Shown: one piece after another, positions 1 through 53,035 of the stretch
How positions within the stretch are numbered: position 1 is the first letter of the stretch
How the letters are laid out: every line of letters starts with the position of its first letter
NCBI GenBank assembly: GCA_023265135.1
Contig: JAHFUM010000004.1
Location: forward strand, 1 to 53,035
Length of the DNA stretch: 53,035 nucleotides
Direction of reading: 5' to 3'
Source: Nitrosarchaeum sp.
GTDB taxonomy: Archaea; Thermoproteota; Nitrososphaeria; Nitrososphaerales; Nitrosopumilaceae
The notes under the pieces: generated by a model
The model's input: the letters and a program-made list of their open reading frames with translations, nothing else
What the model was told of the DNA's origin: nothing
Databases searched by the model: none
Program-made: the position numbers and the translations under genes

Positions 1-814
1 CCTCATCGATATTTTGTGACATGGTAATGTATACACCTGGTTCATCAAAGTCCTTGGCACCAGAGTATAGAAATTGTAAACCAAATGTAGTCTTGCCACT
101 GCCAGGGGGACCTGAGATTAAAATAGTGCTTTTCTTTTTTAAACCGTTTGATAAGAATGACTCAAACCCAGGAATTCCTGTTTTAGTTAAAGATTCAGTA
201 TTTTTAGAGTATTTACTTTTGCGGAACATATTCGCTATGTCTGAATTATACAGAATGACAAAAATGCTTATACCAAAAATACTCGTTATTATTGTAAGCA
301 TCAAATCAAAATGCAAGTAAATCGATGTAATTAACAATGCCAAGAGAGAAATTGTAAAAATAATTTGTGATGGGTTGGGTCTACTTGGTATTACATATTT
401 TTGTGGTTCATAATAATTTAGAGATTTTTTTGGATGCGTGACTTGGATGTTTTGTATCTGGACAGATTTTTTTCGGTGATCAATTTTTTCAAAACATTCT
501 TTGTGAAACCAAAAATTATTTTTCCTAATTGCTTTTTGATCTAATTCGATTTCTGTCTCACAATAATTACATTTAACCAAATTTCCCGTAAAAACTGGTT
601 CATGATATGTTTGAATCTGCTTTTTAGATTCTAAAATAATCTGCTGAGTTTTTATTTGCATGGATTCAAGTACTCTGTCAAGATATTTTTTATCGGATTG
701 GAAAATCTCTTGTCTTTTCTGAATTCTTTTAATCAAATACTTGGTACGCCCCCAATCACCCAAGTCATTTTGTAAACTTTCTTCTAATTTTGCAATAAGA
801 TCTATGCTATCCAA
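1..814 (-). CDS. Membrane-anchored KaiC/RadA-like ATPase, N-terminal part (runs off left edge)
   Basis: The reading frame starts at a TTG right after an in-frame stop, so no longer start is possible, and leaves the window at base 1. Residues 1-70 are charged and helical. A zinc-binding pattern follows (C82, C85, H104, C107). Two hydrophobic segments lie at about 151-189. A KaiC-type core then begins with GIPGFESFL and a Walker A motif GPPGSGKTT at 235-243. KaiC-like proteins are RecA-fold ATPases used in signalling. Here the zinc module and membrane anchor suggest a membrane-bound regulator, which is inference. Walker B and the C-terminus lie outside the window. KaiC-like ATPase confidence is high; the role is unknown. 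Confidence 0.85.
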   Translation of the reverse strand, partial: MDSIDLIAKLEESLQNDLGDWGRTKYLIKRIQKRQEIFQSDKKYLDRVLESMQIKTQQIILESKKQIQTYHEPVFTGNLVKCNYCETEIELDQKAIRKNNFWFHKECFEKIDHRKKSVQIQNIQVTHPKKSLNYYEPQKYVIPSRPNPSQIIFTISLLALLITSIYLHFDLMLTIITSIFGISIFVILYNSDIANMFRKSKYSKNTESLTKTGIPGFESFLSNGLKKKSTILISGPPGSGKTTFGLQFLYSGAKDFDEPGVYITMSQNIDE

Positions 815-1080
815 TTACTTGGTTTAATTCGAATTTTTAGTAATCATATACGAATTGTCAAAATTTGCTTTTATGTCAAATATTTCTACTTAATTTTGAT
901 GTTTAAAGGAATTAAACCATCATAGTCGAGATATGAAGTTGAAACATTATTGGATAGATATTTTCAGCATTTTCACTAAATAATAAGGCTAAAGATCAAA
1001 AATGATCTATATTTATGAACAAAATCATCCATTGATGTTAATTCAGTTTTGTAAATAAGAAAAATCAACATAAAATCAAA

Positions 1081-3315
1081 TTGAAAACAAAAAAAATCAT
1101 ATTTTTATCAATATTTTTGATAATTTTGGCTTTTACTTTACAAGGAACTGCATTTGCGTCTGATGATTCAGAATTAACTGAAAATATTAACGCAGGATGT
1201 AGAGACGATAACATACTAGTCTTTAGAGTTCTAAATCATGAATACGTTTGCACAAGTCCATCAACTGCTGAGAAATGGGTGAAATTAGGATTGGCTGAAA
1301 TTGTGCAAAATAACATAATTGAGCCCATAAAAATAACAAAGATTTTGAATCAAGAATCTATAAAAACAGCTATTCAAAAAAAGCCTTCACTACATGAAAA
1401 TTATAATTTGCAATGCCGCGAAGGATATGTGCTCGTCTTTAGATTTGTACATCAAGACACATTTTGTACAAGCCAATTAACAGCTGAATCTTGGAAAAAA
1501 CTTGGATTAGCTAAAATAATTCAAAATGCTGTGTTTCAAGAACAACTTGAAACAATTAATCAACAAGAAAAAAACCCCATAAATTCAGACAACGGAACAG
1601 AAATTTCAAGCAAAAAAATAGTTTTGCTTCTTCCATATCCAAAACAACCATCAATTAATCCTGAACTTTTAGCAACAGATGATTATAGATATCCTCCTGC
1701 AGTTCATAAAGTAAATGAAAGACTATGGGTTGCAGTAGGTTATGATTCAACAAACAGTGTGATGATTGAGGGCGACAAAGAAATCATAATCATAGATACT
1801 TTAAGCAGTTACGAATCTGCAAAAAATGTAATAAATGAATTTAGAAAAATTACAGACAAACCAATTAAGACTATAATTTACACAACAGGTAACTTAGAAC
1901 ATGTTGGTGGCACTAAAGCATTCTTAGAAGAAGGCAATAATGTTAAAATTATATCGCATGACAATAATTTGAATTTTTACATAAATCAAAATATCATGTT
2001 AGGACAAATGACTGCACTTAGAAGTCAATATGCAACAGGTTTGTTATTGCCTAACGAAGGACTAGATAAAAATAATTTGAAAGAGTATTCTAAAACCAAA
2101 TCAACGACAATCACTTATGTTCCTCCAACAGATACATTTACTGATGAATTGAACCTTGATATTTCAGGAGTAAAAATGAATCTTGTCCATGTTAAAGGAG
2201 AATCATCAGATCAAATCTACGTTTGGCTCCCAGATGACAAATCTGTCATAATTGGGGATAACATTTATGGTATATCTCCAAATGCCCACATACTTCGTGG
2301 TACAGTTTACCATGATCCTATGAATTACGTCAATGCTCTTGACAAAGTAATTCAATTAGACCCCCAATTTTTGATTTTATCTCATGTGAAACCTGTAATT
2401 GGAAAAGAAAATGTAAAAGACATTTTGGTTTCAACTAGAGATGCAACACAGTACATCTATGACCAAACAATTAGAGGAATAAACCAAGGACATGATGCAG
2501 ATGAACTATCAACTATGATCAAATTGCCTGCATCTCTTGAAAATCATCCTTGGCTAACATCTCAAAAAGGACAGATTTCATGGAATGTAAAACAAATCTA
2601 TTACGGGGTTCTTGGTTGGTTTGAAGAAGATCCTGCATTTTTACAGTCAATTAGCATAGATCAAAGATCAACTAAAATTGTTGATGCTTTTGGAGGTTCT
2701 AAAAATGCTCTAGTCGGGGTTAAAAATGCAATTGATAAAGGAGAATATGAGTGGGCATCTGAACTTGCAACATATGTGTTACATGTAGAACCAGAAAATA
2801 CTGAAGCCAAATTACTAAAGGCCCATGCATTACGTGTGTTAGGACAAAGAATGTTGTCATATGATGCAAGACAAATTACATTAACTAATGCACTGGAGCT
2901 AGAAGGAAAAATTACAATAAACCATGATGATGTTTCACAAATTAATTCTGAACAATTGGCAGAGATTCCAATTGAAAAATTATTGTATGTGTTGCCAACA
3001 AAATTGAAATCAGACAAAGCAGACAACATAAATGAATCTCTAAGTATTTTCTATCCTGATATCGATAAAGGGTTTACATTACATTTTAGACATAATATAT
3101 TGGTGGTAACTGAAGGTTCAGATGTGAATTCTAAGTACAGTTTAACTCTGGATACAAAAACACACAAATCTATAATGTCAGGTGATCTTAAACTTCTTAA
3201 TGCAATTAATTCAAAACAAATTGGATTCAAAGGAGATATGAACGACATTCTATATTTGATGGGATTAATTCAAGATGACTCTGATGTAATGCCTGCAAAA
3301 TTTAAGACGTGGTAA
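1081..3315 (+). CDS. Secreted alkylsulfatase-like metallo-beta-lactamase-fold protein with degenerate metal site
   Basis: 744 residues from a TTG start; a TATA-like element near 1049-1058 fits a leaderless mRNA. Residues 1-27 form a signal peptide. Two copies of a 39-residue Cys-containing repeat follow (about 40-78 and 111-149; each C-R...LVFR...CTS..TAE.W.KLGLA.I.QN). The rest matches SdsA1/BDS1-type alkylsulfatases: lactamase-fold core, the LRG and LSHVKP motifs, a helical dimerisation region (about 540-610) and a C-terminal SCP2-like domain. The family's HxHxDH zinc motif aligns with T269-G-N271-L-E273-H274, so two His ligands are lost and Asp is Glu. Classical binuclear zinc sulfatase activity is therefore doubtful. 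It stands alone. Confidence 0.85.
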   Translation: MKTKKIIFLSIFLIILAFTLQGTAFASDDSELTENINAGCRDDNILVFRVLNHEYVCTSPSTAEKWVKLGLAEIVQNNIIEPIKITKILNQESIKTAIQKKPSLHENYNLQCREGYVLVFRFVHQDTFCTSQLTAESWKKLGLAKIIQNAVFQEQLETINQQEKNPINSDNGTEISSKKIVLLLPYPKQPSINPELLATDDYRYPPAVHKVNERLWVAVGYDSTNSVMIEGDKEIIIIDTLSSYESAKNVINEFRKITDKPIKTIIYTTGNLEHVGGTKAFLEEGNNVKIISHDNNLNFYINQNIMLGQMTALRSQYATGLLLPNEGLDKNNLKEYSKTKSTTITYVPPTDTFTDELNLDISGVKMNLVHVKGESSDQIYVWLPDDKSVIIGDNIYGISPNAHILRGTVYHDPMNYVNALDKVIQLDPQFLILSHVKPVIGKENVKDILVSTRDATQYIYDQTIRGINQGHDADELSTMIKLPASLENHPWLTSQKGQISWNVKQIYYGVLGWFEEDPAFLQSISIDQRSTKIVDAFGGSKNALVGVKNAIDKGEYEWASELATYVLHVEPENTEAKLLKAHALRVLGQRMLSYDARQITLTNALELEGKITINHDDVSQINSEQLAEIPIEKLLYVLPTKLKSDKADNINESLSIFYPDIDKGFTLHFRHNILVVTEGSDVNSKYSLTLDTKTHKSIMSGDLKLLNAINSKQIGFKGDMNDILYLMGLIQDDSDVMPAKFKTW

Positions 3316-3448
3316 ATTTCTGTAGAACCAATTAATTTTAGAACCTAATATCAGGCAATAGAATAAACGCCTAGGATTAAAAATGGCTGATTTATCCGAA
3401 TACGTGCCATAGATTCTAAATTTTTTAAAAAAATTATTCTGCATAATA

Positions 3449-3456
3449 TTTAAAAA
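3449..3456 (+). promoter_or_regulatory. TATA box of the Lys/Ala/Pro repeat gene
   Basis: TTTAAAAA is centred about 33 bases before the ATG at 3485. Archaeal transcription normally starts about 26 bases after the TATA centre, which predicts a leader of only a few bases. Confidence 0.55.
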
Positions 3457-3484
3457 CAGGGTAGCCTCTAGATTTTCGACATTA

Positions 3485-3784
3485 ATGGCTGAAAAAAAGG
3501 CAGTAAAAACAGCACCAAAGGCAAAAGCAGCTACACCAAAGGCAAAAGCAGCTACACCAAAGGCAAAAGCAGCTACACCAAAGGCAAAAGCAGCTACACC
3601 AAAGGCAAAAGCAGCTACACCAAAGGCAAAAGCAGCTAAATTGAAGCCTAAAAAATCAAAAGAGCAAAGCGATGATATGGGTATTGTCATAGTGGATGAT
3701 GATATTGCCATAGATCAGGAAAAAGTAAATGAAGAAAGAAGGGCATATCTTGAAGAATCCAGATCTCAAGATGCATATGATTAA
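3485..3784 (+). CDS. Small Lys/Ala/Pro-rich repeat protein with acidic C-terminus
   Basis: 99 residues. The N-terminal half is very basic and consists of six tandem 7-residue units of the type PKAKAAT, followed by a KLKPKKSK stretch. The C-terminal 40 residues are acidic (DDMGIVIVDDD, then Glu/Arg-rich). The basic part resembles histone H1-type or bacterial HU-extension tails, which bind DNA or RNA through lysines. A nucleoid or nucleic-acid role is an inference from composition only. It is monocistronic, with its own TATA box, and lies upstream of two RAM-domain genes. Confidence 0.8.
   Translation: MAEKKAVKTAPKAKAATPKAKAATPKAKAATPKAKAATPKAKAATPKAKAAKLKPKKSKEQSDDMGIVIVDDDIAIDQEKVNEERRAYLEESRSQDAYD
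3515..3640 (+). repeat. Six tandem 21-bp repeats inside the Lys/Ala/Pro gene
   Basis: The 21-bp unit begins CCAAAGGCAAAAGCAGCTA. Units begin at 3515, 3536, 3557, 3578, 3599 and 3620. The first five are identical at nucleotide level; the last differs only where ACA becomes AAA. Synonymous sites are conserved, which points to recent expansion by slippage or unequal recombination. Each unit adds seven residues without changing frame. Confidence 0.97.
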
Positions 3785-3820
3785 AGCAATCTTTATTCGA
3801 TCAACTGCCATACCCTCAAT

Positions 3821-4060
3821 ATGAAAGCGCTGTGTCTAATTACTGTAAAACCTGGTAAAGTAGACGTTGTAATTGAAATTCTTAAGAAAAAACGAAAAAT
3901 AGTAAAAGATGTAATGATAGTTACTGGTCGTGCAGATATTGCAGCAGTATTACATGGTAATATTGATGAAATTAATAATACTGTGATAGATTTTAAAAAA
4001 ATCCATGAAATTGTAACAACTGAGACATTAATTGAGGTGGAGGTTAACATGGGATGGTAA
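3821..4060 (+). CDS. Stand-alone AsnC/Lrp-type ligand-binding (RAM) domain protein
   Basis: 79 residues with the beta-alpha-beta-beta-alpha-beta pattern of the Lrp/AsnC effector domain: ALCLITVKPGK at the start, a VTGRADIAAVLHG turn in the middle and ETLIEVEV at the end. There is no helix-turn-helix, so it cannot bind DNA on its own. Such proteins may modulate full-length Lrp proteins by mixed oligomers or sense small molecules. The next RAM gene starts inside its last codons (ATG at 4054), which implies coupled translation and perhaps a hetero-oligomer. Confidence 0.85.
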   Translation: MKALCLITVKPGKVDVVIEILKKKRKIVKDVMIVTGRADIAAVLHGNIDEINNTVIDFKKIHEIVTTETLIEVEVNMGW

Positions 4061-4272
4061 GAGCAATTGTATTGGTAAAATCTCCTAAAAAATTAATTGC
4101 AGCAAGATTACGCAAGGTAAATTCAGTTTATGATTCATTTCCTACAAGTGGTCAATTTGATGCAGTAGCTATTATCGAGGTTGAAGATCTAGGAAAAATC
4201 AAAGAAGTTACCAATCAAATTCAAAAAATCAGTGGCGTAGAAAGAACTGAAACTATGGTGGAAGTTCAATGA
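4054..4272 (+). CDS. Second stand-alone AsnC/Lrp-type RAM domain protein
   Basis: 72 residues with the same RAM fold as the gene before it: RAIVLVKS at the start, FDAVAIIEVEDLG in the centre and ERTETMVEVQ at the end. It overlaps the upstream gene by 7 bases in another frame. The pair looks like an ancient duplication, but sequence identity is low. It lacks a DNA-binding domain. A downstream VOC gene, with GGAGAAGG before its GTG, is probably in the same transcript. Confidence 0.85.
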   Translation: MVRAIVLVKSPKKLIAARLRKVNSVYDSFPTSGQFDAVAIIEVEDLGKIKEVTNQIQKISGVERTETMVEVQ

Positions 4273-4306
4273 CAAAGAATTTAACATACTTTGGAGAAGG
4301 GTATTT

Positions 4307-4720
4307 GTGAACATCAAAAAGGTTGGGAATATCATCTTAGCAGTGAAGGATCTTGATAAATCTTTAAAGTTCTATCATGAAGTTATAGGACTTCCAATAA
4401 AAAGACAAAGACGATCCTGGGTAGATTTAGGAACCTCTGGAGCTTTATTGAGTTTACATCCAGCTTCACTGACTGCACAACACATAGGCAGTTCAATAGA
4501 AAATGGAATTACAATTGGATTTTTGGTTGGCGATGTCAAATCAGCAGTAGACGAATTAAAATCCAAAGGCGTGAAGATTTATCGAGATATAGTGGATAGA
4601 GATGCAGGAAAAAATGCAGTCATTTTGGATCCTGATGATTATTTAGTTTCATTGTTTGAGCCATCATTTGATGATAAAGCTGAACAAACAAGCGGGTATT
4701 ACGGATTTACTCCAGCTTAG
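4307..4720 (+). CDS. VOC-superfamily (glyoxalase/dioxygenase fold) protein
   Basis: 137 residues from a GTG start; the purine-rich GGAGAAGG at 4293-4300 is well placed as ribosome binding site. The sequence shows a VOC beta-alpha-beta-beta-beta module: NIILAVKDLDKSLKFYHEVIGLP at residues 8-30, then GITIGFLVGDVKSAVDELKSKG and DPDDYLVSLFEP. The usual first metal ligand (His in HVALAV-type motifs) is Asn8 here, so metal binding may be altered. The substrate cannot be told. It ends 4 bases inside the convergent downstream gene. Confidence 0.85.
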   Translation: MNIKKVGNIILAVKDLDKSLKFYHEVIGLPIKRQRRSWVDLGTSGALLSLHPASLTAQHIGSSIENGITIGFLVGDVKSAVDELKSKGVKIYRDIVDRDAGKNAVILDPDDYLVSLFEPSFDDKAEQTSGYYGFTPA

Positions 4721-5103
4721 ATTGTTTTTTTAATAGCAGCAATTATTTTATCAGTATCTTTTTCTGTTCTGTCAATTGAAATATAATATGTCATGTCATC
4801 TTTTTGGAAAATTACAATAGATACTTTCTGATGTTGTAATAGCACGTAATCTAATTTACCAATTGCGCTTACTGTATCTCTTCTTAATGTTATTAACGTA
4901 GATATCACAAAAAATTCATTTTTCACTTGTTCTGATTTTAGCAGAGGTTTAACATTAGGTCTGATGATTCCTGTTAGTGTCCTGCCATATGCATTTACTA
5001 CACCAACATATCTTATACTGTCAGATAATTGGAGTATGCTTTGACATTTTTTTTTGAATTGAATTATTTTGTCTTTCCATATTTCAGCAGGAGTATTTAC
5101 CAT
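4717..5103 (-). CDS. DUF6659-like thaumarchaeal protein
   Basis: About 128 residues if it starts at the ATG complementary to 5101-5103 (VNTPAEIWKDK); an upstream in-frame ATG at 5151 would add a hydrophobic 16-residue stretch and is less likely. The pattern (helix with C..IL.....RYVGV.N..GR.L.G, a strand around EFFVISTLITLRR and a final YYISIDR) resembles a profilin/roadblock-like fold found in many copies in Nitrosopumilus genomes. The function is unknown; a signalling or sensor role is only suggested by the fold. Its stop overlaps the convergent VOC gene. Confidence 0.7.
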   Translation of the reverse strand: MVNTPAEIWKDKIIQFKKKCQSILQLSDSIRYVGVVNAYGRTLTGIIRPNVKPLLKSEQVKNEFFVISTLITLRRDTVSAIGKLDYVLLQHQKVSIVIFQKDDMTYYISIDRTEKDTDKIIAAIKKTI

Positions 5104-5382
5104 GTTTAAAATTAAATTTGAAATTATTAAACCTATGGTGATACAGGTCAAAAAATAGGTGCGGGTATGTTAAGATCTTTGATTATGTATAATGCGGACT
5201 GTTTTTTTCAGATTTGTAATGATATCGATGTTAGAATCAAAGAAATTTTAAACTCTTTTTATGGCATATAATTTAACATGTATGCTGTTTAATGTTTAAA
5301 ACAAGTTTTGAATTTGAAACAATTTTTGCAAAAAGTTCTTTATTAAAAAATATCAACATATTAAATTACTTCACACTGCATA

Positions 5383-5814
5383 CTAGTGCATTCTAGAGTT
5401 TGATTCTTTTTTCTCATCTAATTTTTTCTTTAAGTCTAGATTCTCTTTTAATAATTTGTCATTTTCTGCCTTTAGTGTACTGACTGAATTTTGTCGGCTA
5501 AACAAAGGATGCCCCGGAGGAATAATTCCACCTGAATTCATGGAGAATAATCCTGATACATATCTATGATAGGATTGTTGAAATCCTTGTAGTTTTTTAT
5601 TGATAGATGCGTTTTCTTCAGCAAATTTTTCTTTCATCGGATTTTCAAAAATTTTAAACACAGGATTAGACAAGCCAGGTGGCAATCTTGGAAATTGTAA
5701 AGCGATGTGAGGGATGTTTGGATTTAATCCATAACTGTCTTTTAGTTGTTTAATTGGCAAATCTTCCACACTGTACATCGATTTTTGCCATATTTTTGCC
5801 TTGTCTTTAGGCAT
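5383..5814 (-). CDS. Conserved hypothetical protein with C-terminal coiled coil
   Basis: 143 residues, not recognised. The middle is proline-rich (FPRLPPGLSNPVF, IIPPGHPLFSRQ). The C-terminal 35 residues have heptads of Leu in a Lys/Glu-rich background (LKAENDKLLKENLDLKKKL), predicting a coiled coil and so dimerisation. There are no membrane segments or cysteines. An AT-rich promoter region lies on its 5' side, divergent from a CxxC microprotein. Confidence 0.65.
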   Translation of the reverse strand: MPKDKAKIWQKSMYSVEDLPIKQLKDSYGLNPNIPHIALQFPRLPPGLSNPVFKIFENPMKEKFAEENASINKKLQGFQQSYHRYVSGLFSMNSGGIIPPGHPLFSRQNSVSTLKAENDKLLKENLDLKKKLDEKKESNSRMH

Positions 5815-5907
5815 TTGATATACTAGATAGTTAATTCAGAGTCATTTTTGCTCAATTTGCGTTGATCGCAGATCCTTATAGATTGCTGTTTTAGATCGCA
5901 AATACGC

Positions 5908-6054
5908 ATGACAGAATCATCAAAGACTTGTATTAGATGCTACAAAAACATTAACGAAGAAGATCTACATAAAATTGTAATTTATGTGGTTCAGGAAAAA
6001 TTCACAGAGCATCATTATGAACATGTTGAATGTCCAGGAAAGTTTACTGTTTAA
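5908..6054 (+). CDS. 48-residue Cys-containing microprotein
   Basis: Short frame starting MTESSKTCIRCYKN and ending HVECPGKFTV. CxxC at residues 8-11 together with several His and a later Cys (EHHYEHVEC) could bind one zinc. It is too short for usual gene-length cut-offs, but it fits between neighbours and overlaps the stop of the convergent cyclase by 4 bases, as real genes here do. The upstream 30 bases contain two GATCGCA repeats (5864, 5894). Function unknown. Confidence 0.55.
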   Translation: MTESSKTCIRCYKNINEEDLHKIVIYVVQEKFTEHHYEHVECPGKFTV

Positions 6055-6860
6055 CCAGTGTATCCATAAACTTTGTAAACTTCACCAGTTAGTCTTGAAC
6101 GATATCTCCATTCGTTGTTTTTCCAAACAATTTCTTTGAATAAACTTTGTGAAGAAGGATGCAACCTACGATATACATCGTCACCAATTAAGATTTGGTT
6201 TGGTTTAGCAAGTGATTGGATTTTAGAGGCAATATTCATTGCAGGACCCATTAAATCCACTTGTGCAGTATCTGGATTTACACCATACCGGATAACTATA
6301 CTCTGTCCAAAATCAACTCCGATTCTTACCATCAAATCAGGATAATCATATTGATTCAAAATTGGGTTGATACCTTTTTGAATAACTTTTAACATTGATT
6401 TTGCGCAGCTTACTGCATTATCAGCAGCCAAAAGAGGATTTTTTGAAGCAACAAAATATCCTATAACTGCATCACCAACAAATTTTAAAACATAGCCACC
6501 ATGAAGAGATATAACTGATGCCATCTCTTGGGCAAAAGAACTTATTATAATTGCTAACTTATCTTCAGATAATTCCAATGCCATCATAGTTGAACCAACT
6601 AAATCAACATAAAGCACTACTATGTCAAATTTTAAAAAAACATTTTTACGCAAAAATTTTTCAGATTCATCTGTAATTCCAATGTATTCATAACCTTGTT
6701 TTAAGGCACCCCAGATTCGTTTCTGTGTTTCAAGAATCATAGTTTCAGAATCTACTGTTTGCTCTTTTTGTCCAAGTAGCATATCTAACAAATTTGGATT
6801 TGCAGAGTCAAAATCATTTTGTTTAGTTTGAGATTTATTGGATTCATCAATTTTAGACAT
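6051..6860 (-). CDS. Class III nucleotidyl cyclase-like protein
   Basis: 269 residues; the first 75 are polar and helical, and the cyclase homology domain spans about 76-240. Metal-binding aspartates are D86 (YVDLVGST) and D130 (LKFVGDAV), with the adenine-selecting Lys at K126. The VDLMGPAMNIASK motif supplies D202 and N209, but the transition-state Arg of the family (NxAAR) is Lys213. Class III cyclases make cAMP or cGMP from NTP as homodimers. With Arg replaced by Lys, activity may be low or altered. No membrane or sensor domain is present. Archaeal examples are uncommon. Confidence 0.85.
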   Translation of the reverse strand: MSKIDESNKSQTKQNDFDSANPNLLDMLLGQKEQTVDSETMILETQKRIWGALKQGYEYIGITDESEKFLRKNVFLKFDIVVLYVDLVGSTMMALELSEDKLAIIISSFAQEMASVISLHGGYVLKFVGDAVIGYFVASKNPLLAADNAVSCAKSMLKVIQKGINPILNQYDYPDLMVRIGVDFGQSIVIRYGVNPDTAQVDLMGPAMNIASKIQSLAKPNQILIGDDVYRRLHPSSQSLFKEIVWKNNEWRYRSRLTGEVYKVYGYTG

Positions 6861-7067
6861 TTTTTATCATCTTTTTCTAACGGAAAATCTGTATTTCAGA
6901 CAGTATGTATCTCTCAATTCCCCTTATAACCTTCATGATAAGGATTTATGAGCATAATTCTATAAAGATCGCAGATTATTTAACTATCAAACATAAACAA
7001 AATAATTTAATTTTGGATGAGATATGAAGAACTTAAGGTTTAATGACAGTTAAAATCACTAATTTTT

Positions 7068-7907
7068 ATGAGATTAGGTACAAGATCATCAAATGATTTT
7101 ATTCGATATCTAAATAAGAAAAATGATGACATTCAGCAATTATTTCTTGTAAAAATAATGAATCTTACTAAATCGGTAAATGTCAAAGTGATGCTTGGCG
7201 ATGCCACAATTACAGTACAAAAAACTTTTGATCCTTTACTTGTAAGCAATTTTTATCAAACAATCATTAAAAATTTGAAAGATTGGTCAATTCAGGAAGT
7301 TTCAATTTCAAATAATGATGATCTTAGAAGAATTTTCACAAAATTTGAAATTAGAGAAGGAAACTATCTCATTTCAGGACACATGTCATTACAATACCAT
7401 GTATTGTTGTACTATAAACCAGATCAACAAGTCATACAATTGCAAAAAGAATTATCCGATGTAATTGATCTAACAAAAAATAAAGAACAACAAATGTCAG
7501 ACAACAGTGATCAATTTGTATTAAACAAATTAAAAGAAAGAGGGTACAAAGATTTTGATCATCAAAAATTATTTGAAATATTTTATGAAAATAACGACCT
7601 TAGAGAGAAAATATACAAAGAAATTGAAAAGGACATAGATGTTAATTTCCAAGATTTATCGAATAAAAAAACAAAACTGATCAAGGAATTAGACAATATG
7701 TTAGTAGAAACGTATCAAACCAGTCCTGTTCTAATTGATGATACGAGATTAATCACAGGAGAAGAAGGATGTTTATGTACATTTGATATTGAATTTATAA
7801 GAAATAAAACAAAAGAAGGTCTCTTTGATCCTCGCAAGATTTCTGAATCAATAAAAGAAAACATCGTTAAACGTTTAGATGAATTTTCTAGATTATTGAC
7901 TGAATAA
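7068..7907 (+). CDS. Conserved hypothetical protein, helical
   Basis: 279 residues, not recognised. It is rich in Lys, Asp and Asn, without signal peptide or membrane segments. An N-terminal mixed region (residues 25-120) contains strands such as VNVKVMLGDATITVQ and YLISGHMSLQYHVLLYYK. A long helical, probably coiled-coil stretch runs from 125 to 215, and a short alpha/beta region with GEEGCLCTFDIEFI ends it. It is divergent from the cyclase gene, with about 200 bases of promoter region between. Confidence 0.7.
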   Translation: MRLGTRSSNDFIRYLNKKNDDIQQLFLVKIMNLTKSVNVKVMLGDATITVQKTFDPLLVSNFYQTIIKNLKDWSIQEVSISNNDDLRRIFTKFEIREGNYLISGHMSLQYHVLLYYKPDQQVIQLQKELSDVIDLTKNKEQQMSDNSDQFVLNKLKERGYKDFDHQKLFEIFYENNDLREKIYKEIEKDIDVNFQDLSNKKTKLIKELDNMLVETYQTSPVLIDDTRLITGEEGCLCTFDIEFIRNKTKEGLFDPRKISESIKENIVKRLDEFSRLLTE

Positions 7908-8073
7908 TATTTAAAATTATTCTAATTATTTTAAAAAAATTGACTGACTTGGGATAAAAACAAATACGAGGTGTGAAAATCTATGCCATAACACCAATTA
8001 AACGACTGTTTTGAATTAATTTAGGTTTTTTTAAAAATTGTGCACAAAAATTGATTAAAAAACTAATTTTGAA

Positions 8074-9324
8074 ATGGAAGAAGTCAAATATCTCTGTCAT
8101 CTAGCAGAATTTCCAATGAATCCTACTTATGATGAAATTCAAGCTGCAATGTCTTTACGAGGAACTGAGGTGAGAAAAACACCGTTAATTTATTCACCTA
8201 CTTTTAGTGAACTAACTGGTTCTCAGATTTATCTAAAGGCAGAATTCCAACAAAAAACAGGTTCATTTAAAATTCGAGGTGCATATTATAAAATAAGATT
8301 ACTGTCTACTGATGAAAAAAAACAGGGCGTAGTCGCAGCATCAGCAGGGAACCATGCACAGGGAGTTGCATTTGCATCATCATTGGAAAAAATACCATGT
8401 ACAATTGTTATGCCAAAAAATGCATCACCATCAAAGGTATCTGCGACAAAAGGATATGGTGCAAATGTGATTTTAGAAGGAATAAACTATGATGAATCAT
8501 CTGCAAAAGCAAAAGAAATTGCACAGAAAACAGGCGCAACTATGATACATGCATTTGATGATCCACAAATAATAGCTGCACAAGGGGTAATAGGATTGGA
8601 AATTTTAGAAGATTTACCTGATGTAGATGAGGTATACGTTCCAATCGGCGGCGGGGGATTGGCTGCAGGAGTTTTAATTGCAATAAAACAAAAAAATCCA
8701 AACATCAAAGTAATTGGCGTTCAATCAAAATCATTTCCATCAATGTATGAATCTCTTAAAAATGGTTCTTTAACATCAAGTGGTGGAGCAAGAACGATTG
8801 CTGATGGAATATCGGTAAAGATACCAGGGCAGATAACATTTTCAATAATTAAAGAATTAATTGATGAGATAGTGTTAGTAGATGATTCTGAAATTATCAA
8901 AGCAATGTTTTTGCTAATGGAGAGAATGAAATTTGTAGTTGAGCCAGCAGGTGTTGTCGGTTTAGCTTATTTGATTTCAGCAAAACCTTCTCCTGGAAAG
9001 AAAGTTGTTGCAATATTGACAGGGGGTAATGTAGACATGTATCTTTTAGGACAGATTGTTGACAAAGGCCTGGCCACAATGGGACGTTTACTGAAATTAT
9101 CCATATTATTGCCTGACAGACCTGGAGCATTTAAGGAGATAGTAGATGAAATTAGTGCTGCAAATGCAAACATTGTAGAAGTTGTACATGACAGATTAAG
9201 TTCAAACATTAGCGCAGGCTCCGCAGGAGTTACACTAAGTTTAGAAACCCAAGGAAAAGAGCAGACAGATAAACTAATCGAGACACTGCAAAAGAAGAAT
9301 ATCAAATTTAGTTTAATGACATAA
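8074..9324 (+). CDS. ilvA: Threonine ammonia-lyase (threonine dehydratase) with C-terminal ACT domain
   Basis: 416 residues. This PLP enzyme (fold type II) deaminates threonine to 2-oxobutanoate, the first step toward isoleucine. The PLP lysine is K66 in GSFKIRG, the phosphate-binding Gly loop is GGGG at 192-195, and SAGNHAQG follows strand 3. An ACT domain fills about 335-416 (LSILLPDRPGAFKEIVDEIS), typical of feedback-regulated forms. A TATA-like TTTTTTTAAAAA sits about 40 bases before the ATG. An internal Met at residue 15 could be a shorter start. It is convergent with purE. Confidence 0.93.
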   Translation: MEEVKYLCHLAEFPMNPTYDEIQAAMSLRGTEVRKTPLIYSPTFSELTGSQIYLKAEFQQKTGSFKIRGAYYKIRLLSTDEKKQGVVAASAGNHAQGVAFASSLEKIPCTIVMPKNASPSKVSATKGYGANVILEGINYDESSAKAKEIAQKTGATMIHAFDDPQIIAAQGVIGLEILEDLPDVDEVYVPIGGGGLAAGVLIAIKQKNPNIKVIGVQSKSFPSMYESLKNGSLTSSGGARTIADGISVKIPGQITFSIIKELIDEIVLVDDSEIIKAMFLLMERMKFVVEPAGVVGLAYLISAKPSPGKKVVAILTGGNVDMYLLGQIVDKGLATMGRLLKLSILLPDRPGAFKEIVDEISAANANIVEVVHDRLSSNISAGSAGVTLSLETQGKEQTDKLIETLQKKNIKFSLMT

Positions 9325-9329
9325 ACTCG

Positions 9330-9902
9330 TCAGATTTTTTTTTGAACAAATTTACTGAGACCTTGTTTTTTTAACAACTCTGATTCTTTTATTACAGAGT
9401 CATATTGATCTGATTTATGTTGTTTTAATTTATTTTTCAATTCTGGAAATTCATTTGCCAAAATTTTCACCGCATATATTGCAGCATTTCCAGCTTTGTT
9501 TATCCCAACTGCTGCAACAGGTGAACCAGATGGCATTTCGGATATTGAAAGAAGAGAATCCAATCCTCCAAAAGATGAAAATTTTGAATTATCTGTTTTT
9601 TTAGCTTGCTTATCATTATACACCATGATAGGAACACCAATGACAGGAATTATTGTATGAGATGCAATCATTCCAGGAAGATGTGCTGCCCCGCCAGCAC
9701 CTGCAATTATTATTTTAAATCCCATATTTTCTGCATGTTTTGCATATTCATCTAATCTGGTTGGAGTTCTATGCGCAGATATAATCTGATCCTCATGTTT
9801 TATTTTAAATTTATCAAGAATTTCAGCAGCATCTTTCATTATTCTACTATCTGAGCTTGAACCCATAATGATTCCAACTAGAGGTTTCTTTGCATAACTC
9901 AT
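9330..9902 (-). CDS. purE: N5-carboxyaminoimidazole ribonucleotide mutase (PurE)
   Basis: 190 residues, matching class I PurE. It converts N5-CAIR to CAIR in purine synthesis. Visible motifs are GSSSD at 14-18, SAHRTP at 42-47 and AGAGGAAHLPGM at 68-78, with MPSGSPVAAVGI later. The C-terminal 35 residues after the PurE core are Lys-rich. It is divergent from purK, which makes the substrate, with 347 bases between them. Confidence 0.96.
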   Translation of the reverse strand: MSYAKKPLVGIIMGSSSDSRIMKDAAEILDKFKIKHEDQIISAHRTPTRLDEYAKHAENMGFKIIIAGAGGAAHLPGMIASHTIIPVIGVPIMVYNDKQAKKTDNSKFSSFGGLDSLLSISEMPSGSPVAAVGINKAGNAAIYAVKILANEFPELKNKLKQHKSDQYDSVIKESELLKKQGLSKFVQKKI

Positions 9903-10249
9903 AATAGTAGAAAATTAAATCAAGTTATTATCTATGATGGCTAAAATTTGGGCGTAGTTAAAACACATTGTTTTTTAGGATATTTTTAATCTTGTAAAAT
10001 CGATGTTTTTTAACTTATCATTGAATTTGTCTTTTTAATTTATTCATCAAATTGTTTGTCATTTTTAATAAATTCTCCAATTCTGGGTCGGAAATACCAT
10101 TAGTCATACGATGTATTATCTACATTCATAGTTAATGACATGTATGTTATTTGGAAACACATTCTCAAAATTTGAGCCTACAATGAAAAAAGTTGCCCGT
10201 ATCTAAAAATCAGCATTAGATATTTTTAATCGTAAATTGAGAAATTTGT
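9903..10249. other. purE-purK intergenic region
   Basis: 347 AT-rich bases containing promoters for both divergent purine genes; TATTTTTAAT stretches at 9980 and 10219 are candidate TATA boxes, the latter about 28 bases before the purK ATG. Apart from a doubtful 29-codon frame (10018-10107, minus), I see no gene, repeat or clear riboswitch. Confidence 0.6.
10018..10107 (-). CDS. Possible 29-residue peptide
   Basis: An ATG frame on the minus strand reads MTNGISDPELENLL, then continues with a Lys/Asn/Leu-rich amphipathic stretch ending KRQIQ. The composition looks protein-like, and the frame lies between divergent purE and purK. There is no clear TATA box or Shine-Dalgarno sequence, so it may be chance. 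Confidence 0.25.
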   Translation of the reverse strand: MTNGISDPELENLLKMTNNLMNKLKRQIQ

Positions 10250-11392
10250 ATGGGTAAAATACTTGGAATAATAGGAGGAGGACAACTTGGAATGATGTTA
10301 ACTGAGGCTGCCAAAAAAATGCCTGAGCATATTTCAAAAATCATAGTTTTAGATCCTGTACAGAATTGCTCTGCATCACAGGTTGGTGCTGAACAGATAG
10401 TTGCAGATTTTAAAGATAAAAAAGCAATAATTGAACTAGCCAAAAGATCTGACATAATTACATATGAAATTGAGTCAGGAGATAGTGAGGTGTTAAAATT
10501 AGTTGAAAAAGATGCCGAAATTAATCCATCCCCCGAGACCTTAAAAATAATTCAAGACAAATTTTTACAAAAATCATTTTTGTTGAAAAATAACATTCCA
10601 GTTACAGAATTCATTCAAATATGTTCTATTTCGGATTTGAAGCAAGGATTGATAAAATTTGGCTATCCGTCAATACTCAAAGCTAGACGTGACGCATATG
10701 ATGGAAGAGGTAATTTTAAAATCGATTCAGAAAAACAAATTCAAAAGGCATTTGATTTTTTTAATGGGGCGGAAATGATGCTTGAGAAATTTGTGCCATT
10801 TAAAATGGAAGTATCAGTTATTGCTGCAAGAAACACAAATGGACAGATTAAAACATTTCCACTTGTGGAAAACATTCATGAAGATAATATTCTTCGAGAA
10901 ACAATAGCACCGGCAAGAATATCTAAAAATGTAGCAGAATATGCAGAAGAAATAGCTAAAACTACAATGAATGTTCTAAATGGTGCAGGCGTTTTTGGAA
11001 TAGAGATGTTTGTTACAGAAAATAATCAGATTGTAATAAATGAAATTGCGCCAAGAGTCCATAATTCAGGTCATCATACATTACAATCTAGTGAAACATC
11101 ACAATTCGAACAACATTTAAGGGCAATTTTGGGTTTGGAATTAGGAAATACTACTCTGCTACATCCAACTATAATGTATAATATTTTAGGCTCAAAAATT
11201 TTTGAGGGAGAATACAAATCGATAGAACTATCTGAGCAAAATGTTTTTCTTAAAATGTATGGCAAAAAAATTTCAAAACCCTTAAGAAAATTAGGACATT
11301 TCAATCTAGTTGGAAAACAGGGCGAAACAATAGATTATCTGCTAAAAAAATTAGAGACAATCAAAGACAAAGTATCAATAAATCCAGCATAA
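10250..11392 (+). CDS. purK: 5-(carboxyamino)imidazole ribonucleotide synthase (PurK)
   Basis: 380 residues, ATP-grasp family. It carboxylates AIR to N5-CAIR with ATP and bicarbonate, feeding PurE. The N-terminal nucleotide-fold motif IIGGGQLGMM lies at 7-16. The ATP-grasp core shows LKARRDAYDGRGNF at about 143-156, ARNTNGQIKTFPLVEN, and GIEMFV...INEIAPRVHNSGHHT at about 248-280 with the metal-binding Glu/Asn. The C-terminal domain is complete. It is divergent from purE. Confidence 0.95.
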   Translation: MGKILGIIGGGQLGMMLTEAAKKMPEHISKIIVLDPVQNCSASQVGAEQIVADFKDKKAIIELAKRSDIITYEIESGDSEVLKLVEKDAEINPSPETLKIIQDKFLQKSFLLKNNIPVTEFIQICSISDLKQGLIKFGYPSILKARRDAYDGRGNFKIDSEKQIQKAFDFFNGAEMMLEKFVPFKMEVSVIAARNTNGQIKTFPLVENIHEDNILRETIAPARISKNVAEYAEEIAKTTMNVLNGAGVFGIEMFVTENNQIVINEIAPRVHNSGHHTLQSSETSQFEQHLRAILGLELGNTTLLHPTIMYNILGSKIFEGEYKSIELSEQNVFLKMYGKKISKPLRKLGHFNLVGKQGETIDYLLKKLETIKDKVSINPA

Positions 11393-11442
11393 AACTAGTA
11401 TGTCCTAATAGGTTTATTAAATATCAATAAAGAAATCCAAGC

Positions 11443-11832
11443 ATGTCAATTTCAATTCCACATGTCATCTCAGGGATTTCAATAATTTTACTAGTAATTT
11501 ATGGTGTAGATGTGATATCAAGTGGAGGGTCTGGGGAAGGATTCTTACCACTTGATTCTATGACACGTGGAATTGTATTTGGGTTTCCACCAATTATCTT
11601 ATCAATAATCGCATTTTTCATCTCAAAAAAACCACCATACAAAGGATTGGGAATAATGTTGATAGTAACAGGTATTTTGATAATCATTGGAGGAATTATT
11701 TCTATAACTAGTGCTGCAGACACGGAAAATTCTAAGAGAATGATCGGAGAGGGAGGAAGCCTCAGTGTCATAGGAACAATTATTGCAGCGTTAGGTGTAA
11801 TAAAGATACGAAAATCTAAAACCAGTGTATAA
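11443..11832 (+). CDS. Small integral membrane protein
   Basis: 129 residues with four predicted membrane segments at about 7-25, 44-62, 69-89 and 105-121. Charged residues KKPPYK between segments 2 and 3 and the KIRKSK tail suggest cytosolic loops. I do not recognise the family. A zinc-ribbon microprotein begins 4 bases after the stop, and DedA follows, so the three genes are probably cotranscribed. Confidence 0.7.
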   Translation: MSISIPHVISGISIILLVIYGVDVISSGGSGEGFLPLDSMTRGIVFGFPPIILSIIAFFISKKPPYKGLGIMLIVTGILIIIGGIISITSAADTENSKRMIGEGGSLSVIGTIIAALGVIKIRKSKTSV

Positions 11833-11836
11833 TAGA

Positions 11837-11962
11837 ATGCCGACTTGTGCAAAATGCAATAACAAAGTAACAAAAGTGTATGACTGTGATCATACAAATG
11901 ATCAAGAGTATTGTACTGAATGCTATACTGAACTACACTATTATCTAACGGAAGAAAAATGA
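11837..11962 (+). CDS. 41-residue zinc-ribbon microprotein
   Basis: It begins MPTCAKCNNKVTKVYDCD and carries a second pair CTEC, giving a four-cysteine ribbon with an extra Cys/His cluster (CDH). Such small treble-clef or ribbon proteins bind one zinc. It lies between two membrane-protein genes, 4 bases after one and 1 base before the other, which supports it as a real gene in an operon. Function unknown. Confidence 0.65.
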   Translation: MPTCAKCNNKVTKVYDCDHTNDQEYCTECYTELHYYLTEEK

Positions 11963-11963
11963 T

Positions 11964-12491
11964 TTGATTGAATTTGAAGCATTCATCAATTGGCTCACAT
12001 CTATCATATCAGAGAATCTTTATCCTGGAGTCTTTTTAGCTGCTTTAATTGAAACGGTATTTCCACCAATACCTAGTGAAGCTGTGTTTCCAGTAGCTGG
12101 ATACAGCATATTAAAAAATGAAATGAGTGCATTTCATATTATAGGTGTTGGAATAATAGGAGGATGTGGTGCAACAGTGGGGGCATTTGGGATTTACATC
12201 ATATCAAAAAAATTAGGACGAGCTGGATTGATAAAATATCTAAAATATGCAAAAATTAAAGAAAAAAATTTAGAAAAGACAGACCAGTGGTTTGAAAAAT
12301 ATGGAGATAAAGCAGTGTTTATTGGTAGACTAATTCCAGGAATTCGTGAGATAGTGTCAATTCCTGCAGGAATTTTTAATATGAATCCTATCAAATTTTT
12401 GATTTTTACACTGGCGGGGTCATGTATTTGGAGCATAGCATTAACGAGTGTAGGATATTATTTTGGAGTAGTAACATTAGGCATATTCTAG
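11964..12491 (+). CDS. DedA family membrane protein
   Basis: 175 residues from a TTG start 1 base after the upstream stop. The DedA/VTT-type signature is visible: ETVFPPIPSE near the N-terminus, GATVGAFGIYIISKKLG, and GRLIPGIREIVSIPAG with the functionally important Arg residues at about 117-135. Several hydrophobic re-entrant and membrane segments are present. DedA proteins are linked to lipid (polyprenyl-phosphate or phospholipid) flipping and membrane homeostasis; the archaeal substrate is not known. Confidence 0.88.
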   Translation: MIEFEAFINWLTSIISENLYPGVFLAALIETVFPPIPSEAVFPVAGYSILKNEMSAFHIIGVGIIGGCGATVGAFGIYIISKKLGRAGLIKYLKYAKIKEKNLEKTDQWFEKYGDKAVFIGRLIPGIREIVSIPAGIFNMNPIKFLIFTLAGSCIWSIALTSVGYYFGVVTLGIF

Positions 12492-12561
12492 AATAATCGT
12501 CAATTCAAAACAAATAGAATAAAGCAATAAAATAACCACTAATTTTTAGAATAACACGTAG

Positions 12562-12681
12562 ATGGGAGAATTAAAAGATCATACACAACATTATTGGATT
12601 AGACACAAAGAAGGTTATCTTTTCTGTGGGGTGTGTAAAAAGAAACAAGACGATTTATCACAAAATATGTCTAAAATATGA
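12562..12681 (+). CDS. 39-residue microprotein with one CxxC
   Basis: It reads MGELKDHTQHYWIRHKEG, then FCGVCKKKQDD. One CxxC plus upstream His residues may bind metal, alone or as a dimer. It lies between DedA and the nucleotidyltransferase. No other evidence of function. Confidence 0.5.
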   Translation: MGELKDHTQHYWIRHKEGYLFCGVCKKKQDDLSQNMSKI

Positions 12682-12758
12682 TTTTAAATAATTGAGGAAT
12701 AAACATATTTTAGAAAATCTGATTAAAGTTATAATGTCACATTAGTATTGGTAATCTG

Positions 12759-13430
12759 ATGATGGCAATAATTTTGGCCGGAGGTAGAGGAAAACGTTTA
12801 CGACCAATTACAGATTATGTTCCAAAACCACTTATTCCTTTAAATAATATTCCTCTTATAGAGTGGCAAATAAACTATCTAAAAAAATTTGGAGTCAAAG
12901 AAGTTGTAATTTGTGCAGGCTACAAAGCAGAGATGATTAAGAATTTTCTAAATATGAAAGATAATCTTGGAGTTAAAATAAAGTTTTCAGTAGAAAAAAC
13001 TCCATTGGGCACAGGGGGAGCCATCAAACAAGCAGGTTTGTCAATAAATGATAAATCTTGTTTAGTATTAAACGGAGATATCATAACTGACATTGACCTA
13101 AATAAATTGTTAAAAAAACAAAATTCAATTGCGTCAATTGAATTAAAAACAAAATTTGGAATTATGGAAACAAAAGACGACACAGTAACTAAATTCAATG
13201 AGAAAAAAGAGATTCCAGAAATATGGATGAATGCAGGAATTTATCATTTGCAGAAAGAGGTGTTAAAAGACTTGCCAAAAAAAGGAGACATAGAAAAAAC
13301 AGTCTTTCCCATGTATGCTAAAAAAGAAAAACTAACAACAATCAAATTCAAAAATGTAATGTGGCATTCTATTGATTCAATCAAAGATTTGGAAGAATGT
13401 TCATTAGAATTAGACAGGATAAATAAATGA
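12759..13430 (+). CDS. Sugar-phosphate nucleotidyltransferase
   Basis: 223 residues of the NTP-transferase family (GT-A like). It would activate a sugar-1-phosphate with an NTP for surface polysaccharide, glycoprotein or lipid synthesis. Motifs: ILAGGRGKRLRPIT with the catalytic Arg at about 6-19, VPKPLIPLNNIPLIEW at 22-37, TPLGTGGAIKQA and the metal-binding LNGDI near residue 107. It is shorter than RmlA (about 290) and lacks a C-terminal beta-helix. The specific sugar cannot be named. Confidence 0.88.
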   Translation: MMAIILAGGRGKRLRPITDYVPKPLIPLNNIPLIEWQINYLKKFGVKEVVICAGYKAEMIKNFLNMKDNLGVKIKFSVEKTPLGTGGAIKQAGLSINDKSCLVLNGDIITDIDLNKLLKKQNSIASIELKTKFGIMETKDDTVTKFNEKKEIPEIWMNAGIYHLQKEVLKDLPKKGDIEKTVFPMYAKKEKLTTIKFKNVMWHSIDSIKDLEECSLELDRINK

Positions 13431-13437
13431 CCGACTT

Positions 13438-13587
13438 TTAAGCACCAGTTCTATGAAGAGTCACCATCATGTATGCTATTTCACTTACAAACTGCTCGTC
13501 CCCATTTGCAGATGCGGTGTATTTTGTGGCATTATCCCAAAATGTGTTTTTTGATGGACCGCGTTCAGAGTTACTTTGTTCGCTCAT
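13438..13587 (-). CDS. 49-residue hypothetical microprotein
   Basis: The frame starts MSEQSNSERGPSKNTFWD and ends VTLHRTGA. It is Ser/Asn-rich at the start and helical after residue 30 (EIAYMMVTLH). It sits convergent to the nucleotidyltransferase with 7 bases between stops, and normal codons without bias support translation. Not recognised. Confidence 0.5.
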   Translation of the reverse strand: MSEQSNSERGPSKNTFWDNATKYTASANGDEQFVSEIAYMMVTLHRTGA

Positions 13588-13753
13588 AATTGGAATTAGA
13601 GATTTCTTTGATAATATTCCACCTCAACGATAATTAACATAATGCTAAAAGAGTTGACTAGATTATGTCCTCTTGAATGTATTTTACGCACAAAATAAGT
13701 TTAGGAGATCATGTACATTAATTTTGTAACACGTAAAAAGTAAATGTAAAAAT

Positions 13754-13775
13754 AATTCATTCAAATTAATGAATT
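13754..13775 (-). terminator. Possible transcription terminator of the Lon-like gene
   Basis: A perfect 8-bp stem (AATTCATT/AATGAATT) with a 6-base loop lies about 53 bases after the Lon-like stop on the minus strand, followed by a T-rich run. Archaeal termination mainly needs the U-run, so the hairpin is only supportive. Confidence 0.4.
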
Positions 13776-13827
13776 TTAAGATTTTTTATCTTTGTTCGAC
13801 CATTTAAAATCACAGATTTGGATATTT

Positions 13828-14721
13828 TTATTCAAAATATTTTAAAACAGAACTCAGATCCATCGCTTCAACTACTTTCATGCCATATTTTTCCTCAAGA
13901 ATTAGTGAGAGATCTTTTGCCTCGGACGTACAGTTTCTATACAAGATTGGCCCTTCCTTCTTTTCTTGACATTCTTGAACATATGTTATAGCTTGTCCTT
14001 TCGGAACTATGAAAAATTTAGCCCCGGATTTACCTGCAACATCTGCTTTTTCTGCAATTCCTCCAACTGGTCCCATTGAGCCATCTTCCTGTATTGTTCC
14101 AGTAAGCAATACACTTTCAGAGATTGGCTTTCTCTCAAGTTCCTTAACAAGAAGCACAGTCATTGCCATGCCTGCACTTGGTCCATCAACTGCTTGTAGT
14201 TCATTTTCATTTTCAGATGAAATTGAAAATATAATATCTTTGCCAGACAGATTAGTCTTTGTGTATTGTTGCGCTACAAAGACAGCAGTTTTTGAAGATG
14301 TCTGAAAGTCAACACCTGTAGGAACTACAGTATTCACTAATACTAATCCAGTACCGTCTTTAATGTCAACAGTGATTTTCATTGTGGTACCAATGTATTT
14401 TACATGTTCAAAAAATCCATCAGATTCTACTATAGACCTGACTGCAACTGCAGTGATTGATTCGGAATCTGAAATATCAAGAGGTTTTGAAACTGTTTGC
14501 TGATGTATTTGTAACTTTAATTTTTCAATCTGGATTCTTTCAGCATCTAATGATTTAATTTGTTTTTGAATCTCAGTGTTTTGATTTTGAAAATGTTCAA
14601 TTTGTTGGCTTAAAGAAGTTATTTGGCTAACTAAGTAATTATTATTTTGATAAAACTGATAATTTACAAAAATTGAGATACAGAGGATTACTGTCAGTCC
14701 TAATATGACCTTACTTACCAT
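13828..14721 (-). CDS. Membrane-anchored Lon-type (S16) serine protease without AAA+ domain
   Basis: 297 residues if started at the ATG complementary to 14719-14721. A longer frame to 14817 would cover the apparent TATA box, so I prefer the shorter form. Order: membrane anchor (about 5-20), coiled coil (about 25-75), spacer, then Lon proteolytic domain. The Ser/Lys dyad is visible: S182 in DGPSAGMAM and K225 in GGIAEKADVAG. There is no ATPase domain, so it cannot unfold substrates itself. It may process membrane or surface proteins. Confidence 0.88.
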   Translation of the reverse strand: MVSKVILGLTVILCISIFVNYQFYQNNNYLVSQITSLSQQIEHFQNQNTEIQKQIKSLDAERIQIEKLKLQIHQQTVSKPLDISDSESITAVAVRSIVESDGFFEHVKYIGTTMKITVDIKDGTGLVLVNTVVPTGVDFQTSSKTAVFVAQQYTKTNLSGKDIIFSISSENENELQAVDGPSAGMAMTVLLVKELERKPISESVLLTGTIQEDGSMGPVGGIAEKADVAGKSGAKFFIVPKGQAITYVQECQEKKEGPILYRNCTSEAKDLSLILEEKYGMKVVEAMDLSSVLKYFE

Positions 14722-14758
14722 AAACAACTTCAGCAGATAAGGGGTTTTAATTTTTCTT

Positions 14759-14768
14759 ATTTTTAAAA
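14759..14768 (-). promoter_or_regulatory. TATA box of the Lon-like gene
   Basis: On the minus strand TTTTTAAAAATAA is centred about 42 bases before the ATG at 14721, predicting a leader of roughly 15 bases. It supports the shorter start. Confidence 0.5.
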
Positions 14769-14968
14769 ACGTCAGATAAGAGTCGAATAAAAAGATTTGA
14801 CAGGATATTCTAGTCACAAAATGAGTTAGACTAACATTTTATCAAATTCCAGTAGATTCCATCATAGTCTAAAATTTGTTTAATTATTAATTTTTAGGCT
14901 CATATGCAAATAATACATCAAAAAATAGCTTCGGAAACACTAGAATATCCAAGAGTTATAGTCAGTCC

Positions 14969-15937
14969 ATGCGAATAGCATACAGTTTAGGCTCACTTTT
15001 AACAATAAATGAAGTTTTAGAATGCTCAGAGATTTTATCTCATACTAATACAGACATGATTTGGATTCCAGAAACATGGGGAATGGAAAACTTTTCAATG
15101 CTAAGTATGGTAGCAAAGAAAACACAAAAACAAAAAATAGGCTCATCTATCATTAACATTTACTCTAGAAGTCCTTCATTGATTGCTATGGGAGCTGCAA
15201 CTGTAGATACTCTCTCAAATGGAAGATTGATTCTAGGTCTTGGGACAAGCAGTCCACCTATAGTAGAAGATTTTCATGGATACAGGTTTGAAAATCCTGT
15301 TTTAAGAATGAAAGAATATGTAGAGATTATCAGAATAGCATTATCTGGAAAGCAAGTTAATTATTCAGGAAAAATTTTTACTTTAAAAAATTTTACGTTA
15401 TTGATAAAACCCTACAGAAAGAAAATTCCAATATATTTAGCGGCGGTTAATAAAAAAATGGTAGACCTGACTTGGGAAATTTCAGATGGCGTGATATTTT
15501 ATTTACGACCACTAAACGAAATGAAACAAACTATACAAAAAATGCAATCTAAAAGAAAAATAGATGTCACATGTCAAATCATCAGCTGTGTATCTGATGA
15601 TGCAGAAAGTGCCATGACTCGTGCTAAACAAACACTTGCATTTTATGTTTCAGTTGGAAAAATATATCGTGAATTTTTATCAAAAAATGGATTTAAAACA
15701 GAAACCAAAAATATCTTTGATGAATTCAAAATATCAGGATTTAAATCAAATCATGAGTTGATTTCTGATCACATGCTAAAATCATTAACAATTGCAGGTA
15801 CACCTGATCAATGCAAAAAACAGTTACAAAAATTCCGTGAAACAGGAGTGGATTTACCAACAATACAATTCAATCCAGTAGGAGAGGTTGTGGAATCTTT
15901 TAAATTATTTACAAATACATTTTCTGAGGAAAAATAA
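14969..15937 (+). CDS. LLM-class (F420- or flavin-dependent) oxidoreductase
   Basis: 322 residues with the luciferase-like TIM barrel pattern of the Mer/F420 subgroup: IAYSLGSLLTINE at the start, WIPETWG at about 32-38, GAATVDTLSNGRLILGLGTSSP at about 74-95, IPIYLAAVNKKMVDL, and a C-terminal AGTPDQCKKQL. Such enzymes use F420H2 or reduced flavin for hydride transfer; these archaea make F420. The substrate is unknown. The stop overlaps the thiolase ATG, so it may act on the same acyl-CoA-type route. Confidence 0.85.
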   Translation: MRIAYSLGSLLTINEVLECSEILSHTNTDMIWIPETWGMENFSMLSMVAKKTQKQKIGSSIINIYSRSPSLIAMGAATVDTLSNGRLILGLGTSSPPIVEDFHGYRFENPVLRMKEYVEIIRIALSGKQVNYSGKIFTLKNFTLLIKPYRKKIPIYLAAVNKKMVDLTWEISDGVIFYLRPLNEMKQTIQKMQSKRKIDVTCQIISCVSDDAESAMTRAKQTLAFYVSVGKIYREFLSKNGFKTETKNIFDEFKISGFKSNHELISDHMLKSLTIAGTPDQCKKQLQKFRETGVDLPTIQFNPVGEVVESFKLFTNTFSEEK

Positions 15938-17046
15938 TGCCTAAAGTGGGAATTGCAGCCTATGGAATTACAAAATTCTCAAGGGATGATATGAAAATTG
16001 AATCAGTCTTATTAAAATCAACAAAAAAACTATTTGATAACAGTCCCAACTTGAGCCGTAATGACATTGATGCCGTGTTGGTATCAACTAATAACAACTC
16101 AAAATACCTGTCAGCAATATTGGCTGAAATGTCTGGAATTGAGCCTAGAATTGCCCATTCTATTGAAAGTCTGTGTAATTCTGGAACAAACGCAATCGTA
16201 TCGGGTTATTCATACATTGCATCAGGATTGGCAGATATTGTTTTAGTATCAGGTGCTGAAAGATATGACAGTCCAGGACAAATTTTAGAATGGGACAATT
16301 CCAGAGGCGAATTCAAACATCCCATTTTTTGGGCAAGTATTTTTACAAAAGCATACAAAAGAGAGTTTTCAATTACTGATGAAGATCTAGCACTAGTACC
16401 AGTAAAAAATCACAAACAAGCACAAAATAATCCTAATGCACTTTCAGAAAAAACATATTCCTTAGAAGATGTAATAAATTCTAAAAAATTAACAGATGAA
16501 CTCCGGTTACTTGATTGTTCTAGACCTTGTACTGGAGGAGCATCTATTTTACTTGCTTCAGAAAATACATGTAAGAAATTCACAGATAATCCAGTTTGGA
16601 TTACTGGGATAGGACAAAAAACAACTTCTGCTGGATTCACAAAAAATATGACGTTTAGCTCAATGGAATCAACACAGATTGCAGCATCAAATGCATTTAA
16701 AATGTCTAAACATAGTGTGAATGACATAGACGTTGCAGAAGTTCATGATGCATTTTCTGTCTGTGAACCAATGGCCTTAGAATCATTAGGTTTTGCAGAT
16801 AAGGGAAAAGGAATGAGCATGGTAAAAGAATTATACACTACAAATAATTCAAAAATCAATCCAAGAGGAGGATTAATTGGGGCAGGGCATCCACTTGGTG
16901 CAACGGGAATAGCGCAAACTATTGAAATTATGAAGCAATTACAATCATGTGCAAATAAAAGACAAGTAGATAATGCAAAGATGGGATTAATTCACAACAT
17001 GTCTGCAGCAGCTACGTCATCCACAGTTTTGGTTTTAGAAAAATGA
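15937..17046 (+). CDS. Thiolase-family protein, archaeal/SCP2-thiolase type
   Basis: 369 residues. The nucleophilic cysteine is C80 in ESLCNSGTNA. The family His residues are in EVHDAFSV (about 267) and GAGHPLGATG (about 315). The third Cys of classical thiolases (CxG near the C-terminus) is replaced by a Ser/Ala stretch, as in SCP2-type and archaeal thiolases. It probably condenses or cleaves acyl-CoA (for example acetoacetyl-CoA). It overlaps the LLM gene by 1 base and the DUF35 gene by 4 bases. In other archaea thiolase, DUF35 and HMG-CoA synthase form a complex; that link here is inference. Confidence 0.9.
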   Translation: MPKVGIAAYGITKFSRDDMKIESVLLKSTKKLFDNSPNLSRNDIDAVLVSTNNNSKYLSAILAEMSGIEPRIAHSIESLCNSGTNAIVSGYSYIASGLADIVLVSGAERYDSPGQILEWDNSRGEFKHPIFWASIFTKAYKREFSITDEDLALVPVKNHKQAQNNPNALSEKTYSLEDVINSKKLTDELRLLDCSRPCTGGASILLASENTCKKFTDNPVWITGIGQKTTSAGFTKNMTFSSMESTQIAASNAFKMSKHSVNDIDVAEVHDAFSVCEPMALESLGFADKGKGMSMVKELYTTNNSKINPRGGLIGAGHPLGATGIAQTIEIMKQLQSCANKRQVDNAKMGLIHNMSAAATSSTVLVLEK

Positions 17047-17360
17047 ATTTTGAATCTGAATTAAAAAAAGGAAATTTCATCATAGGAGAATGCATACATT
17101 GTAAAAAAATAATATGGCCACCATCTGAATTTTGTAATCAGTGTTTTAAAGAAGTTTCTTGGAGAAAAGGCTCGTACGATGGTATGATTATTGAATTTTC
17201 AAAACATAATAACGATTATTTCTGTCTTATAGAAATTGAAAATACCATAAAAATAATGTGTAATGTTTCATCTGGAATTCCAGATATAGGCAAACATGTT
17301 AAGATAGAAAAATGTGGAATAAAAGACGATGGGTACTATTTTGAAATAGCAGTAAAATAA
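17043..17360 (+). CDS. DUF35 OB-fold protein with rubredoxin-like zinc ribbon
   Basis: 105 residues. A four-Cys zinc ribbon (C17, C20, C31, C34) precedes an OB-fold region (about 50-105). The order ribbon then OB fold is typical of DUF35, which bridges thiolase and HMG-CoA synthase or other acyl-CoA enzymes and binds CoA. The ATGA overlap with the thiolase stop indicates coupled translation and a likely complex. Confidence 0.88.
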   Translation: MNFESELKKGNFIIGECIHCKKIIWPPSEFCNQCFKEVSWRKGSYDGMIIEFSKHNNDYFCLIEIENTIKIMCNVSSGIPDIGKHVKIEKCGIKDDGYYFEIAVK

Positions 17361-18185
17361 TTATGTAAATTCAGTGTAGATATATGGTGTATCTACAAGT
17401 TGATCAAAAGTCCAAATGGTTGGAAGGCTAACCGTTTGTATCACTTTTAGATTATGTTTTTCAATTAATGAACTCCATCCTCCCTCTGATTGATTATCTG
17501 AAAGTTGTCTCTTTGAATGAGTGCCCGCGAAAACAATACAAGTATTTTTTTTAAGATGAATTGTAGAAATTTTTTCTATAATATTTGTTGCTAAGATGTC
17601 TCCACCCATTTGCGGCAATCCGCCAATAAAAAATATTGGACGTATTAAATTTAACAATGAGTAATCAAATTCTATAGCATCAGCACAGATAGGATTAAAA
17701 TTAACTTTTGTTTCTGTCAAAATGGATTTTTGGAGTTCAACTAATACATCATCAATTTCAATACTAGTTGCTTGTAAATCTAAAATTTTTGCACAATATG
17801 CAATTCGCCCGTCACCAGATCCAATGTCTACTAATTCTTTATAATCAAAACTTTTTGCAATTAATGCAGTAATATATGCTGAAAGAATCCACGTAGGATA
17901 AAACGGCTGACAACTAGAACCGTGTTTAATACTATTTAACCAGTATTCGTTGATGTCTCCTTCGTATACTTTACACAAAATACCCGCGATTTTTTGTTCA
18001 TAGACATTATGATAAATAGGGTTTTTTGTAGCAAAATTATGTAGAAATTCTAAATGTGTCTCATTTATTGGAAAAGATTCTGATGAGTAAACCGGAAGTA
18101 TTTCCTGAATATGGCTATGCCCCTCATATACTTGTACAAATTCTTGCTTTAATGTGGCTAAACTTTGGGCAATTTGCTCATGCAT
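17361..18185 (-). CDS. Class I SAM-dependent methyltransferase-like protein
   Basis: 274 residues. Motif I ELVDIGSGDGRIAY lies at 117-130, followed by an acidic strand end (TSIEIDD) and a motif II region (CADAIEFDY). The first 90 residues are a family-specific lid. After motif IV the FIGGLPQMGGD segment replaces the typical NPPY of N6-adenine enzymes, so DNA or RNA methylation is not indicated. Substrate unknown. It is convergent with DUF35, with no spacer. Confidence 0.8.
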   Translation of the reverse strand: MHEQIAQSLATLKQEFVQVYEGHSHIQEILPVYSSESFPINETHLEFLHNFATKNPIYHNVYEQKIAGILCKVYEGDINEYWLNSIKHGSSCQPFYPTWILSAYITALIAKSFDYKELVDIGSGDGRIAYCAKILDLQATSIEIDDVLVELQKSILTETKVNFNPICADAIEFDYSLLNLIRPIFFIGGLPQMGGDILATNIIEKISTIHLKKNTCIVFAGTHSKRQLSDNQSEGGWSSLIEKHNLKVIQTVSLPTIWTFDQLVDTPYIYTEFT

Positions 18186-18321
18186 CTTAAATGTCTCTAA
18201 AAAAAGAGATTGATAAACCCATGGTAAAACAACTTTGAATAAACCAGTGTCTCAATCGTTTGATTTAATTTTTTCAAATAACGTAAATCAAAAAATGTTT
18301 GATGACTTCAGAAATATTGTT

Positions 18322-18474
18322 TTAGCAACAGCCACCAAAATTCATTGCTGAACTATCAATGTTTTCAGATATGATTTTAAAAACTTTTGTTAGCATAGTT
18401 GCATAGATTAAAAACGACAGTGGGTGATCATTTGTTTTATCTCTAGTCAACAAAATTTTGAGCATTGTTTTCAT
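18322..18474 (-). CDS. Candidate 50-residue protein ending in GGCC
   Basis: An ATG frame in an otherwise empty 440-base gap reads MKTMLKILLTRDKTNDHP, then a helical hydrophobic part (FLIYATMLTKVFKII) and ends NFGGCC. A C-terminal vicinal Cys pair could bind metal or carry redox function. No strong TATA box is seen. The rest of the gap (18186-18321, 18475-18640) holds only promoter-like AT-rich DNA. Confidence 0.4.
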   Translation of the reverse strand: MKTMLKILLTRDKTNDHPLSFLIYATMLTKVFKIISENIDSSAMNFGGCC

Positions 18475-18643
18475 ATACCGTAATTATGAAATTGACTAGT
18501 GGTAAATCCAGTTCAACAAATATTTCATACTGAAAACTTAACTTTCAATGTTAATTCATATCAAAACCACTTCTTTATGAAGGGTTATTCTGTAATTACC
18601 TACCCTACTATATCTGAACTAGACATGAATGTACAGTAGTAAA

Positions 18644-19192
18644 ATGCCTTCAATTTCATTAATAAAATCAAAAATAAAGATGAAGAAAGATAATAAAAAA
18701 ATTTCGCGCACTCGTAGACAACGTGGATACAACTGGGAAGACACGTTGGTAAAAAGATTCAATTCTGCTGAAAACTGGAAAGCCTTCAGATTAGGTTCTC
18801 CAAGTGTGGCATTACCAGATGTTTTAGCTGTAAATACTCAAAATAGCATGATTTTCTCCATAGAGGCAAAATCGGGCACAAGCACATCTCTTCCTGTTCC
18901 AGCGGATCAGATTGAAAGATGCCAGAAATGGATTAAGACATTTGATATTTACAATGACAGAAAAGTAATTCTTGCATTCAAATTTCTTTCAAAAAAAAGA
19001 ATAGGATTAGGTCAGTATGAAAGTAGAGAATTAAGAGAATTTTACAAAATTTGGGATGAATCAAAAGAGATAACAGATTGTGTTTGTACCTATGAAGGAA
19101 ATGTATTTGCAAGGATTAATGGGAAGAGAGAGAAACTAGATCTTAAAGAACACACAATGCCATTTAAAACAAAGCACAGAACTAGTGCCTAA
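18644..19192 (+). CDS. hjc: Archaeal Holliday junction resolvase Hjc
   Basis: 182 residues from the ATG at 18644; an earlier ATG at 18629 and a later one at 18680 are possible. A TATA-like CTATAT near 18608-18613 favours 18644. Hjc cuts four-way DNA junctions in recombination and fork repair. The PD-(D/E)xK nuclease core is visible: E32 in RGYNWEDTLV, then FRLGSPSVALPD with D59, and IEAKSG with E74 and K76. The C-terminal 60 residues exceed the usual Hjc length (about 140). Confidence 0.88.
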   Translation: MPSISLIKSKIKMKKDNKKISRTRRQRGYNWEDTLVKRFNSAENWKAFRLGSPSVALPDVLAVNTQNSMIFSIEAKSGTSTSLPVPADQIERCQKWIKTFDIYNDRKVILAFKFLSKKRIGLGQYESRELREFYKIWDESKEITDCVCTYEGNVFARINGKREKLDLKEHTMPFKTKHRTSA

Positions 19193-19242
19193 CTATCTTA
19201 AGAGATAGCAGTGTTTTTTAATGATTAATAACATTTGATATT

Positions 19243-19707
19243 ATGCCAGAGGACGATTTTGGAGAAGCCAGAATAGTAGAGGGAAATGAAATACATTCAA
19301 AGTCATTATTAGATACAATATCTGAATCAAAAGGAACTCATTCAAGAACAAGCTTTGAAGAGTTTACAGATGAAAGAACTCTGGTTAGCTATGATGCGTT
19401 TGGAAATAAACAAATGAAAATTAAAGTTCTAGAAGTTTCAGATGAAAATCCACCTTCAAAATGGAAATTTGGAGATCGTGTCAAAGTCAGCAAAATATTA
19501 GTCACAATAAAACATCTGACTTCACAAGAAATTGAAGAGGGGGAATTTGACATTGAGGCAATAGAGAGAGAATTGGCTGAAAAAAGGCACTATACCTCAA
19601 CAAACAGATGGGTGCCTGCAAATGATATTAAAAATGGGTATGTTGTAGGTTCAAGACATACCACATTAATCAGCGATGCCTCAGCTTTAGATTACATAAT
19701 ATTCTAG
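19243..19707 (+). CDS. Conserved hypothetical acidic protein
   Basis: 154 residues, not recognised. It is acidic and soluble. A likely beta-rich middle (KQMKIKVLEVSDENPPSKWKF, then RVKVSKILVTIKHLT) is flanked by Glu-rich helices, and the end is GSRHTTLISDASALDYIIF. No Cys, signal peptide or membrane segment. It follows Hjc with 50 bases between, so it could share a transcript or use its own promoter. Confidence 0.6.
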   Translation: MPEDDFGEARIVEGNEIHSKSLLDTISESKGTHSRTSFEEFTDERTLVSYDAFGNKQMKIKVLEVSDENPPSKWKFGDRVKVSKILVTIKHLTSQEIEEGEFDIEAIERELAEKRHYTSTNRWVPANDIKNGYVVGSRHTTLISDASALDYIIF

Positions 19708-19784
19708 CTTGATAAAGTCGCTCCATCTAACATCAACATATTTCAACTAAAAACCTTTAAGGAACAGAATTTGAAATCTGAAAT

Positions 19785-20108
19785 ATGATTACAAAGATGA
19801 TTGAAGTCAATGGTACTGAATTTAGACTCACATTAACTGATCAGGTAATTAGCCATGTAAATAATCTCAAAAATCTGTATAATGCAGCATATGAAGATCC
19901 AGAGAGTTTTGAGGAAGTAAGTGCAGAGATTTCAAGTACAATTAATGAGATTGCAACAGCAGTAGAACCAGAAGCTTCAGATAGTGACCTTGATGGATTA
20001 ATTCAAGAAATCATAAAAGTTGTAGATAACAAAGCCGCTGAAATGGAAAAGGAGTTAGAAGGAAAACCAGACAAATCTACTGCAAAAAAACCAAAATCAA
20101 AAAAATAA
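19785..20108 (+). CDS. Small helical protein with Lys-rich tail
   Basis: 107 residues. A short N-terminal strand region (MIEVNGTEFRLTLTDQV) is followed by acidic amphipathic helices and a basic tail (KPDKSTAKKPKSKK). Not recognised. The TATA-like AAAACCTTTAAGG at about 19749-19761 is close to 30 bases before the ATG. The tail might touch nucleic acid; this is inference. Confidence 0.6.
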   Translation: MITKMIEVNGTEFRLTLTDQVISHVNNLKNLYNAAYEDPESFEEVSAEISSTINEIATAVEPEASDSDLDGLIQEIIKVVDNKAAEMEKELEGKPDKSTAKKPKSKK

Positions 20109-20176
20109 AACCATTTGACCTGAAAATCAGAAAAATTTGTAGTATTAGTTATATTACAAATGCATCATCCAAAGGC

Positions 20177-20293
20177 ATGGCAAGCGGTTGCGAATGCGGG
20201 ATATGTGATCATCCTACAGAAGATGAATGTATTAAAAAAGAATGCAAATGCTGCTTGAATTTTCATGAAAGATCAGGTTCCAAAAGGAAGTAA
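20177..20293 (+). CDS. 38-residue Cys-rich microprotein
   Basis: It starts MASGCECGICDHPTED and contains CxCxxC, then C, then CKCC followed by H. Seven cysteines in 38 residues suggest one or two zinc ions or an Fe-S site. A longer overlapping frame from 20160 lacks cysteine and looks random. A second Cys-rich microprotein on the opposite strand ends 18 bases away. Confidence 0.6.
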   Translation: MASGCECGICDHPTEDECIKKECKCCLNFHERSGSKRK

Positions 20294-20311
20294 AGTCAAT
20301 TACGTTTTAAA

Positions 20312-20422
20312 TTAATCATAAACATTATGACAACTACATTTTTTTGCCATGTGACGATAACACCCAATCAAATAATGATCAGTACATCCACATAAAACAC
20401 ATTTTTTTTCTTTATTTTTCAT
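20312..20422 (-). CDS. 36-residue Cys/His-rich microprotein
   Basis: The minus-strand frame starts MKNKEKKCVLCGCTDHYL and ends KKCSCHNVYD. Cysteines come as CxxCxC and CxC with nearby His, a metal-binding pattern. Its ATG lies 4 bases after the stop of the upstream gene on the same strand, so the two are probably cotranscribed. Convergent with the microprotein at 20177. Confidence 0.6.
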   Translation of the reverse strand: MKNKEKKCVLCGCTDHYLIGCYRHMAKKCSCHNVYD

Positions 20423-20426
20423 AACT

Positions 20427-20801
20427 CTATAATTTTTCGATCACATATTCTATATTATCTATTAATTTTTTATCTGCCAAAGATTCGAGAATTTTTAATC
20501 TCATATTTTTTAACCGACTAGAATCTTCAGAGTATAACTGTGCCATTGTTTCTATCTCTTTTTCAAAAGAATAATTCTTCAGATAATACTCAAATTTTGA
20601 CCTTAAATCAGAAAAATCAGGTGATTGAAATTTTTCAGCGTACAACTTGTTAATCAATACATGAGAAAAACCATTGATCTTTGAGATTTGTTTTTTGATG
20701 ATCTCTAAATCTCCAGGTTTGTCTTCTAGTTTTTTAAGAATGTTGTGAGCAACTATGATCTTCTCTAAGATGCTTTTCAGATATTCATAATTAGTCACCA
20801 T
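20427..20801 (-). CDS. Hypothetical helical protein
   Basis: 124 residues, almost entirely predicted helix with many Lys, Glu, Leu and Ile (KSILEKIIVAHNILKKLEDKPGD; ESLADKKLIDNIEYVIEKL). No Cys and no membrane segment. Not recognised. It heads a two-gene transcript with the Cys-rich microprotein and is divergent from threonine synthase with about 108 bases between. Confidence 0.6.
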   Translation of the reverse strand: MVTNYEYLKSILEKIIVAHNILKKLEDKPGDLEIIKKQISKINGFSHVLINKLYAEKFQSPDFSDLRSKFEYYLKNYSFEKEIETMAQLYSEDSSRLKNMRLKILESLADKKLIDNIEYVIEKL

Positions 20802-20909
20802 GATTAATTTTAGAAAGGTATAATCTAATCTAAAAGTTTAGGAAATCAATTCTCATTATTTGGGATCATATTCTTAACTTTAAATTATCACTGGTTCCGC
20901 TAACTGACA

Positions 20910-22247
20910 ATGCAAGGTGACGCCTATCTCAAATGTATTGATCCACATTGTGGATTGGAATATCCAATAAAAAGCACAAATGTAGAATGTGAAAAAGGTC
21001 ACCTACTTGACGTAATATACAAAAATAATCCCTCAAATAATCTAAAAGAGGTATTTTATCAGAGAAGAAATCCGCAAGGAAACATATTCAATGAAAGTGG
21101 AGTTTGGAGGTTTAGAGAATTACTTAATTTTTGTCAAATAGACACTGAAAATATTGAGGAGTGTTCAAAATATTTAGTTTCATTAGATGGTGCAGAAGGC
21201 AGGCAATCAAAACCATACAGAATGTCAAAAGCTGCGGATTTCATAGGAATTTCTAATGACAAATTATGGTTGCAACCAGAAGGATACAATCCAAGTGGCT
21301 CATTCAAAGATAACGGGATGGTGACTGCAGTAACGCATGCCAAAATGGTCGGTGCAAAAAAAATCGTCTGTGCATCTACTGGAAATACTTCAGCATCTGC
21401 AGGTATGTTTGCAGCAAATGAAGGAATACGATGTGATGTATACATTCCATCAGGCCAAATTGCTCCAGGAAAATTAAGTCAGGCATATCAATTTGGAGCT
21501 CAAATAGTAGAAGTGAATGGAAATTTTGATGATGCGTTAAAACAATCACTTTATGATGCAAAAAATCATAGTGGATATACAGTAAATTCTGTAAATCCAT
21601 TTAGAATCGAAGGACAAAAAACAATTCCATATAGAGCATTAGAGTATTTGAAATGGGAATCTCCAGATTGGATTGTGTATCCAGGAGGAGCACTAGGAAA
21701 TACATCTAGTTGTGGAAAGGCACTAATGGAATTATACCATTGGGGGTGGATAAAAAAAATACCAAGGATTGCAGTAATTAATTCTGAAGGTGCAAGTACA
21801 TTATCAGATTTGTACAATGGCAAATTTGAGGGAGAAGAATTACGGTGGAAGAAAGGCAACGCAAATACTGAATTAATTCAAAGATATTATGAACATCTAG
21901 ATAAAGACAGGATCAGACCAAAAACTAAAGCCACCGCCATTCAAATTGGTCGACCTGCAAATATACTAAAAGGACTACGTGCCTTGGAATTTACTAATGG
22001 TGTTGTAACCACCGTATCAGATTCAGAGATGTTAGATGGTATGTCAGTTGTCGGGTTAAATGGATTTGATTGTGAAATGGCGTCAGGGGCATCTGTTGTT
22101 GGAATTAAAAAACTGATTAATGAAGAAATAATCAAAAAAGATGATCTAGTCGTAGGAATTCTTACAGGCAGACAAAAAGATGCAATGCTACCCGTAGAGT
22201 ATCACAATAATCCTAAAAATAAATTCTCGATTCCACCCAAAAATTAG
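20910..22247 (+). CDS. thrC: Threonine synthase
   Basis: 445 residues, PLP fold type II. It converts O-phosphohomoserine to threonine. The PLP lysine is K133 in NPSGSFKDNG; STGNTSASAG and YPGGALGNTSS bind substrate and cofactor phosphate. The N-terminal segment (CIDPHCGLEY, later CEKGH) is a zinc-ribbon-like cap seen in archaeal forms. With ilvA in the same window it connects threonine to isoleucine, but the two genes are 12 kb apart. Confidence 0.93.
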   Translation: MQGDAYLKCIDPHCGLEYPIKSTNVECEKGHLLDVIYKNNPSNNLKEVFYQRRNPQGNIFNESGVWRFRELLNFCQIDTENIEECSKYLVSLDGAEGRQSKPYRMSKAADFIGISNDKLWLQPEGYNPSGSFKDNGMVTAVTHAKMVGAKKIVCASTGNTSASAGMFAANEGIRCDVYIPSGQIAPGKLSQAYQFGAQIVEVNGNFDDALKQSLYDAKNHSGYTVNSVNPFRIEGQKTIPYRALEYLKWESPDWIVYPGGALGNTSSCGKALMELYHWGWIKKIPRIAVINSEGASTLSDLYNGKFEGEELRWKKGNANTELIQRYYEHLDKDRIRPKTKATAIQIGRPANILKGLRALEFTNGVVTTVSDSEMLDGMSVVGLNGFDCEMASGASVVGIKKLINEEIIKKDDLVVGILTGRQKDAMLPVEYHNNPKNKFSIPPKN

Positions 22248-22650
22248 CCACAATAAAGCAATTTATTTTATTAAAAGTTAATCAGATGGATTACACCTTA
22301 AAAATAGGTTTTACAAAATATTTTCAACCTAGAGATGATTTGGGTAAAAAAGTTTCACACACTAAATTTTAGTCACAAAAAGAGTTTAGAAAAATAAAAT
22401 ATCGATTATGAACCCAATTACTGTCAATACAATACTAGTTTAATTAATAATCTCATACTTCTCTAATTTTCCTAAATTTTGTATTAACTTAAGGATTTAG
22501 AAATTGAGTTTAGAAACTTTCAAATTTTTTATTTAAACAAATTATCTCTCAATTCTTTTTTGTTGTGGGTGTATTTCGTGCGTAATTTCACTCATAATAG
22601 GGAAAAGGTTAATGAGGGTATAAGAGGAATAAGTCCATACTTAGAGATGG
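22248..22650. other. Non-coding spacer before the CNNM/CBS gene
   Basis: About 400 AT-rich bases. Only frames of fewer than 30 codons without protein-like composition are present, for example ATG at 22286. No repeat, tRNA or convincing hairpin is seen. It could hold a small RNA, but I have no sequence evidence for one. Confidence 0.5.
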
Positions 22651-22652
22651 TG

Positions 22653-22704
22653 TATAAATAATAAAATGAAGAACATGTGTTGTTCTGACAAACTTTTTCG
22701 GAGG
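22653..22704 (+). promoter_or_regulatory. TATA box and Shine-Dalgarno of the CNNM/CBS gene
   Basis: TATAAATA at 22653-22660 predicts a start site near 22682. GGAGG at 22700-22704 lies 5 bases before the ATG at 22710. This is one of the few genes here with a clear leader and Shine-Dalgarno sequence. Confidence 0.65.
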
Positions 22705-22709
22705 ATGAA

Positions 22710-23960
22710 ATGGTAGAAATTTGGGAGTTTTTAGTATTAGCAGTTCTCATAGGATTTTCTGCATTTTTCAGTGGGGTGGAAGTTGCAATGGTTGGGATAA
22801 GAAAATCAACTGTCACCCAATTATTAAAACAAAAAGTTAAAGGCGCAAAGGCGTTACACAAATTTACATCTAATCCAAGTTGGATGATGTCTACAGTTAA
22901 TTTAGGAAACAACCTTGTTAATGTAGCCGCATCAGTTTTTGCAACAAAGATTGCAACTGATATCTTTGGAGACCAAGGATTAGGAATTACGGTAGGAATT
23001 ATGACGTTTGTGATTTTAGTATTTGGTGAAATTACTCCTAAAATATATTCCAATGCCAATTCTACAAAAATTGCTCTTAGAGGTGCACCGATATTATTAA
23101 TTTTCAGTTATGCGTTATGGCCAATCGTAAAACTTTTTGAGATAATTACAAAAACAATAATCAAATTAACTGGAAGCAGTTATCATCCACCACCAATCAC
23201 AGAAGAGGAGATCAAAGGAATAGTAGCACAGGGATTAGCTGATAAAATACTTGAAAAGGATGAAAGTGAATTAGTTCATAGTGCTTTAGAATTTGATGAT
23301 ACTGTAATTAGAACTGTGATGACACCACGGACAAAAATGTTTACACTGCCTTCAAAGATGCTTCTCTTTGATGCACTTCCTTTGATCAGTGAAAATTTAC
23401 ATTCTAGAATACCAATTTTTGGAAAAACACATGACGATATTGTTGGATTTGTTCATGTAAGAGATATTTTAACACATTTAGAAAAAGACAACAAAATGAT
23501 CACATTAGAACAAGTCTCAAGAAAACCAGTATTTGCATCCCAAGAAAAAATGGTAAGTTCACTACTCAAAGAAATGAAAGGCAGAAAAACACACATGGCC
23601 ATTGTCGTAGATGAACATGGTGGGGTAGAGGGATTAGTGACGCTAGAAGATCTAATAGAAGAGATAGTAGGAGATATCGAAGATGAAACAGATGACACAC
23701 CACCAAAAGAATATGACTCTGTTGATAAAGACACGATAATTACAAATGGAGAAATTAAGATTGAACGAATTAATGAGATTTTCAAGTCAGAACTTCCTGA
23801 AGGTGATGATTACGCCTCACTTAATGGATTATTGCATGAGAAATTACAGGACATACCAAGAGAGGGGGATAAACTCGAAATTGACAATATACGAATTGTT
23901 GTTGAAAAGGTAATAAAAAATATACCTGAAAAAATTAGAATAGAACGTATAAAAAAATAA
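22710..23960 (+). CDS. CNNM/CorC-type membrane protein with CBS pair
   Basis: 416 residues. An N-terminal DUF21/CNNM membrane domain with about four hydrophobic segments (residues 1-150) contains the family motif SxxxxGVEVAM near 20-28 and VFGEITPK near 105-112. Two CBS domains span about 195-320 (VMTPRTKMF, then HMAIVVDEHGGVEGLVTLEDLIEEIVG). A CorC_HlyC domain (about 340-416) ends it. Relatives transport or sense Mg2+ and other divalent cations, with CBS domains binding nucleotides. Convergent with GAPDH. Confidence 0.93.
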   Translation: MVEIWEFLVLAVLIGFSAFFSGVEVAMVGIRKSTVTQLLKQKVKGAKALHKFTSNPSWMMSTVNLGNNLVNVAASVFATKIATDIFGDQGLGITVGIMTFVILVFGEITPKIYSNANSTKIALRGAPILLIFSYALWPIVKLFEIITKTIIKLTGSSYHPPPITEEEIKGIVAQGLADKILEKDESELVHSALEFDDTVIRTVMTPRTKMFTLPSKMLLFDALPLISENLHSRIPIFGKTHDDIVGFVHVRDILTHLEKDNKMITLEQVSRKPVFASQEKMVSSLLKEMKGRKTHMAIVVDEHGGVEGLVTLEDLIEEIVGDIEDETDDTPPKEYDSVDKDTIITNGEIKIERINEIFKSELPEGDDYASLNGLLHEKLQDIPREGDKLEIDNIRIVVEKVIKNIPEKIRIERIKK

Positions 23961-23962
23961 GA

Positions 23963-25015
23963 TCAGATTTTTCTTGCAAAGTGTGCTTCTAATTTTTGCT
24001 TTTTTTCTTTCATATTGAATATTGATTCAGTATGAGAAAATGCATCATTGTACGATTTTCCAAACAACATAGCTTGTAATAGCATATGATTTTCAGGAAT
24101 TACAATTCCTGTTTGATCATCAGAGTACATCAATTGTACTGTATCACCAATTGAAACAGTCATGTTTGCATGAATGTGGATCATATTAGTATCTGTAAAG
24201 TTAAACCCCATACTTTTAGCATAATCTCTTACATCTTTTGTTCCTTTAGCTGTCCACAGAGTTGCTACACCAAATTCGCTTGTAAAAATATCATGTATTT
24301 CAGAAGGTTTTGGTGCCTTTTCATTAAAACGAATATCCATAATGTGTAGATGCATTTGTCTTGTGGGTACTTTAATAGCACGAACAAAAAGAGGTGCATC
24401 TTTTCCAAAATAGGCCTTTACATCTTCACCATGATGTGGTGCTTCAGTCATTTCAATAGTGTCTGGCACTTGTTTTTCTGTTTGCTCAATGTCTGCCCAT
24501 CGTCGTACAAGAGTTACATCAAATCGAATTAATCTTTCAGCGAATTTATTACGTAATGGTTCTAAAATACGCCCCATACCAGTAACATTGCAGCTGCCTT
24601 GCATGACATGTTTTTTGCCAATAGCCAAATCATAATTGACTCGAGAATTAAACAACAAGTCAGATACAGACTCATTGCCTATTATCGTCTCGCCACCTTG
24701 GTATATTGCCATTAGATTTTTTGGCTCATAAAGATTCTTTTTATTTTTATATCCATATCTACCAGGTGCAGCATCAATTACTAAATCACAGTCATCAAGT
24801 GCAGACTCTATTGTACCAGATATTTTGAAATTCTTAAAATCATTTAATTTTCGTTCAGGCACATAAACATTTAATCCACGAGAAAGTGCAGCATTCACAT
24901 CATCGTCAGGAGAATATTTTCCTACACCAATTACAAAAATTTCAGGATCATCTTTTAGAAATGAAGTAATTCTACTTCCTATAGAACCATAACCGTTAAC
25001 AAAAACTTTTTTCAT
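23963..25015 (-). CDS. gap: Archaeal type II glyceraldehyde-3-phosphate dehydrogenase
   Basis: 350 residues from the ATG complementary to 25013-25015 (MKKVFVNGYGSIGSR). A longer frame to 25153 carries 46 residues unlike the family. The NAD(P)-binding motif NGYGSIG is at 7-13 and the catalytic Cys is C142 in GSCNVTGMGR. It interconverts glyceraldehyde-3-phosphate and 1,3-bisphosphoglycerate, probably in gluconeogenic direction in this autotroph. Divergent from the DsbA-like gene. Confidence 0.95.
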   Translation of the reverse strand: MKKVFVNGYGSIGSRITSFLKDDPEIFVIGVGKYSPDDDVNAALSRGLNVYVPERKLNDFKNFKISGTIESALDDCDLVIDAAPGRYGYKNKKNLYEPKNLMAIYQGGETIIGNESVSDLLFNSRVNYDLAIGKKHVMQGSCNVTGMGRILEPLRNKFAERLIRFDVTLVRRWADIEQTEKQVPDTIEMTEAPHHGEDVKAYFGKDAPLFVRAIKVPTRQMHLHIMDIRFNEKAPKPSEIHDIFTSEFGVATLWTAKGTKDVRDYAKSMGFNFTDTNMIHIHANMTVSIGDTVQLMYSDDQTGIVIPENHMLLQAMLFGKSYNDAFSHTESIFNMKEKKQKLEAHFARKI

Positions 25016-25169
25016 GTTTTTTCTAAAAGAACCCCATTTATTTAGATTAGTTTGAAAGATGTAAATCAATCGAAAAACTAGAAAACTTTTGGAGTTACAA
25101 CGAGAACATGTTTTTTCTACACTATGTGATGTACAAAAGACTAAATGTCTCAAAAATTTTCAATAATTA

Positions 25170-25874
25170 ATGATTCATGCTCCATCTTTGGCAATAGGTG
25201 CAGGAATTGCATCAGTTGCAATAATTGTAGCGTTTTTGGCATTTAACATATTTAACAATAGTCCACAACTTGTGACAGAGCCGACTCCCACTATTCAAGA
25301 GTCAAGTCAAGCAAAAATCACGGCTGCCACGTTTCTTGAAAATGGTTCGCCAGTTTTAGGTGATCCAAAGGCCCCAATTACATTGGTAGAATTTGGTGAT
25401 TATCAGTGTTTTTTCTGCAATAAATTCTTCCACGAAACAGAAGATTCTCTTTTGAAAAATTATATTGAAACAGGTAAAGTCAAAGTAATTTTTAAGGACT
25501 TTACAATTATTGGAGCAGATTCATCTACTGCTGCAAATGCTGCCCACTGTGCATCTGATCAAGGAAAATTTTGGGAATATCATGATACATTATACAATCA
25601 TTGGACTGGGGAAAATAACGGATGGGCATCAAAGGATAATCTTCATCAATTTGCAAGAGAGTTAGGACTGGATATTGATGAATTTTCCAAATGTATGACA
25701 GAATCAAAATACGCCCAAAGCATTGTAAAAAGTAATCAAGACGCAAAGGATTTAGGATTGACAGGGACACCTGCATTTTTTGTTATTAGTCCAGACAACA
25801 AAGTTACAAAGATCGGAGGAGCTCAGCCATATGATGTTTTTGAAAAAATTTTCAATTCACAGTTGGAAAAATAG
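25170..25874 (+). CDS. Membrane-anchored DsbA-like thiol-disulfide oxidoreductase
   Basis: 234 residues. An N-terminal membrane anchor (about 7-28) is followed by a linker and a thioredoxin-fold domain with a helical insertion. The active site is C80-F-F-C83, and the cis-Pro loop is TGTPAFFV at about 196-203. The family makes or isomerises disulfides in exported proteins. An outside location is inferred from the anchor. Several exported proteins elsewhere in the window may be clients. Confidence 0.9.
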   Translation: MIHAPSLAIGAGIASVAIIVAFLAFNIFNNSPQLVTEPTPTIQESSQAKITAATFLENGSPVLGDPKAPITLVEFGDYQCFFCNKFFHETEDSLLKNYIETGKVKVIFKDFTIIGADSSTAANAAHCASDQGKFWEYHDTLYNHWTGENNGWASKDNLHQFARELGLDIDEFSKCMTESKYAQSIVKSNQDAKDLGLTGTPAFFVISPDNKVTKIGGAQPYDVFEKIFNSQLEK

Positions 25875-25901
25875 AAAAATAACAGAATATTTACCAAAAA
25901 A

Positions 25902-25910
25902 CATATAAAA
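25902..25910 (+). promoter_or_regulatory. TATA box upstream of HMG-CoA synthase
   Basis: CATATAAAA is centred near 25906, predicting transcription start near 25930-25934. That falls beside the ATG of a short leader frame (25929) and leaves about 55 bases before the HMG-CoA synthase start. Confidence 0.6.
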
Positions 25911-25928
25911 AATTCTAAAAATTCTCTA

Positions 25929-26006
25929 ATGAGTAATACAGAATTAGCTCAATATCCTTATATGAGTATAGACGGAGGCAAGCTTGATGGCAGCAGGTAT
26001 AGATGA
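25929..26006 (+). CDS. Possible 25-codon leader ORF overlapping HMG-CoA synthase start
   Basis: The frame starts MSNTELAQYPYMSIDGGK and ends in TGA at 26004-26006, overlapping the first 20 bases of the synthase in another frame. Its ATG lies where transcription should start, so it could be read as a leaderless ORF. Translating ribosomes would cross the synthase Shine-Dalgarno (GGAGG at 25974-25978). It may be regulatory or chance. Confidence 0.3.
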   Translation: MSNTELAQYPYMSIDGGKLDGSRYR

Positions 26007-27381
26007 CATTGCAATTTACATACCAAGATTATTCATAGATGCAGCTGATTTTGCAAAAGCAAGAGGATTAGACCCTGAAAAACTTCAAAAAGGTTTAGGT
26101 GTATCTCAGATGGCAATTGTAGATACTAATCAAGACCCGGCATGTCTTGCAGCAAATGCATGTCTTCAGATTATGCAAAAAAACAAGTTATCACCAGAAG
26201 ATATTGGAAGATTGTATGTCTCCACTGAATCTTCATTTGATGAATCAAAGGCAATGAATTCGTATGTCATTGGAATGTTAGAACAGGTTTACGGTCAGGG
26301 TGCTTTTGAGCATTGTGGAGGAGTAGAAACAAAATTTGCCTGTGTTAGTGGGTCTTATGCACTTTATGATAATACTAATTGGATTAGAGCAGGAGAAGCA
26401 GAAGGAAAACAAGCATTAGTAGTAGTGTCAGATATTGCAAAATACGATTTGGGTTCTAGTGGTGAGATGACACAGGGAGCTGGAGCAGTAGTAATGCTAC
26501 TTAATGATGAACCAAGATTATTGGCATTTGATCCAAAGGTAACAGCAACATCAATTAAAGACGAATACGACTTTTACAGACCATTTGGAAAGGAAACACC
26601 AATTGTACATGGTCAATACTCCAATCTTTTGTATATGATTCAGGTAAGAAAAGCACTTGAAATTTACAAGAAAAAAGCTCTTTCATCAGGATTAATGAAG
26701 TTAGAGCCAGGTGAAACAATACTAGATCATATGGATTATCTTAACATGCATTTACCATACAGCAATATGGGAAAAAAGGCTCTTGCATATCTAATAAGAC
26801 ATGAATGGCGTCAACTTCCTAGATGGAAAAAACTAATCCAAGATATGGGTATGCTAGAACCTGTACCAAAAGATCCTCGTGGAACAATTGAATCAGTACT
26901 AGGAGACGAAGAATTTATGGCAAAAGACCATGAATTTACAAAATTATTTACAAAAACAAAAGAATTCCAAGAAGTGTATGAATCAAAACTTGCAAGCTCA
27001 TTAATTGCATCAAAGATGATTGGAAATCTATACACTGCATCATTGTACCTTGGATTTAGAAGCTGTCTTGAATTTGAATACCAAAAAGGAATTGATTTGA
27101 ATGGAAAACGTGTAGGATTTGGCTCATATGGAAGTGGAAGTAGTGCAATGGTGTTCAGCGGTCTAATTCAACCTCAATATGAAGAGGTTGTAAAAAATAT
27201 GAATTTAGAAGCAGAACTTGCTCCAAGAAGAAAACTTACGCTACAAGAATACGAGATACTACATGAAAATAAGCTTTCCCCAGAAGAACCCATGCTTAAT
27301 ACAAAAAGAGAGTTCATCTTAGTAGATGTCAATACAACTACTGAGTCAAGAGGCGAAAGACGATACATATTCAACGAATAA
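25987..27381 (+). CDS. Hydroxymethylglutaryl-CoA synthase, archaeal type
   Basis: 464 residues from the ATG at 25987; a TTG at 25984 is the only other in-frame start. GGAGG at 25974-25978 is correctly spaced. It condenses acetyl-CoA with acetoacetyl-CoA to HMG-CoA for the mevalonate route to archaeal lipids. The catalytic Cys is about 119 in ETKFACVSGSYAL, the general-base Glu lies in STESSFDESKA (about 81), and the His in MHLPYSNMGKKA. Longer than compact archaeal forms (about 350), with a C-terminal extension. The next gene starts within its stop codon (TAATG). Confidence 0.93.
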   Translation: MAAGIDDIAIYIPRLFIDAADFAKARGLDPEKLQKGLGVSQMAIVDTNQDPACLAANACLQIMQKNKLSPEDIGRLYVSTESSFDESKAMNSYVIGMLEQVYGQGAFEHCGGVETKFACVSGSYALYDNTNWIRAGEAEGKQALVVVSDIAKYDLGSSGEMTQGAGAVVMLLNDEPRLLAFDPKVTATSIKDEYDFYRPFGKETPIVHGQYSNLLYMIQVRKALEIYKKKALSSGLMKLEPGETILDHMDYLNMHLPYSNMGKKALAYLIRHEWRQLPRWKKLIQDMGMLEPVPKDPRGTIESVLGDEEFMAKDHEFTKLFTKTKEFQEVYESKLASSLIASKMIGNLYTASLYLGFRSCLEFEYQKGIDLNGKRVGFGSYGSGSSAMVFSGLIQPQYEEVVKNMNLEAELAPRRKLTLQEYEILHENKLSPEEPMLNTKREFILVDVNTTTESRGERRYIFNE

Positions 27382-27932
27382 TGCAAGAAGAATCAAATCC
27401 AATCAAAGACTTTCTATTTGATTATCTAAAAAAATCTGAGGAAAAATTTCATAAGCTAATATCACAATCAAAATTCTCAGAAATAATTGATGATGTTTTG
27501 GAGAACTGTTATGACAAAGTAACTTTAATGGGAGAACAAGAAGAGAGTTTAGGAATTCTTTCCACCGGGTTATTGCATTATCTTTTAACTAATGCGCTAG
27601 TATCAAGTCAAAGAAAAATAGAACGTAATGGAATCCAAATAGATATCATCATACCAGATTTGAAAACATTGGAGACAGATCCAAAAAAAACTCTGATAAT
27701 TTGTATACCGAAAACTATTGACAAAAACATCATTGAAAGAAAATTGGAGTACCTGCAAAAAATCCAACCGGTTAAAGAGAATATTTGGTTAGTAATTACA
27801 AAAAAACTGGATTTTCAAAATAAAACATATGTGATTGAAAAGAAAAATTCGTCATTTTCAAAAATGATTTACGATATAACACAGTTTGTAAATGTTCAAG
27901 GTCAAAGTAAATTCAAAATATTACGAATTTAA
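27381..27932 (+). CDS. Hypothetical protein cotranscribed with HMG-CoA synthase
   Basis: 183 residues, not recognised. Residues 1-75 are helical and acidic. The middle shows alternating strands (QIDIIIPDL, KTLIICIPKT, ENIWLVITKK) separated by helices, an alpha/beta sheet that resembles restriction-endonuclease-like or Rossmann-like folds. No clear catalytic triad is visible, so no activity is claimed. Its ATG overlaps the upstream stop, so translation is probably coupled. Confidence 0.6.
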   Translation: MQEESNPIKDFLFDYLKKSEEKFHKLISQSKFSEIIDDVLENCYDKVTLMGEQEESLGILSTGLLHYLLTNALVSSQRKIERNGIQIDIIIPDLKTLETDPKKTLIICIPKTIDKNIIERKLEYLQKIQPVKENIWLVITKKLDFQNKTYVIEKKNSSFSKMIYDITQFVNVQGQSKFKILRI

Positions 27933-27935
27933 AAA

Positions 27936-28622
27936 TTAACTTAACAAATATTTGAAATCAATATTTTTTTTGAAAACACGATAAAGCGATGCATCTCCCA
28001 TGTCATCAATAAACGGGATTGAGCCCAATACAGGCACATTTGTTAAATTTTCTAAATCTCGTTTTAGATCTTTTACATCATATCCCTTGACATCAAAATT
28101 GTTGATCACGATACCTTTAATTGGAATTTTGTATTTTTCGCACATCTTACAAGTCATAATGGTATGATTAATAGCCCCAACTTTTGTTCTGGTGACAATA
28201 ATTGTCGGCAATTTCATATCTTTGATCAAATTTGTTACAAAATAATCTTGAAGAATAGGAGTCATTATGCCACCAATACCTTCAACTAACATCATCGAAT
28301 GAAGTTTGGATAATTTTTTAAAACTATTTAAAATCAGTTTAATATTTGGTTTTATTCTCAAATTTTTCAATGCAGCATAAGGAGATGCAGCAATTGAGAA
28401 AAATTGAGGATTTAATAGAATTTCAGGATCGCTTACTTGTGCTGCATTTGCTAAAATTTCTACATCTTCAGATTTAAATCCAATTTTTTGTGCAGTTCCT
28501 GCAGCAAATGGCTTCATTATTCCCACATCAATGCCCATCTTTCGAAAAGTCACTGCAAATCCAGCTGAAACGTATGTTTTTCCTACGTCAGTATCGGTTC
28601 CCGTGATAAATAGAGAATTCAA
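27936..28622 (-). CDS. bioD: Dethiobiotin synthetase
   Basis: 228 residues from a TTG start. It closes the ureido ring of dethiobiotin from DAPA, CO2 and ATP. The P-loop GTDTDVGKT is at 8-16 with K15; MKPFAAGT and VEGIGGIMTPI are the expected substrate and Mg motifs. It sits 4 kb from bioA-bioB-bioF with the TBP/TFB region between. Convergent with the gene after HMG-CoA synthase, 3 bases apart. Confidence 0.94.
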   Translation of the reverse strand: MNSLFITGTDTDVGKTYVSAGFAVTFRKMGIDVGIMKPFAAGTAQKIGFKSEDVEILANAAQVSDPEILLNPQFFSIAASPYAALKNLRIKPNIKLILNSFKKLSKLHSMMLVEGIGGIMTPILQDYFVTNLIKDMKLPTIIVTRTKVGAINHTIMTCKMCEKYKIPIKGIVINNFDVKGYDVKDLKRDLENLTNVPVLGSIPFIDDMGDASLYRVFKKNIDFKYLLS

Positions 28623-28836
28623 TAATTATCCATCATAATGTTTTATTGATTAATCTTTCACTTGCTAAATATACAAATTTCTGGGCGCTATATTTTTATA
28701 AATTTCCATGAACACAACACACATAGATAAATTATCAAATTTTTAATTTTTATTAAGATATTAACATAAAATATCGTTTTTATAACTAAAATCATTGTAT
28801 ACATGGGTTTGTATCCTAGAGAAACTAACTATAAAC

Positions 28837-29010
28837 ATGCAAGAAAAAACATTGGCATTGTTAAAACAAGATATTCTTACATATTGGACAGACTTGAAAG
28901 AAGGTGATTTTGAAGATAATGGTTTCTTAAAAGAACTCAATGCATGCATAGGATACTATAATGAGTATAAGCGTGGTCAATTAGTAAAAAAACAGAAAAA
29001 TGAAAACTGA
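28837..29010 (+). CDS. Small helical protein heading a microprotein cluster
   Basis: 57 residues from the ATG at 28837. A TTG 42 bases upstream is open, but the TATA-like TTTTTATAA at 28777-28785 argues against it. The sequence is acidic and helical (LALLKQDILTYWTDLKEGDF, then a Tyr/Lys-rich tail). Not recognised. The next gene overlaps its end by 11 bases. Confidence 0.55.
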   Translation: MQEKTLALLKQDILTYWTDLKEGDFEDNGFLKELNACIGYYNEYKRGQLVKKQKNEN

Positions 29011-29143
29011 AATATGTTTTGATTGTTATAGAATAATGGAGAAAAAAGAAGAAATTATAAAAAATAGCCATAGAATTTTTTGGATTTGTGAATCATGTGG
29101 TAAGAGAAAATACGAGAAACATGATCAATTAAAGGTAAATTAA
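29000..29143 (+). CDS. 47-residue zinc-ribbon microprotein
   Basis: It begins MKTEICFDCYRIMEKK and carries a second CxxC in WICESCGKRKYEKH. Two CxxC pairs 26 residues apart make a classical zinc ribbon. It overlaps the upstream gene by 11 bases in another frame, typical of an operon. The target may be nucleic acid or protein; unknown. Confidence 0.65.
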   Translation: MKTEICFDCYRIMEKKEEIIKNSHRIFWICESCGKRKYEKHDQLKVN

Positions 29144-29198
29144 CACAAAGGTTATGCTTGATGATTTCCTAATATACTTGGAACAACATGTAATAATT

Positions 29199-29312
29199 AT
29201 GAAATATTGCCATGATTGTTTAACACCAATTAATCGTAATTCATCAGAGGAATATTGTAGTTTCTGTAAAAGGGACAGAGACAATAAAAAAATCATCAAC
29301 CCGACAGTTTGA
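29199..29312 (+). CDS. 37-residue zinc-ribbon microprotein
   Basis: It reads MKYCHDCLTPINRNSSEE and then YCSFCKRDRDNKK. Two CxxC pairs 14 residues apart form a small ribbon or knuckle pair, followed by a basic tail. It lies 55 bases after the previous microprotein on the same strand. Function unknown. Confidence 0.65.
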   Translation: MKYCHDCLTPINRNSSEEYCSFCKRDRDNKKIINPTV

Positions 29313-29450
29313 TTTATTCACAAAACAGAATAAAATGCATACAGAGAATTCTATAAAAAATTATGAAATGACGATACTAGAATTTTGCATAATAAAACCA
29401 TCATGAAAAATTAGGTTATCGATATATTCAACCAAGTGTAATAATAAAAC

Positions 29451-29876
29451 ATGAAAAAAACTTTTGATAAAGATGCGAATAAAGAATTTCACAATAGACC
29501 GTCCAATGATGGAAATAAAACAACATCACGGAACTTACCAAATATTGAGTTATATGATAATGATGCATTAAGTGAACAAAAAATTCAAAGAAATGAGAAA
29601 CTATCAGAACTGTCCAAGCACATGAGTTTGATGTTTCCTTGGGATTTGTATGAAAATCTAGTACAGTTTTCAAAAGAAAATGGAATGACAATTACAGATA
29701 TAACAATAGACGCGTTGAATCAATATTTGTCTAAAAATGTAATTCAGAATAATGATATTGAAAAATTAAGAGAAAAAACAACAGAATTAGAAAAAGATCG
29801 ATCTGGAGAGGAACAAGCGTTCGATAGTTTGGAGAAAACGATAAAAAATGCAGTGCAAAAAGATTCTGAAGAATAA
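29451..29876 (+). CDS. Possible ribbon-helix-helix-like protein
   Basis: 141 residues. The first 55 are polar and disordered. At about 60-97, the pattern MFPWDLYENLVQFSKENGMTI, then DITIDALNQYL resembles a strand-helix-helix unit of CopG/Arc type, as in DNA-binding dimers. The C-terminal 40 residues are a charged coiled coil. The assignment is tentative. Its own TATA box probably lies in the AT-rich 29400-29430 stretch. Confidence 0.55.
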   Translation: MKKTFDKDANKEFHNRPSNDGNKTTSRNLPNIELYDNDALSEQKIQRNEKLSELSKHMSLMFPWDLYENLVQFSKENGMTITDITIDALNQYLSKNVIQNNDIEKLREKTTELEKDRSGEEQAFDSLEKTIKNAVQKDSEE

Positions 29877-29974
29877 ACTCTATTTTTTCATAAATGAGAC
29901 ATCTAAATTAGATTCAAGTCTTTGATTATATTGCAGGATGATTTTGTTATATTTTTACATGTAATTGATAATGT

Positions 29975-30172
29975 CTAAGAATTTGCTTCTGTCGTTATAT
30001 TTTCAGAATCTATTTGTTTTGTACCACATGATGGACAGATAGGATATTCTGATGGATAACAAGCCGGACATTTAGAACAGAAAAACATACTGTCGTTTTT
30101 CTTTTGATTGCCAACTATTTTATTAAGAAATTTTTTATTTGATTGGTCAAGGTATTCAAAATCATCATTCAA
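29975..30172 (-). CDS. 65-residue zinc-ribbon protein
   Basis: The first 30 residues are charged and helical. The C-terminal half has FCSKCPACYPSEYPICPSCG, giving CxxCxxC and CPxCG knuckles, enough for one zinc. A TATA-like AAATATATATG lies upstream on the minus strand. It sits downstream of TBP on the same strand, but with a 114-base gap and probably its own promoter. Confidence 0.65.
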   Translation of the reverse strand: MNDDFEYLDQSNKKFLNKIVGNQKKNDSMFFCSKCPACYPSEYPICPSCGTKQIDSENITTEANS

Positions 30173-30285
30173 AATTTAATCATCTAATTTTTTTACAATA
30201 TGTTGCATATATATTTGAACAACACACAAGTAGGACATATTATGATCATAGTTTGTACAGATATTTTTAAATTGTATTTATGATA

Positions 30286-30846
<561 letters not shown>

Positions 30847-30868
30847 AGTATATTGTTATTTCTCCAAC

Positions 30869-31789
30869 CTAAATGTCTGTATCTTGATCTAGTCTTAGAC
30901 CCTTGTATCTATTTCTTATTGTGACCTCAGTTACACTTGCAGCCTCAGCGATATCACGTTGAGTCATATTTTCACAATTTTTTACGCATGATAAGTATAA
31001 TGCTGCTGCTGCTAATCCCATAGGATCTTTACCGGCAGATTCTTCGTGTTCTTGTGCTACTTTAAGTACTTTAACTGCATATCGTTTTGTTTTTTCTGTG
31101 ATTCCAAGCTTGCTTGCAATTCTTGAAACACATTGAATTGGATCAACCACAGGCATTTTTAGATCCAATTCTCGATGTAGTAATCTATAACATCTTGCAA
31201 TGTCTTTTTTCTTAATATTACCTGCATCTGAAACATCTTTTAGAGTTCTAGGAGTCTCCGTGTCTCTACATGCTGCGTAAAGTGCAGATGCAATCAAGGC
31301 CGAAATTGAACGCCCTCGTACAAGGCCTTTCTCTAATGCTTTACGATAAATGTATGCTGCTTTTTCAACAACTGCATCAGAAAGTGCAAGTTTGTCTTTT
31401 AATCGAGTTAATTCACTTAATGCTTGTCTTAGATTTCTATCCGCTGATGCATGAACTTTGCTTCTGCTATCCCATGTTCTTAGTCTTTCAATAGTACTCT
31501 TCATAGCAGATGTAAGTGGTTTTCCAGACGAGTCGCGATTTATAGGGTTGATAATAGTGGCGAGCCCCCTATCATGGATTGCAAGCGAAGTTGGAGCACC
31601 TGTCCTAGTAGGATCTGTACCACCTTCCTTTGAAAATGATCTCCATTCAGGTCCAGAATCTTGCAATGTCTCAGAAATAACATATCCACATTTTCCGCAA
31701 AATCTTTCACCAGTTACATTATCAGTTAACATACAGTTTTTTCCACAACGTCCGCAAACAGTATCTGCGTTGATAATTTGTAAAACCAA
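30869..31789 (-). CDS. tfb: Transcription initiation factor TFB
   Basis: 306 residues from a TTG start; the TATA-like CCTATAATAACC at 31819-31830 gives a leader of about 10 bases and fits this start. An N-terminal zinc ribbon (CGRC at 12-15, CGKCG at 32-36), a B-finger region with WRSF and two cyclin repeats (about 110-200, 205-300) are present. TFB bridges TBP-DNA and RNA polymerase. The helix-turn-helix near the C-terminus (DIAEAASVTEVTIRNRYKGL) should read the BRE. Confidence 0.97.
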   Translation of the reverse strand: MVLQIINADTVCGRCGKNCMLTDNVTGERFCGKCGYVISETLQDSGPEWRSFSKEGGTDPTRTGAPTSLAIHDRGLATIINPINRDSSGKPLTSAMKSTIERLRTWDSRSKVHASADRNLRQALSELTRLKDKLALSDAVVEKAAYIYRKALEKGLVRGRSISALIASALYAACRDTETPRTLKDVSDAGNIKKKDIARCYRLLHRELDLKMPVVDPIQCVSRIASKLGITEKTKRYAVKVLKVAQEHEESAGKDPMGLAAAALYLSCVKNCENMTQRDIAEAASVTEVTIRNRYKGLRLDQDTDI

Positions 31790-32097
31790 AAATAAGACCT
31801 ATATTGCTTAGTTTGTTTCCTATAATAACCAGCTTATTTTATGAATTTTCATCTAAATACTAAAAAATTAAGTTTCGAGCACGAATTTGTCTAATAATCA
31901 ATGGTGTAACAATTTCAGATTACAAAAAATCCAGGATTAAGTTAAGAATAGACATTTATCCACAGATTATAGGTTTTTAAAAAATACAGTCAAGTTTCAG
32001 CTATTTCTCAGATTTTTCAAGAGGCGATTAAATAAAACTTTCAAATTCATTAAAATCCTACAACAATACCAATTCAACAAAACAATAAGCATGAAAC
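31790..32097. other. Intergenic region upstream of TFB
   Basis: 308 AT-rich bases. It holds the TFB promoter (minus strand, TATA near 31820-31830) and, farther right, sequence with no gene over 20 codons. TTTTTAAAAAATAC near 31975-31988 could be a TATA box, but it lies over 100 bases before the next plus-strand gene. Confidence 0.5.
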
Positions 32098-32193
32098 ATG
32101 ACATGCACAAAGTGCAAAATCAGGATAAATAAAAAACAAGACAAATATCATAATCATAATTGTGTAGATTGTTCAGATATCTTTTGGTCATGA
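32098..32193 (+). CDS. 31-residue zinc-ribbon microprotein
   Basis: It reads MTCTKCKIRINKKQDKYH and then CVDCSDIFWS, with two CxxC pairs 18 residues apart. An alternative ATG frame from 32091 is only 13 codons and has no cysteines. The pattern matches the other zinc microproteins in this window. Confidence 0.55.
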   Translation: MTCTKCKIRINKKQDKYHNHNCVDCSDIFWS

Positions 32194-32198
32194 GGTGA

Positions 32199-32291
32199 AA
32201 GGATTGTCATCTCTGTCATTCTAGTGTAGAAATAATAATCAATTCTGACAAAATTCCAATTTGTAAAATATGCCGAAAACGCCTTGTTTAA
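32199..32291 (+). pseudogene. Zinc-ribbon microprotein frame without a start codon
   Basis: Thirty codons read KDCHLCHSSVEIIINSDK and then CKICRKRLV, with two CxxC pairs 16 residues apart, so the frame looks coding. But it begins just after an in-frame TGA and has no ATG, GTG or TTG. AAG stands where ATG would be expected, 1 base after GAGGTGAA, a Shine-Dalgarno-like run. Likely a start-codon mutation, or use of an unusual start. Confidence 0.35.
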
Positions 32292-32415
32292 TTTAGTAAT
32301 AAATAATAAAAAATAACAAGTTTTTCAAAATATATAATATAAAAAAATCGTTAGTTCAACATCATAAATTTTAATTATGAAAAACCCTAAATAATCATAA
32401 ATCATAAAAAGATAA

Positions 32416-32622
32416 TTGATTGAATCTCTAAACTATATTGGTCGTACGTTTATTCTTTTATTAACTGGTGTAGGATTAATTTTATTTTGGAGGGGGATAT
32501 GGCAGATGTCTGAAAAACTATTCTCATCACAAATTAGCTTGGTTTTAGGTCTCGTGATATTAATTGGAATTGCAATTTTTGAAAAAAAACAAATTTTCAA
32601 AATCTTAGGTATATCACATTAA
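32416..32622 (+). CDS. Small membrane protein
   Basis: 68 residues from a TTG start. Two hydrophobic segments (about 8-26 and 38-55) are separated by a short Trp/Arg-rich loop (FWRGIWQMSEK), and the tail is Lys-rich. A shorter start at Met31 would lose the first helix. TATA-like ATATATAATATAAA lies about 80 bases upstream. Not recognised. Confidence 0.55.
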   Translation: MIESLNYIGRTFILLLTGVGLILFWRGIWQMSEKLFSSQISLVLGLVILIGIAIFEKKQIFKILGISH

Positions 32623-32786
32623 TCTGTGAATAATTTTCATAACACTTCAAAATCATATATTATGTAGAAATCATATCAAACTGAATGTGTTAAGAATACT
32701 AAAAAATATCTCAAATATAAGAAAACCAAAAATTTTGTATTTGATAACATTGGATTATTAAGATCAAGCAGTATAAGAAAAATGAA

Positions 32787-34100
32787 TTGATAAAGAAGAG
32801 CTTTGTTTGGCATCCAAATACACAGATGAAAGAATGGGATTTTTTTAATGAGATTATCAAAGCCAAAGGAATGTGGCTTACTGATTCAAATGGAAATAAT
32901 CTATTAGATGGAGTTGCATCGATGTGGTGTAATGTGTGGGGTCATTCCAAACCTGAATTAGTAAATGCAATTATAAAACAAAGCAAGAAACTACAACACA
33001 CATCTTTATTTAATTTAACAAATGAACCTGCAGAAAAACTTGCAGAGAATCTAGTAAAAATATCACCTGGAATGCACAGAGTGTTTTATTCAGACAATGG
33101 TTCTTCTGCAATGGAAATTGCATTCAAAATAGCATTGCAATATTGGAATAATACTGGGGTAAAAGAGAAAACAAAGATTGTCGCATTAGAAAATGGATAT
33201 CATGGAGATACATTTGGTGCAATGGCTGTAGGTTATATTCCAAAGTTTTTTGACAAGTTCAAAAAACAATTATTTTCAACAATACAAATTCCTGTACCTA
33301 ATAAATACAGAATTCCAAAAGGATATACTTATTTGGATTATCAGAATTTTTGTATAGAAAAAATTGAAAACCAATTTTCTAATGATGATAAAATTGCCGC
33401 ATTTGTTATGGAGAGTGGGGCACAAGTAGCAGGGGGAGTGATTATATTTCCTAAAGGATTTCAAAGAAAAATAAGCAAGATATGTAAAAAATACAACGTA
33501 TTATTGGTTTTAGATGAAATAGCAACAGGTTTTGGACGTTTAGGTTCTATGATTCAATATACAGAACAGAATAGTATTCCAGATATTGTTGCGTATGGAA
33601 AAATGATGACTGGGGGGTATCTTACAATGGGGGCAACTTTGACAACCAAAAAAATTTATGATTCATTTTTAGGAGAATTCAATGATTCGAAGCATCTATT
33701 TCACGGACATACATTTACAGGCAATCCATTATCTGCAGCAGTTTCAAATGAGAATCTAAAATTATATCAAAAAAATAACTTGATTAAAAAAATTCAAAAA
33801 ACATCAAAAGTGTTTGAAGAATATTTTGACAAAATTACAGAAATAGAAATTGTAGGAGACGTCAGACAAAAGGGGATGCTTATGGGAATAGAACTAGTTA
33901 AAGACAAAAAGACCAAGGTGCCAATATATTCTAAAAAATCATTAAACAAGATTTTCTTTGAAGAGGGGAAAAAACATGGGATATATCTTCGCACATTAGG
34001 AAATATTGTCATGCTTGTACCCCCATTGGCAATATCTGAAGAAGAACTAGATCTGCTACTAAGTAGAACCGTGAAAACCATCAAATCAGTACAAACCTAA
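32787..34100 (+). CDS. bioA: Adenosylmethionine-8-amino-7-oxononanoate aminotransferase
   Basis: 437 residues from a TTG start; the ATG three codons upstream reads into a stop. This class III aminotransferase makes DAPA from KAPA, usually with SAM as amino donor. The PLP lysine is K272 in VAYGKMMTGGYLTMG, and D243 in LDEIATGFGR contacts the pyridine. GSSAMEIAFKIAL and ENGYHGDTFGAM are typical. It is first of three same-strand biotin genes, separated by gaps of 160-230 bases. Confidence 0.94.
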   Translation: MIKKSFVWHPNTQMKEWDFFNEIIKAKGMWLTDSNGNNLLDGVASMWCNVWGHSKPELVNAIIKQSKKLQHTSLFNLTNEPAEKLAENLVKISPGMHRVFYSDNGSSAMEIAFKIALQYWNNTGVKEKTKIVALENGYHGDTFGAMAVGYIPKFFDKFKKQLFSTIQIPVPNKYRIPKGYTYLDYQNFCIEKIENQFSNDDKIAAFVMESGAQVAGGVIIFPKGFQRKISKICKKYNVLLVLDEIATGFGRLGSMIQYTEQNSIPDIVAYGKMMTGGYLTMGATLTTKKIYDSFLGEFNDSKHLFHGHTFTGNPLSAAVSNENLKLYQKNNLIKKIQKTSKVFEEYFDKITEIEIVGDVRQKGMLMGIELVKDKKTKVPIYSKKSLNKIFFEEGKKHGIYLRTLGNIVMLVPPLAISEEELDLLLSRTVKTIKSVQT

Positions 34101-34262
34101 GTGATGTAATTATGAAGCAACTAAAACATCATTTTTATTAAATATGTTTTTTGAATAAATTTCGAAAAATAAGATGACATAAATGCATTTTTAAAAGTAT
34201 GTATCTTACGCACAAACGATGATTTTCAGGTCACTAATCTTTTTTAATGTAATTTTATAAAA

Positions 34263-35249
34263 ATGATCATGAATAATGAATTTGAATTTATCAAAGAATG
34301 CCAAGAAAATGTATTTTCAGGAATTGGAATTTCAACCGATGATGCTGAAAAACTGTTTAACATATCAGATAAAAGCATCAAAGAATTGGCCAGAGCTGCA
34401 AATCAAATAACTAGAGATTTCAATGGAAATAAAGTGGATGTTGAACAATTAAACAACATCAAAAAAAATGCATGTAGTGAAGATTGTTCTTTTTGTGGTC
34501 AATCTGCATTTTTTGATACAGGAATTGAAACATATCAGTTACCAACAGCTGATGAAGTGGTAATTAAAGCAAGTAAAGCAAAAAATGAAGGAGCAGAATC
34601 TTATTGTCTTGTTGCAGCATGGAGAGAGCCATCCCCTAAAGATTTTGATAAAGTTTGCAACATAATAAAAGAAATCAACAGTAAAGTTGGAATTAATGTT
34701 GAATGCAGCTTAGGATTTCTTACATATGATCAAGCAAAAAAACTCAAAGATCTCAAGGTAAAAAGATACAATCATAATTTGGAAACATCAAAATCAAAAT
34801 TTTCAGAAATTTGTACTACACATACTTATGAAGACAGATTGAAAACTTTAAAAATTGCCCGGGATGCGGGATTAGAATTGTGCACTGGTGGAATAATTGG
34901 ATTAGGTGAAACAAGAAAACAAAGAATAGAATTAGCATTGGAATTAGCTACACTTTATCCTGAAGAAGTAACTATAAACATACTGGTTCCGGTACCTGGT
35001 ACTCCATTGGAATTACAAACAAAATTAGAAAATTCTGAGATTGTAAGAATGTTTTCAGTAATAAGATTTCTTTTACCAGAATCCGTGATAAAAATTTCAG
35101 GCGGAAGAGAAACAAATCTTGATGATTCAGGTGAAGAGTTATTGCAAAGCGGTGCAAACGGCATAATCACATCAGGGTATCTTACAATGGGAGGAAACAA
35201 CTCTGAGAAAGATTTGGAAATGATAAAAAAGATAGGATTAGAAGCTTAA
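34263..35249 (+). CDS. bioB: Biotin synthase
   Basis: 328 residues, radical SAM. It inserts sulfur into dethiobiotin. The 4Fe-4S cluster cysteines are C71, C75 and C78 (ACSEDCSFCGQS). Also seen are CLVAAWREPSP, YNHNLETS (about 156-163), GGIIGLGETRKQRIE and LVPVPGTPLE. Arg in the [2Fe-2S] region, ISGGRE near residue 280, is present. Two in-frame ATGs (34263, 34269) are close and equivalent. TATTTT and TTTTTAAAAG elements upstream suggest its own promoter. Confidence 0.94.
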   Translation: MIMNNEFEFIKECQENVFSGIGISTDDAEKLFNISDKSIKELARAANQITRDFNGNKVDVEQLNNIKKNACSEDCSFCGQSAFFDTGIETYQLPTADEVVIKASKAKNEGAESYCLVAAWREPSPKDFDKVCNIIKEINSKVGINVECSLGFLTYDQAKKLKDLKVKRYNHNLETSKSKFSEICTTHTYEDRLKTLKIARDAGLELCTGGIIGLGETRKQRIELALELATLYPEEVTINILVPVPGTPLELQTKLENSEIVRMFSVIRFLLPESVIKISGGRETNLDDSGEELLQSGANGIITSGYLTMGGNNSEKDLEMIKKIGLEA

Positions 35250-35475
35250 GTGAATTAGATATTTGTTTTATACAGATATTATCAAAAGTATATTTGTAAA
35301 AATTGTAAACTTTAATGAAATGAATAATAAAAGAGAAACAAGTAAACCAAATAACTGCTTCTAAATATTACCTATACATCAGCATAAATTAAAACATTAA
35401 GGAAAAAATCAGATTGTAATTAAGATAATAAGAAAGGAATTTACGCTTGACTGATCTTAATTTAGAATAATTGAC

Positions 35476-36603
35476 ATGAACCATAAACTAAGATTTGTTG
35501 ATTTGGAATTAGAGCAAATAAAACAAAATAATCTATATAGAAAATTAAGATATGGCAAATTAAATCAAGGACACATTATAATCAATGGAAAAAAATTGCT
35601 GAATCTTTGTTCAAATGATTATTTAGGAATTCCGGTTACAAAAATACAAATAAAACAAATGCAGTCGAGTTCAAGATTAATTTCAGGAAATGATGAAATA
35701 TACAAAATACTAGAAAACAAACTTGCAAAACACAAATCACAGCAAACTAGTTTAATCTATCCTACTGGATATATGGCAAATTTAGGCACAATCACGGCAA
35801 TTGCAAAAAAAGGGGATTTGATTTTAAGTGATGAATTAAATCATGCAAGCATAATCGAATCATGTAAGCTTTCGGGAGCAAAAATTTCAATTTACAAACA
35901 TAATGATGTAGATGATTTAAATGGAAAACTTAAACAAAAATGCAAGAATAGATTCATTGTCACTGAAGGGGTATTTAGTATGGATGGGGATTTTTCAAAA
36001 CTAAAAGAGATCATTGAAATTGCAGAAAAATCAAAAGCGATAACCATACTTGATGACGCACATGGGGATTTTGTTGTTGGAATAGATGGAAAAGGCACTG
36101 CAAATTATTTCAATGTTGCAAAAAAAATTGATTTGTATATTAGCAGTCTAAGTAAAGGTCTAGGATCATTTGGAGGATATGTCTCATCACAAAGTAATGT
36201 GAGAGATTTATGCATAAACAAATCAAAATCTTTTATTTATACTTCAGCTCTTCCCTCATTTTTAGTGGAATATTCATTAAAGAGATTTGAATCCAATAGA
36301 GAAAAACATAGAAAAAAGCTACAAAGCAATACAAAACTACTTGGCAAAGGACTTAGAGAAATAGGATATCAAATTGATTCAAAATCACATATCATTCCAA
36401 TTATCATAGGTGCAGAAAAAACAGCAATGGACTTTGGAGGATTTCTTTTTAAAAGAGGGATATTTGTTCAACCAATAAGATACCCTACTGTTTCTAAAAA
36501 TAAAGCAAGATTACGATTATCAGTTACAGCGTGGCTTTCTGAAAAAGACATCAATTCTGCATTATCTATTTTTGAGCAAGCTGCTAAAAAATTCAAAATA
36601 TAG
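35476..36603 (+). CDS. bioF: 8-amino-7-oxononanoate synthase
   Basis: 375 residues, alpha-oxoamine synthase family. It condenses pimeloyl-thioester with alanine to KAPA. The PLP lysine is K227 in SSLSKGLGSFGG, and DDAHGD at 193-198 holds the cofactor Asp and His. The N-terminal CSNDYLG and SSRLISGND motifs are normal. No bioC, bioH, bioW or bioI is seen nearby, so pimelate origin is not explained in this window. The 226-base gap to bioB has no gene. Confidence 0.94.
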   Translation: MNHKLRFVDLELEQIKQNNLYRKLRYGKLNQGHIIINGKKLLNLCSNDYLGIPVTKIQIKQMQSSSRLISGNDEIYKILENKLAKHKSQQTSLIYPTGYMANLGTITAIAKKGDLILSDELNHASIIESCKLSGAKISIYKHNDVDDLNGKLKQKCKNRFIVTEGVFSMDGDFSKLKEIIEIAEKSKAITILDDAHGDFVVGIDGKGTANYFNVAKKIDLYISSLSKGLGSFGGYVSSQSNVRDLCINKSKSFIYTSALPSFLVEYSLKRFESNREKHRKKLQSNTKLLGKGLREIGYQIDSKSHIIPIIIGAEKTAMDFGGFLFKRGIFVQPIRYPTVSKNKARLRLSVTAWLSEKDINSALSIFEQAAKKFKI

Positions 36604-36640
36604 ATTCAAAGTTTAGAATTTATAAAAAATAATGAGTAGA

Positions 36641-36745
36641 TCATCTAAACATATCTAAGCCACCGATAGCGGGGGATCCGATTAATACAGAAATAACAAC
36701 AATAATTCCTAAAACAATGCCCACTAAAACGAAACGTTTGTTCAC
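36641..36745 (-). CDS. 34-residue single-span membrane microprotein
   Basis: The minus-strand GTG frame begins with positively charged NKRF, then VLVGIVLGIIVVISVLIG and a short tail SPAIGGLDMFR. One membrane helix with basic start predicts N-in topology. It lies between bioF (convergent) and the divergent CdvB-like gene. Similar one-helix proteins occur at 38055 and 41526. Confidence 0.5.
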   Translation of the reverse strand: MNKRFVLVGIVLGIIVVISVLIGSPAIGGLDMFR

Positions 36746-36878
36746 ACCAAAAATAGTTCAAGCCTAGATAAAAATGAAATGACTTTTGGAAAATTCTGTA
36801 TCCAGTATCAATTTTGAAATGAGAATTATAATTCAAATATTTACCATAAATAACATGTAACCAAACCCCCATGTTACT

Positions 36879-37604
36879 GTGGTGACACATACACTAGTGA
36901 CAAATTCATTTAAAACAAAATTTCCTACTAATAATGAAGGAAATAAAGATTTGATAAGTAACTCATGGAATAAAGCGGAAGGGGAAAGCATTTCTCAAAG
37001 AGTAATGGCGAAAGTTAAACCAGATATCCCATTAAAAACAAGAATTGAAGAAGCACAAAGAAAATTACAATTTCAAATTACTAAATTAGAAGGGATTACA
37101 GAAAAATTACAAAAGAAACATGATGGAATTTTTGAAAAGGTAGTTAATGCTCAAAAATCTCACAACAATGCATATGCTCAAGCATATGCAACCGAACTTG
37201 TTCAGGTCAGAAAAATGAAAAACATGGTAAGTGGAGCAAAACTTTCAATGGAACAGATTCAGTTAAGACTCAACACAGTATCTGAGTTAGGAGATGTCGT
37301 AGTAACACTTAGTCCATGTATGTCAATAATCAAGGGATTGAGTCCATCACTTAGTGGAATAATGCCAGAAGCTACATCATCTATGCAAGATTTATCACAG
37401 ATATTGGGAGATGTAATGATTGGCTCTTCAATTGAAGGAAGTGACTTAATGAGTACTGGAAGTGTTAGCAATTCAGACACATTAGCAATTCTTGAAGAAG
37501 CACATTCAGTTATTGCAGGACAAACAAAAGCATCAATACCAGATATTCCTGACAGTCTAAAGCACGAGATTATTCAAAGAAGAACATCAGATGTTTTGGT
37601 TTAA
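36879..37604 (+). CDS. cdvB: ESCRT-III/CdvB-like cell division protein
   Basis: 241 residues from a GTG. A TATA-like CATAAATAA at 36845-36853 fits a leaderless mRNA. ESCRT-III forms membrane-constricting filaments in archaeal division or vesicle release. The core (about 45-190) is the expected run of basic then acidic helices: RIEEAQRKLQFQITKLEGIT, KHDGIFEKVVNAQ, YATELVQVRKMKNM, then RLNTVSELGDVV. Near the C-terminus SIPDIPDSL (about 219-227) resembles a MIM2 motif for the Vps4/CdvC ATPase, which is tentative. Whether this is the main CdvB or a paralogue cannot be told. Confidence 0.88.
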   Translation: MVTHTLVTNSFKTKFPTNNEGNKDLISNSWNKAEGESISQRVMAKVKPDIPLKTRIEEAQRKLQFQITKLEGITEKLQKKHDGIFEKVVNAQKSHNNAYAQAYATELVQVRKMKNMVSGAKLSMEQIQLRLNTVSELGDVVVTLSPCMSIIKGLSPSLSGIMPEATSSMQDLSQILGDVMIGSSIEGSDLMSTGSVSNSDTLAILEEAHSVIAGQTKASIPDIPDSLKHEIIQRRTSDVLV

Positions 37605-37617
37605 TTGAGTTCTAGAA

Positions 37618-37959
37618 TTATTTTATTTTCTTTTTACTTTTTTGTATTAAAATTTTTTTGATTCTAGATATTGTAGGATAGCTATAACCTCTACGTCGAT
37701 AATTAGCAATCATCATTTTCCAATTTTTTAATCTCCATTGAGCTTGTTCTGATGTAACAGAATGAACTTCTTTTTGGATAATGCTTTTTCTTCCTACTTT
37801 TAGTGTTCCTGCATCTTTTGCAGACCATCTATTTTTGGCAAATTTTAGACCAGACAAAATGTCAGATATAGGCATTTCCTTGAAATATTCACGTAGTCTT
37901 TTCAGCTCAACTTCAGTAGGTTGTTGTGATATTTGCAACTCAATTACAGGTTTTTGCAT
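37618..37959 (-). CDS. Basic hypothetical protein
   Basis: 113 residues, strongly basic in the second half (NYRRRGYSYPTISRIKKILI, then a Lys run). A helical motif ELKRLREYFKEMPISDIL occurs at about 18-35. The charge suggests nucleic-acid binding, but I recognise no domain. Convergent with CdvB, 13 bases apart. A membrane microprotein lies upstream on the same strand. Confidence 0.55.
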   Translation of the reverse strand: MQKPVIELQISQQPTEVELKRLREYFKEMPISDILSGLKFAKNRWSAKDAGTLKVGRKSIIQKEVHSVTSEQAQWRLKNWKMMIANYRRRGYSYPTISRIKKILIQKSKKKIK

Positions 37960-38054
37960 AAAGTCTGGTAAATGTAATGGTTTAAGAAATTCTTGCTGAA
38001 TCAGATTAAACCAAAACAGGAAATAATTGAAAAATAACGTCTAATGATGAGGAA

Positions 38055-38177
38055 TTAACAGTCAATTATTGATAGACTAGTATTTTTACATATTTCCATA
38101 TATATGGCAATACCAAAAATCAGTGCGCCAAATGCTGCCAATGGAATGATGATGAAAATTTTTGTTTTAAGACTCAT
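38055..38177 (-). CDS. 40-residue single-span membrane microprotein
   Basis: It begins MSLKTKIFIIIPLAAFGA and continues as a hydrophobic helix to about residue 28, then EICKNTS and a short tail ending in Cys. Basic residues before the helix predict N-in topology. It lies between the basic protein and DUF371 on the same strand, 39 bases after the latter's start region. Confidence 0.5.
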   Translation of the reverse strand: MSLKTKIFIIIPLAAFGALIFGIAIYMEICKNTSLSIIDC

Positions 38178-38216
38178 GATATAGATTTAATGTATTCATA
38201 TAAAATCGTGACAAAT

Positions 38217-38633
38217 TTAATCAATTATTATGGTAAATGTGCCCTTTGTATTTGGATTTTGTAGTAATGAGACCATCTCTCTTGGGATAAGATCAGATGC
38301 TTTATCACATTTTACAGACAAAGTTCTAGGACACACAAAGTTACTTTTTCTAATTACAATGTCTTCCAAATGAGTGAGAACTAGATTTTCGTGACCTCTG
38401 CCATGCACATTAAATTCATGTCCACCTACTTTGATTGAAAATGTTACTTTTGAATTTGGATTCTGTAATTTTTTTTTCATTGTAGGCGGTAAATCTGCAC
38501 AGCTTGCTGTTGCATTAACTCCAATTATACAATCGCCGCTTGGAGTAAGATGAGATTCTTTTGTTATTTCAATTGTTTTTTGATGATTTGACCTGATATT
38601 TTCGTGACCAGAAAATTGAATTTCAAACATCAT
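38217..38633 (-). CDS. DUF371 family protein
   Basis: 138 residues. The archaeal DUF371 pattern is clear: FSGHENIRSNHQKTIEITKE at about 7-26, SGDCIIGVNATASC at 32-45, a GRGHENLVLTH repeat in the middle and PRTLSVKCDKAS with D.IPREMV near the end. The family is about 130-140 residues and widespread in archaea; structure and role are not established. No neighbour suggests a pathway. Confidence 0.85.
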   Translation of the reverse strand: MMFEIQFSGHENIRSNHQKTIEITKESHLTPSGDCIIGVNATASCADLPPTMKKKLQNPNSKVTFSIKVGGHEFNVHGRGHENLVLTHLEDIVIRKSNFVCPRTLSVKCDKASDLIPREMVSLLQNPNTKGTFTIIID

Positions 38634-38778
38634 GGGACTGAACTAATCTAGACTTAAATTAAACTTTATTCAATTTTTATTTCAATGAAAAAATCATTAT
38701 ATTAAAATCAAATTTTTTAAAATACTAATTTTAACATTACGTACAATTTAATTAGTATTTACGTTAACAAAAAAACTA

Positions 38779-39753
38779 TCATCGATTTCCATCAATCTTA
38801 CAATTAGGTTCACCAGGTAAACAATATACCTGAAATTTGAATAGTTTTGTCACAGATGAACCATCATATGTCACATCAATGTAGGTAACAAGAGTTTCTA
38901 TATCATCAAAGTATTTTGGAATCTCCCATGAAAAAACAAAATCGCCATGTTCATTTGTGAACCCATCGAATTCTCTAATTGGTTCTTCGTCAGAATCTTG
39001 ACCAAGTTTTTCTATTGTTAAAGTTACTCTTGCTCCTTCAACTGAGTGATCTCCATAAGCAACATGGGTGGTAATAATATGGGTTGTGTTTCTTCTAACT
39101 AGATGTTGACCATTAACAGAAACTTGGAGTTGCGAAATATTTGGTTCATTTGTAATGACAATTAGAATTTTCTTATCAATCACATATTGAATACATTGGA
39201 TAAATTCTTTATCCGTAATTTTATTTTCTGCCCACCAACGAATAATTGTGACAGACCAAGAAGGAATCTTTTCAGAGATGTTACTTTTATCCATTAAATA
39301 AAAATACGTAGTTGAAATTTGTTTGTAATCGAATTCAGCAGATACTTTGTATGAACCTTTTTGAGATTGATAATTGATTGGAAAAACTGTAGAGTAATGA
39401 CCAGTTTCCAATATAGGAGTATGCAGAATTTCTTTTGAGCCATCAGGTTTAGTTATTTCAAGGGAAACAGTTCCAGTTTTGCCATATTCATTTACATGTC
39501 CTGAAAGACTTACAAAAGCATTTTTCCCTTTGTATGGCACATCATAAGTTTGCGAATCAGCAAACATTGCATTTTTTATTATTCCTGAATCAGATAGATT
39601 TTCAAGGATAAGCGCAAGATGGGCTTCATCAAGATTGTTTTGCAACAATAATTTTTCCGCGTTATTTTTTATCCAATCAGGGACAACAAGTTCGGAAGGG
39701 TGGTTGATTAAAAGTAGAATAGGTAAAAATACTAAAATTGTGACAATAGCCAT
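38779..39753 (-). CDS. Exported protein with IPSW-type repeats and Ig-like domains
   Basis: 324 residues. The start is a membrane or signal segment (about 2-16). A short VPDWIKNNAEKLLLQN motif (23-38) and a second one, IPSWSVTIIRWWAENKITD (about 166-184), belong to a repeat common in exported thaumarchaeal proteins. Between and after them are two beta-sandwich-like regions (about 70-155 and 205-310). The tail is YCLPGEPNCK with two cysteines. Likely surface-exposed, perhaps S-layer or envelope associated. Not enzymatic as far as visible. Confidence 0.75.
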   Translation of the reverse strand: MAIVTILVFLPILLLINHPSELVVPDWIKNNAEKLLLQNNLDEAHLALILENLSDSGIIKNAMFADSQTYDVPYKGKNAFVSLSGHVNEYGKTGTVSLEITKPDGSKEILHTPILETGHYSTVFPINYQSQKGSYKVSAEFDYKQISTTYFYLMDKSNISEKIPSWSVTIIRWWAENKITDKEFIQCIQYVIDKKILIVITNEPNISQLQVSVNGQHLVRRNTTHIITTHVAYGDHSVEGARVTLTIEKLGQDSDEEPIREFDGFTNEHGDFVFSWEIPKYFDDIETLVTYIDVTYDGSSVTKLFKFQVYCLPGEPNCKIDGNR

Positions 39754-39908
39754 CTCAAATTATAATTTTTAATTGAAAAAAAGCATATCGGCTATTTGAT
39801 CCATTCATAAAATAAAAACGATTTTTACTAAAATAGGATGATCGATAAATTGCTTGGAGATTGAGCCTGTCTCCATATTGTATAAATTTTAGCAAAGGTA
39901 AGTAACGC

Positions 39909-39920
39909 TTTAATTAAACT
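39909..39920 (+). promoter_or_regulatory. TATA box of the proteasome alpha gene
   Basis: CTTTAATTAAAC is centred about 26 bases before the ATG at 39940, so the transcript probably begins at or next to the start codon (leaderless). Confidence 0.6.
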
Positions 39921-39939
39921 TTCAAAGCATTGAAATCAA

Positions 39940-40677
39940 ATGCTTCCAGCACAACAAGGTTATGATAGAGCAATTACAGTGTTTTCACCAGACGGCAGAT
40001 TATACCAAGTAGAATATGCTATTGAGACAGTAAGAAGAGGAACCATTGCAGTTGGAATAAAATCTAAAGAAGGTATTACAATAGCAGTAGAAGAAAAACC
40101 AAGAAAATTACAGATAACAGATATTGCTCAAAAAATATTTCAGATCGATGATCATGTTGGAGTGGCGGCAGCAGGATACATCCCAGATGCTAGAAGCCAA
40201 GTAGATAATGCAAGGTTCTTTTCTCAGAGCAACAAGATGATTTATGATGAAGCAGTAGAAGTTGAAACAATTGCAAAACATTTAGCAGATCAATGTCAGC
40301 AGTTTACACAATATGCAGGAGTAAGACCTTTTGGAGTTGCGTTGATTTTGGGCGGTGTAGTTAATAATAATCCTCAGCTTTATCTGACTGATCCAAGTGG
40401 TACTTACATTTCATATGATGCAATTGCAATTGGTTCAGGATCTGAACAAGTAACAGATTTTCTAGAGAAAACCTACAACAAAGAATTGACCTTAGATGAA
40501 GCATCCACATTAGCATCTGCAGCAATTTATTTATCAAGTGAAGATAAAGAAGGGACTAGTCACATTAGAATGGCACAAATAAAATCAAAAACAGGTTTAT
40601 TTGAATTAGTATCTGATGCACAAATAGCAAAGTATGCAAAAACAGCTAAAGAAAAATATCCTCACGAAAAGAAGTAA
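39940..40677 (+). CDS. psmA: Proteasome subunit alpha
   Basis: 245 residues. The alpha-type N-terminal gate helix signature is intact: YDRAITVFSPDGRLYQVEYA at 9-28, followed by RRGTIAVGIK. Seven alpha subunits form the outer ring and gate of the 20S proteasome. GVAAAGYIPDARSQVD and the GSGSEQVTDFLE region are typical. The beta subunit gene is not in this window. SPOUT methyltransferase follows 27 bases downstream. Confidence 0.96.
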   Translation: MLPAQQGYDRAITVFSPDGRLYQVEYAIETVRRGTIAVGIKSKEGITIAVEEKPRKLQITDIAQKIFQIDDHVGVAAAGYIPDARSQVDNARFFSQSNKMIYDEAVEVETIAKHLADQCQQFTQYAGVRPFGVALILGGVVNNNPQLYLTDPSGTYISYDAIAIGSGSEQVTDFLEKTYNKELTLDEASTLASAAIYLSSEDKEGTSHIRMAQIKSKTGLFELVSDAQIAKYAKTAKEKYPHEKK

Positions 40678-40704
40678 CAAATTACAACTACATGTGGATT
40701 AAAT

Positions 40705-41517
40705 TTGAAATTATCTATTGCAATTCCAGAATCAGCGTTATCGGATGAATCTTTAAAACTTGATAAGACTAGAAAGATATCCGTATTAGCCAGAGCTTGT
40801 GCTATTTTTAAAGTAGACACAATTTATGTTTATCAAGAAGGAAACTACAAAGAAGATGGAAATTTAATTGTGACAATTTTGAGATATTTAGAAACACCTC
40901 AATTTTTACGAAGGAGGATTTTTCCAAAGATGAACGAGTTAAAGTTTGCAGGCGTTTTACTTCCATTAAAAATTCCAAGTCACTCCACCCCAGCAAATCC
41001 TAAAAAAATAAACACCGGAGATGTAAGAGAGGGGGTTGTAGTAAGTATTAAAGGTAAAAAATTTGTCGATGTAGGAATTAACGAGTTAATACCATTTTTT
41101 GGAAAAGAAAATATTGGTAAAAGAGTCACGGTTCAATTTAAAATAGGACATCCAGATTTTTCAGTTAAAGAAATTCAAAGAAGTGAGACACCAGAGTATT
41201 GGGGATATGCAGTAAAAGAGAGAGCTAGCCTATTTTCATTATTAACTGAATGGCAAGGAAATACAATCATAACATCAAAGAAAGGAAGAACTGCCACAAA
41301 AGAACAATTGACAAAATATCTAAGTTCGGATCTTCCAATTTTGGTAGTTTTTGGTTCACCTGAAAAAGGAGTCCATGAGATACTTGGGGGTAAAATAAAA
41401 AACGTTCAAAATGCCAAAACATTAAACTTTTTTCCAAATCAAGCTACAGAGACTGTTCGTTTAGAAGAAGCAATTCTAGGAACATTGTCAATAATCAACG
41501 CATACAGAATAGGTTAA
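40705..41517 (+). CDS. SPOUT-family RNA methyltransferase (DUF171/SPOUT1 type)
   Basis: 270 residues from a TTG start. The family is the archaeal relative of human SPOUT1/C9orf114, a putative RNA (uridine) methyltransferase with a small OB-like insertion. Visible: N-terminal LSIAIPESAL, RACAIFKVDTIYVYQ, an OB insertion at about 105-160 (GDVREGVVVSIKGKKFVDVG), and the SPOUT knot around ILVVFGSPEKGVHEILGG (about 212-229) with NFFPNQATETVRLEEA at the C-terminus. It is often next to rpl3 in archaea, which fits ribosome assembly. Confidence 0.88.
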   Translation: MKLSIAIPESALSDESLKLDKTRKISVLARACAIFKVDTIYVYQEGNYKEDGNLIVTILRYLETPQFLRRRIFPKMNELKFAGVLLPLKIPSHSTPANPKKINTGDVREGVVVSIKGKKFVDVGINELIPFFGKENIGKRVTVQFKIGHPDFSVKEIQRSETPEYWGYAVKERASLFSLLTEWQGNTIITSKKGRTATKEQLTKYLSSDLPILVVFGSPEKGVHEILGGKIKNVQNAKTLNFFPNQATETVRLEEAILGTLSIINAYRIG

Positions 41518-41525
41518 AAATAAAC

Positions 41526-41636
41526 ATGATTGAAAAAAAGAATTTCCTAATTTTAGCAATTGGATTAGGAATCATAGGTATAATCATAGGTGGAATAACC
41601 ATTTGGAATTTTGTAAGTAATTTGATAAGACCATAG
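41526..41636 (+). CDS. 36-residue single-span membrane microprotein
   Basis: It begins MIEKKNFLILAIGLGIIG and continues as one hydrophobic helix to about residue 26, then NFVSNLIRP. Basic residues before the helix suggest N-in topology. It starts 8 bases after the SPOUT stop, so it is probably cotranscribed. Not recognised. Confidence 0.55.
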   Translation: MIEKKNFLILAIGLGIIGIIIGGITIWNFVSNLIRP

Positions 41637-41651
41637 GTAGAATGGAATAGT

Positions 41652-41683
41652 TCGTTAACCTCATGATTTTTGTAAGTTAACGA
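41652..41683. promoter_or_regulatory. Inverted repeat upstream of the ribosomal operon
   Basis: TCGTTAAC (41652-41659) and GTTAACGA (41676-41683) form a perfect 8-bp inverted repeat, 16 bases apart, about 12 bases before the TATA-like TTTATTA. It could be an operator or activator site for rpl3, or the end of the upstream transcript. Confidence 0.45.
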
Positions 41684-41695
41684 TATCTCACATGG

Positions 41696-41702
41696 TTTAT
41701 TA
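41696..41702 (+). promoter_or_regulatory. TATA box of the ribosomal operon
   Basis: TTTATTA is centred about 32 bases before the rpl3 ATG at 41731. It predicts a very short leader and would drive the L3-to-L6 gene string. Confidence 0.45.
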
Positions 41703-41730
41703 GACGGTTGAAGACGATTTCGATTTATCC

Positions 41731-42723
41731 ATGGGACATCGAAAATATGCTCAACCGCGTAGAGGAAGCGCTGCATACTATCCAAGAGGACGCGCCAAAA
41801 GTATGGAAGCCCGAATTAGATCATGGCCAAAAAATAACTCAAATGAACCTAAAATTTTAGCTCATTGTGGTTTCAAAGCAGGATGTGTTCAAATAGTAAC
41901 TATAGATGATCGCGAAAAAACTCCAAACGCAGGAAAACAACTAGTAAGTCTTGGAACAGTTTTAGTTACTCCACCAGTTTCAATATTAGGAATTAGAGGT
42001 TATTCAAAAGATCATTTTGGACATCATGCAGAATTTGATGTTTATGCTGATGAATTTCCAAAAAGCATCTCAAAAGAAATTAATTTAAAAAATAAAGAAG
42101 GTGCACTTGAAAATGCTGAAAAAATTCTGGGCAGAGTCAAAGAAATTTTTGCAATAGTTGCAGTATCACCTCGTGCTGCAGGATTAGAACAAAAAAAGCC
42201 TTACATCTTTGAAGCATTAGTAAGTGGCGGAGATGTTAAAAAACAATTTGCACATGTAAAAGAATTATTAGGAAAAGAAATTAAAATTGATCAAATTTTT
42301 GAAACAGGAGCAACAATCGATGTTGCAGCAATTACAAAAGGCAAAGGATGGCAAGGAGTAATTCAAAGATTTGGGGTAAAGAAAAAACAGCACAAATCTA
42401 GAAAAACAGTTAGAGAAGTAGCTTCGTTAGGTCCAATTTCACCATCAAACGTCATGTATTCAGTCCCAAGAGCAGGTCAAATGGGATTCCATCAAAGAAC
42501 AGAATATGATAAAAGAATTATGATGATGGGCAACACAGAAAATAATCAAATAAAAATAAACCCAGATGGAGGATACAAACATTTTGGTTTAGTAAGAGGA
42601 GATTTCATCATCCTTAAAGGATCAGTTCCAGGAACATATAGAAGATTAATCAAACTAAGAAGCCAAATTAGAAATGCACCGGTGAAAATCACCAAACCAA
42701 ATATTTTGGAGGTAGTAATATAA
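41731..42723 (+). CDS. rpl3: Ribosomal protein uL3
   Basis: 330 residues, archaeal L3p length. GHRKYAQPRRGSAAYYPRGRAKS at the N-terminus and the central GKGWQGVIQRFGVKKKQHKSRK loop match archaeal/eukaryal L3, the loop reaching toward the peptidyl-transferase centre. It opens the operon. The uL4 ATG overlaps its TAA by 1 base. Confidence 0.97.
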   Translation: MGHRKYAQPRRGSAAYYPRGRAKSMEARIRSWPKNNSNEPKILAHCGFKAGCVQIVTIDDREKTPNAGKQLVSLGTVLVTPPVSILGIRGYSKDHFGHHAEFDVYADEFPKSISKEINLKNKEGALENAEKILGRVKEIFAIVAVSPRAAGLEQKKPYIFEALVSGGDVKKQFAHVKELLGKEIKIDQIFETGATIDVAAITKGKGWQGVIQRFGVKKKQHKSRKTVREVASLGPISPSNVMYSVPRAGQMGFHQRTEYDKRIMMMGNTENNQIKINPDGGYKHFGLVRGDFIILKGSVPGTYRRLIKLRSQIRNAPVKITKPNILEVVI

Positions 42724-43535
42724 TGAAAACAACAGTATTTACAATAACAGGAACTAAAGACGGTGAAGTTGAATTACCATTAATATTTTCAACGCCATTT
42801 AGAGCAGAACTAATTCACAAGGCATTCACAAATCTAACTTCTCATAAATTCCAACGACAGGGCAGACATCCAACAGCAGGTATGGATGTAGTAGCAAGAT
42901 CAAATGATCCTCCAACAGGACAACATACTGCACGTATCGCAAAAATGAAAGGTGGGGGTGGTGGAAGACAAGGTCAAGCAGGTGGTGTTGCATCAGTAAG
43001 AGGTGGAAGACAAGCTCATCCTCCAATTGTAGACAGAGTAATTTTCAAGAAATTAAATAAAAAAGAAAACAAATTAGCACTATGTTCTGCCATAGCTGCA
43101 ACTGCATCAAAGGATTTGATACAATCAAGAGGACATAAAGTAGAAGGCATAGAGTCCTTCCCAATTATAATATCAAATGATATTGAAACTATTTCAAAAG
43201 CAAGTCAAATTTCCAAAGTATTAGAAGATCTAAAACTGATGAAAGATGTTGAAAGATTACTAACAAGAAAACCACGTACAGGAAAAGCATCACTTAGAGG
43301 AAGAAGTAAAAAAGTTGGAAAAAGCGTATTGTTTGTTACAAAAGATGCATCAAAAATAAGCAAAGCATGTGGTGCTTTACCGGGAGTAGAAGTAAGAGCG
43401 GTTAAAGACTTGAGTGTATTAGATCTAGCACCAGGTTCAGATCCTATTAGATTAACAGTATATTCAAAAGCAGCCTTAGAAGAAATTGCAAAAATAAAGT
43501 CAACACATCTAGAATTAATGGTGAAAACACGATGA
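42723..43535 (+). CDS. rpl4: Ribosomal protein uL4
   Basis: 270 residues, archaeal L4lp. The exit-tunnel extended loop is visible at about 50-105 (RQGRHPTAGMDVVARS, a KGGGGGRQGQAGG stretch and RGGRQAHPP). Start overlaps the L3 stop (TAATG), and the L23 start overlaps its own stop (ATGA). Confidence 0.97.
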   Translation: MKTTVFTITGTKDGEVELPLIFSTPFRAELIHKAFTNLTSHKFQRQGRHPTAGMDVVARSNDPPTGQHTARIAKMKGGGGGRQGQAGGVASVRGGRQAHPPIVDRVIFKKLNKKENKLALCSAIAATASKDLIQSRGHKVEGIESFPIIISNDIETISKASQISKVLEDLKLMKDVERLLTRKPRTGKASLRGRSKKVGKSVLFVTKDASKISKACGALPGVEVRAVKDLSVLDLAPGSDPIRLTVYSKAALEEIAKIKSTHLELMVKTR

Positions 43536-43798
43536 ATGTAGATCAAGCAAGTAAAATCATTTTGAAACCATATATCACTGAAAAAACATTTGCAATGATT
43601 GAAAATGAAAGTAAAATTTGTTTTATTGTAGATAGATCAGCTAGTAAGCCACAGATAATAGAAGCTGTAAGTACACTTTACAATCAGAAAGCTATCAATG
43701 TAAACACAGCAAGAACGATTTATGGTAAGAAGGCATTTGTTCAATTTGAAACTACAGAAAAAGCCAGAGATTTAGCCACAAAGATAGGAATGCTATAA
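43532..43798 (+). CDS. rpl23: Ribosomal protein uL23
   Basis: 88 residues, full length for archaeal L23p. The KPYITEKTFAMIE start and the VNTARTIYGKKAFVQF strand are characteristic. It sits at the tunnel exit, where SRP docks. The usual next gene in many archaea, uL2, is missing; uS19 follows after 44 bases. Confidence 0.96.
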   Translation: MNVDQASKIILKPYITEKTFAMIENESKICFIVDRSASKPQIIEAVSTLYNQKAINVNTARTIYGKKAFVQFETTEKARDLATKIGML

Positions 43799-43842
43799 TA
43801 TGGACAATGAAGTTTCATCAATACTAACAGAGGAGAAATAAG

Positions 43843-44238
43843 ATGGTCAAAGAATTTCTATATCGTGGATTGCCAAAAGAGGAGCTAGACAATATGTCAT
43901 TAGAGAAGTTATTCCAAATATTCAATTCAAGACAAAGACGATCACTGACTAGAGGAATAACAGACGATAAGAGAAAGTTGATTGAAGAGATAAAATCTGC
44001 AAAAGCAGGAAAATTAAAGAATCCCATAAAAACACATTCTAGAGATTTGATCATTCTGCCATACATGGTAGGCATTTCAGTAAATGTTTTCTCAGGAAAG
44101 GAATTCGCACCAGTTCTATTAAAGTCGGAAATGATTGGCCATTACCTGGGTGAATATGTTATTACAAACAAAAGAGTCTCACATGGTGCACCAGGTGTTG
44201 GAGCATCAAGATCCAGTCTCTACGTTCCATTAAAGTGA
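43843..44238 (+). CDS. rps19: Ribosomal protein uS19
   Basis: 131 residues, archaeal S19p. The C-terminal core HSRDLIILPYMVGISVNVFSGK, then MIGHYLGEYVITNKRVSHGAPGVGASRSS is highly typical. It binds the 3' domain of 16S rRNA. GAGGAGA precedes the ATG as ribosome binding site. The last codon and TGA overlap the GTG candidate of uL22. Confidence 0.97.
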   Translation: MVKEFLYRGLPKEELDNMSLEKLFQIFNSRQRRSLTRGITDDKRKLIEEIKSAKAGKLKNPIKTHSRDLIILPYMVGISVNVFSGKEFAPVLLKSEMIGHYLGEYVITNKRVSHGAPGVGASRSSLYVPLK

Positions 44239-44243
44239 TTGTT

Positions 44244-44702
44244 ATGGGCAGATTCAAATACGCATTTCAAAATTTTGATGCAACAAAGCATGTTCGTTCT
44301 TCATTAAGAGAAAAAGATATTTCGCATAAACATGCTCGTGAGGTAGCTGTTGCAATTAAAGGACTTTCAATTGAAAGAGCACGGGATTACTTGCAAGCAG
44401 TAGTCAATAAAGAAAGAGCAATTGCATTTAGAAGATTCAATAATCAAGTAGGGCACAGATCAGATCCTGGAATGATGTCAGGACGTTATCCTCAAAAAAC
44501 AGTTAAGGAGTTCATCAAGGTACTAGACAACTTGGAATCAAATGCAGAATACAAAGGAATGGATTTAGATAGATTAAGAATTGTAAATGCTACTGTTCAT
44601 AAAGGTACTATTGTAAAAAGATTCATTCCAAGGGCAATGGGAAGAGCTACTCCAAAAAATAATGTATTGACACATGTAGAATTGGTGGCACAGGAGATAT
44701 AA
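44244..44702 (+). CDS. rpl22: Ribosomal protein uL22
   Basis: 152 residues from the ATG at 44244 ([20 protein letters not shown]), matching archaeal N-termini. A GTG at 44235, overlapping the uS19 stop, would add three residues. The hairpin loop at the C-terminal part ([21 protein letters not shown]) lines the exit tunnel. Residues such as [17 protein letters not shown] are family-specific. Confidence 0.95.
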
Positions 44703-44703
44703 C

Positions 44704-45459
44704 ATGTCAGCAGTAAAAAACGTAATCAAAGACAACTACAACATGATGCTTCTCAAAGATTATTTGAGAATTGCAATTAAAGATGCAGGATTTTCACATG
44801 CAGAAATTTCAAAAACACCTATGGGAACAAGAGTTGCGCTCCATGTTACACGACCAGGGATAGTTATTGGAAGAAAAGGTTCTGGGATTAGAGAACTGAC
44901 AGAAAAACTTGCAACAGATTTCAAATTAAAGAATCCACAGATATCAGTAGTGGAAATTGAAAAACCAGAACTTTCACCAAGTGTAATGTGCAATAGAATG
45001 GCTGCACACTTGGAACGTGGCACAGCATTTAGAAGAGCTACTATGTGGACATTAAAGCAAATTATGGAAAATGGTGCAATGGGTGTTCAGATAACAATTT
45101 CAGGAAAATTACGAGGAGACCGTTCTGCATTTGAAAAACACACTGCTGGAATTTTACCAAGAGCAGGGCATCATGCAGAAGTAATTGTGGATGAGGATAT
45201 TGCACATGTAAAAACTGCGATGGGTCTAATTGGAATCAGAATAAGAATTGCAAGAAACGAGAAATACATTCCAGAATTTGAATTAAGAACTCAAAAACCA
45301 AAGAAAGCAAAACAAGTCAAAGATGCAGATACTGGAAAGATGAGAGATGAAACAGAAATAGAACGTAAAGCAAGAACCGAGTCTGAACAAATTGCAATCG
45401 AGGAAGAGAAAATGAAAGAGCTTGAAACTCTAGAAGAAGAGGAGGCAAAGTTACTATAA
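44704..45459 (+). CDS. rps3: Ribosomal protein uS3
   Basis: 251 residues. A KH type 2 domain holds [15 protein letters not shown] at about 54-68, and the C-terminal S3 domain runs from about 95 to 195 ([19 protein letters not shown]). The last 50 residues are an acidic/charged extension rich in Glu. The L29 start overlaps its stop (TAATG). Confidence 0.97.
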
Positions 45460-45662
45460 TGACCCGATTAAGTATGAAAACAATAAGAGAATTAAATGAG
45501 AAAGACCTCAAAAGTAAGATTCAGGAAACACGAAGTGAACTTGCAAAATTAAGAGTAGATGGTTCAAAAGGCACACTAAGAAAAGAGAGTGGAAAGCTAA
45601 AACCACTCAGACACGACATTGCCAGAATGATGACTAGATTAAATGAGATGAAAACAAAATGA
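45459..45662 (+). CDS. rpl29: Ribosomal protein uL29
   Basis: 67 residues, two-helix coiled-coil ribosomal protein: LNEKDLKSKIQETRSELAKL, then LRHDIARMMTRLNEM. Start overlaps the uS3 stop by 1 base; the stop overlaps the next ATG by 4 bases. Confidence 0.95.
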   Translation: MTRLSMKTIRELNEKDLKSKIQETRSELAKLRVDGSKGTLRKESGKLKPLRHDIARMMTRLNEMKTK

Positions 45663-45931
45663 TTACAGCAGAGAACATTACATCACATGAATTAATTGGA
45701 TTACGCACAGAGATTGTTGAGTCATCAAATTCACAAATCATAGGATTAAATGGAACCATAATAGATGAAACAAAATCAATGATTACAATCGATACTGCAA
45801 ATGGAACTAAAATGATTGCAAAATTAAACAACAGTTGGAAGTTTTCAATTGATAACAAAGACATTACTGTAAACGGTTCAAAAATTGCAAAAAGACCATT
45901 TGATAGAATAGGAGGAAAAACATGGCGTTAA
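45659..45931 (+). CDS. rnp1: Ribonuclease P protein component 1 (Rpp29/Pop4)
   Basis: 90 residues, Sm-like barrel. Rpp29 is part of the archaeal RNase P complex that trims tRNA 5' ends. Matching features are the HELIGLRTEIVES start, GLNGTIIDETKSMITID and the final RPFDRIGGKTWR. It lies between uL29 and uS17, the standard archaeal order, and overlaps uS17 by 10 bases. Confidence 0.93.
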   Translation: MITAENITSHELIGLRTEIVESSNSQIIGLNGTIIDETKSMITIDTANGTKMIAKLNNSWKFSIDNKDITVNGSKIAKRPFDRIGGKTWR

Positions 45932-46245
45932 ATATTGGATTGAAAGTAAAAGCGCCAAGTAGAGAGTGTACAGATACACATTGTCCATTTCATGGTAAAT
46001 TATCAGTGAGAGGAAAATTATTTGATGGTAAAGTTACAAGCAATAAAGCTAAACAAACAATTACACTACAAAAAGAATCACCAATATACTATATGAAATT
46101 CAAAAGATATGCAAGAAGCAAAAACACAATTCATGCTCATGTACCTGAATGTATGGACGTTGAAACTGGTGATCATGTGTTAACTGCAGAATGTAGACCA
46201 ATATCAAAATCAGTATCATATGTTGTTGTGGAGGTCAAAGCATAA
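45922..46245 (+). CDS. rps17: Ribosomal protein uS17
   Basis: 107 residues, archaeal S17p with OB fold. CTDTHCPFHGKLSVRGK near residue 16 is the archaeal/eukaryal N-terminal cysteine-containing extension. MKFKRYARSKNTIHAHVPECM is the conserved core. Overlaps rnp1 at the start and uL14 at the stop. Confidence 0.96.
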   Translation: MALNIGLKVKAPSRECTDTHCPFHGKLSVRGKLFDGKVTSNKAKQTITLQKESPIYYMKFKRYARSKNTIHAHVPECMDVETGDHVLTAECRPISKSVSYVVVEVKA

Positions 46246-46667
46246 TGGCAAAACAAGCAGGAAAAGGAGTAGCAGAATTCCGTCCATATGTAACAAGAGC
46301 AATTCCTATTGGTGCACGAGTAGTTTGTGCAGATAATACAGGTGCAAAGATTTTAGAAATAGTAATGGTTCAAAGACACAAAACTAGACATGCACAATTA
46401 GCAGCTGCTGCAGTCGGAGATTTTTGCAATGTTGTAGTAAAAAAAGGTCCAGCTGAATTAAGAAAACAAGTGTATGGCGCAGTAATAATTAGACAAAAAT
46501 ACGCAGTTCGCAGATTAAACGGAGTAAGAGTGTGTTTTGAAGATAATGCAGCAGTTTTGATAACTCCAGAAGGTGAAGTCAAAGGTACTGATATTAAAGG
46601 ACCAGTGGCAGCAGAAGCTTCAGAAAAATGGCCTAGGGTAGCTAACCTGGCATCAATGGTGGTATAA
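46245..46667 (+). CDS. rpl14: Ribosomal protein uL14
   Basis: 140 residues. [20 protein letters not shown] at about 23-42 and [31 protein letters not shown] are typical. It sits at the subunit interface and recruits aIF6 and other GTPase-linked factors. ATG overlaps the uS17 stop. Confidence 0.97.
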
Positions 46668-46668
46668 A

Positions 46669-47172
46669 ATGAAACCGACAAAATCACGTAATAATTTAAT
46701 TTATCAAGCAACGTTCCATACAAGAAGTAAACAATTAGGTAGTCAATTATCAGATGAACTTCGCAAAAAATATGGTAAAAAAAGTGTGAGAGTAGTAGAA
46801 GGAGACAGCATAAAAATTGTAAGAGGTGAATTTAAAGGAGTGGACGGTAAAGTATCAAAAATATTTACAAAGAAAAGTAGTGTATCTGTTGAAGGTGTAA
46901 AAAAAGAAAAGACGAAGGGAGACAAATTTGATGTGTACATTCACACCTCAAATCTTCTAGTTACAGGATTAAATACAGACGACAAGTGGAGAATTGCAAA
47001 ATTAGAAGGTAAAAATCCAAATGAAAAACCAAAAACAGTTATAGAAAAAACACCGGCTAAAGAGGATACAATCAAAACCATCGTTAAAGAAACGCCAAGT
47101 AAGGAAACAAAAACAACTGTAAGCAAAGAAACAAAAGTAGAAAAGACTCAAAAAAAGGAAGTTGAAAAATAA
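46669..47172 (+). CDS. rpl24: Ribosomal protein uL24 with long Lys/Glu/Thr-rich C-terminal extension
   Basis: 167 residues. The KOW domain spans about 1-115 ([20 protein letters not shown], then GKVSKI...[26 protein letters not shown]), the normal archaeal length. The last 50 residues ([20 protein letters not shown] onward) are a low-complexity Lys/Glu/Thr tail, probably disordered and solvent-exposed. The tail exceeds most archaeal L24p. The eS4 ATG overlaps the stop by 1 base. Confidence 0.94.
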
Positions 47173-47888
47173 TGGTAAGCATATCTGGAAGTAAAAAACT
47201 CAAAAGACAAATGGCCCCTCAATTTTGGGGAATAGGAAGAAAAGAGAAAAGATTTGTAATTACAGTTAGGCCAGGTCCACATAAAAAAGAGTATTCTGTG
47301 CCAACAGCTGTATTTCTCAGAGATGTATTAAAAATTGTAACTACATTAAGAGAAGCAAAAGCTGCAATATATACAGGTAAAGTCAAAATCGATGGGGTTG
47401 TTAGAAAATCACTTCATCATGCAATTGGATTAATGGATGTTGTAGAATTAGAAAATGTTCCAGAGATATATCGTCTAGTTCCAATGGAAGGAAAATTACT
47501 AAAACCATTATTAATTAAAGAATCAGAAAAAGCAAAAAAACTAGTCAGAGTTACAAGTAAAACAACTATCAATAAAGGTAAAACACAAATAGGATTTCAT
47601 GATGGTCGTTCAACAATTTCAGATATTAAGGTAAATGTTGGGGATACATGTTTAATTCAAATTCCGGATCAAAAAATTCTTGAAGTAATAAAATTAGAGA
47701 AAGATGCTCAAGTTTTAGTAACTCGTGGAATTAACGCAGGACAAATTGGTAAAATAGAATCAATGGAAGAAGGAACTTTTATTCTACCTAGACGTGCAGT
47801 GTTGATTTTAGGAGAGAGAGAAATTGAAATTCCAACTGACATCATTATGGCAATAGGAAAAAAGGAACCTGTAATTCAAATAAAGTGA
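47172..47888 (+). CDS. rps4e: Ribosomal protein eS4
   Basis: 238 residues. N-terminal GSKKLKRQMAPQFWGIGRKEK, an S4 RNA-binding domain (about 40-100), the central eS4 domain and a KOW motif (about 170-205, INAGQIGKIESMEEG) are in order. It is specific to archaea and eukaryotes. Confidence 0.96.
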   Translation: MVSISGSKKLKRQMAPQFWGIGRKEKRFVITVRPGPHKKEYSVPTAVFLRDVLKIVTTLREAKAAIYTGKVKIDGVVRKSLHHAIGLMDVVELENVPEIYRLVPMEGKLLKPLLIKESEKAKKLVRVTSKTTINKGKTQIGFHDGRSTISDIKVNVGDTCLIQIPDQKILEVIKLEKDAQVLVTRGINAGQIGKIESMEEGTFILPRRAVLILGEREIEIPTDIIMAIGKKEPVIQIK

Positions 47889-47892
47889 TCAT

Positions 47893-48414
47893 ATGTCCCA
47901 AATAACAGAATCCCCAATGAAGAAAATATCTTTAGAGAAAGTGGTCCTAAATATGGGACTAGGAAAATCTGGAGATGTAATACAAGTAGCAAAAAAAGCA
48001 CTAGATCACATTTCAGGTAAGAAATCATGTTCCCGTGATGCAAAAGAAACACAAAGAGAGTGGGGTGTAAGACAAGGTGAACCAATAGGAGTTGCAGTTA
48101 CAGTAAGAGGAAAAGATGCACGAGAACTATTGAAAAGATTACTTGACTCAAAAGGAAATCAGATAAATGGAAAATCTTTTGATAATTTTGGAAATTTTTC
48201 ATTTGGAATCAAAGAGCACATAGATATTCCTGGTGTGAAATATGACCCACAAGTAGGAATCTTGGGTCTTGGAATTTCAGTAACCTTAACTAGACCGGGA
48301 TATGGAATTAGAAAAAGAAGTAAACACAAAGCAAGTGTAGGAAAAACACACACAATAAAAAATCAAGAAGCAAAAGATTATCTAGTTAAGGAGTTTGGAG
48401 TGACGATAGTATAA
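47893..48414 (+). CDS. rpl5: Ribosomal protein uL5
   Basis: 173 residues. LEKVVLNMGLGKSGD at about 13-27, FDNFGNFSFGIKEHIDIPGVKYDP near 96 and the C-terminal GYGIRKRSKHKASVGKTH part match archaeal L5p, which binds 5S rRNA. Its TAA shares a base with the uS14 ATG. Confidence 0.96.
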   Translation: MSQITESPMKKISLEKVVLNMGLGKSGDVIQVAKKALDHISGKKSCSRDAKETQREWGVRQGEPIGVAVTVRGKDARELLKRLLDSKGNQINGKSFDNFGNFSFGIKEHIDIPGVKYDPQVGILGLGISVTLTRPGYGIRKRSKHKASVGKTHTIKNQEAKDYLVKEFGVTIV

Positions 48415-48593
48415 TGGCAAAAGATAGATCATACGAAGCAACTGGAAGAAAGAAACATGACTTTGGGAGAGGTTCAAAATGGTGTAAACGATGTGGAGAC
48501 TATACAGCTGTAATTCAAAAGTATGATCTCATGATTTGCAGACGATGTTTCAGAGAAGTAGCAACATCTTTAGGCTTTAGGAAGAACATGTGA
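48414..48593 (+). CDS. rps14: Ribosomal protein uS14, zinc-binding type
   Basis: 59 residues, missed by length cut-offs but clear. It reads MAKDRSYEATGRKKHDFG, then KWCKRCGDYTAV and MICRRCFREVATSLGFRKNM. The two CxxC pairs bind zinc, as in archaeal S14p. Position between uL5 and uS8 is standard. The stop TGA overlaps a GTG candidate start of uS8. Confidence 0.97.
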   Translation: MAKDRSYEATGRKKHDFGRGSKWCKRCGDYTAVIQKYDLMICRRCFREVATSLGFRKNM

Positions 48594-48598
48594 TTAGT

Positions 48599-48991
48599 AT
48601 GCCAGCACAAAACGTTTTAGCAAATCTATTTGTCACATTATACAATAATGAAGCTAGAAGAAAGAGTGAATGCATCATTCTGCCAACTTCAAAATTAGGC
48701 ATTGAAGTTCTAAAAACACTTCAAAAAGACGGATACATTGGAGAGTTTGAACATATAGATGATAAAAGAGGCGGCAAATTCAAAATAAAACTTTTGGCCA
48801 AAATCACAAAGTGTGGTGCAATTTCACCAAGATTTAAAGTAAAAAATGAAGAGTACAATGATTGGGAGCAGCAATATCTGCCAGCATACAACAGAGGAAT
48901 GTTACTAGTAACAACAAACCAAGGTGTTATGTCTCATCATGAAGCTGTTAATAGAGGATTAGGAGGGTTCTTGATAGGATATGTCTACTGA
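48599..48991 (+). CDS. rps8: Ribosomal protein uS8
   Basis: 130 residues from the ATG at 48599 (MPAQNVLANLFVTLYNNEAR), the usual archaeal start; a GTG at 48590 overlapping the uS14 stop would add three residues. The C-terminal MLLVTTNQGVMSHHEAVNRG, then GGFLIGYVY is the family signature. It overlaps uL6 by 11 bases. Confidence 0.95.
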   Translation: MPAQNVLANLFVTLYNNEARRKSECIILPTSKLGIEVLKTLQKDGYIGEFEHIDDKRGGKFKIKLLAKITKCGAISPRFKVKNEEYNDWEQQYLPAYNRGMLLVTTNQGVMSHHEAVNRGLGGFLIGYVY

Positions 48992-49538
48992 GCAAATTGA
49001 AAAATTCCAAGAGATAGTTGAAATTCCTAAAGGAGTGACTGTCACGTTAAAGAAACGTATGTTACATTTTCAAGGCCCATTAGGAAAAACATACAAAAAT
49101 TTCAGACACATACCAGTTAACATCGAAATAAAAGATGGGAGTATTATTCTCAAATCACAAGGATATAGAAAAAGAGATTACTCAATATTGCATACTGCAA
49201 GATCAATTATCAGAAATATTTGTGAGGGATTAATTACAGGCTACACAATTAAAATGAAAATTGTATTTGCACATTTTCCAATTACTGTAAAGGTTCAAGA
49301 TAAAACTATCTTGATTGAAAATTTCCAAGGTGAAAGATCAGCAAGAGTTACAAGAATTATTGGAAATACAAAAGTAGTTCCAAAAGGAGAAGATGTTATT
49401 TTAACAGGAGAGGTTTGGAACGACATCACACAAACTGCAGCAAACATAGAACTACGCAGTAAAGTAAAAGATAAAGATCATAGAGTTTTCTTAGACGGGG
49501 TTTATTCCTATGAAAAGAAAAAAGGAATAACTAAATAG
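48981..49538 (+). CDS. rpl6: Ribosomal protein uL6
   Basis: 185 residues, with two homologous halves (about 8-85 and 90-175) and IPKGVTVTLKKRMLHFQGPLG at 14-34. It lies near the factor-binding stalk. The last ribosomal gene of this string: L32e, L19e, L18, S5, L30 and L15, usual next genes in archaeal spc clusters, do not follow. Confidence 0.96.
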   Translation: MSTEQIEKFQEIVEIPKGVTVTLKKRMLHFQGPLGKTYKNFRHIPVNIEIKDGSIILKSQGYRKRDYSILHTARSIIRNICEGLITGYTIKMKIVFAHFPITVKVQDKTILIENFQGERSARVTRIIGNTKVVPKGEDVILTGEVWNDITQTAANIELRSKVKDKDHRVFLDGVYSYEKKKGITK

Positions 49539-49564
49539 TATTTTTAAATTTTTGACTGTCTCTT

Positions 49565-49852
49565 ATGACGCTTGATCCTGAATTTTCAAAACAAACATCA
49601 TCACTCATTGAACAAACACTGGAATTATACAAGAGTGCAGGTGCTTCACCAAGAGTAGGCCAATTATGGGATTGTCAAAATGTTGGCGATTTTCTTTGCG
49701 GTTTTTTTGTAGGTGAGATGGTAGGCTCTGCCTTGAGTGCATTCCAAATTGTTCACAAACGTGAACCAACTGCAGAAGAGCATATGGAAATTATAGAATT
49801 GGTAGAAAGGTATTCCAAAGAAATTAAAGAGTTTTTTGCAAAATTCAACTAA
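49565..49852 (+). CDS. Conserved hypothetical helical protein
   Basis: 95 residues. Several helices are predicted (SLIEQTLELYKSAG, the Gly/Phe-rich NVGDFLCGFFVGEMVGSALS and a charged IIELVERYSKEIKEFFAK end). The Gly-rich middle is moderately hydrophobic but short for a membrane span. Not recognised. It begins 26 bases after uL6 with TATA-like TATTTTTAAA between, so probably has its own promoter. Confidence 0.65.
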   Translation: MTLDPEFSKQTSSLIEQTLELYKSAGASPRVGQLWDCQNVGDFLCGFFVGEMVGSALSAFQIVHKREPTAEEHMEIIELVERYSKEIKEFFAKFN

Positions 49853-49921
49853 TAGAATTCAAAGATTACCCAGAATCCTATGGGCGCAAGGATTAAATCG
49901 CTTTTACTAAGGTACAAACTT

Positions 49922-49997
49922 GTGCCTCCCTAGCTCAGCGTGGTAGAGCATCCGACTGTTAATCGGATGGTCATCAGTTCAAGTCTGATGGGAGGCG
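49922..49997 (+). tRNA. tRNA-Asn (anticodon GUU)
   Basis: All four arms can be drawn. Acceptor stem GCCTCCC (49922-49928) pairs with GGGAGGC (49990-49996), discriminator G49997. D arm GCTC/GAGC. Anticodon stem TCCGA/TCGGA encloses the loop CTGTTAA, anticodon GTT at 49956-49958. T arm ATCAG/CTGAT with loop TTCAAGT. No intron; the 3' CCA is not encoded (CCT follows). A TATA-like GATTAAATC at 49891-49899 is at the right distance upstream, and a T-run follows. Confidence 0.97.
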
Positions 49998-50068
49998 CCT
50001 TTTATTTCTAATCTCGAATTTTGAAACATTGGTTTTTAACACCATCAGATAATACACATTAATTTAAA

Positions 50069-50096
50069 ATATTTCTAAATTCGAATTTAGAAATAT
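50069..50096. promoter_or_regulatory. Perfect 28-bp palindrome, copy 1 (operator candidate)
   Basis: The half-site is ATATTTCTAAATTC, and its exact complement follows with no spacer, centred on TTCGAA. It overlaps the downstream edge of a TATA-like TTTAAAATA, so a bound protein would block initiation. The zinc-ribbon gene at 50185 is the nearest downstream gene. A near-identical copy lies at 50736-50763. Confidence 0.7.
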
Positions 50097-50184
50097 CGAT
50101 CGATTGAAACAATTTGGTTTACTCTATTAGACTGGATAGATCTAATAGATGATCGCATATTAACAATAATGCAGGAGGTTTACA

Positions 50185-50424
50185 TTGGTCAGAACTAGAA
50201 GGGCCAACAGATATTGTGTTGATTGTGGTTCAAGATTAGTCTATTACCCAAGATTATCTAATCCAAAAGCTCCAAACGAACATAGAGTACTAGTCTATGC
50301 GTGTCCGGATTGCACGAAAGACTTTGAAAAACCAAAGATGTTTTCAATTAGACGGAATCAGGTAGATGACCCACTTGAAACTGTGGAAATAGAGATAACT
50401 CAAAATCAGAAAAAAACCATTTAG
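50185..50424 (+). CDS. 79-residue zinc-ribbon protein
   Basis: It starts at a TTG with GGAGG 8 bases upstream. A basic N-terminus (VRTRRANR) leads into CVDCGSRLVYYPR and then YACPDCTKDFEKPK, a zinc ribbon with 28 residues between knuckles. The acidic tail has no motif. Nucleic-acid or protein binding is possible. It lies downstream of the first 28-bp palindrome and may be controlled by it. Confidence 0.7.
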   Translation: MVRTRRANRYCVDCGSRLVYYPRLSNPKAPNEHRVLVYACPDCTKDFEKPKMFSIRRNQVDDPLETVEIEITQNQKKTI

Positions 50425-50468
50425 AAAGTAATGAATTTAATGTACACATTAACCAATTAAAGATCAAA

Positions 50469-50693
50469 ATGGAACCTGTAAGACCCAGAAGCAATATGTG
50501 GTATCTTTTGCCAATATTTGCAGGATTGATTGGTGGATTCATAGCATATTGGATTTTAAGAAGTGATGATCCACCTAAAGCAAAAAAATGTTTGTATATA
50601 GGAATTGTGTCACTAATTGCTGGAATTATTATCAATATTTTGATGGGCACACAAATTCCAAATGTCACGCCTGGTATCAATGTAAATGTCTAA
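50469..50693 (+). CDS. Small two-span membrane protein
   Basis: 74 residues. Two hydrophobic helices (about 11-29 and 42-60) flank a charged loop RSDDPPKAKK, followed by a short polar tail (PNVTPGINVNV). The N-terminus MEPVRPRSNMWYL looks cytosolic. Not recognised. It follows the zinc-ribbon gene by 44 bases and may share its transcript. Confidence 0.6.
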   Translation: MEPVRPRSNMWYLLPIFAGLIGGFIAYWILRSDDPPKAKKCLYIGIVSLIAGIIINILMGTQIPNVTPGINVNV

Positions 50694-50735
50694 AACCAGT
50701 GCTCAAAACTCGTTGCAGACAGGTATAGATTAAGA

Positions 50736-50763
50736 TTATTTCTTTATTCGAATTTAGAAATAT
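50736..50763. promoter_or_regulatory. 28-bp palindrome, copy 2 (operator candidate)
   Basis: It matches copy 1 at 25 of 28 positions; the right half is identical, and the left half differs at three bases. Again centred on TTCGAA. A TATA-like TATAGATTA at 50724-50732 lies just before it, so the site falls between TATA box and expected start site, the same arrangement as copy 1. Confidence 0.65.
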
Positions 50764-50829
50764 TTGAAATTAACAACATGACTCATACACAAAATTTAGA
50801 ATCATATAGACCTAAAAAGAATACACTGC

Positions 50830-51279
50830 ATGATAAATTCCAAAATGCAAGACAATGTAGAAAGATGGCTAATACATGAGAGCCATTCATTTGAATCAAT
50901 TAAAACCCCTGAAAATAATTATCATCTTTTAGTAAAACATGCAGGTAAATATGGAATACCAATTGAAATATTTGAACCAAAATCACAGCCAGAAGTCATC
51001 GTAATAGGTGCCAAAGTAATAATGAAAAATAATCAAATTGCAAGATATTTGGGATTCAACGATGATGAAAAAGCTCAATTTGAGAAAAAAGTAGCTAATT
51101 TTTGTAATTCAATTCAAGCTATTAACAAAATGATCACTGAGGAAGGCAAGCAAAAGGTAGAGGTTTTTGTGGTATTAGACGATAAAGAAAACATCAGCCA
51201 ACAAACAGTTTTTGATGCAATTGACCTAGTCTCTGAAATGCATGAAAAAACTGCACGTTTTTTGATGAAAACTTTCTAA
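50830..51279 (+). CDS. DUF2299-like conserved archaeal protein (tentative)
   Basis: 149 residues. The pattern (VERWLIHESHSFESI at about 9-23, IPIEIFEPKSQPEVIVIGAK in the middle, a long helix, then KVEVFVVLDDKE and a C-terminal helix) recalls a small alpha/beta family like DUF2299 or chaperone-like folds, but I cannot confirm it. Start at 50830 or Met6 (50845). An overlapping 33-codon ATG frame from 50779 in another frame may be a leader. It lies just after palindrome copy 2. Confidence 0.6.
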   Translation: MINSKMQDNVERWLIHESHSFESIKTPENNYHLLVKHAGKYGIPIEIFEPKSQPEVIVIGAKVIMKNNQIARYLGFNDDEKAQFEKKVANFCNSIQAINKMITEEGKQKVEVFVVLDDKENISQQTVFDAIDLVSEMHEKTARFLMKTF

Positions 51280-51506
51280 AATTAGAGTATTTGTTGAGTC
51301 TATTGTGCAGTTTGATTGTCTTACACCTGGGTATTTCAAACAACATTCAAGATATTCAATCACAAATCCTCAATTGATGCTATAGCCAAATAATGTTTAA
51401 TATTAGATATCAGATAAAACGAGAGGTTTGGATATTGATCAGATGCAGTAAACCAGTCTATATTTTTACAAAATAATCAAAGAGGTAGTTTTTAGAAAAA
51501 TAGTCG

Positions 51507-51687
51507 TAAAAGCTAAACCCCCCATTAATTTTCCGGGAATCAGGCACAATGTCATATTATCAAAATCATTCATTTTTTGGGGGGGTTTAACACTTGTGCT
51601 TGTACAGGAAAGCCAATCGCGAAACCACCAAGATGTCCCAGCTAAAGATGCCAAAGAAATCATTCATACGAATAAAAGCTAAACCCC
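51507..51687 (+). repeat. 15-bp direct repeat pair
   Basis: TAAAAGCTAAACCCC occurs at 51507-51521 and again at 51673-51687, 166 bases apart. The pair brackets a decayed microprotein frame and one edge of a pseudogene. Between them an inverted C-run/G-run (51515-51526 with 51578-51590) could also pair. Confidence 0.7.
51549..51682 (+). pseudogene. Possible frameshifted zinc-ribbon microprotein remnant
   Basis: An ATG frame (MSYYQNHSFFGGV) stops right after a run of seven G. Removing one G opens FNTCACTGKPIAKPPRCPS, a CxC...CPxC-like pattern, which then needs a second shift at about 51643 to continue as KDAKEIIHTNKS and stop in the direct repeat. Two shifts suggest decay. The reconstruction is mine and could be chance. 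Confidence 0.3.
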
Positions 51688-52246
51688 GTCAAAAAATAAA
51701 AAAGAAAAAGTGATTTTATTAGTCCTACAGGTGCATCAGTTAAATCAACTGCAAGTCCAGCATTGCATCCTGATTCAGGATTTACAACAAATCCCACTGT
51801 ACCATCTATCTCTGATGTTGTAAATGGCATTTGTGCATTCTAACATTGATACTCATTTTGTCACCCTTGATTGAGATTCCACCTTGTGGATTTGGGAAAA
51901 ATGAATCAATGCATAAATCATGTCCATTTAGTCCAGTAGCTAATTGTGCAGCATGCATATGCCATGAATCTGGGTTTTGTGCAGAATTACGGAATGTTGG
52001 GTGAATAGTTGCCACAAGTACTTTAAGAGTATCTAGATCAGCTCATGCAAAACCCGCTACAGCATCTGGGTCTACAGATGTTTTTCGTGGAATATCTCCA
52101 CTAGCAGTTACAGTAAGCTTTGATATTGTGGCATCTTGTTGTTTTGCAGTTGTTGTTGTTACTACAGCCCATGATGGAGATGCTTTTACAAATGTAGTCA
52201 TAAAGATTACCGCAAACACTGTTGCTGTAATCAACGATATACTCAA
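51660..52246 (-). pseudogene. Exported protein pseudogene, one nonsense codon and one frameshift
   Basis: The frame starts with a signal segment (MSISLITATVFAVIFMTTFV) and runs to an in-frame TGA at 52043-52045, where TGG (Trp) would fit. The same frame goes on as ADLDTLKVLVATIHPTFRNS through NPQGGISIKGDKMSINV, then loses frame near 51839-51845. A minus-one shift restores NAQMPFTTSEIDGTVGFVVN, then CNAGLAVDLTDAPVGLIKS. Both lesions separate protein-like stretches. The last 20 codons are Phe-rich and may not be original. Family not named. Confidence 0.75.
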
Positions 52247-52411
52247 TATTGTCTTTGTTGTATTATTGGAGATGTGTAATAATGTATTTTATTTAATAAT
52301 TACTCATAAAAAAATAATACACAAGTTTTGATCGTAAAAAAGATAAAAACTAGCCAGAAAACAATGAAAATCCCCACAAAAATAGATCGCCATGTCACAC
52401 AAATTCTAGAA

Positions 52412-52507
52412 TTAATGACTAATAGAGAATGCAAATATCAGAGGAACTGTAATTATTCCAAAAATTGCTGCTATTTTGATAGTCTCTTTTTCTAATGATT
52501 TGTCTAC
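52412..52507 (-). pseudogene. Membrane-peptide frame without start codon
   Basis: Thirty-one codons read VDKSLEKETIKIAAIFGI, then ITVPLIFAFSISH, a convincing one-helix membrane peptide. No ATG, GTG or TTG precedes it after the in-frame TAA; GTA stands at the expected position. A TATA-like TTAAAAATAC on the minus strand lies about 25 bases farther upstream. Probably a decayed microprotein. Confidence 0.3.
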
Positions 52508-52617
52508 CCGTTATACCATACTTTGTAGGGTATTTTTAATTCATTATGAAGATTTTCAGAAAAATCATACTAATATTGATAATTTCTGGTAAATTTTTGC
52601 TCATTTTACGCTTGGAC

Positions 52618-52623
52618 TATATA
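52618..52623 (+). promoter_or_regulatory. TATA box of the right-edge gene
   Basis: TATATA is centred 26 bases before the ATG at 52646, predicting a leaderless transcript and supporting this start over the longer overlapping frame beginning at 52546. Confidence 0.6.
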
Positions 52624-52645
52624 CCAAATTTATCAAGTTCATCTT

Positions 52646-53035
52646 ATGGCACGAATTGGACAAGTTATAGTAATTGGAGTAATTATAATTTCTATGACAG
52701 CGACACTGTATATGTACACACAACATCAGACAAATTTCATCATTGCAAAAACAGGAGAGCCAGTAACAGTAGGTCCCGTGCAATATACAGTATCATTTGA
52801 TGGAACTAGTAATGGAAATAAAGAGACAATGCCTGTAGACACATTTGTTAGAATCAAAATAATTGCAAAAAATATCAGTGATGAAAAAACCTGGATCTCA
52901 AAGAGTCAATTTTTCTTAATGGATGAAAAGCAACAAAAACATAAATCCATCTATGGCAAATTTTCTGCAGAAGATTTCTCAGAATATTGGTTAGAGCCAA
53001 ACAAACCAGTAAATCTAATAACACAGTTTGATATT
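52646..53035 (+). CDS. Membrane-anchored DUF4352-like protein, partial (runs off right edge)
   Basis: 130 codons to the window end. An N-terminal membrane anchor (about 6-24) is followed by a beta-sandwich pattern: KTGEPVTVGPVQYTVSF, then PVDTFVRIKIIAKNISDEKT and SQFFLMDEKQQKH. The order resembles DUF4352/telokin-like extracellular domains. The predicted start is where the TATA box places it. The C-terminus is outside the window. Function unknown; likely on the outer face of the membrane. Confidence 0.7.
   Translation, partial: MARIGQVIVIGVIIISMTATLYMYTQHQTNFIIAKTGEPVTVGPVQYTVSFDGTSNGNKETMPVDTFVRIKIIAKNISDEKTWISKSQFFLMDEKQQKHKSIYGKFSAEDFSEYWLEPNKPVNLITQFDI

Follow-up and report, generated by a model that had tools for sequence, protein, structure and literature searches.

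Two near-identical 28-bp palindromes stand ahead of small genes in the 53,035-nt stretch of a Nitrosarchaeum contig analysed here (hereinafter the window), raising the question of whether they serve the neighbouring promoters or mark a place on the chromosome. A sequence-only reading of this DNA had proposed that they may be repressor operators of a small regulon. Ammonia-oxidizing archaea are abundant, and a 28-bp site found across four families together with a candidate binder provides a concrete handle; whether a landmark or a local switch, it would in either case belong to a conserved DNA-protein system for which we found no description in these organisms.

Palindrome copies and their symmetry

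The first copy (hereinafter copy b, 50069-50096, ATATTTCTAAATTCGAATTTAGAAATAT) is palindromic over all 28 bp without a mismatch. No palindrome in the window is longer, and the second-longest perfect ones span 16 bp; none of 200 Markov-1 random windows contains a perfect palindrome longer than 24 bp. The second (copy c, 50736-50763) matches copy b at 25 of 28 positions and has an identical right half, in agreement with the sequence-only reading. When searched with up to three mismatches, the 24-mer core finds only these two copies in the window (chance mean 0.00) and no further site in the whole 1.8-Mb genome. Looser searches add a third, weaker copy that the sequence-only reading had overlooked (copy a, 50002-50029, with the core TTTCTAATCTCGAATTTTGAAA at 50005-50026) directly 3′ of a plus-strand tRNA-Asn (GTT) gene (49924-49999), and a fourth copy 538 bp beyond the window end (C2:53573-53594). 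All four copies of the source genome fall within 3.6 kb.

The genes downstream of copies b and c are those that had been named from the sequence. The start codon of a 79-aa zinc-ribbon protein (50185-50424, plus strand) lies 88 nt downstream of copy b; the protein has only weak Pfam matches, is conserved in family f1 and has orthologues in f2 and f3. It is followed by a small membrane protein of 74 aa (50469-50693, plus strand), and copy c is located between the membrane gene and a plus-strand gene for a DUF2299 protein (50830-51279; PF10061, E=1.8e-17), the true start of which may be the ATG at 50845. Most relatives carry an orthologous copy b at an equal distance from the zinc-ribbon start, and orthologous copies of copy c are likewise present in relatives. 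Copy a keeps the same place in several of them, 60-82 bp ahead of copy b.

The consensus derived from 294 non-redundant sites is ATRTTTCWAAAYTCGARTTTWGAAAYAT, and conservation drops beyond 28 bp. Perfect symmetry extends over 22 bp in 117 of the 294 sites and over the full 28 bp in 42. The conserved span can be read as an 11+6+11 inverted-repeat layout, the 6-bp centre of which is itself palindromic. Across the 294 sites the variable dyad columns are mostly uncompensated and non-complementary combinations are common: column 0/23 holds AT in 110, AC in 64, GT in 61 and GC in 19 sites, and column 9/14 holds TA in 152, CA in 54, TG in 46 and CG in 40. Complementary pairs are in small to modest excess at some dyad columns, which common descent or matching of the half-sites would lead one to expect, and a symmetric change at both palindrome ends is seen in some f8 genomes (TTGC...GCAA in G154 and G175). 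Because the half-sites vary almost independently, the palindrome behaves as a double-stranded, homodimer-type DNA site rather than an RNA hairpin, with two nearly independent half-sites that are presumably read by two equal subunits.

Conservation of the cluster and turnover of its neighbours

Searching for the core with up to three mismatches yields matches in 38 of 61 genomes, while the backward pattern, applied as a control to the same 61 genomes, matches in a single genome, which lacks a forward match. A degenerate exact pattern matches 192 of 300 genomes of the class, all within four families (f1, f2, f3 and f8), compared with one of 300 for its control. Among the matches listed, the named carriers are Nitrosopumilaceae- and Nitrososphaeraceae-type ammonia oxidizers and some unplaced thaumarchaeotes; a GTDB scan gives at least 80 matches, and those listed are all thaumarchaeal by title except one 'uncultured archaeon'. 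Exact copies number one to five per matching genome (two to five in most), and wherever they can be compared on a single contig they share one neighbourhood of ~0.1-22 kb. A literature search returned no account of this motif. The matches are not scattered within genes and close relatives carry copies, both of which accord with the sequence-only reading. A regulon of promoters across the genome, in contrast, does not emerge: no convincing copies were found outside the home neighbourhood, either in the source genome or in the other genomes searched.

The f1 order is uL6, a small gene, tRNA-Asn, copy a, copy b, zinc ribbon, membrane gene, copy c and DUF2299, followed by a DUF4352 protein, a Lys/Ala-rich H1-like protein, copy d, PPOX and ArsR-like genes on the other strand, and purC. 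Copy d lies ~10-16 bp beyond the PPOX stop codon in nearly all f1 genomes, between convergent genes, with similar cases in f8, and is therefore not an obvious promoter site. The gene that precedes copy d, convergent with PPOX, encodes a Lys/Ala/Arg-rich, histone-H1-like protein with short repeats (L046:5223-5535, C2, just beyond the window end). We rejected the PPOX or ArsR-like neighbour as the regulator, as it is next to copy d in f1 only and so is not general.

Other genera and families have their palindromes next to a 110-aa protein (hereinafter cl11), a CdvB-like gene, bioB-bioF, tandem paralogues designated cl21 or a NUDIX gene. The neighbours thus turn over (zinc ribbon, DUF2299 and PPOX; cl21 paralogues; bioB-bioF; Fic-like) while the cluster persists. 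Three genomes (G164, G018 and G023) have a zinc-ribbon gene without a palindrome directly upstream, the cluster being present beside other genes. G164 contains three copies and one weaker copy in a ~1-kb non-coding gap between convergent DUF4352 and PPOX genes, none of them ahead of its zinc-ribbon or DUF2299 genes. Together with the f1 copy between convergent stops, these three genomes argue against the specificity for zinc-ribbon and DUF2299 genes that had been supposed.

Several of the replacing neighbours were characterised further. A gene that we take, from reading its sequence, to be Fic-like (L052:6381-7277) separates the palindromes from the zinc-ribbon gene in G023. The cl21 genes encode tandem paralogous small secreted proteins (L300:5419-6071 and L303:7054-7704), and ~47 nt ahead of each start there is a separate palindrome. 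The window also holds two plus-strand genes (34263-36603) that, again by reading the sequence, we presume to be bioB (34263-35249) and bioF (35476-36603), the homologues of which are palindrome-flanked in Nitrososphaera-type relatives. A biotin operator was considered and discarded: bioB-bioF is palindrome-flanked only in some lineages and has no palindromes in the source genome.

Distance to start codons and position on the chromosome

The distance from palindrome to start codon is near-constant within each gene family, amounting to 90-92 nt at nearly all zinc-ribbon loci and mostly 65-72 nt at DUF2299 loci; elsewhere it is 47-48 nt for cl21, 50-68 nt for bioB and 22-45 nt for cl11. Where a TATA-like box is recognisable, it is located 5-35 nt downstream of the palindrome (cl11, AAAGTTAATTAAC; cl21, TTAATTAA; bioB, TTTTAATTA). 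A conserved box (AATTTAGAATCATATAGA, 50793-50812, plus strand) between copy c and the DUF2299 start, also downstream of the palindrome, is a TATA candidate. The palindrome upstream of a TATA-like box would thus occupy an activator-like position, not the proposed repressor position. That proposal had each copy flanked by a TATA-like element on one side and the expected transcription start on the other, the classical place for a repressor; the recognisable boxes at cl11, cl21 and bioB instead follow the palindrome, and the TATA-like string to the left of copy b is unconserved in 46 orthologous leaders.

A crude classification of flanking-gene orientation, in which some genes are mis-assigned, counts 155 tandem, 56 convergent and 41 divergent sites, and shows neither a bias towards promoters nor an enrichment at divergent ones. 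The divergent cl11 and zinc-ribbon genes of f2 and f3 have one palindrome in common. Of the operator regulon as first proposed, the binding-site-like palindromes, their conservation at orthologous loci and the fixed start distances are supported, whereas the classical repressor position, a genome-wide regulon and the gene-specificity are not.

Copy b is separated from the zinc-ribbon start by a leader (50097-50184, plus strand) that hardly varies among Nitrosopumilaceae-type genomes and includes an invariant inverted motif (TTAGAC-n-GATCTAA) and a GGAGG before the TTG start. The leader may act as a cis-regulatory RNA or provide a second DNA site. Its consensus fold shows no compensatory changes. 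Apart from the tRNA, Rfam yields just a sub-threshold match antisense to that gene, and no family for the leader or the palindromes.

On the chromosome scale, the distance from the cluster to cdc6 is 0.397-0.486 of the chromosome in all 27 complete, single-contig genomes (11 genera, 3 families; six chromosome lengths rounded to 0.1 Mb). In G014 and G023 the skew at third codon positions reverses both at cdc6 and roughly across the chromosome from it, a pattern that fits cdc6 as a marker of the origin; a single mapped replication origin in N. maritimus is cited in PMC4010727. Upon fine sampling, the second skew switch falls at the cluster in G023, whereas G014, G020, G035 and G095 have it 30-60 kb off the cluster, towards the ribosomal-protein genes; the skew is too weak to place the switch in G037 and noisy in G025 and G128. 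Because the switch lies 30-60 kb away in four genomes, the cluster is terminus-proximal without being the fork-meeting point itself.

The main ribosomal-protein cluster is also near the terminus, opposite cdc6, in 27 of 27 complete genomes (0.39-0.49), and it usually lies within a few kb of the palindromes. The position of the palindromes is therefore confounded with that of the ribosomal-protein genes and may be inherited synteny. A clear separation of the two is seen in one of the 27 genomes, G023, where the ribosomal-protein cluster is 226 kb from the palindromes and the palindromes are nearer the antipode.

A candidate binder and the readings of the cluster

The best candidate binder of the palindromes, as opposed to an established one, is cl11. 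The source genome encodes it as a 113-aa basic protein on the minus strand (37618-37959), ~12 kb from the palindromes and with no palindrome upstream of its gene; the cl11 start is preceded by a palindrome, at 22-45 bp, in f2, f3 and several f8 genera. The structure model (mean pLDDT 87, pTM 0.55) is all-helical with a C-terminal helix-turn-helix. No Pfam or NCBIfam match and no PDB sequence relative above noise were found for the protein, and a PDB fold search with the model gave no significant match. We detected cl11 in 41 of 55 genomes searched; over all searches for it, every palindrome-bearing genome covered has it except G127 and G149. It occurs without a palindrome in G173, G176, G027 and G248, neither is present in G168 and G211, and the sole match outside the four families (G047, E=6.7e-4), which is full of stops, was treated as chance. 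Assigning cl11 as the sole binder by phylogenetic profile was rejected, the co-occurrence being good but imperfect with exceptions in both directions. This family-less, apparently lineage-specific helix-turn-helix protein is convergent with a CdvB/ESCRT-III (Snf7)-like gene (36879-37604, plus strand), which has bioB-bioF as neighbours and a homologue of which matches Snf7 at E=2.1e-5, under the curated cut-off.

Our tentative preference, held at somewhat less than an even chance, is that the cluster is a position-defined landmark similar to parS or a centromere. A homodimeric DNA-binding protein would occupy the palindrome cluster and mark a chromosomal position, as parS or an archaeal centromere-like site does, and the marked cluster would assist chromosome organisation or segregation; contacts with nearby promoters, in some families the binder's own, would be secondary. 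The binder could be cl11, encoded ~12 kb away beside the CdvB-like (ESCRT-III) gene, with a putative role in segregation. The fuller proposal, in which the cluster serves ammonia-oxidizing archaea as a centromere-like site or a terminus marker, is occupied by cl11 and so couples chromosome position to Cdv-type division, is considerably more doubtful. A few palindromic copies are clustered at one chromosomal position, and the landmark is preferred because the cluster persists despite gene turnover and because copies lie between convergent genes. G023, with its palindromes near the terminus, the skew switch at that place and the ribosomal-protein cluster far away, counts in its favour, while the near-constant distances to some start codons, as for operators, weaken it.

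Known systems resemble such a landmark in part. Bacterial parS sites are 16 bp long, lie near the origin and have TTTC...GAAA outer ends. The palindromes share with parS of the ParABS system these outer ends and the character of short, conserved sequences present in few copies at one chromosomal place, but are 28 bp long and near the terminus. The SegB protein of the Sulfolobales SegAB system offers a parallel in its palindromic sites, its nature as a small dimeric archaeal protein, the sites at its own operon and its part in chromosome organisation (PMC12284271, PMC5120986). The SegB motif, however, is TCTAGASTCTAGA (13 bp), with ~46 sites chromosome-wide and mostly inside genes (PMC12284271), as compared with a 28-bp motif that usually has 2-5 intergenic sites in one neighbourhood here, and SegB is a ribbon-helix-helix protein whereas cl11 is modelled as all-helical. 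A TCTAGA-S-TCTAGA core with dispersed sites, as in the SegB system, was not found: the consensus differs and there is one cluster only. AspA of plasmid pNOB8 has an autoregulatory layout with a site at its own gene (PMC5120986), as does cl11 in f2, f3 and several f8 genera; unlike the present case, it is plasmid-borne, has ParB and ParA partners and differs in sequence, and the searches with cl11 revealed no homology to solved structures. Archaeal operators of the TrmB or ArsR types share the palindromes upstream of promoters and the autoregulatory layout, but here copies also lie between convergent genes, and position and copy number outlast the neighbour genes. A literature search found no account of centromere-like or dimer-resolution sites in ammonia-oxidizing archaea.

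The constant start distances favour an operator reading, in which a dimeric regulator (cl11 or another) bound just upstream of BRE/TATA would activate or modulate its neighbours as a small, one-neighbourhood regulon; we place it second, as a serious possibility. It would explain why these distances are family-specific, why TATA-like boxes follow 5-35 nt on at cl11, cl21 and bioB, why each tandem cl21 paralogue has its own copy and why one palindrome serves the divergent cl11 and zinc-ribbon pair of f2 and f3. It accounts less well for the f1 copy ~10-16 bp beyond the PPOX stop between convergent genes and the similar f8 cases, for the lack of an excess at divergent promoters in the crude orientation count (41, with 155 tandem and 56 convergent), and for the apparent failure to recruit distant genes in any of the four families. 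The landmark and operator readings are close, and both could hold together, as a review notes to be possible for SegB sites (PMC5120986).

The remaining explanations carry much less weight. At a dif-like site, a tyrosine recombinase would resolve chromosome dimers near the terminus via 11-bp arms and a 6-bp centre. The 28-bp inverted-repeat span readable as 11+6+11, the terminus-proximal location typical of bacterial dif and the report from 2010 that xerA is absent from Thaumarchaea (PMC2958812) agree with this idea. The described dif site, however, is single-copy with its 11+6+11 layout (PMC8371274), while 2-5 near-identical copies with a symmetric centre occur here, and across the f1 loci compared the genes flanked by copies are neither inverted nor excised, with no sign of recombination between copies; copy number and stable gene order thus make a dif site unlikely. 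A Ter-like replication fork trap, with a bound protein halting forks near the terminus and cl11 as an analogue of Bacillus RTP, would suit the terminus-proximal cluster, the pairing of copies a and b 60-82 bp apart, the sites at cl11's own promoter in several families and the skew switch at the cluster in G023. It is nevertheless highly improbable, given that the long-term fork-meeting point is 30-60 kb off in G014, G020, G035 and G095 and that symmetric palindromes would not be polar. We give just as little credence to an RNA-level element, whether a terminator hairpin or a segment of a structured leader: although copies often lie 5-20 bp beyond stop codons and the zinc-ribbon leader is extremely conserved, dyad columns mostly vary without compensation, sites also occur ahead of TATA boxes and no Rfam family matches.

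Two further features lie downstream of the DUF2299 gene. The region 51500-51720 contains the inverted and repeated motifs AAAGCTAAACCCC and GGGGGGTTTA, around 51507-51592 and 51674, and resembles a small repeat element or an insertion remnant. The minus strand at 51660-52246 carries fragmented reading frames resembling a secreted protein, possibly a degraded gene.
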